The notes beneath the pieces are model-generated. The model was given only the letters and a program-made list of their open reading frames with translations, did not search any database and had not been told where the DNA came from. The position numbers were made by a program, and so were the translations under genes. From a virus: a DNA stretch of 26,539 bases. The stretch lies in the IMG/VR virus record IMGVR_UViG_3300044301_003757, positions 1 to 26,539 of that record. One strand, 5' to 3'. Of this stretch, positions 1 to 26,539 are shown piece after piece; position 1 is the stretch's first letter; every line of letters starts with the position of its first letter.

Positions 1-1
1 A

Positions 2-745
2 TCATTTAATACTCCATAATTGTTTTGCATTGTTAATAGACTCTCTATCCCATTCATAGGAATCTAAATTAGGATAGAATATTGTTGCAAGTTCTTTTAT
101 ATCATCAGATATTTGAAAGAACTTATCCATACCTAAACAGATAGAACGAACCTCCTCAATAGCATCATCAATATTATCAATTCGATATGATACTGTTTTT
201 TTAGGAGATACATAATCTACCCAAGCATCTGGTTTATCAATAGCTTTTGAATAGATTGCTAACTGTCTTGCAACAGAGTGTGGAATTCTACTTGGTATTG
301 CTCTTGTAGTTTTTAAATCTCTAATATGATTATCAAACTCAAAATCAATAAATCCCTTAATAGGTACACTAATATTATCTAAATTAAGGTTTATAAGACA
401 TTGTGTGCCTACTGGTTGTTCTTTTATATCATCATAACTAGGAAGTATATTTTCTATATATTTTGATAAATTATTGTGTTCTTTCCAATATTTTTCATCT
501 TGTTCAATCTTTTTACTTTTACACTCACTTTCAAAATATTGAGTAGCAATATCAATACATTCAATTTCTTCTTTTGCATAAAAAAGTCTTTCAGAGATAG
601 CAACTTCTACTGCTTGTCCTCTTATTGTTGCTGAACTACCATCAAATGTATCTATATCTGCATACTTCATGATAAATTTTGCTTTATCTCGCATAAATAG
701 ATTGATTGATGATGGGGAATAATGTTTTGGTTTTTTTATTTTCAT
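2..745 (-). CDS. PD-(D/E)XK nuclease, RecB/Cas4-like
   Basis: A 247-aa protein with the layout of the PD-(D/E)XK exonuclease superfamily (RecB C-terminal/Cas4-like). An N-terminal YSPSSINLF segment is typical of these nucleases. A glycine and acidic residue (G43, E47) form the first motif, GFID (131-134) supplies the metal-binding aspartate, DLK (143-145) the acid-x-lysine pair, and QLAIY (161-165) the final Q-x3-Y motif. The expected role is metal-dependent processing of DNA ends during phage replication, recombination or host DNA degradation. The ATG at 745 was chosen over one 20 codons upstream because AAGAGGT lies 5 nt before it and a consensus promoter ends just upstream. The gene is complete, with its TGA at the window edge. 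Family assignment is strong; the exact role is inferred. Confidence 0.85.
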   Translation of the reverse strand: MKIKKPKHYSPSSINLFMRDKAKFIMKYADIDTFDGSSATIRGQAVEVAISERLFYAKEEIECIDIATQYFESECKSKKIEQDEKYWKEHNNLSKYIENILPSYDDIKEQPVGTQCLINLNLDNISVPIKGFIDFEFDNHIRDLKTTRAIPSRIPHSVARQLAIYSKAIDKPDAWVDYVSPKKTVSYRIDNIDDAIEEVRSICLGMDKFFQISDDIKELATIFYPNLDSYEWDRESINNAKQLWSIK

Positions 746-773
746 TTTTACCTCTTGGGTTTTTTTCAATTTT

Positions 774-801
774 ATTATACAAATAGTAAAAGTTATGTCA
801 A
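774..801 (-). promoter_or_regulatory. Consensus sigma70-type promoter for the nuclease
   Basis: On the minus strand, TTGACA (796-801) and TATAAT (774-779) are separated by 16 nt. Both hexamers are perfect. Transcription would start near 767, leaving a leader of about 22 nt that contains the AAGAGGT ribosome binding site of the nuclease gene. The -35 box is the left arm of the palindrome at 795-815. Confidence 0.75.
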
Positions 802-815
802 ACAAAAATTGACAT
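795..815. promoter_or_regulatory. Palindromic operator candidate covering both -35 boxes
   Basis: ATGTCAA (795-801) and TTGACAT (809-815) are exact reverse complements around a 7-nt A-rich spacer. Each arm contains the TTGACA -35 hexamer of one of the two divergent promoters. A dimeric repressor on this site would occlude both promoters together. The Cro-like protein encoded immediately to the right is the obvious candidate ligand. The palindrome is seen directly; the operator role is inferred. Confidence 0.6.
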
Positions 816-837
816 TATGTATATTTGAGGTTATTAT
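809..837 (+). promoter_or_regulatory. Rightward promoter for the Cro-like regulator
   Basis: TTGACA (809-814) is followed after exactly 17 nt by TATTAT (832-837), a perfect -35 and a 5/6 match at -10. The expected start of transcription is about 844, on or beside the ATG of the regulator gene, so the mRNA would be leaderless or nearly so. Confidence 0.65.
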
Positions 838-843
838 TTGTCT

Positions 844-1041
844 ATGCAACTTAAAGAATATTTAAAACAAAATAAAATTTCAAAAGAAGATTTTGCCCAC
901 TCACTAGGTGCATCTTATGGTTCTGTCATAAAATGGACTTATGGTGGTAGATTTCCTAGACCTCAAACACTTCAAAAAATACATGAACTAACTGAAGGTC
1001 AAGTAACTGCTTATGATTTCATACAACAAGTTCAGAAATAA
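844..1041 (+). CDS. Cro/XRE-like helix-turn-helix regulator
   Basis: A 65-aa protein that looks like a minimal Cro/CI-type DNA-binding protein. The helix-turn-helix runs through SKEDFAHSLGASYGSVIKW, followed by a GGRFPRPQTLQKIHELT stretch resembling that seen in XRE-family proteins. It probably represses the two divergent promoters flanking the palindrome to its left. Two starts are possible and exclude each other. The ATG at 844 coincides with the predicted transcription start, giving a leaderless message. A TTG at 838 has GAGG 7 nt upstream, but that GAGG lies between the -35 and -10 boxes and would not be transcribed from this promoter. The 3' end overlaps the next gene by 29 nt. Confidence 0.8.
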   Translation: MQLKEYLKQNKISKEDFAHSLGASYGSVIKWTYGGRFPRPQTLQKIHELTEGQVTAYDFIQQVQK

Positions 1042-1348
1042 AAAAACTACAACATCTGATGGTAAAACTTTTGCATCAAAAAAAGAGGCAAACAGATATG
1101 AAGAACTTAAACTTTTACAAAAGTATGGAAAAATAAAAGATATTGAATTACAACCAAGAATCCCATTATTAGTAAATGGAAAGTCAATAGGTTATTACAT
1201 AGGAGATTTTAGATACTATGATAATGAAAAACAAAGACTTATATTAGAAGATGTTAAATCACCGATTACTAAGACACCTATTTACAAACTTAAAAAGAAG
1301 ATATTAGAAACATATCAACCTCCCATTGAGATTATAGAGATTTTCTAG
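1013..1348 (+). CDS. DUF1064 family phage protein
   Basis: A 111-aa protein matching the DUF1064 family found in many phages. It has NKFRNKKT at the N-terminus, then FASKKEANRYEELKLLQ, IELQPRIPL, a GDFRYYD strand and LEDVKSP near the C-terminus. The D-then-ExxK pattern (GDF, EDVK) resembles a PD-(D/E)XK-type nuclease fold, so a nuclease role is possible, but the family's function is not settled to my knowledge. It starts inside the end of the Cro-like gene, so its translation is probably coupled to the regulator; only a distant AAGG is seen upstream. Family confidence is high, functional confidence low. Confidence 0.75.
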   Translation: MISYNKFRNKKTTTSDGKTFASKKEANRYEELKLLQKYGKIKDIELQPRIPLLVNGKSIGYYIGDFRYYDNEKQRLILEDVKSPITKTPIYKLKKKILETYQPPIEIIEIF

Positions 1349-1410
1349 TATAGTATAAAAGCTAAAAAGCACAAACAACTCCTAAATAGGATACAATATA
1401 AAAGATTAAG

Positions 1411-1851
1411 ATGGACCCAGTTACTGCACTTGGAGTTGCTACTGCTACATTCAATACCCTAAAAAAAGGATTTTCTATTGGAAAAGATGCCCACTCTATG
1501 ATGAATGATGTTGGGAAATGGATGTCAGCTATAGAAAACATTAAAAAACCTCAAAATAAAAACATAAAAAAAATAGGTACTGTTGAGCAGGAGGCATTAG
1601 ACCAATATGGTGCAAAAAAGAAAGCTGAACAAATGGAAAGAGAACTTAAAATTTTTTTACAAGGCAACTATGGTATGGATGCTTGGGACGACCTAATGAG
1701 AATACAAGGTCGTATAAGAAAACAAAGAAGAATACAAGAAGAATATGAAAAGCGACAGAGAGAAGATGTCACAAATGCAATCGTTCTTGGAGTAGGAGTT
1801 TTAATCGGTGGTGGTGTTTTGATATGGATTTCATTTCTATATATGACATAA
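1411..1851 (+). CDS. Membrane-anchored unknown protein
   Basis: A 146-aa protein of unknown function. It begins with MDPVTALGVATATFNTLKKGFSIGKD, an N-terminus I associate with a recurrent marine-phage family of unknown role. The middle (about 55-120) is highly charged and probably helical or coiled-coil. The C-terminus (about 122-143) is one strong hydrophobic segment, IVLGVGVLIGGGVLIWISFL, with almost no residues after it. This suggests a C-tail-anchored inner-membrane protein with its bulk in the cytoplasm. It is followed by overlapping small membrane-peptide genes, so a lysis-related role is conceivable, but there is no direct evidence. No strong ribosome binding site precedes the ATG. Confidence 0.7.
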   Translation: MDPVTALGVATATFNTLKKGFSIGKDAHSMMNDVGKWMSAIENIKKPQNKNIKKIGTVEQEALDQYGAKKKAEQMERELKIFLQGNYGMDAWDDLMRIQGRIRKQRRIQEEYEKRQREDVTNAIVLGVGVLIGGGVLIWISFLYMT

Positions 1852-1994
1852 GATTCAAAAATGAATTACATAAAGATAAATATCCTTCACTCAAGGTAAT
1901 GCCTTATAAATGTCCTGTCAGAATATGGAATAAAAATGCAAAACGAATTTTTATGGATGATAGTGAGATATATAAAATCTATGAACAGATTTGA
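1824..1994 (+). CDS. Small unknown protein, 56 aa
   Basis: An overlooked 56-aa frame beginning MDFISIYDIRFKNEL and ending IYKIYEQI. It overlaps the end of the preceding gene by 28 nt and fills an otherwise empty 218-nt gap. It contains a KYPSLKVMPYKCPVRIW segment with a single cysteine. GGTGG-rich sequence lies upstream of the ATG, and the next small frame starts inside its last codons. Position, continuous overlap on both sides and ordinary amino-acid composition support it as real. No family is recognised. Confidence 0.55.
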   Translation: MDFISIYDIRFKNELHKDKYPSLKVMPYKCPVRIWNKNAKRIFMDDSEIYKIYEQI

Positions 1995-2073
1995 GATAAT
2001 TGTTACTCTTTTAATTATTCAGTTAATTTTACATATCATTGAATTAATTGTAGATATAGGGCAGATATTATGA
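1981..2073 (+). CDS. Small single-pass membrane peptide, 30 aa
   Basis: A 30-aa frame, MNRFEIIVTLLIIQLILHII and ten more residues, that is almost entirely hydrophobic and could form one transmembrane helix. It starts inside the last codons of the 56-aa gene (14-nt overlap). Its stop overlaps the next start as ATGA at 2070-2073, the arrangement of translationally coupled genes. Very short hydrophobic phage peptides can be holin- or spanin-like or membrane regulators; the sequence does not decide which. It is too short for most automated callers. Confidence 0.5.
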   Translation: MNRFEIIVTLLIIQLILHIIELIVDIGQIL

Positions 2074-2297
2074 TTAAAAAAAAAATTGTACAAATAAAAC
2101 AAAAATTTAGTAATGCAGATAATGTCATCGATTTATCGGTGGATATCTTTCTTATGATTTTTGATGTTCTCACAACACCATTACTCATACCTATCAGAAT
2201 AACTAAATATTATATAAAAGGGTGGATAAAAGCATTTATCAAAAGATTCCTTAAAAAAACATATCATAAAATATATGATGAAAATAAAGATGCCTAG
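2070..2297 (+). CDS. Small membrane-associated unknown protein
   Basis: A 75-aa protein with a lysine-rich N-terminus (MIKKKIVQIKQKF), a hydrophobic stretch at about 19-43 (IDLSVDIFLMIFDVLTTPLLIPIRI) and a basic C-terminal half (KGWIKAFIKRFLKKTYHK). The pattern suggests a peripheral or integral inner-membrane protein. GGGCAG lies 6 nt before the ATG, which overlaps the stop of the upstream membrane peptide. No family is recognised. Together with its two upstream neighbours it forms a cluster of membrane proteins in the rightward early transcript. Confidence 0.6.
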   Translation: MIKKKIVQIKQKFSNADNVIDLSVDIFLMIFDVLTTPLLIPIRITKYYIKGWIKAFIKRFLKKTYHKIYDENKDA

Positions 2298-2487
2298 AAA
2301 AGAAAAGAGTGGACAAAAACCAATCAAAAATTTTTTAGTATATCATGGATATGATATTGATACAAAAAATTGGTTTGTAGAAATACAGATACCAGATTTA
2401 GGAATTGGCTCTATAATTAAATGGTTTTATTCAAAATCAGATTATGAAAGAGGATTAAGAAAAGTATTATGGACAATATATAAATAA
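2275..2487 (+). CDS. Small unknown protein
   Basis: A 70-aa protein of unknown function, with a basic N-terminus followed by a mixed region containing NWFVEIQIPDLGIGSI and a C-terminal SDYERGLRKVLWTIYK. The alternating pattern suggests a small alpha/beta domain with no membrane segment. Possible ATGs are at 2275, 2278 and 2290; none has a good ribosome binding site, and the gene probably relies on coupling to the upstream gene, which it overlaps by up to 23 nt. It is the last gene of the rightward transcript before the convergent hairpin. Confidence 0.6.
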   Translation: MMKIKMPRKEKSGQKPIKNFLVYHGYDIDTKNWFVEIQIPDLGIGSIIKWFYSKSDYERGLRKVLWTIYK

Positions 2488-2496
2488 AACAAAACA

Positions 2497-2534
2497 AAAT
2501 TTAATTATACATTTTTTTAATGTACATTAAATTT
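2497..2534. terminator. AT-rich hairpin between convergent operons
   Basis: AAATTTAAT (2497-2505) pairs with ATTAAATTT (2526-2534), and TACATT (2508-2513) pairs with AATGTA (2519-2524), around a T5 loop with a small internal bulge. It sits exactly between a rightward and a leftward operon. GC content is very low, so bidirectional terminator function is an inference from position and symmetry. The same stretch also contains the exact 16-bp palindrome TTTAATGTACATTAAA (2516-2531). Confidence 0.45.
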
Positions 2535-2535
2535 A

Positions 2536-2772
2536 TTACCAACCTTTTCTGTTTTTCTTTTTAACATGAATTACATTTCCTAAAATTAACCTGCCTGCTA
2601 GAGTCGTTGCTTTTGCATTCACTTGACTATTTTGATAAAGTTTTGCCTCATCATTCATAAGAAGACAATCTCCATTTTCTAGTTCAAGTAATTCAACATA
2701 GCCATCAACAAATTCTTGTGCTTCTTCAAGTGTTGGTTCTAATTCACATTCTAAAAATTTAGGCAACTTCAT
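2536..2772 (-). CDS. DUF3846-like phage protein
   Basis: A 78-aa protein resembling the DUF3846 family of small phage and plasmid proteins. The recognisable pattern is PTLEEAQEFVDGYVELLEL, then LLMNDEAKL, NAKAT and the closing GNVIHV. The function of the family is unknown to me. AAAGGATT lies 7 nt upstream of the ATG, inside the end of the upstream gene, which it overlaps by 14 nt. It is the last gene of the leftward early operon. Confidence 0.7.
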   Translation of the reverse strand: MKLPKFLECELEPTLEEAQEFVDGYVELLELENGDCLLMNDEAKLYQNSQVNAKATTLAGRLILGNVIHVKKKNRKGW

Positions 2773-3250
2773 TTTGTAATCCTTTCAAATACCATTGTGG
2801 TGTTTCAATTTTCCATTTTGCAAACCTTGATTTATCTTTTATATAAAATTCTCTGTATGCATCAACATAAAATTTTTTTTTATACTTGTCTGGCATACAT
2901 TGAGGTGGATTTTCCCATACTTCTGAGGAAAAGTTTTTTGGTAAAATACTAAATACTTGATATAATTCCTCTGCTTTATGAATATTATTATATCGTCTTC
3001 TATATTCATTGATACATTCTGACCATAAGTCAAATAAGTAAACATAATGGCGCCAAGATTGACGAACCCATTTCGTACTTGGGTGATTTATAAATGCTTT
3101 TTTATAAAGTTTTGGGTGATTATTATTATCAAGTATTCTATGTGTTGTTGAAAGCATTTGTCCATATTCTAATATCATTTTAACAATATGTTTATCACAA
3201 TGATATCTTCCAGCTTTAAAAGGACATATATCAAGAAAAAATATGTTCAT
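2759..3250 (-). CDS. Pyrimidine-dimer DNA glycosylase family-like protein
   Basis: A 163-aa protein belonging to a widespread phage family usually annotated as pyrimidine-dimer DNA glycosylase/endonuclease V-like. Characteristic segments are the N-terminal FFLDICPFKAGRYHCDKHIVKMILEYGQMLSTTHR, then NHPSTKWVRQSWRHYVYLFDLW, PPQCMPDKYK and a C-terminal AYREFYIKDK...WK. If the annotation holds, it would excise UV lesions, a plausible need for a phage in surface water. I do not see a direct match to T4 DenV sequence, so the enzymatic role rests on family convention. The start overlaps the upstream stop as ATGA. Confidence 0.65.
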   Translation of the reverse strand: MNIFFLDICPFKAGRYHCDKHIVKMILEYGQMLSTTHRILDNNNHPKLYKKAFINHPSTKWVRQSWRHYVYLFDLWSECINEYRRRYNNIHKAEELYQVFSILPKNFSSEVWENPPQCMPDKYKKKFYVDAYREFYIKDKSRFAKWKIETPQWYLKGLQNEVA

Positions 3251-3429
3251 CTTAATATCCGAGGTTTAATTCGTAAAATAGAACATTGTAGGGAAACAGC
3301 ATCACGAGTTTCTTGTGTTTCATCATGAAGGTGATTTTGTATATATTCACACTTGTGGTCTTCAATTATTCCTTTGCTAATGTCCACAGCTTGTTCTTGT
3401 ATCCACTTTTTACTTCTGCGCATTTTCAT
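3247..3429 (-). CDS. Small unknown early protein, 60 aa
   Basis: A 60-aa basic-to-mixed protein (MKMRRSKKWIQEQAVDISKG at the N-terminus) rich in charged residues and histidines, ending RIKPRILR. The open frame extends 21 codons further upstream, but the ATG at 3429 is favoured because GGTGAG lies 4 nt before it. It overlaps the upstream coiled-coil gene by 20 nt and the downstream glycosylase-like gene by 4 nt (ATGA). No family is recognised. Confidence 0.6.
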   Translation of the reverse strand: MKMRRSKKWIQEQAVDISKGIIEDHKCEYIQNHLHDETQETRDAVSLQCSILRIKPRILR

Positions 3430-3661
3430 TTGACTCACCACAATTTTTTTCATATTCATTAATATCTCCACACTCTTTTTCAAAATCTGCAATTTCTTTT
3501 TCTTTTACAACAATCATTTGAGTGATTTGGTCGTGCATTACTTGTAATCTTGCTTTTTCTTCATCCAAACTTGGAATTTTAAAAAAAGTACTATTTAATT
3601 GTTTTTCTACAAGATTAAGTAATCTTTTTAGTCTTGAAATATCGTTAAGTAAATTAACCAT
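3410..3661 (-). CDS. Small coiled-coil unknown protein
   Basis: An 83-aa protein that appears almost wholly helical. Leucines and isoleucines recur at heptad-like spacing (LLNDISRLKRLLNLVEKQL), followed by a second charged helix (VMHDQITQMIVVKEKEIADFEKE). This suggests an antiparallel or dimeric coiled coil. The C-terminus is acidic and asparagine-rich with two cysteines. Its start overlaps the upstream stop by one base (TAATG), and AAGGAG lies just upstream. Function unknown; likely an early host-interaction or replication accessory protein from position only. Confidence 0.6.
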   Translation of the reverse strand: MVNLLNDISRLKRLLNLVEKQLNSTFFKIPSLDEEKARLQVMHDQITQMIVVKEKEIADFEKECGDINEYEKNCGESNENAQK

Positions 3662-3858
3662 TATTTTTCTCCTTTTGTGAAATTATTTCCATATCCAAGA
3701 TTAATAAAATCTTTTTTTGTGACTTTCTTATCTAATACATCTGCTAGAATGTATAATAAATCAATAGTGAAAGGATGTTCTTTTTCAAAAAAATCAACAA
3801 CCATTTTTCCAGTAGCTGGGATTGCGCACCTTGGATTTTTATATCTATTTTTTAACAT
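3661..3858 (-). CDS. Small unknown early protein, 65 aa
   Basis: A 65-aa protein containing KNPRCAIPATGKMVVDFF followed by a hydrophobic helix-like stretch (FTIDLLYILADVLDKK) and ending in NLGYGNNFTKGEK. No family is recognised. The start at 3858 is set by a TAATG overlap with the upstream gene and GGGGAGTGAG just before it. It is the second gene of the leftward operon. Confidence 0.6.
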   Translation of the reverse strand: MLKNRYKNPRCAIPATGKMVVDFFEKEHPFTIDLLYILADVLDKKVTKKDFINLGYGNNFTKGEK

Positions 3859-4040
3859 TATCTCACTCCCCAATCTTCAGCAATTATTTTTCTGCTTTCT
3901 CTTGTGTTATCATATATTCTAACATCATACCCTTCCATGCCTTGCACCTCTGCAAACTCATGGGCTTTAGATAAATCGTTAAAATCTCTTTCTTTAACTT
4001 TATTAGTAGTTTGATATTCTACTGTGTAATATTTTGACAT
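3858..4040 (-). CDS. Small unknown protein, first gene of leftward early operon
   Basis: A 60-aa protein starting MSKYYTVEYQTTNKVKERDF with the alternating pattern of a small beta-rich fold, then DLSKAHEFAEVQGMEGYDVRIYD and a basic-to-acidic tail. AAGGAG lies 6 nt upstream of the ATG, the best ribosome binding site of this operon, as expected for a promoter-proximal gene. Function unknown. Confidence 0.65.
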   Translation of the reverse strand: MSKYYTVEYQTTNKVKERDFNDLSKAHEFAEVQGMEGYDVRIYDNTRESRKIIAEDWGVR

Positions 4041-4064
4041 ATTTTTCTCCTTCTCTTACTATAC

Positions 4065-4093
4065 AATATATTAAATATTACTATAGTCAACAA
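4065..4093 (-). promoter_or_regulatory. Possible promoter of the leftward early operon
   Basis: On the minus strand TTGTTG (4088-4093) is followed after 17 nt by TATATT (4065-4070), a 3/6 and a 5/6 match. An alternative -35, TTGACT, overlaps it at 4085-4090 but gives an unfavourable 14-nt spacing to the same -10. The 112-nt gap between divergent genes must hold promoters for both directions; the rightward one is not convincing. Confidence 0.3.
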
Positions 4094-4152
4094 TTATTTT
4101 ACATTTTGTATAAAAAACTTTACAAATAATATCCAAGGAGTATTTTGTTTTT

Positions 4153-4788
4153 ATGAGCTTTGAATGTATAGCTAAATGCCTACAAATAAATGATATCAGA
4201 CCATCATCAAAATTAGTATTAATTATGTTAGGTAACTTTGCTGATGAAAACTATCAGAGTTATCCATCACACAGTAAACTTGCGCAACTATGTAATTGTG
4301 ATGACAGAACGATTCGTAGATGTATTGAGGAATTAAAAGAAAGAAAGATAATAACAGTTAAAGAAAGATATAAAGATGGCAAACAAATAAGCAACCTATA
4401 TACTATAAATTTTAGGGTGGACAAAAATGTAGATACAAAAGAAAATAGGGTGGACAAAATAGTTGATTTAGGGGGGACAAAAATGTACCACAATACTATC
4501 ATTAATAAACCTATCAATAAGAAGATAATCAATGACTACCCAAAAGACTTTGAAATATTTTGGGAAGAGTATCCAAAGAGTAAAAATAAAAAATTTAAAA
4601 ATGTTTGTTATAAACAATGGAAAAAAGTAAAAGAAAAAGAATTAATGTTACATTGTGTAAAAAATTATAAAAAAGTACAAAACCCAGAATTTATTCATTC
4701 ACCATCAAGATGGATAAGAGATAAACTTTTTTTAGACTTTAAGGAAATAAAAATAGAACAGACAAATAAAAACAACTTAGCAGGATAA
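4153..4788 (+). CDS. Helix-turn-helix replication initiator/loader-like protein
   Basis: A 211-aa protein. Residues about 18-75 form a winged helix-turn-helix of the HTH_36 type: KLVLIMLGNFADENYQSYPS, then the recognition region KLAQLCNCDDRTIRRCIEEL and wing KERKIITVKER. A polar linker (about 90-130) leads to a C-terminal domain, FEIFWEEYPKSKNKKFKN...QWKK, of the kind found in phage replication proteins that follow such a winged helix. It probably binds origin DNA and helps load the primase-helicase encoded one base after its stop. AAGGAG lies 12 nt upstream, a rather long spacing, but no other in-frame start exists nearby. Confidence 0.75.
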   Translation: MSFECIAKCLQINDIRPSSKLVLIMLGNFADENYQSYPSHSKLAQLCNCDDRTIRRCIEELKERKIITVKERYKDGKQISNLYTINFRVDKNVDTKENRVDKIVDLGGTKMYHNTIINKPINKKIINDYPKDFEIFWEEYPKSKNKKFKNVCYKQWKKVKEKELMLHCVKNYKKVQNPEFIHSPSRWIRDKLFLDFKEIKIEQTNKNNLAG

Positions 4789-4789
4789 C

Positions 4790-6499
4790 ATGATAGAAAA
4801 ACTTTTGAACTTAGGAATAAAAATAGATAATCATAATGGTAATTCAAAAACATTTTGTCCAAAATGTAAAGATAATAGAAAATCTCATAATAGACATGAC
4901 ACTCCATTGTCAGTAACTGTTGATAATGAAAAAGCAATATGGAATTGTCATAATTGTGGATATTCTGGAAAACTTAATAGATTTGAAAAACCTCAATTAT
5001 ATAAACCAAAACCAGAAAATAAAAATAGACTTTATGAATGGTTTTCTAAAAGAGGTATTAGTCAAAAGACGATAGATGATTTAGGAATTTATGAATACAA
5101 TGGTTCTATTTGTTTTCCATATATTCAAGATGGGGAAACTTTAAATGTTAAGTACAGAACTTATGATAAAAGATTTACACAAAAACCAAATGCACAGAGA
5201 ACTTTATATAATATTGATAATGTAAAAAAATATTGGAAACTAACTGGCAAAAAAAATCTCATTATTTGTGAGGGTGAAATGGATGTTGTTGCATTTTATG
5301 AGGCAGGAGTCATTAATGCAGTTACCCTTCCAGATGGTGCACCAAAAAAAGCTAAATTTGACTTAAATGATTTAAGATTTAATGCTCTAAAGAATTGTAA
5401 ATGGCTAAATGATGTTGATAAAGTATATTTAGCTACAGACCAAGATGAAGCTGGAAAAGCATTACATTTAGAATTAATACACAGATTCGGAAAAGATAGA
5501 TGTCTACAAGTAAAGTTTCCAAATCAATCTGGTGACATACCTACAAAAGATGCCAATGAGTGTTTAGTAAATTTAGGAAGAAATACTCTAATACAAACTC
5601 TTAAAGATGCAACTCCATACCCTATTGATGGAATTTATACTGTAAGAAATTATAAAAAAGAGATATTTGATATTTATGATGGCAACATACAAAGACCACT
5701 ATCTACTGGTTTTCCTATTTTAGATACTATTTACAAAATACAACCAGCTACATTTCATTTAGTTACTGGAGTTCCGAATCATGGTAAGTCAAACTTTATT
5801 GACCAAATCGCAGTAAACCTATTTAGAAATAATGGATGGAAATTTTGTGTGTTTTCTCCAGAGCATTCAACACCACAACACATAAGAAGAATAGTTGAAA
5901 AAATAATAAAAAAACCTTTTGATACTGGTCTTTCTGAAAGAATGTCAAAAGATGAGTTGTATAAAGGATTAAAAATTTTAAATGAGAACTTCTTTTTTAT
6001 GGAAAATAAAGATAATATACCATCTATAGATTGGATTTTATCCAAAGCAAAACAGAGTGTTTTGAAATTTGGGGTCAAAGGAATAATTATTGACCCATAC
6101 AATGAAATCAATTCAACAAGAGAAGGGAATAAAAGAGAAGATGAACATATTAGAGATATTATTAGTAGCTGTAAAAAGTTCTGTAGAACGCATGAAATCG
6201 TACTATGGATGGTTGCGCACCCAAGTAAAATGCCTCGCAAAGATGATGGTAGCATACAAGTGCCCACGATGTATGATGTTAGTGGCTCTGCTCATTGGAA
6301 TAATATGGCTGATGTTGGCTTGGTAGTTCATAGAGATTTTGAAAACAATTCAACAAGAGTTATCACCAGAAAAATAAGAGAACAAGGTTTATATGGAAAT
6401 ATTGGTGAATGTTTCTTTAAGTTTAATACAGAAAAAAGAGTATATGAAGAAATAATGAATCAAGAAACAGATAAAAGTTATTGGTATAATAATAGTTGA
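4790..6499 (+). CDS. Bifunctional primase-helicase, T7 gp4/Twinkle type
   Basis: A 569-aa replication enzyme that would make primers and unwind the replication fork. An N-terminal zinc-binding primase module carries C23xxC26 and C53xxC56. A TOPRIM domain follows with the catalytic glutamate in CEGEMD (E161) and the metal-binding pair D217xD219. The C-terminal half is a RecA-fold hexameric helicase with Walker A GVPNHGKS (327-334), Walker B IIIDPYNE (432-439) and a WMVAHPSK segment. Length and order match T7 gp4 and mitochondrial Twinkle. It is separated by one base from the initiator-like gene. No DNA polymerase is present in this window, so it must lie elsewhere or come from the host. Confidence 0.9.
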   Translation: MIEKLLNLGIKIDNHNGNSKTFCPKCKDNRKSHNRHDTPLSVTVDNEKAIWNCHNCGYSGKLNRFEKPQLYKPKPENKNRLYEWFSKRGISQKTIDDLGIYEYNGSICFPYIQDGETLNVKYRTYDKRFTQKPNAQRTLYNIDNVKKYWKLTGKKNLIICEGEMDVVAFYEAGVINAVTLPDGAPKKAKFDLNDLRFNALKNCKWLNDVDKVYLATDQDEAGKALHLELIHRFGKDRCLQVKFPNQSGDIPTKDANECLVNLGRNTLIQTLKDATPYPIDGIYTVRNYKKEIFDIYDGNIQRPLSTGFPILDTIYKIQPATFHLVTGVPNHGKSNFIDQIAVNLFRNNGWKFCVFSPEHSTPQHIRRIVEKIIKKPFDTGLSERMSKDELYKGLKILNENFFFMENKDNIPSIDWILSKAKQSVLKFGVKGIIIDPYNEINSTREGNKREDEHIRDIISSCKKFCRTHEIVLWMVAHPSKMPRKDDGSIQVPTMYDVSGSAHWNNMADVGLVVHRDFENNSTRVITRKIREQGLYGNIGECFFKFNTEKRVYEEIMNQETDKSYWYNNS

Positions 6500-6529
6500 T
6501 TTATTCCCAAAGTGTATATATGATTACTT

Positions 6530-7117
6530 ATGCAAATTACAGAAGTAGATTTAAGCATAATAAAACCTTACGAAAATAATCCAAGAGTAATTTCTGATGA
6601 AGCAATTCACAAAGTATCAGAAAGTATAAAAAAATTTGGATGGCAACAGCCAATAGTTGTTGATAAAGACTATAATATTATTGTAGGACATACACGATAT
6701 CATGCATCAAAAAGATTAGGCCTTACAAAAGTTCCTGTCAAAATTTTTGAAGATTTATCTCCAGATAAAATATCAGCATATAGACTACTTGATAATAAAT
6801 TAAATGAGCTAACTGAATGGGAGGAAGTGCTCTTGCAGTCAGAATTAAGAGAAATACAGAACTCTGATGATTTAGAAAATTTACTTTTAATATTTGAAAA
6901 AACAACAAAAGAAATTCCTAAGATAGAAAATGATTTTGAAACCTTTGAAAGTGATGAAGGTTCTTATACTATGACTGATGATTTTGTTTCACTTTCATTA
7001 GTTATGACTCCAGAGGATAAAAAATATTGTATTAATACTCTTAAGTCCTTTATGCAGGACCATAATCTTGATACTATGAGCAATGCAATTTTATATATTT
7101 TGAAGGAGAAGATATGA
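6530..7117 (+). CDS. ParB/sulfiredoxin-fold protein, stand-alone
   Basis: A 195-aa protein whose first about 110 residues are a ParB/sulfiredoxin-fold domain: YENNPRV, then GWQQPIVVDKDYNIIVGHTRYHASKRLGL with the conserved GHTR box, and AYRLLDNKLNELTEWEEVLL. This variant is commonly the N-terminal part of phage ParB-DNA methyltransferase fusions. Here no methyltransferase motif (DPPY or similar) follows; instead there is an acidic linker and a short C-terminal helix region. It heads a four-gene cassette: its stop overlaps the cupin start as ATGA. The ATG has no clear ribosome binding site, although a TATAAT is present at 6485-6490. Biochemical activity cannot be read from sequence. Confidence 0.8.
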   Translation: MQITEVDLSIIKPYENNPRVISDEAIHKVSESIKKFGWQQPIVVDKDYNIIVGHTRYHASKRLGLTKVPVKIFEDLSPDKISAYRLLDNKLNELTEWEEVLLQSELREIQNSDDLENLLLIFEKTTKEIPKIENDFETFESDEGSYTMTDDFVSLSLVMTPEDKKYCINTLKSFMQDHNLDTMSNAILYILKEKI

Positions 7118-7797
7118 TTATAAATTATGAGCCAAAACATCTTGATTTTATAGATGCAACAAGAACAATGTATCCCACTAAAACAGTATGGATTACAGAA
7201 AATTATAAACTTGGAAATGAAACATCTACAATCTATGGATATGTTTTAGAAGGACAAGTTGATATAAAAGCTAATAATCAAACTTGGTTGATGCAAGAAG
7301 GAAATTACTTTGCATTTCATGGAGAAGTTGAATTCATTAAGGTAAAGAACACAAAAGTTTGGACAGTAGAAAAAAAGGGTTATAGATGTATGCCATTAGT
7401 AGGGCAAATTGAAGATAATGGTAGATTATCATATATTGATGGTTGTTCAGATTCTGTTTTAGTATCAATGCCAAGAATGGGTGACCCAGTTTTAAATTAT
7501 CTACACTTTCCATCTGGTATATATCAAACACAACACACACACCCATCTATTCGCATGGGTATTGTTATAAAAGGAAGTGGTCAAGCATTTCAAGAAAAAG
7601 ACACATATCAAGATGGTTGGGTAAAAGAATTAAAAAAAGGTTGTATGTTTATGTTAACAGAACAAGAACTTCACTCATTCAGAACAACATCTGATGTAAT
7701 GGATATAATTGCATTTCATCCAGATTCAGATACTGGGCCAACAGACGAAAATCATTCAATGATAAATAGAACCTATATTGACCATGGAAAAAAATAA
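7114..7797 (+). CDS. Double-cupin protein
   Basis: A 227-aa protein with two cupin-like beta-barrels. The N-terminal one (about 25-90) contains YGYVLEGQVDIKANNQTWLMQEGNYFAF. The C-terminal one (about 115-215) contains QTQHTHPSIRMGIVIKGSGQAF, with an HxH metal-binding pair, and a later ELHSFRT histidine. This fits a metal-dependent enzyme or small-molecule-binding protein whose first barrel lacks the HxH pair. AAGGAG lies 6 nt upstream, and the start overlaps the ParB-fold gene as ATGA. Placement between a ParB-fold protein and a PAPS-reductase-like protein suggests it serves the same pathway. The substrate is unknown. Confidence 0.75.
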   Translation: MIINYEPKHLDFIDATRTMYPTKTVWITENYKLGNETSTIYGYVLEGQVDIKANNQTWLMQEGNYFAFHGEVEFIKVKNTKVWTVEKKGYRCMPLVGQIEDNGRLSYIDGCSDSVLVSMPRMGDPVLNYLHFPSGIYQTQHTHPSIRMGIVIKGSGQAFQEKDTYQDGWVKELKKGCMFMLTEQELHSFRTTSDVMDIIAFHPDSDTGPTDENHSMINRTYIDHGKK

Positions 7798-7816
7798 AAT
7801 AGTCAAAGGCAAAATT

Positions 7817-9016
7817 ATGGGGAGGAAAAAGAATGCTGGTAAAAGCTGTCTTGAACTGGCTAGAGAGAGGTTAGAAATAGCATTTGATAAACTTGATACT
7901 CTGATAGTTATGTTTTCTGGAGGCAAGGATAGTACTGCTTGTCTTAATCTTATGTTAGAACTTTATGAGAAAAAAGGTATAGAAAAAAAGTTAGAAGTTC
8001 ATCACTTTGATGAGGAAGCTATTCCTTTTGAAACAGAACATTATGTTCGCAGAGTTGCACAGTTAAAAAATGTAGAATTAAAATGGTGGTGTATTCCAGT
8101 AAAACATAGAAATGGTTGTTCAAAAACTTCTCCATTTTGGTATCCATGGGCGCCAGAAGAAAAAGAGAAATGGGTCAGACCCCTTCCTCCAGAAGCCATA
8201 ACAGAGTTACAAGGTTTTCCAGAAAAGGTAGAAGATCGATTAGCTATACCAGATTTGAATGGTCTTTTATTTAATCCTAAGAAATATGGCAATGTTGGTT
8301 TGGTTATGGGTATTCGTGCAGATGAATCTATCACAAGGTTAAGAGCAGTTTTGTCTGGAAGAAATAGAGAAGATGCATTTATAATTCCATTTAATGAGGG
8401 TACAGCACAAAAAAATGTTTATAAAGTATATCCGATTTATGATTGGGTCACTGCAGATGTATGGACAGCTCCTAAAAAGCTCGGTTGGGATTATAACACC
8501 ACTTATGATATTTATGATAAAATTGGTCTTGCACCGAAAGACCAGAGAGTAGCACCTCCCTATGGGGAAGAACCAATGCGAGGATTATATCAATACAGAG
8601 AATGTTTTCCAGATATATGGGAGAAGATGCAGACAAGGGTTCCAGGAGCATCTACTGCCGCAAGGTACTCACATACCTATGTATATGCTTATGGTAAACT
8701 GCCGCCAAAACCTTCGGATATGGAATGGATTGAGTTTCTAAAGTTTTGGGTTGGCAGACATAAAAAAGAATACAGAAATCAAATATATGAGCAAATAAAA
8801 ACCTTCATAAATAGTCATTATACAAAAACGAAAGAACCAATATTACAAAAAAATATACATCCATTAACTGGTATTTCTTGGGAGTTTCTTTTAAGAATAG
8901 CAATTAGAGGAGATTTTAAAGGAAGAAAGCTACCACGATTTGCATTAGATGACAAAGAATATATAACATTAAGGAGAAAATATAATGAAGCAAGGTATTC
9001 AAAATCAACCAATTAG
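7817..9016 (+). CDS. PAPS-reductase-like PP-loop protein, IbrA-like
   Basis: A 399-aa member of the PP-loop/PAPS-reductase superfamily. The nucleotide-binding loop is MFSGGKDST (about residues 31-39). It is followed by HHFDEEAIPFE, a GIRADES...R box and YPIYDWVTADVW, features of the stand-alone phage and bacterial group that includes E. coli IbrA, not of assimilatory reductases. I see no CCxxRK/ECGLH cysteine pattern of the latter. PP-loop enzymes activate a substrate with ATP, often in sulfur transfer. The ATG at 7817 is chosen for its upstream AAAGG; alternatives are ATG 7784 and TTG 7778. An IbrB-like partner follows, overlapping by 32 nt. Confidence 0.85.
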   Translation: MGRKKNAGKSCLELARERLEIAFDKLDTLIVMFSGGKDSTACLNLMLELYEKKGIEKKLEVHHFDEEAIPFETEHYVRRVAQLKNVELKWWCIPVKHRNGCSKTSPFWYPWAPEEKEKWVRPLPPEAITELQGFPEKVEDRLAIPDLNGLLFNPKKYGNVGLVMGIRADESITRLRAVLSGRNREDAFIIPFNEGTAQKNVYKVYPIYDWVTADVWTAPKKLGWDYNTTYDIYDKIGLAPKDQRVAPPYGEEPMRGLYQYRECFPDIWEKMQTRVPGASTAARYSHTYVYAYGKLPPKPSDMEWIEFLKFWVGRHKKEYRNQIYEQIKTFINSHYTKTKEPILQKNIHPLTGISWEFLLRIAIRGDFKGRKLPRFALDDKEYITLRRKYNEARYSKSTN

Positions 9017-9506
9017 TGAAGTAAAGTGGGTGCATAGAGATACACTCAAGGCAAATAATTATAATCCAAATAAAGTTGCGCCTATGGAGTTAAAACTTTT
9101 AATAGAATCAATACTAACTTGTGGGTGGACAACTCCAATAGTCATAAGGTCAGATAATGAGATTGTTGATGGCTTTCATAGGTGGACAATATCTTCAGAT
9201 AAAAGAATATATGAGAAGCTAGAGGGAATGGTTCCTGTCGTAGTTATGGATGACTCAATGAAAATGTCGGAACAAATATCTGCTACAATTACACATAACA
9301 GAGCAAGAGGTTCGCATTATGTTATGAAAATGGCTAATATAGTTCGTGATTTAAAAGATAATCATTCACAAGATGATGAATGGATAAAAAAACATTTAGG
9401 TATGGAACAAGAAGAAATTGATAGATTGTATGATAATTCCAATTCCACCCAAACAAAAAGCGAAGATAACTTTAATGAAGGGTGGATTGGAGATTTCTCA
9501 AAATAA
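8985..9506 (+). CDS. ParB-fold protein, IbrB-like partner
   Basis: A 173-aa protein closely resembling IbrB-type ParB/sulfiredoxin-fold proteins. It has the run WVHRDTLKANNYNPNKVAP, then GWTTPIVIRSDNEIVDGFHRW with the conserved DGFHR, then ATITHNRARGSH, WIKKHLGMEQEEIDRL and a short FNEGW near the C-terminus. The HNRARG box is diagnostic of the IbrB-like subgroup that is encoded beside IbrA-like PP-loop proteins. AAGGAG lies 8 nt before the ATG. It overlaps the IbrA-like gene, so the pair is translationally coupled. The known IbrA/IbrB pair was described as a regulator of immunoglobulin-binding proteins in E. coli; the biochemical activity remains unclear to me. Confidence 0.85.
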   Translation: MKQGIQNQPISEVKWVHRDTLKANNYNPNKVAPMELKLLIESILTCGWTTPIVIRSDNEIVDGFHRWTISSDKRIYEKLEGMVPVVVMDDSMKMSEQISATITHNRARGSHYVMKMANIVRDLKDNHSQDDEWIKKHLGMEQEEIDRLYDNSNSTQTKSEDNFNEGWIGDFSK

Positions 9507-9926
9507 TTAAAATATATTATAATGAGATTCCCTATATGATGAAGTTCGAGCATCATATAGGAACTGGGTATCAAGAGAAAAATTTTCATAACCTTCTTTT
9601 ATAGTATTAAAATATCCTCTTGATGGGGGAGATATACGATTAGTTGTCATCACATAAGTCATAGCAACTTCATCATCTAGTTTAAAAAATAATTTATCAT
9701 ATAGGTGGGGAAAACCCTCATAAATATCTAGTGCTTCTTCACACCTTTCTGTGATTTCCCAGACACCCATAGGACAATGTGAACCATGTGATTCCTCAAT
9801 ATCTGCAACTCCTCTAAAAATAAGTCTAAAATTTGGAATCAAAATTCTTCCCAAAGGTTTTGCATTTGGACATCTCATGCTCATCTGACTTTTATTCAGA
9901 TTACTTCCATAAGCTAGATACTTCAT
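9507..9926 (-). CDS. Gamma-glutamylcyclotransferase (GGCT/AIG2-like)
   Basis: A 139-aa protein with the GGCT-like fold. The N-terminal signature YLAYGSNLNKSQMSMRCPNA is the substrate-loop motif of the family, followed by MGVWEIT, a conserved acidic EALDIYEGFPHLYDK (the catalytic glutamate is expected here) and TYVM. Such enzymes cleave gamma-glutamyl amides, releasing 5-oxoproline. The gene overlaps the upstream amidoligase gene by one base (TAATG), with AAAGGA in front. Amidoligase-cyclotransferase pairing is a known neighbourhood for the AIG2 family. The last codons contain a perfect hairpin and the stop directly abuts the convergent gene. Confidence 0.85.
   Translation of the reverse strand: MKYLAYGSNLNKSQMSMRCPNAKPLGRILIPNFRLIFRGVADIEESHGSHCPMGVWEITERCEEALDIYEGFPHLYDKLFFKLDDEVAMTYVMTTNRISPPSRGYFNTIKEGYENFSLDTQFLYDARTSSYRESHYNIF
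9531..9561. terminator. Perfect hairpin in the convergent junction
   Basis: CCTATATGATG (9531-9541) and CATCATATAGG (9551-9561) are exact reverse complements around a 9-nt loop. It lies inside the last 20 codons of the leftward cyclotransferase gene and about 25 nt past the end of the rightward IbrB-like gene. The two genes leave no intergenic base, so a bidirectional terminator must be coding here. Downstream on the minus strand is AT-rich but lacks a clean U-tract, so strength is uncertain. Confidence 0.5.
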
Positions 9927-10927
9927 TATGCAGTCCTTTCTAAATCTTGACGACCTCTGAAGTAATAAGATACTTTCTCATCTATACCATTCCAAAGATT
10001 GTCTTCTATACCACAAACATTAGTAAGAAACTGTGCCAATCTTTCTTGATTTATAACTCTTGAACGACCACTTCCATCATAAAGAATTCTAAGTTGGGAA
10101 GTTGAGCATATTGAACTTACAACAAACTCACCATTTACTGGCTTTACTATGCACCATTTTCCATTTTTAAATTGAAGCTGTCTGTTGTGAAGTCTTAATC
10201 TGTTATTTATTTCAGAAAACTTCTGAGTCAACTTTGGAGTTCTTATTGACACATCTTCTCTAATATGACTGTCTTGATTTTTGTGAGATTCAGCTACAAA
10301 ATCCATAAGAAATAAAATCCAGTTTTTTATTTTGAAAGCACTTAGTGTTCCAGAATGATGTCTAAATTCTATAGTTCTTGTTCTACTTGTAAGATTGCTT
10401 GTATTTACTTTTGAGAATTTGTTTCCAACTAAGTCTACTAATGTATTAGGTCTTGCTGTTTGTTGTCTTGAAAAATCAATATTAACTAAACTTCTACAGT
10501 AGTTGTTAGAATTTCCTTGTCTACTTGGTGGCATGAATCTATCAATATCAGACTCAAACTGTTTATATCTATCAACAATTTTTCTAATTGTTTTACCACT
10601 CATTGATTCCCAAGAAATATGAACATGTAATCCACATTGTCTGTTTACTGTTGCATTTGATTTTTGTAATGCATCACAAACTGCATCAATTTGGTCTAAG
10701 TTATCAATAGTAAGAACTGGAGAAACTAATTCACCACCTCTCATATTTCTTCCATAACCTCTTGATACTGAGCTATCAGAACAAACTTTCCAAACTGTAA
10801 AGTTGTTTGAAGCATGATATCCTTCTTGAATGTTAGTAATAGATTTTTGATTTAAGTTGCTTTGAACTGTTGATGCTTTTGCATCTTTGTATTCAATTTC
10901 AACTCCGAACTTTATAGTATTTTTCAT
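9926..10927 (-). CDS. Amidoligase (Amidoligase_2 family)
   Basis: A 333-aa protein of the COOH-NH2 ligase/amidoligase family, a glutamine-synthetase-like fold that joins a carboxylate to an amine. Motifs in order are FGVEIEY at the N-terminus, RGGELVSPVL (about 64-73), CGLHVHIS (about 98-105) and RTIEFRHHSGTL (about 184-195), which supply the acidic and histidine residues of the ATP/metal site. The C-terminal ~100 residues are less familiar. GGGAG lies 5 nt before the ATG. The downstream cyclotransferase could hydrolyse or edit the gamma-linked product. The pair stands alone on the minus strand between rightward modules, like an accessory insertion. Confidence 0.85.
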   Translation of the reverse strand: MKNTIKFGVEIEYKDAKASTVQSNLNQKSITNIQEGYHASNNFTVWKVCSDSSVSRGYGRNMRGGELVSPVLTIDNLDQIDAVCDALQKSNATVNRQCGLHVHISWESMSGKTIRKIVDRYKQFESDIDRFMPPSRQGNSNNYCRSLVNIDFSRQQTARPNTLVDLVGNKFSKVNTSNLTSRTRTIEFRHHSGTLSAFKIKNWILFLMDFVAESHKNQDSHIREDVSIRTPKLTQKFSEINNRLRLHNRQLQFKNGKWCIVKPVNGEFVVSSICSTSQLRILYDGSGRSRVINQERLAQFLTNVCGIEDNLWNGIDEKVSYYFRGRQDLERTA

Positions 10928-10957
10928 GTTATCTCCCAGTTTTCGTTACTATATACT

Positions 10958-10968
10958 ATTATATTATA
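10958..10968 (-). promoter_or_regulatory. Overlapping -10 boxes upstream of the amidoligase operon
   Basis: On the minus strand two TATAAT hexamers overlap by one base (10963-10968 and 10958-10963). The nearest -35-like hexamer, TTGTAT, lies at 14 or 19 nt spacing, neither ideal. The position, 30-40 nt before the amidoligase ATG, is right for its promoter. Confidence 0.4.
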
Positions 10969-11062
10969 CTAATTGTATAAGAATACAAGGGCTAGACACA
11001 AAAAAAGGTAAAAAAAGAAATCAATAAAATCAATGACTTACGAAGATATGTTAAAAAATATT

Positions 11063-11091
11063 TTGTATTTGTTATAAATATTTAATATAAC
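11063..11091 (+). promoter_or_regulatory. Rightward promoter for the small-gene operon
   Basis: TTGTAT (11063-11068) and TATAAC (11086-11091) are separated by exactly 17 nt. Transcription would start near 11098, giving a leader of about 36 nt with AAGGAAGG before the first ATG. The 206-nt divergent region around it is very AT-rich and carries a 13-nt direct repeat, ATATGTTAAAAAA, at 11046-11058 and 11100-11112. Nothing else is seen in it. Confidence 0.45.
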
Positions 11092-11133
11092 CTATATATA
11101 TATGTTAAAAAACAACAAAAAGGAAGGTAAGAA

Positions 11134-11322
11134 ATGACATATTATAATTCAAGTTTTATTGATAAGTGTTCTCACTTCATCAGTAAATGTGATAGTTTTG
11201 AAGAATATAAGGATATCTGTATATCACAGTTATCTTTCTTTCCAACTGTCAAATGGTCTGAAGTAAGTTCAGAAATTACAGCTAATTGGAATGAATATTG
11301 GGATAGATATAATGACCAATAA
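11134..11322 (+). CDS. Small unknown protein, 62 aa
   Basis: A 62-aa protein of unknown function, aromatic- and serine-rich (MTYYNSSFIDKCSHFISKCD, later ITANWNEYWDRYNDQ) with three cysteines and an acidic tail. AAGGAAGGTAAG lies directly before the ATG. It is the first gene of a rightward string of small coupled genes and overlaps the next by about 11 nt. Confidence 0.65.
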   Translation: MTYYNSSFIDKCSHFISKCDSFEEYKDICISQLSFFPTVKWSEVSSEITANWNEYWDRYNDQ

Positions 11323-11482
11323 TTCAATCCCTTTTGTTTGTAATAAATGTAATCATAAACAGTATTTTAGTTTTGATGAAAAACAAGTATCACAAACTAA
11401 ACAAATGTTCATGATGGCAAATAATCTAATATTGTGTGAAAACTGTATAAATGCGAAGGAGAAAAAAAATGTTCAATTTTGA
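11312..11482 (+). CDS. Small zinc-ribbon-like protein
   Basis: A 56-aa protein with two CxxC pairs, C10xxC13 (FVCNKCNHKQYF) and C42xxC45 (ILCENC), spaced as in a zinc ribbon. Such small ribbons usually bind nucleic acid or another protein. The ATG at 11312, with GGGA 8 nt upstream, is preferred over one seven codons earlier because the extra residues would lie inside the preceding gene. It overlaps the next gene by 14 nt. No specific family is recognised. Confidence 0.65.
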   Translation: MTNNSIPFVCNKCNHKQYFSFDEKQVSQTKQMFMMANNLILCENCINAKEKKNVQF

Positions 11483-11690
11483 AAATGGTATTCCAATGCC
11501 AACAGAACACAAAAGAAGTAAATATACTTTTTTAAATGAAATGAAAATTGGTCAATCTTTTGTCGTACCGATAGGTTCAAGTTATTCTAAAGAAGTACCA
11601 AAATGGCGAAATCAATTTATGTATAGAAAATGGAAATGTTCTATCAGAAGAATTGATAATAATAATATAAGAATATGGAGGACAGAATGA
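11469..11690 (+). CDS. Small basic phage protein of unknown function
   Basis: A 73-aa protein with a layout I associate with a small family recurrent in marine phages: YTFLNEMKIGQSFVVP, then a basic helical region (RNQFMYRKWKCSIRR) and a final NNIRIWRTE. The conserved part resembles a short beta-hairpin followed by a helix and a closing strand, perhaps nucleic-acid binding. GAAGGAG lies 8 nt before the ATG. The stop overlaps the DUF2958 start as ATGA. No function is assigned. Confidence 0.65.
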   Translation: MFNFENGIPMPTEHKRSKYTFLNEMKIGQSFVVPIGSSYSKEVPKWRNQFMYRKWKCSIRRIDNNNIRIWRTE

Positions 11691-11968
11691 AATTACTTAC
11701 TCAAAAACAAGAAGAACAATTAAGAACTAATCATAAGAAAAGAAATGGTATAGCTTATGTGAAACTTTTCAATCCAAGTGGTAGTGGAACATGGTACTTA
11801 TCAGAATTAGATGAGAACAATATTGCCTATGGTTTATGTGAAATACATGAAAAGGAATTAGGATATACTTCTCTTGATGAATTGAAGTCTATCAAAACAA
11901 CTCCTTTCGGATTACCTATCGAAAGGGATAAGTATTTCGAGCCAACACCATTAGAGGAGTTAATGTAA
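11687..11968 (+). CDS. DUF2958 family protein
   Basis: A 93-aa protein with clear DUF2958 features: MKLLTQKQEEQL at the start, VKLFNPSGSGTWYLSELDE, AYGLCEIHEKELGYTSLDEL and the closing FGLPIERDKYFEPTPLEEL. The family is common in phages, plasmids and conjugative elements and has no established activity that I know of. GGAGG lies 5 nt before the ATG, which overlaps the previous stop (ATGA); its own stop overlaps the next small gene (TAATG). Confidence 0.85.
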   Translation: MKLLTQKQEEQLRTNHKKRNGIAYVKLFNPSGSGTWYLSELDENNIAYGLCEIHEKELGYTSLDELKSIKTTPFGLPIERDKYFEPTPLEELM

Positions 11969-12093
11969 TGAAAAACATAATAGAAAACATTTTATTATTT
12001 ATCATTTTTATATTACTTACAGCATTTTTTGTGGTGAGTTTACATTTAGCTCCTGTCATTGACCAATTTATTATTGAATCAAGACAACAATAA
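11968..12093 (+). CDS. Small single-TM protein, 41 aa
   Basis: A 41-aa frame beginning MKNIIENILLFIIFILL, with one strong transmembrane helix (about 7-28) and a polar C-terminus (DQFIIESRQQ). AGAGGAG lies 9 nt before the ATG, and the start overlaps the DUF2958 stop as TAATG, strong evidence that it is translated. One short N-terminal region, a single membrane pass and a short tail are compatible with a small holin-like or membrane-regulatory peptide; the sequence does not decide. Confidence 0.65.
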   Translation: MKNIIENILLFIIFILLTAFFVVSLHLAPVIDQFIIESRQQ

Positions 12094-12137
12094 TGATAAG
12101 TTTCTGATTATATTATGATAAGTTTTCTGGTGAGAGT

Positions 12138-12260
12138 ATGGTAAAAAGATATTCAAAAATTGACATTACTTTCACCAAGAAAACAAAGAGAAGATATAAA
12201 AAAAAGGGACTAAGACATCAAAAGAAATTAAGTCCTAAATCTCATTTAAGACATAAATAG
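12138..12260 (+). CDS. Small highly basic protein, 40 aa
   Basis: A 40-aa frame, MVKRYSKIDITFTKKTKRRY followed by a lysine/arginine/histidine-rich tail ending HLRHK. Nearly half the residues are basic. GGTGAGAG lies just before the ATG. It could bind nucleic acid or nucleoprotein, but no family is recognised. It is the last gene before the packaging genes. Its 5' part contains the same 15 nt, CAAAAATTGACATTA, as the switch region at 803-817. Confidence 0.5.
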   Translation: MVKRYSKIDITFTKKTKRRYKKKGLRHQKKLSPKSHLRHK

Positions 12261-12332
12261 CAAGGTATCCCAGTACTTAAACAGTCATAGATACTTACTC
12301 ACGGCTCTTAAAATCGTTTATTTTTTTACAAA

Positions 12333-12361
12333 TTGTCTAAAAATTATTGAATTTGTTTAAA
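12333..12361 (+). promoter_or_regulatory. Weak late-promoter candidate before the terminase genes
   Basis: TTGTCT (12333-12338) and TTTAAA (12356-12361) are 17 nt apart, each a 4/6 match. The 119-nt gap also has a T7 run at 12321-12327 but no convincing GC-rich hairpin. In such AT-rich DNA a 4/6 pair can arise by chance. Confidence 0.25.
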
Positions 12362-12379
12362 TAGATGATATGTTTAATT

Positions 12380-12919
12380 ATGGCATACAGTTTTGAAGAA
12401 ATAGAAAAGATAAGACAAGAGTTCGTTCAAGGTACTGAGGAGAATGGTATCCTTAAAAATTTAAGTATAGAAAGTCTAGCAAGGAAATATAACATACCAT
12501 CAATTACTCTTTATAGAAAATCAAAAGAGGATAATTGGAAACAACAACAAAAAGATTTTAAAGAAGAACTACAAAACGAAATTGATACTCAGAAAAGAGA
12601 GCAAATGACAAAAGAGGCAGTTGACTTTGACAGCAATAGTCTACGAATTGCAAAAGCACTGCAAGGTGAGATAGTAAAACTTCTAAATATATCAAATAAA
12701 AAAAGACAAGAAAATCCCGATGAATCATATTTCTCGCCATCTAGTTTAAATTCTCTAGGCATGGCACTGCAAACTTGTCAAAGAGTAGGAAGACTTGCAC
12801 TTGGTGAGTCTACAGAAAACACGAATGTTACAAACAAACAATCCACGATTGAGGAAGCTTTCCAACTTATTGACGAAATCTGCGATAGCAGACGAGAAAG
12901 CCAATCTAACATACATTAA
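12380..12919 (+). CDS. terS: Terminase small subunit
   Basis: A 179-aa protein that should recognise the packaging site and recruit the large terminase. The N-terminal domain (about 1-60) has a helix-turn-helix, LSIESLARKYNIPSITLYRKSKEDNW, characteristic of small terminases. A long charged helical region (about 60-110) should mediate oligomerisation, and the acidic C-terminus would contact the large subunit. The reading frame opens at 12365, but the ATG at 12380 (MAYSFEEIEK) gives the usual family start. Neither start has a ribosome binding site. It directly precedes, and overlaps, the large subunit gene. Confidence 0.75.
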   Translation: MAYSFEEIEKIRQEFVQGTEENGILKNLSIESLARKYNIPSITLYRKSKEDNWKQQQKDFKEELQNEIDTQKREQMTKEAVDFDSNSLRIAKALQGEIVKLLNISNKKRQENPDESYFSPSSLNSLGMALQTCQRVGRLALGESTENTNVTNKQSTIEEAFQLIDEICDSRRESQSNIH

Positions 12920-14135
12920 ATATTATAACACAGCTCGAGATAAACAGCTCACACCTTTAGGAGATTGGAATATCTGGTTGATATTAGCTGGTCGAGGTTG
13001 GGGTAAAACAAGAACTGGTGCTTATGATATCATAAATTATGCTATAAGAAATCCTAATACAATATCTGCTGTTGTTGCTCCTACTTCTGGAGATTTAAGG
13101 AGAGTATGTTTTGATGGTGTGAGTGGCATAATATCTTTAATACCAAGAGAATGTCTAAATCAAGATACAAGAATATCATCTTATAATAAATCAACCTCTG
13201 AAATAAAGTTGTGGAATGGAAGTAAAATAGTAGGATTTTCTGCCGCTGAACCAGATAGATTAAGAGGAAGTCAGTTTCATCGTGCTTGGTGTGATGAATT
13301 GGCCGCATGGAGATATCCAGATACTTTTGACCAACTTATGTTTGGTATGCGATTAGGAAAAAAACCTCAAGTAGTTATCACAACAACACCAAGACCAGCT
13401 AACATAATAATTAGTTTATTAAAAAGAGAAAAAGAAGATGTCTTTGTTACTCGAGGAAATACTTTTGAAAACAAAGATAACCTTGCAGACTCTGCTCTTG
13501 CTCAGTTTAAAGATAGGTATGAAGGTACAAGATTAGGAAGGCAAGAACTATATGCAGAAATCCTTGATGATGTTGAAGGTGCTTTATGGACACATGGTCA
13601 ATTAGAAAAATGTCGAGTAAATCAAGAACAACTTCCAGAATTTTCAAAGATAGTTGTAGGTATTGACCCTGCCCTAACAGCAAATAAAAATAGTGATGAA
13701 ACTGGTATTGTTGTTGCAAGTTTGGGAGAAAATGGGTATTACTATATATTAGAAGATAAAAGTGGTAAATATTCTCCAGATAGTTGGGGTCGTATTGCAG
13801 TAGACCTCTTTTATCGTTATAATGCAAATATGATTGTTGCTGAAATAAATAATGGTGGCGATTTAGTTGAAAGATTGTTGCGAGGTATAGATAAAAATGT
13901 TGTCATTAAAACTGTGCATGCAACAAGAGGTAAAATGATAAGGGCAGAACCAGTGTCAGCATTATATGAGCAAAAGAAAGTTTTTCATTGTGGTATATTT
14001 AACACACTTGAAGAACAGATGTGTTCATTTAATGGAGATATAGGAAAGAGAAGCCCAGATAGATTAGATGCTCTAGTTTGGGCACTAACACAATTAAGTG
14101 CTTCTAGTGGGAAGCCATTATGGAGAGTTAGTTAA
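12825..14135 (+). CDS. terL: Terminase large subunit
   Basis: The DNA-packaging motor and headful/cos nuclease, 436 aa from this start. The ATPase has Walker A AGRGWGKT (55-62) preceded by TPLGDWNIWLIL, and Walker B WCDE (155-158). The C-terminal RNase H-like nuclease has GIDPALT (D281) and DRLDAL with D412/D415. Length and motifs match the HK97-like/Terminase_6 group. The start is uncertain: the ATG at 12825 lies 95 nt inside the small-subunit gene and has no ribosome binding site; TTG codons at 12795, 12849 and 12870 are in frame, and the conserved part begins only near 12885. Its stop is immediately followed by the portal ATG. Confidence 0.9.
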   Translation: MLQTNNPRLRKLSNLLTKSAIADEKANLTYIKYYNTARDKQLTPLGDWNIWLILAGRGWGKTRTGAYDIINYAIRNPNTISAVVAPTSGDLRRVCFDGVSGIISLIPRECLNQDTRISSYNKSTSEIKLWNGSKIVGFSAAEPDRLRGSQFHRAWCDELAAWRYPDTFDQLMFGMRLGKKPQVVITTTPRPANIIISLLKREKEDVFVTRGNTFENKDNLADSALAQFKDRYEGTRLGRQELYAEILDDVEGALWTHGQLEKCRVNQEQLPEFSKIVVGIDPALTANKNSDETGIVVASLGENGYYYILEDKSGKYSPDSWGRIAVDLFYRYNANMIVAEINNGGDLVERLLRGIDKNVVIKTVHATRGKMIRAEPVSALYEQKKVFHCGIFNTLEEQMCSFNGDIGKRSPDRLDALVWALTQLSASSGKPLWRVS

Positions 14136-16484
14136 ATGAGCATACTAGATGATATAAAAAAAATCTTTACAAAAAACATCAAAACAAAACAAGCACCAAT
14201 AACAGTTTATAACAATGTTGGGTATTCAACACCGAAAAGGGATTCATTTATTCAATATGCACAAGAAGGATATGAAGAAAATGCAGTTGTTTACAAATGT
14301 GTAAATGAAATTGCAAATGGTGCATCAAGTGTCAGATTTCAAATATTTGATGATGAAACAAAACTAGATGCACACCCACTTATAAATTTATTAGAAAGAC
14401 CTAATCCTTTACAAGCAGGTAATGAGTTTTTTCAAAGTTTATATTCGTATTTATTATTATCTGGGAATAGTTATGTTTTACGAACTGGTGCAGACAGTCA
14501 ACCTCCAAAAGAATTGCATCTTTTAAGACCAGACAGAATTAAAATTCAACCAAGTAACACCACAATTCCAAAGTCATACGATTATGAATTAAGTGGGCAA
14601 ACAGTAAACACATATATGGTAGACCCAGAAACTGGTGAATCTGAAATTAAACATTTTAAATTATGGAATCCTCTTGATGATTATTATGGATTAAGTCCTA
14701 TAAGAGCCGCAAGTGTAGATATTGACCAACATAATTATGCCGCCAAACATAATGTTAACCTTCTAATGAATGGTGCTAGACCAAGTGGTGCTATTGTATT
14801 TAGACCAAAAGATGAAGCTGGCATGAATGTTCAACTCACAGAATCACAAAGACAACAGCTTATGTCTGACCTAGAATTAAGATTTCAAGGAACAGATAAT
14901 GCTGGCAGAGCCATGTTATTAGAAGGAGATTTTGATTGGAAAGAAATGGGATTATCTCCCAAAGATATGGATTTCTTACAATTAAAAAATATGAGTGCTA
15001 GAGATATAGCTATGTGTTTTGGTGTTCCAAGTCAACTCGTAGGAATACCAGATGCACAAACTTATTCTAATGTGCAAGAAGCAAGGTTAGCTTTGTATGA
15101 AGAAACAATAATTCCATTGATAAGAAGGGTAGAATCTGACCTCAATGAATATCTTAGTCCATATTATGGTGATAGCATTCGTATTCAATATGACATAGAT
15201 TCAATACCTGCGATGGCAGAGAGAAGAAAAAGAGTTTATGAAAATGTAACAGTTGCAGTAAGAGAAGGTATTATATCAAGGAATGAAGCAAGAGAAAGAC
15301 TTGGATTAGAACCTATTACTGGAGGTGATGAAGTTTACATAAGTGCAAACCTATTTCCACTTGGAGAACCAGAGGTTTCAGACTTAGAAGATGACTCTCA
15401 AGATAAAGATTTATTTAGTGTTTATGGAAAAAGAGAAATAAGAAAAGATGTTTTTACAACTGAAGAAGAAGCTGAAGAAAGGGCAGAAGAATTAGGATGT
15501 AGTGGAATACATGAGCATGAAACCGATGATGGCACAGTATTTATGCCTTGTTCATCTCATGCTGACTATGAAAGAATTACAGGAGAAGAATTAAAATATC
15601 ATACTGCTGACCCAGAGTATCAAGTAAGACAAGACCCAAGGTTTGGAGAAGGTGAAGATATTTTTGAAACAGTATCTGAGGCATCTGATAGAGCAGAAGA
15701 ACTTGGGTGCGAAGGTACTCATACCCTCAAAACTCCAGATGGTAATATTTATATGCCTTGTAGAAGTCATTCAATTTATTTAAGAGTAACAGGACAAGAC
15801 AAAGCAGTTGCAGATATAGACACAACTCCAACTAATGCAATGGCAGAGGAAGCAAGAAAAGGATTAGAGTGGAGGAAAGAATTTAAAAGAGGAGGCACTG
15901 CAGTAGGTGTAGCAAGAGCCAATCAATTAGTTCGTAAAGAAAAGTTATCACCAAGAACAGTAATGAGAATGCATAGTTTTTTCTCTAGGCATGAAGTAGA
16001 TAAACAAGCAGAGGGATTTAGAAGTGGAGAAGATGGATATCCGAGTGCTGGTAGAATTGCTTGGGCTTTATGGGGAGGAGATGCAGGACAAACTTGGGCT
16101 AAACGAAAAAGGGACCAAATAAAAGATGAGTTAGAAAAATCTGCTTGTTGTGAAGATTGTGAGGAAAAACAGGAAGTAACAGGTAAGATTAAAAAAACTT
16201 TAGAAAACAAAGTAAAAGAACATAATGATAAGCATGGAAGTAAAAAGGGAAAAAGAGTTACACTCCGAATGTTGAGTGCAGTTTTTAGAAGAGGTGTAGG
16301 TGCTTATAGAACAAATCCAGAGTCTGTGCGAAGAAATGTAACTGGACCAGACCAATGGGGGGTTGCAAGAGTCAATGCTTTCCTATATGCTGTTCGAACT
16401 GGAAGGTTTAGAAGTGGACAGTTTGATAGAGATTTATTACCAAGAGAACATCCACTTTATAGACCAAAAGGTAAAGATGATTAA
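14136..16484 (+). CDS. Portal protein with appended C-terminal modules
   Basis: A 782-aa protein, about twice the usual portal length. Residues 1 to about 420 are an HK97-type phage portal: VYKCVNEIANGASSV, HPLINLLERPNPLQ, LLLSGNSYVLR, NPLDDYYGLSPI, ARDIAMCFGVPSQLVGIPD and TYSNVQEARLALYEETIIPL. Two repeats follow at about 438-490 and 508-560, each with the pattern C-x3-H-x12-C-x2-H (C455, H459, C472, H475 and C525, H529, C542, H545). Next is a module (about 565-660) containing LSPRTVMRMHSFFSRHEVDK and GYPSAGRIAWALWGGD, a CCxxC patch, and a final basic module (about 681-782) with VTLRMLSAVFRRGVGAYRTN and WGVARVNAFLYAVRTGRF. These modules occur in other marine phages; their roles are unknown. 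GGAGAG precedes the ATG. Confidence 0.85.
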   Translation: MSILDDIKKIFTKNIKTKQAPITVYNNVGYSTPKRDSFIQYAQEGYEENAVVYKCVNEIANGASSVRFQIFDDETKLDAHPLINLLERPNPLQAGNEFFQSLYSYLLLSGNSYVLRTGADSQPPKELHLLRPDRIKIQPSNTTIPKSYDYELSGQTVNTYMVDPETGESEIKHFKLWNPLDDYYGLSPIRAASVDIDQHNYAAKHNVNLLMNGARPSGAIVFRPKDEAGMNVQLTESQRQQLMSDLELRFQGTDNAGRAMLLEGDFDWKEMGLSPKDMDFLQLKNMSARDIAMCFGVPSQLVGIPDAQTYSNVQEARLALYEETIIPLIRRVESDLNEYLSPYYGDSIRIQYDIDSIPAMAERRKRVYENVTVAVREGIISRNEARERLGLEPITGGDEVYISANLFPLGEPEVSDLEDDSQDKDLFSVYGKREIRKDVFTTEEEAEERAEELGCSGIHEHETDDGTVFMPCSSHADYERITGEELKYHTADPEYQVRQDPRFGEGEDIFETVSEASDRAEELGCEGTHTLKTPDGNIYMPCRSHSIYLRVTGQDKAVADIDTTPTNAMAEEARKGLEWRKEFKRGGTAVGVARANQLVRKEKLSPRTVMRMHSFFSRHEVDKQAEGFRSGEDGYPSAGRIAWALWGGDAGQTWAKRKRDQIKDELEKSACCEDCEEKQEVTGKIKKTLENKVKEHNDKHGSKKGKRVTLRMLSAVFRRGVGAYRTNPESVRRNVTGPDQWGVARVNAFLYAVRTGRFRSGQFDRDLLPREHPLYRPKGKDD

Positions 16485-16498
16485 TAAAAAGGGAAAAA

Positions 16499-17593
16499 AT
16501 GGCAAGAGTCACAAACCATGCAGTATTGCAAGATACTTATAGTATTTTTTTAGATTTTAAAAAAGACTACAACAAAACTGCAAAAGAATTAGGTATCAAA
16601 AGAAGTACACTCAACGCAAGGATTAACAAATATAGAAAACAGAATGATATAAATCCATACAAAGATGAATTAAATGTAATGGGTAAAAAACCCATTGAAA
16701 GAGTCAAAGAGGAATTACAGGAAATAGTTGTTCCTAAATTATTAAATAATCCAGATGAACCAATCGAAGATTTAGTAGAAAGACTTACAACAAACTTTCA
16801 AAGAACTAAATTACATCAAGATGAAAAAAGATGGCGACAAGTAGAAGTTAATACTGATGAGCCAATAGGATTAGCTTGGTTAGGTGACCCTCATATTGAT
16901 GACCCTCATTGTGATTGGGTTACTTTACGAAGGGATTTAAATGTTATAAAAAAAACAAAAGGTATGCGAGGTTGCTCATTAGGTGACCAAACAAATAACT
17001 GGGTTGGTAGACTTTCAAGACTTTATGAGAATCATACAGTAACAAAACAAGATAGTTGGAGATTAGTTGAATGGTTAATCAGAGAAATGAACCCTTTGTT
17101 ATTAATTGCAGGAAATCATGATATGTGGAGTGGTAACTCTGACCCTGTCAAATGGATGATGAGAAAACATCAGATATATGAAACTTGGCAAGCAAGATTA
17201 GAATTAAATTTCATTAACAAGAGAAAAGTAAAGATAATTGCATCACATGATTTTCCAGGACACTCAATGTGGAATAATCTTCATGGACAAATGAAGGCGG
17301 CAAAATTTTTATCATCAGCTCATTTATATATTGCAGGTCATAAACATAATTGGGCTTTACAACAGCTTGAACTTCCAGAAAATGATATGTGTGTATGGTT
17401 AGCTAGAGCAAGAGGATATAAGTTTTATGATGAACATGCTATGAGATATGGATTTGAAGAACAAAGATATGGTCACTCTATATGTACAATTATTAATCCA
17501 AAAGCTACCAATAAAACTGATTTAATGATATGCTTTGCTAATCTTGAGGAAGGTGCTGATTACTTAACATGGAAAAGAAAAAAACTAAAGTAA
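16499..17593 (+). CDS. Metallophosphoesterase with N-terminal HTH
   Basis: A 364-aa calcineurin-like phosphoesterase. Metal-binding motifs in order are GDPHID (129-134), GDQTNN (162-167), GNHD (205-208), SHDF (H250) and GHKH (280-283), all intact. The first ~50 residues resemble a helix-turn-helix of the terminase-small-subunit/resolvase type (YNKTAKELGIKRSTLNARINKY), suggesting a DNA-linked enzyme, for example a nuclease or phosphatase acting on nucleic acid. It lies between the portal and minor head genes, so it is expressed with virion proteins, and may be packaged or act in assembly. AAAGGGA lies just before the ATG. It overlaps the next gene by 25 nt. Confidence 0.85.
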   Translation: MARVTNHAVLQDTYSIFLDFKKDYNKTAKELGIKRSTLNARINKYRKQNDINPYKDELNVMGKKPIERVKEELQEIVVPKLLNNPDEPIEDLVERLTTNFQRTKLHQDEKRWRQVEVNTDEPIGLAWLGDPHIDDPHCDWVTLRRDLNVIKKTKGMRGCSLGDQTNNWVGRLSRLYENHTVTKQDSWRLVEWLIREMNPLLLIAGNHDMWSGNSDPVKWMMRKHQIYETWQARLELNFINKRKVKIIASHDFPGHSMWNNLHGQMKAAKFLSSAHLYIAGHKHNWALQQLELPENDMCVWLARARGYKFYDEHAMRYGFEEQRYGHSICTIINPKATNKTDLMICFANLEEGADYLTWKRKKLK

Positions 17594-18354
17594 AACAATT
17601 TCATCTATCCTCAAGAAGGAGATTAAATCTTCGTAAAGAGTTTCAAGAACAAACAAGACTTAGAAATAATTATGAAAGAAAATTCAGAAAACAATTAAGA
17701 GATTTTTTTGCAAAATTATATGATGAGTATTCTAAGGAATATGAAAATCTTGGTGATACAAGTGTAGTATTTCAAAGACTACAACCAGAATTATTCCAAA
17801 TATTTGATAATCATTATAGAACTGTAATTGAAGTATTTGGTTTAAGAATGTTAAGAGAGTTAAGAAAACAAGAGGAACAGTTTGAAATAATTTATAGAGA
17901 TTATGCAAGAGTAAATTTAGGAACTAAGATAGTAGGAATAGCAGAAGTAACAAGACGACATATTCAAAAAATAGTTTTAAAAAACCTTGATGAAAATTTA
18001 GGAGTTGTTGCTATTGCTAAGGACATAAAAAAAGCTGGAAGAAGCTCATTTACCAGATATAGAAGCTCAATGATTGCAAGAACTGAAACACATAGTGCCG
18101 CAAGTTTTGCAAATCATAGGGTAGCACAATCTATGAATTTACCTAATCAAAGAAAAAGATGGATTGCTACATTAGATGCTCGAACAAGAAATGCTCATAT
18201 GAATATCAATGGTACAGAAATAGGTATTGATGATGATTTTAATGTGAATGGCGCACCTATGTCATATCCAGGTGACCCAAGAGGTGGAGCTGGTAATGTG
18301 ATAAACTGTAGATGTGTATTGTTATATATAAATGATTTAGATGAAATTGAATAA
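17569..18354 (+). CDS. Minor head protein, SPP1 gp7/Mu gpF family
   Basis: A 261-aa head morphogenesis protein. The N-terminal ~120 residues are charged and helical (LRKEFQEQTRLRNNYERKFRK). The C-terminal Mu F-like domain carries MIARTETHSAASFANH (about 167-182), KRWIATLDARTRNAHM and a cysteine pair in NCRCVLLY, the standard signature. These proteins sit inside the capsid near the portal and influence DNA ejection in related phages. The start lies inside the phosphoesterase gene. The stop codon forms the base of a hairpin that opens the following non-coding stretch. Confidence 0.88.
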   Translation: MEKKKTKVKQFHLSSRRRLNLRKEFQEQTRLRNNYERKFRKQLRDFFAKLYDEYSKEYENLGDTSVVFQRLQPELFQIFDNHYRTVIEVFGLRMLRELRKQEEQFEIIYRDYARVNLGTKIVGIAEVTRRHIQKIVLKNLDENLGVVAIAKDIKKAGRSSFTRYRSSMIARTETHSAASFANHRVAQSMNLPNQRKRWIATLDARTRNAHMNINGTEIGIDDDFNVNGAPMSYPGDPRGGAGNVINCRCVLLYINDLDEIE

Positions 18355-18395
18355 GGACTAAGACTGTATAAAACTGGGGAGGGTCTTAATCCTTA
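18352..18395 (+). terminator. Hairpin 1 after the minor head gene
   Basis: TAAGGACTAAGAC (18352-18364) pairs with GTCTTAATCCTTA (18383-18395) at 12 of 13 positions around an 18-nt loop that includes GGGGAGG. The stop codon of the minor head gene is part of the stem. It is followed by a weak T-rich stretch, so partial termination or an mRNA-end-stabilising role is possible. Confidence 0.5.
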
Positions 18396-18410
18396 TTCTA
18401 CTTTAACGAA

Positions 18411-18444
18411 TCTAAAGACTACATAACAACAAAAAGTCTTTAGA
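18411..18444 (+). other. Hairpin 2 in the head-operon gap
   Basis: TCTAAAGACT (18411-18420) and AGTCTTTAGA (18435-18444) are exact reverse complements with a 14-nt A-rich loop. It lies 15 nt after hairpin 1 and shares its AAGAC/GTCTT core, so the two arms could also pair with each other in alternative structures. The remaining gap to 18554 is AT-rich and holds only an unconvincing 21-codon frame (18465-18530). Confidence 0.5.
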
Positions 18445-18519
18445 CATCAATAATATAACATAATATGACAAAAAAACAATACATAAAGTATAAAAATGTT
18501 AAAAAAACCGAAGATATGG

Positions 18520-18548
18520 TTGTTATTTAGTTAAAAGTCTGATAAAAA
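18520..18548 (+). promoter_or_regulatory. Weak promoter candidate before the prohead protease
   Basis: TTGTTA (18520-18525) and TAAAAA (18543-18548) are 17 nt apart, each 4/6. The predicted start coincides with the protease ATG at 18555, which has no ribosome binding site. The same geometry is seen at the Cro-like gene, but this match is weak enough to be chance. Confidence 0.2.
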
Positions 18549-18554
18549 ATAGAT

Positions 18555-19403
18555 ATGCCAATACCAAAACCAACTGGCTCTGAAACTGAAGATGAATTTA
18601 TGGGTAGATGTATGGAAGACCCACAAATGCAAAGTGAATATGGTAGAAGTCAAAGGACAGCAGTTTGTCTGGATAGTTTTAGAGGAAAGGATAAAGAAAA
18701 AATGAGTGAATTAGAAAACTTTGAAAATCACGATAATGAAACAAAATATCTGGATATAAACTGTGAATGGAAAATTGAGCAAGAAGAAGATGATGATAAG
18801 GAAGGAAGATTTTCTGGATATGCATCTATTTTTGGAAATAAAGATTTAGGAAATGATGTTGTAGAAAAAGGTGCTTTTACAAAATCGTTAAAAAGAAAAA
18901 GTCCGAAACAAATTAAAATGTTATTCATGCATAAAACTGATGAACCTATAGGAGTCTTTGAAAAAATGGAAGAAGATACTAAAGGTTTAAGAGTAGAGGG
19001 AAAATTAGCATTAGGAACACAAAGAGGCAGAGAGGTTCATGAATTAATGAAGATGGGTGCTATTGATGGTCTTTCTATTGGTTATAAAGTAGATGCAAAG
19101 GGATATAATTATGATGATGATGGAAAAAAAAGAATGTTGAAAGATGTAGATTTGATGGAAATTTCAGCAGTAACCTTTCCTATGAATCCTAAAGCTAGAA
19201 TAAGGAAAGTGAAAGGTGCTGAATGTACGATTAGGGACTGGGAAGAAATGTTGCGAGATGTTGCAGGACTTTCTAGAAACGAATCAAAAATAGGTGCAAA
19301 AGCACTTACTAAGGCACTTTCTCAGCGAGATGTTGATGATGGTATGCCAGAACTATTAAACTCAATTAATAACTTAACAACAACTTTACAAGGAGATAAA
19401 TAA
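18555..19403 (+). CDS. HK97-type prohead protease with N-terminal module
   Basis: A 282-aa protein. Residues about 60-230 are the prohead serine protease (U35/S78) that processes the capsid precursor: FSGYASIFGNKDLGNDVVEKGAF, the catalytic histidine in LFMHKTD (H126), the serine in DGLSIGYK (S174) and LMEISAVTFPMNPKA. The first ~45 residues, MPIPKPTGSETEDEFMGRCM followed by a C-containing RSQRTAVCLDSF, are a separate short module that recurs in marine phage head proteins. The C-terminus is helical and may act in scaffolding. No ribosome binding site precedes the ATG. The stop directly abuts the capsid gene start. Confidence 0.88.
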   Translation: MPIPKPTGSETEDEFMGRCMEDPQMQSEYGRSQRTAVCLDSFRGKDKEKMSELENFENHDNETKYLDINCEWKIEQEEDDDKEGRFSGYASIFGNKDLGNDVVEKGAFTKSLKRKSPKQIKMLFMHKTDEPIGVFEKMEEDTKGLRVEGKLALGTQRGREVHELMKMGAIDGLSIGYKVDAKGYNYDDDGKKRMLKDVDLMEISAVTFPMNPKARIRKVKGAECTIRDWEEMLRDVAGLSRNESKIGAKALTKALSQRDVDDGMPELLNSINNLTTTLQGDK

Positions 19404-20624
19404 ATGTCTGAAGTTGACCAAAAACAAGTTAAGGAAGCAGTTGATTCAATGGGTAAAGCATTTGAGGAATTCAAATCTACCAATGATAAAAAAATTGCTG
19501 ACTTAGAAAAAAAAGGTTCAACAGACCCTCTAGTTGAAGATAAATTGTCAAAGATTGAGAAGTCGTTAGATAGTTTGGAAGATATAAACCAACAAGTAAC
19601 ACTTGCCAAGAAAAGACAAGAACAACATGAGGAAAAACTAGCTACATTCGAGTCTATGTTAAAAAGACCAAATGTAGGTGGCTCTGCTGAACAAATTGAA
19701 AAAAAAGTAGCTATCTTTGATAGATGGCTTAGAAAAGGCAAAGAAAATCTTGCACCAGAAGAAATCAAGGCGCTAACTGTGTCTGATGATACTTCTGCAG
19801 GTTTCCTTGCTCCACCAGAGTATATGAGAGAACTTTTGAAAACTCTTACTGAGATTTCTCCAGTTCGTTCCATTGCAAGAGTAAGAGCAACTTCCCAAAG
19901 GTCAGTACAAGTGCCTGTAAGAAGCGCAACTTTCTCAGCTCAATGGGTTTCTGAATCTGGTTCAAGAAGTGAAACTACTGGATATACAACACAGTTGGAA
20001 GAAATTCCATGTCATGAAGTATATGCTTTAGTAGATATTTCTGAGCAAGAATTAGAAGATTCAGTATTTGACTTAGAATCTGAAATGCAACAAGAGTTTG
20101 CAACACAATTTGCAAAAGCTGAAGGTCTTGCTATGACAACTGGTGATAAAATCAATAAACCAGAAGGATTTACAACTAATGTTGGAACATCTGTTACTGG
20201 TGGAAGTGGTGCTTTAACAGCTGACACATTACTTGACCTAGTTCATTCAATAAAAACCCCTTACAACCAAAATTCAATTTTGGCATTCAATAGAAACACT
20301 TTAGCTGACATTAGACAGCTTAAAGATGGAAATAATCAATATGTATTCCAACCTGGAATGACTTTGGTTGCTGGTGTTCCTAATACTATTTTAGGATATC
20401 CTTATGTTGAAATGCCAGATATGGCTGATGTTGCCTCTAGTGCTATTTGTGTAGTATTTGGAGATTTCAGAAGCGCATATATGGTTGTAGATAGAGTTAA
20501 CCTTTCAGTACTTCGTGACCCATTCACTCAAGCTACTTCTGGTAATGTTAGATATGTTGCAAGAAGAAGAGTTGGTGGACAAGTAGTATTGAATGAAGCA
20601 TTAGCTAAATATGTACCTAGCTAG
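19404..20624 (+). CDS. Major capsid protein, HK97 fold
   Basis: A 406-aa capsid precursor. The first ~105 residues are an acidic/basic coiled coil (VKEAVDSMGKAFEEFKSTND, later KIEKSLDSLEDINQQ), the delta-domain scaffold normally cut away by the prohead protease. The mature part begins around 115-130 with TVSDDTSAGFLAPPEYMREL, followed by LTEISPVRSIARV, VPVRSATFSAQWVSESG, IPCHEVYALVDISEQELEDS and a typical C-terminal P-domain ending NVRYVARRRVGGQVVLNEAL. AAGGAG lies 10 nt before the ATG, within the end of the protease gene. Confidence 0.93.
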   Translation: MSEVDQKQVKEAVDSMGKAFEEFKSTNDKKIADLEKKGSTDPLVEDKLSKIEKSLDSLEDINQQVTLAKKRQEQHEEKLATFESMLKRPNVGGSAEQIEKKVAIFDRWLRKGKENLAPEEIKALTVSDDTSAGFLAPPEYMRELLKTLTEISPVRSIARVRATSQRSVQVPVRSATFSAQWVSESGSRSETTGYTTQLEEIPCHEVYALVDISEQELEDSVFDLESEMQQEFATQFAKAEGLAMTTGDKINKPEGFTTNVGTSVTGGSGALTADTLLDLVHSIKTPYNQNSILAFNRNTLADIRQLKDGNNQYVFQPGMTLVAGVPNTILGYPYVEMPDMADVASSAICVVFGDFRSAYMVVDRVNLSVLRDPFTQATSGNVRYVARRRVGGQVVLNEALAKYVPS

Positions 20625-20638
20625 GAAAGGAGAATAGC

Positions 20639-21118
20639 ATGAATTTTGATTTAGCAAATAACACAGCAGTTGCCCTTTCTTACAAACCAACAGTAACTAC
20701 TGCCGCCGCCAATGGCACAGGTGTAGATTTACAAGGTTATAAAAGTGCAACTCTAATAGCTTTCATTGGAGCAGAAGGAGATACATTATCTAGTTCTGTT
20801 TACTTTGAAATTTCACTAGAACATTCTGATGATAACTCATCTTTTTCAGATGTTACACAATCTGATATTACTAACGGCACTATTGCCGCTGGTGGTATTT
20901 GGTTAAAGGTTGATGGTACTGGTACTGCTGGTACATCTGGTAATCCAGACTCAACTGGAACTGTAACTCAAGTGGGTTATATTGGTGGAAAAAGATACAT
21001 AAGAGGAGTAATAGCAAAAACTGGAACTCACTCTAATGGAACACCAATCGGTCTAATGGTTGTTAAAGGTAATGCTCTGCATTCATCTGATAATGCCATT
21101 ACTGCTCATAATGCGTAA
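20639..21118 (+). CDS. Probable capsid-associated (decoration-like) protein
   Basis: A 159-aa, almost entirely beta-rich protein. Recognisable stretches are NGTGVDLQGYKSATLIAFIG, YFEISLEHSDDNSSFSDV and the closing GGKRYIRGVIAKTGTHSNGTP, a pattern seen in small proteins encoded immediately after phage capsid genes. It is likely a virion surface or decoration protein, but no direct functional motif exists. GGAAAGGAG lies 6 nt before the ATG, one of the strongest ribosome binding sites in the window, consistent with high-level expression alongside the capsid. A strong terminator follows. Confidence 0.65.
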   Translation: MNFDLANNTAVALSYKPTVTTAAANGTGVDLQGYKSATLIAFIGAEGDTLSSSVYFEISLEHSDDNSSFSDVTQSDITNGTIAAGGIWLKVDGTGTAGTSGNPDSTGTVTQVGYIGGKRYIRGVIAKTGTHSNGTPIGLMVVKGNALHSSDNAITAHNA

Positions 21119-21137
21119 TAGTTAATAGACTAAGAAT

Positions 21138-21167
21138 AAGGAGGGGATTTATTTCCCTCCTTTTCTT
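21138..21167 (+). terminator. Intrinsic terminator after capsid genes
   Basis: AAGGAGGG (21138-21145) pairs perfectly with CCCTCCTT (21155-21162) around a 9-nt loop, followed by TTCTTT. It is the most GC-rich hairpin in the window and lies 20 nt after the decoration-like gene, so it should end most capsid transcripts and lower expression of the tail-tip genes. Confidence 0.85.
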
Positions 21168-21184
21168 TAAACGGAGAAAAAAAT

Positions 21185-21457
21185 ATGCCATTTAAAATGA
21201 TTCATAAAAAAGTAGGGATTTCAGATTCCCTTGGTGTTACCACGAAAGTATATGAGGTTGATGAAGTGATAGATGATAATGAAGATTGGAAAAAAAATTT
21301 AGGACAAAGATTTGTAGAAAGTGGGAATGCTATGTATGTAGATGCAGAGGTTGTTGTGCCAATGACAAAATCTTATGATGATTTACCATCTGATGTAGAA
21401 CCAAAAGAAGAAAAACCAAAAAAGAAAAAGAAAAAATCATTTTTCGGTAAAAAATAA
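21185..21457 (+). CDS. Small unknown structural-region protein
   Basis: A 90-aa protein: an N-terminal domain (FKMIHKKVGISDSLGVTTKV, then a strand EVIDDNEDW) of a type often found just after phage capsid genes, and a tail that is acidic and then extremely lysine-rich (EEKPKKKKKKSFFGKK). The basic tail may contact DNA or a charged protein surface. CGGAG lies 7-8 nt before the ATG. Function is not assigned; a head-completion role is conceivable from position. Confidence 0.65.
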   Translation: MPFKMIHKKVGISDSLGVTTKVYEVDEVIDDNEDWKKNLGQRFVESGNAMYVDAEVVVPMTKSYDDLPSDVEPKEEKPKKKKKKSFFGKK

Positions 21458-21466
21458 GGAGTAAGC

Positions 21467-22033
21467 ATGTCAAGAAATCTAACCTCTGGTTTTTTGACTG
21501 AACTATCAGCAAGTTCCTTAAAACCTTTTTATGCAATAAAAGCTGAATTTCAAGAAGGTGCTGTTCGTTTATGGACTGGTTATGGAGAAATAACTATAAG
21601 TTCAGAAACATATACTGGTAGTGGTTCATTTTTAAATATATCTAAAGTTGAAGAAACATCAGAAATAAAAGCTACCTCACTATCAGTAGCACTATCTGGT
21701 CTTGATTCAAGTATTTTATCTGCGGCAATTAATGCTAACTATCAAAATAGAACTCTAACTTTGTTTTTAGGAATGTTAGATACAAATTATAGTATTATTG
21801 CAGATGTTTATCAATTATTTCAAGGAAGAATGGATACTATGACAATAAATGATGCTGGTGAATCATCGTCTATAGTTCTTACAGTTGAATCAAGATTAAT
21901 TGACCTAGAAAAACCAAATGAAAGACGATATACAGCAGAGGAACAGAAAACATTATTTACCAGCGATAAAGGATTAGAATTTGTAACTGATTTGCAAGAT
22001 AAAGAAATAAATTGGGGTACTGCATCAAGATGA
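21467..22033 (+). CDS. Tail-tip adaptor, DUF2163-like
   Basis: A 188-aa protein resembling the DUF2163-type tail/baseplate family. Recognisable stretches are the N-terminal LTSGFLTELSASSLKPFYAI, VRLWTGYGEITISSETYTGSG, ISKVEETSEIKATSLSVALSGL and the closing LTVESRLIDLEKPNERRYT. In related phages and gene transfer agents this family lies directly before a cell-wall-peptidase-like protein and the large tip protein, the same order as here. GGAG lies 5 nt before the ATG. The stop overlaps the next start (ATGA). Confidence 0.75.
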   Translation: MSRNLTSGFLTELSASSLKPFYAIKAEFQEGAVRLWTGYGEITISSETYTGSGSFLNISKVEETSEIKATSLSVALSGLDSSILSAAINANYQNRTLTLFLGMLDTNYSIIADVYQLFQGRMDTMTINDAGESSSIVLTVESRLIDLEKPNERRYTAEEQKTLFTSDKGLEFVTDLQDKEINWGTASR

Positions 22034-22434
22034 GGGTACAAAATTGGGAAAGTAAGTTATCAAATTATATTGAAGAATGTAGAAATAAGAAATTTTCTTG
22101 GGATTCAAATAATTGTGGACAATTTGTCTTAGAATGGGAAAAAATCTTGATGGGTAAAACAAAATTCCCAGAATTTTATAAAAAATATAAATCTTTAAAA
22201 GAATTAAAAGAAAAGCTAAAAGAATGTGGTTTTAAAAGCTGGATAACCCTGTTTAATCAACGATTAACAAGAATTAATACTCAACTAGCTCAAAGAGGGG
22301 ATTTAGTTACTCTTAGGGCTAAAAACAGCTTTTGTATGGGTATATGTATTGGTAGAAATTGTGCTTTTCTAGGAGATGAAAAACTTGAGTTTGTTTCAAT
22401 AGACCATATACAATATGCTTGGAGGTGGTTCTAA
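22030..22434 (+). CDS. DUF6950/NlpC-P60-like tail assembly protein
   Basis: A 134-aa protein resembling the DUF6950 group of tail-module proteins related to NlpC/P60 peptidases. The candidate nucleophile is the cysteine in FSWDSNNCGQFVLEW (about residue 28); a later QRGDLVTL and a GxCIGR...AFLGDE stretch match the family layout, but a clear catalytic histidine is not obvious, so activity may be lost. The ATG at 22030 overlaps the previous stop as ATGA; its own stop overlaps the next gene (TAATG). It probably acts at the tail tip during assembly or entry. Confidence 0.65.
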   Translation: MRVQNWESKLSNYIEECRNKKFSWDSNNCGQFVLEWEKILMGKTKFPEFYKKYKSLKELKEKLKECGFKSWITLFNQRLTRINTQLAQRGDLVTLRAKNSFCMGICIGRNCAFLGDEKLEFVSIDHIQYAWRWF

Positions 22435-25400
22435 TGTCATCAATAGGTTCAGCATTTCAAAGAGTAACAAGGGCAGTAACAAGGGCAGTTAGTGCTGTTC
22501 CTGTAATTGGCCCAACTATTGGTAGTTTGGGAACTGCCGCCTTTGGCACAATAGCAAGTGGTATTGATGCTTTAACTGGTGGTATTTTTGGATTAACACC
22601 TCAACAGAAACTCCCAGATTTATCTTTAAATTTTTCTGGTTTTGGTTCGCAAGCACAAAGTCGTTTAGTTTCTTTGAAACAAGCTATAATGACAAGACAA
22701 GTTATTTATGGCACACGAAGGATAGCTGGAAATTTAGTTTATGCAGAAACAACTGGTTCTACAAATACCTTTTTGCATTTAGTATATGCGATTGCTGGAC
22801 ATGAGATTGATAGTTTTGTTTCCTTTAAAATTAATGAAGATGATGTGACATTAGATACAGATGGCTTTGTAAATGAATCTAAATATAAATCTGGTTCTGA
22901 AAAAATGGTAAGAATTAAATATCATACTGGAACAGATACACAAAGTGCTGATAGTGATTTAGTTTCTGAATCTAATAATTTATGGACAGATGAACACAAG
23001 CTGAGTGGTATTGCTTACTTTTATGTAAGATTAAAATTTGATAGCACAGTATTTCCTAATGGTATTCCTAACATAACGACAACTGTTAGAGGAAAAAAAG
23101 TTTTAGACCCTAGAACCTCAACAACAGCATATTCATCTAATTCAGCATTATGTCTTAGGGATTATCTAACAAACTCAAGATTTGGATTAGGTGCAAATTC
23201 ATCAGAAATAAATGATACATCATTTTCAGCTGGTGCAAATAGTTGTGATGAAGATGTTACACTTGCAACTCCTATTAGTAAGACATTTAATGCCTCCTCT
23301 GATGTTTCTTCATCTAATGAAACAATTACAATTCTAGGTCATGGATTAGAAACAGGATATGCAGTAACATATTCAACTGAAGGTGGTACTAACATAAGTG
23401 GTTTATCCAATAGCACAGTCTATTATGTTATCAGAGTTGATAATGATACGATTAAACTTGCTACTTCATCTAGTAATGCTACTGCTGGCACAGCTATAAA
23501 TATCACAGCTGGTTCTAGTGAAACACAAGCACTTAAAAGACTTGTAGAAAAAAGATATGAATGTCATGGTATTTTAGATACTGGACAAACACCAGCAAAA
23601 ATTTTAACTGGAATGACATCTTCATGTATTGGGCTTGTTTATTATTCTGGAGGGAAATGGTCAATTAAAGTAGGTGAATATGTTTCCCCAACTATAACCT
23701 TAGATGAAGATGATTTAGCTGGACCCATAACTCTAGGAACAAGAAACTCAAGACGAGATTCATTTAATGCTGTTAAAGGTATTTTTGCTGACCCAGATGA
23801 AAATTATCAACCAACAGATTTTCCAGCAATTACATCTAATGTGTTTGAAGCAGAGGATAACTCAGAAAGAATTTTTAGGGATATTGAATTAGCATACACA
23901 ACATCTCCTTCAATGGCACAAAGAATTGCAAAAATTGTTTTATTTAGAAACAGAGAGCAAATGACATTAAGTGTACCTGTTAAATTAACAGGATTTAATG
24001 TTGAGATAGGAGATACAATACAAATAACTAATTCACGATTTGGATTTTCTGCAAAAACATTTGAAGTAGCAAATTGGAATTTTCAAACCAGTGCTGATGG
24101 CATTTTAGTCCTTGCACTTACACTTAAAGAAATATCATCAGCAGTTTATGATTGGAGTGCAGAAGAGTCAGATATTACAACAGGAGATACAACCCTTCCA
24201 GATATATTCAATGTTTCTCCTCCAGGATTAACAGCTTCAGATGTTCTAAGAGCATTTAACCAAGAAGCTGTGACAGTTTTAATTGTTGATGTAAGTACAT
24301 CTGATGCTTTTGTGCAAGATTTTGAGGTAGAGGCAAAACAAACAAGTGATTCTAATTATGTAAGTTTAGGTAAATCATCAACGAATAGATATGAATTACT
24401 TAATGTAGAAGATGGCGCAACTTATGATGTAAGAGCAAGAGCAGTCACTTCATTAGGTTCAAAGTCTGACTTTGCAAGTGCACAACACCAAGTTGTTGGT
24501 AAAACTGCACCTCCAAGTGATGTAACAAACTTCTCTGTAAATGTCATAGATGATGTTGCTCATTTAACATGGACTCCTGTTCCAGACTTAGATTTATCAC
24601 ATTATAAAATAAGACATACAGCAGAAAGAGATAGTCCAAGATATGTTGCGGCACAAACAGTAGTAGAAAAAGTTGCAAGACCAGCTCAGTCAGTAACAGT
24701 TCCAGCTATGACAGGAACTTACTTTTGTAAAGCTGTTGACAAGTTAGGTAATCTTTCAGAAAGTCCTGCATCAACTCAAGTTCTTATAGGAGATACGATA
24801 TTCAATCAAGTAAATACTATTGAAACCATTACCGAAAATCCATCTTTTGCTGGTACTGTTTCCAATGTTGTAAAGACATCAAGCAATACTTTAATCCTTG
24901 ATACTTCCACAAACTTTGATAGTGTTGCTGGAAATTTTGATGATGCAACAGGAAACTTTGATGGTGGTGGTGGTAATGTTTCATCACAAGGAACTTATGA
25001 CTTTGCAACAAAAACAGATTTAGGTGCTAAATTCAAAACACGAATAAATTATTCATTAACAGTTGATAGAGTAGAATATGTATCTTCATTTGATGATGCA
25101 AGTGGAAATTTTGATGATAGAGAAGGTAATTTTGATGGAGATGTAAATGCTTTTGATACGACAGATGTAGAAATGCAAATTGCAACAACAGATGATGACC
25201 CAGCTAGTGGAAGTGCAAGTTTTACTACATTTAGACCATTTATATCTGGAGAGTATGAGGGTAGAGGGTTTAAATATAGATTGGTACTTACTACAAGTGA
25301 TTCTCAAGCATCACCAACAGTTTCAGCTTTATCAGTTAAGGTAGAAATGATTGACAGAAGATTAGCTGATGGTGATATAACAAGTGGCACTGCTAGTGGT

Positions 25401-25604
25401 GGTAAAGTTGTAAGTTATGCTAAAGCATTCAAAGAACTTGAATCGTTACAAATAACAGGACAAAACTTGAATAGTGGTGATACCTATGCTATAACAAATA
25501 AAACTACGAGTGGTTTTACTGTTAAATTTTTAAATAGTAGTGGCTCTGTAGTAAATAGGACTTTTGATTATGTCGCAACTGGTTATGGAACAGTAATTTC
25601 GTAA
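22434..25604 (+). CDS. J-like tail tip/host-specificity protein
   Basis: A 1056-aa protein of the phage lambda J/phage-tail_3 type that forms the tail tip and contacts the host. The N-terminus has a glycine-rich hydrophobic region (about 20-55). The hub part contains VIYGTRRIAGNLVYAETTGS, LVYAIAGHEIDS and LCLRDYLTNSRFGLG. A beta-rich module of a type known from other marine phage structural proteins (about 290-367, with ILGHGLETG and VYYVIRVDNDTIKLAT) is inserted in the hub. Two fibronectin type III-like domains follow (about 598-690 and 693-785), then FDxxxGN heptads at 828-848 and 886-908. It ends with GFTVKFLNSSGSVVNRTFDY and GYG. GGAGGTGG sets the ATG at 22434. Confidence 0.87.
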   Translation: MSSIGSAFQRVTRAVTRAVSAVPVIGPTIGSLGTAAFGTIASGIDALTGGIFGLTPQQKLPDLSLNFSGFGSQAQSRLVSLKQAIMTRQVIYGTRRIAGNLVYAETTGSTNTFLHLVYAIAGHEIDSFVSFKINEDDVTLDTDGFVNESKYKSGSEKMVRIKYHTGTDTQSADSDLVSESNNLWTDEHKLSGIAYFYVRLKFDSTVFPNGIPNITTTVRGKKVLDPRTSTTAYSSNSALCLRDYLTNSRFGLGANSSEINDTSFSAGANSCDEDVTLATPISKTFNASSDVSSSNETITILGHGLETGYAVTYSTEGGTNISGLSNSTVYYVIRVDNDTIKLATSSSNATAGTAINITAGSSETQALKRLVEKRYECHGILDTGQTPAKILTGMTSSCIGLVYYSGGKWSIKVGEYVSPTITLDEDDLAGPITLGTRNSRRDSFNAVKGIFADPDENYQPTDFPAITSNVFEAEDNSERIFRDIELAYTTSPSMAQRIAKIVLFRNREQMTLSVPVKLTGFNVEIGDTIQITNSRFGFSAKTFEVANWNFQTSADGILVLALTLKEISSAVYDWSAEESDITTGDTTLPDIFNVSPPGLTASDVLRAFNQEAVTVLIVDVSTSDAFVQDFEVEAKQTSDSNYVSLGKSSTNRYELLNVEDGATYDVRARAVTSLGSKSDFASAQHQVVGKTAPPSDVTNFSVNVIDDVAHLTWTPVPDLDLSHYKIRHTAERDSPRYVAAQTVVEKVARPAQSVTVPAMTGTYFCKAVDKLGNLSESPASTQVLIGDTIFNQVNTIETITENPSFAGTVSNVVKTSSNTLILDTSTNFDSVAGNFDDATGNFDGGGGNVSSQGTYDFATKTDLGAKFKTRINYSLTVDRVEYVSSFDDASGNFDDREGNFDGDVNAFDTTDVEMQIATTDDDPASGSASFTTFRPFISGEYEGRGFKYRLVLTTSDSQASPTVSALSVKVEMIDRRLADGDITSGTASGGKVVSYAKAFKELESLQITGQNLNSGDTYAITNKTTSGFTVKFLNSSGSVVNRTFDYVATGYGTVIS

Positions 25605-25616
25605 GGAGAAAAAAAT

Positions 25617-26539
25617 ATGTCACAACATGATATGAATATTGCGAACCAAGGTTTCCCAGCATTTAGGTCAGATTTAAACAATGCTCTTGTTGCACTAGCA
25701 ACTACAAGTAATGGAACATCTGCGCCATCTACTACATTTGCCTATCAAATGTGGGTAGACACTACTACTGCAACAGGAAATATTTTATATATTCGTAATT
25801 CAGCGAATGATGGAAACATTGAAATTGCAAGAATAAATCAATCAACAGGAAAGTTTATATTTTCAGAAACAGCACAATTTGAAGATGGAAGTGCTGGTGC
25901 ACCAAGTATCTCATTTATATCTGATGCTGATACAGGGTTTTATAGACAAGGTGCAAATAGAATGGATGGTGTAGCTGGAGGAACTATTGGATTCACATTA
26001 GGTGCATCTGGAATTGTAGTTAATGAAAACTCTGAAGATGCTATGGATTTTAGAGTTGAGTCAACAAGTGATACTCATAAATTATTTATTGATTCTTCAG
26101 CAGACCAAATATTATTTCATGATGATACTTCAGTTACTATAGGTGGGGTTGTTTCAGAATTTCAATGTAATGCAGTAGATTCAGCGCAAGGAACATCATC
26201 ATTTACAAGATTTAGTGCAGATGCAAATGGACATTCCCTAGCATTAGGTAAATCAAGAGCGGCAACTGTTGGTACATTCACAGTTGTGCAAGATAATGAT
26301 GTTTTAGGTTCTATAGACTTTTATGGTGCAGATGGAAGTGATATGGCTACTCCAGGTGCTAAAATTTCAGCAAGAGTAAATGGAACTCCAGGTGCTAATG
26401 ATTTGCCAACTGAACTTGTGTTTGGAACAACAGCAGATGGTGCAAATAGTATTACAGAACGATTAACAATATCACAATCTGGGCATATAGCGACAGTAAG
26501 TGGTAATGCTTCAACTTCTTCAACACCTAAAACTAATTC
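25617..26539 (+). CDS. Tail fibre protein, 3' end beyond window
   Basis: The first 307 codons of an open frame that runs off the right edge. AAGGAG lies 8 nt before the ATG. It begins MSQHDMNIANQGFPAFRSDL, a typical N-terminal attachment region of marine phage fibres, followed by LNNALVALATTSNG and YQMWVDTTTATG. Beta-repeat segments follow: SISFISDADTGFYRQGANRM, FRVESTSDTHKLFIDSS and a VLGSIDFYGADGSDM...AKISARVNGTPGANDLPTEL block, the last typical of fibre or fibre-neck proteins. It probably binds the tip protein encoded just upstream and recognises the host surface. Confidence 0.82.
   Translation, partial: MSQHDMNIANQGFPAFRSDLNNALVALATTSNGTSAPSTTFAYQMWVDTTTATGNILYIRNSANDGNIEIARINQSTGKFIFSETAQFEDGSAGAPSISFISDADTGFYRQGANRMDGVAGGTIGFTLGASGIVVNENSEDAMDFRVESTSDTHKLFIDSSADQILFHDDTSVTIGGVVSEFQCNAVDSAQGTSSFTRFSADANGHSLALGKSRAATVGTFTVVQDNDVLGSIDFYGADGSDMATPGAKISARVNGTPGANDLPTELVFGTTADGANSITERLTISQSGHIATVSGNASTSSTPKTN

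Follow-up and report, generated by a model that had tools for sequence, protein, structure and literature searches.

An IbrA/IbrB-type phage operon with an exchangeable gene slot and its possible role in small-molecule-dependent modification

What do two ParB-fold proteins, a cupin and a PP-loop enzyme accomplish when they are encoded side by side in a phage? The question is raised by the window analysed here, the whole of a 26.5-kb virus record (26,539 nucleotides) in which Pfam and PHROG scans identified HK97-type portal, terminase, protease and major head genes; two further contigs match the window region with 100% identity. A first-pass annotation had marked positions 6530-9506 as a tightly packed four-gene cassette, and all four ORFs are indeed present there, the domain scans concurring. 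Gene A (6530..7117, + strand) encodes a ParB/sulfiredoxin-fold protein of 195 aa, as assigned from the ORF list, Pfam, PHROG and structure-profile matches, and gene B (7114..7797, +) a double-cupin enzyme of 227 aa, assigned from the ORF list, Pfam, conservation, AlphaFold and Foldseek. Gene C (7817..9016, +) encodes an IbrA-like member of the PP-loop ATP pyrophosphatase family with DUF3440, according to the ORF list, Pfam, PHROG and the starts of homologues, and gene D (8985..9506, +) an IbrB-like ParB-fold protein, recognised from the ORF list, PHROG, conservation, AlphaFold and Foldseek. The ORF list started C at a TTG at 7778; because most homologues begin aligning at residues 10-16 of the listed protein and the ATG at 7817 is preceded by AAAGG, the TTG is probably too early and C would be about 399 aa long. 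With the later start, A and B overlap by 4 nt, B and C are separated by 19 nt and C and D overlap by 32 nt. Shine-Dalgarno-like sequences precede B, C and D, none being obvious for A, and the cassette begins 30 nt after a co-directional primase-helicase gene; a promoter scan gave sites no more numerous than in shuffled sequence. A convergent GGCT-like/amidoligase pair (9507-10927, - strand) comes after D and is kept in close relatives, while in L022, L027 and L045 it lies upstream of the replication genes, and it therefore travels separately from A-D.

The four genes belong together in relatives as well. Their joint conservation was the main check on the cassette, and the order A-B-C-D is strongly kept across diverged phages, at about 25-80% identity and in almost all retrieved relatives whose length allows it to be seen; it occurs in dozens of divergent IMG/VR phages whose backbones are unrelated. 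Queries with C and B gave 62 IMG/VR loci, and nearly all of those spanning the region have A, B, C and D in order. In about 20 of the 62 the cassette lies in another setting: no relative of the window's initiator gene could be recognised there, and in most of these loci its portal or primase-helicase was likewise missing at the sensitivity used. By profile search, B has 535 viral relatives; 43 of 67 newly fetched loci from this search contain ABCD in whole or in part, and B stands without A, C and D in 24 by count, at most 23 of them true cases, as L203 shows all four genes on closer listing. The 75 new loci from a profile search with D comprise 35 with ABCD, 20 with ACD and 7 with CD, the remainder including rearranged linked sets. 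B stays linked even in shuffled orders (ACDB, AACDB, BCDA and CDB). A grouping of this kind, judged by sequence comparison, far exceeds what chance would produce.

Scanning genomes with B added 113 bacterial relatives; cellular homologues of B occur, for example, in Maricaulis and Lewinella. Among the loci listed, the full A-B-C-D run is found in Bacteroidota L116 (Crocinitomicaceae) and L142 (Chitinophagaceae), the cassette of bacterial locus L127 is cut at the locus end, and L126 (Gemmatimonadota) contains C, D, a short PAPS-reductase and B, followed by a terminase. These bacterial loci look like prophages. The terminase accompanies only some of the loci (18 of 49, by a profile that may miss divergent terminases), and the early impression that it was a universal trait was dropped after this count. 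Additional genes accompany some cassettes: a conserved 164-aa protein without a Pfam family lies between C and D (L034 9802-10293; also L035, L036 and L048), a second short PAPS-reductase-like PP-loop protein occurs with others (L026 4875, L028 8502, L046 3458, L279 6513 and L126 1384), and a SET-domain protein is encoded within the L026 cassette (4424-4882).

C and D clearly belong to the IbrA/IbrB (YbdN/YbdM) families, phrog_2302 (7.7e-81) and phrog_2159 (4e-64) respectively, and are adjacent, in the same order as the IbrA/IbrB pair of Taranis, the S. thermophilus phage CHPC1148 and PhiR5_2. C also matches PAPS_reduct (1.6e-9) and DUF3440 (1.5e-12) in Pfam, and DndC weakly. Its ATP pyrophosphatase motifs, SGGKDS and GxRxxES..R (here GIRxxES..R), are invariant. 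The CysH catalytic motif ECGxH (ECGLH-type) is found in 0 of 110 C proteins, and assimilatory PAPS or sulfate reduction is rejected for C on this ground. C105 (98%) is the only cysteine conserved throughout all cassette types, C114 being absent in the C of the ectoine synthase (EctC) type, and the conserved multi-cysteine Fe-S set of DndC-like proteins is not present. The sulfur chemistry implied at first pass is thus weakened, by the lack of the CysH motif and by the single cysteine conserved across cassette types.

D matches Pfam ParB_N weakly, under the Pfam cut-off, and has the motifs DGFHR and TIxHNRARGxH. Its AlphaFold model (pLDDT 79, a moderate confidence) shows a ParB fold and, toward the C-terminal side, HTH-like helices; the best Foldseek matches of this model are ParB/Noc, free serine kinase and sulfiredoxin being also among the matches. 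A serine-kinase-like role is not preferred, since ParB/Noc match better than SerK. The assignment of A is based on ParB_N (PF02195, 6.5e-13), phrog_620 and profile matches to Noc/ParB and sulfiredoxin structures; the protein contains GHTR and ADN motifs, the invariant residues N17, R19, G53 and R56, and a second small domain at its C-terminus. None of the scanned ORFs in or beside the cassette is ParA-like, and a plasmid-type ParB partition system is rejected because it would have no ParA partner.

The IbrA/IbrB pair is already known, and the cassette is an IbrAB-type variant in which the cupin and an exchangeable slot are new. Escherichia coli ybdNM, which is repressed by CitR (PMC9068703), is without the second ParB and the slot cupin that are present here. 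In phages vB_RanS_PJN03 and Mwe-JY13, too, two ParB genes and an IbrA-like gene form a continuous run, followed in PJN03 immediately by a small ORF and the terminase, but a cupin is missing and both ParB genes precede C. No description of the four-gene unit, of a cupin cassette or of an exchangeable slot was found in the literature, in which IbrA/IbrB wording is partly swamped by unrelated uses. The first-pass view of an IbrA/IbrB pair joined by an extra ParB and a cupin was right, with the amendment that the cupin is one of several alternatives.

Comparison across the loci indicates that the operon core is C and D, usually with A, and that B occupies an exchangeable slot. In loci with A, C and D, a different gene is often fitted tightly in between A and C and encodes either a Na+:solute symporter (SSF, PF00474, about 2e-19) or a TctC receptor (PF03401, 1e-34 to 1e-38) that starts with a signal-peptide-like stretch; among solved structures the symporter is nearest to DUR3 and the receptor to BugD, which indicates family only. 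Between A and C, L237 has a divergent cupin-like ORF (2249-3214) and a class-II glutamine amidotransferase (3192-4664). The slot gene varies even among close relatives: L227 has a cupin where L231 and L234 have SSF, and L238 and L239 have a cupin where L240, L242, L248 and L250 have TctC. In the tree of C, loci with the cupin and loci without it are clustered yet interleaved, with 8 changes, at least 5 of them forced by strong branches, versus 20.4 in shuffles. Exactly one of B, EctC, SSF and TctC was found in 53 of 61 non-redundant loci with room on both sides and two in none (36 B, 12 EctC, 4 SSF, 1 TctC, 8 with none), in a sample shaped by the queries whose relatedness is lessened by clustering and not removed. 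A sample obtained with the D query only (27 B, 6 SSF, 2 TctC, 6 none) again contained no overlap, the chance of which is 3e-5, or 2.6e-3 at 70% clustering, relatedness not being removed here either. Hundreds of uncultured phages have a compact IbrA/IbrB operon with one exchangeable gene.

The cupin of the window matches Cupin_2 (2.3e-7) and also the AraC-binding profile. Its AlphaFold model (pLDDT 89) contains two cupin barrels, and Foldseek matches it to double cupins including BacB, AerE and ureidoglycine aminohydrolase; no substrate can be read from this search, because the matches are generic double cupins at about 14% identity. The second cupin contains a putative metal site, the invariant H141/H143/H187, and E100, R104, Y107, C111, D113, N128, Q138, R147, H202, D204, D206, H214, N218, R219 and T220 are invariant too. 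The model points to a double-cupin metalloenzyme with a putative metal-binding histidine set. Because the invariant His/Asp/Arg set is common to phage and bacterial homologues, B is most probably catalytically active, on a single class of substrate. It is not an ectoine synthase by profile, the match to PF06339 reaching 18.2 bits (cut-off 27) over a 54-residue stretch only, and it has no match in PHROG or in the cultured-phage collection.

Outside the cassette, a large share of the bacterial relatives of B adjoin Asn-synthase-type neighbours, either PF00733 or short SGGIDST/GEHGDQLFG proteins that hhalign ties with probability 94 to the PF00733 group; NeuB sugar-biosynthesis or candidate NRPS-like neighbours occur with some, the latter proposed from protein length. 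Viruses with B only have a short Asn-synthase-like gene beside it. There are thus three settings, the cassette, bacteria and B-only viruses, in which B is accompanied by a PP-loop ATPase. The B-only viral loci L187-L210, in which B and the short Asn-synthase-like PP-loop gene lie in large virus contigs, possibly represent a separate pathway.

Among cultured phages, matches to D and C have nearly equal organism counts (221 versus 215 records), and many of these phages have C and D without a recognised slot gene. In the Faecalibacterium phage Taranis the order is membrane protein, A-type ParB, IbrA, IbrB and terminase. The EctC version of the slot was encountered in mycobacteriophage Gaia, whose gp104 is an ectoine synthase (PF06339, 1.3e-32) fused to a D-type ParB and adjoins C, in Nebkiss, which like Gaia is a phage of M. 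smegmatis mc2 155 and has C next to a full ectoine synthase fused to a D-type ParB, and, by annotation, in Pseudoalteromonas phage XCL1123, with the same fusion beside C. A viral search with the Gaia fusion gave C-EctC-D in 35 loci, 14 fused and 21 split. Gaia and XCL1123 thus resemble the cassette in having an IbrA-like C beside a cupin enzyme joined physically to a D-type ParB; they differ from it in that their EctC is single-domain, fused or adjacent to D, and A is missing, whereas B is of another, double-cupin family without a Gaia-type EctC match in the profile used. Fusobacterium phage phiFN37 (L288 9805-11026) has a ParB-like gene directly before a queuine tRNA-ribosyltransferase homologue, an arrangement reminiscent of 7-deazaguanine DNA modification.

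Amino-acid or prephenate-derived acids are the substrates of EctC and of the BacB- and AerE-like cupins, carboxylates are the ligands of TctC/Bug proteins, and SSF transporters bring solutes of this kind into the cell. The simplest common reading of the slot genes would be a small carboxylate activated by C. We propose, tentatively and at somewhat less than an even chance, that the cassette is a phage small-molecule-dependent modification module built on IbrA/IbrB, whose target is nucleic acid and most likely the phage's own DNA. The slot gene would supply a small, probably amino-acid-like carboxylate, which the cupins (B or the ectoine-synthase type) would synthesise and the SSF symporter or the secreted TctC/Bug receptor would import. 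C would activate the carboxylate with ATP by adenylation, and D, with its nucleotide-binding ParB fold and HTH-like helices, would together with A direct the transfer to the nucleic-acid target, most likely the phage DNA before packaging, for protection from host defences. The conserved operon, the slot exchange and the recurrent pairing of cupin and PP-loop enzyme are apparent from comparison of the loci, and the idea of small-molecule supply is well supported by this comparison; from these we infer the nature of the compound, the adenylation of its carboxylate, the DNA target and the anti-restriction purpose. Against the proposal stand the regulatory phenotype of IbrAB, the partial terminase linkage, the lack of a known base handle in the tested phage records and the many cultured phages that have C and D without a recognised slot gene; moreover, the cupin, the ectoine synthase, the symporter and the receptor need not serve one compound.

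The anatomy of the cassette is compatible with the nucleotide- or DNA-modification or counter-defence role suggested at first pass, because D combines a ParB fold with HTH-like helices, C is of the ATP pyrophosphatase type and DndB/DndC, the ParB and PP-loop pair of DNA phosphorothioation (PMC10853773), is a comparable pair. As in the cassette, a ParB-superfamily protein is paired there with a PAPS-reductase-like PP-loop enzyme; C, however, is without the multi-cysteine Fe-S set, and a cupin or a transporter is present instead. No PADLOC match to DndD or DndE was obtained in 10 further ORFs of the window, which is a fragment. A second parallel is CmoY, an AMP-forming PP-loop amide ligase of phages, homologous to Asn synthetase, which ligates glycine to carboxymethylcytosine in DNA and often has ParB-domain genes nearby (PMC12783734). 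The CmoA/CmoX/CmoY system shares with the cassette a PP-loop enzyme near ParB-domain genes, but CmoY is of the Asn-synthetase type and C of the IbrA type. A homologue of the cytosine C5-carboxymethyltransferase, from the DNA C5-methyltransferase family PF00145, was found in 0 of 30 phage records, control genomes being positive, and CmoX/CmoY cytosine carboxymethylation is rejected accordingly; thymidylate-synthase-type base hydroxymethylation was likewise set aside (PF00303 in 0 of 20 records). No known base handle is visible, because neither type of gene occurs in the tested phage records.

The foremost alternative to modification, although unlikely, is regulation: C and D would co-activate expression, and the slot gene would deliver a metabolite as the signal by which transcription of the phage or host is tuned. 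IbrAB is reported to activate prophage eib genes (Sandt 2002, cited in PMC10434257), the sole published IbrAB phenotype. The ParB fold and HTH-like helices of D would suit such a role, and so would the slot cupin, as cupins are common ligand-sensing domains and B matches the AraC-binding profile. A pure sensor, however, would need neither the full catalytic PP-loop set retained by C nor the invariant His/Asp/Arg set that B has in common with cellular enzymes, and the EctC domains of the D fusions align with ectoine synthase along their full length.

Slightly less probable is transfer of the small molecule onto a protein, RNA or the nucleotide pool, for instance as a means to disarm a nucleotide-based host defence. 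tRNA is a frequent substrate of PP-loop enzymes, and ParB/sulfiredoxin folds include small-molecule and protein kinases, in line with the free serine kinase and sulfiredoxin among the structural matches of D; its HTH-like helices and its best matches, the DNA-binding ParB/Noc, argue instead for DNA. Metabolic support, with C a CysH-type reductase and slot genes that provide the infected cell with compatible solutes or nutrients, is very improbable: C does match PAPS_reduct, phage PF01507 genes are routinely named cysH in surveys (PMC9301287), and ectoine synthase and symporters are typical osmolyte genes, but ECGxH is missing from all 110 C proteins, in which a single cysteine is conserved throughout, neither sulfate assimilation nor osmolyte uptake has a use for two ParB-fold partners, and the cassettes are spread over unrelated phage backbones.

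Modification by a supplied metabolite may have a wider compass. IbrA/IbrB-type modules could make up a large group of phage systems that hypermodify DNA or RNA: a C-type ligase would couple a small carboxylate to the nucleic acid, and the slot would set the source and perhaps the identity of this compound, the product being a modification not yet described; such an extension is less likely than not. IbrA/IbrB genes are found in more than 200 sequenced phages of the collection searched and in many more uncultured ones, and surveys often count the IbrA-type gene as a sulfur-assimilation gene (PMC9301287). The coupling of IbrA/IbrB to interchangeable make-or-import genes provides the first concrete biochemical lead, and the slot exchange predicts a metabolite co-substrate for the pair. 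Our analysis suggests an ATP-dependent attachment of a metabolite, by IbrAB, to DNA or another target, and the IbrAB puzzle becomes testable in the cultured carrier phages named here.
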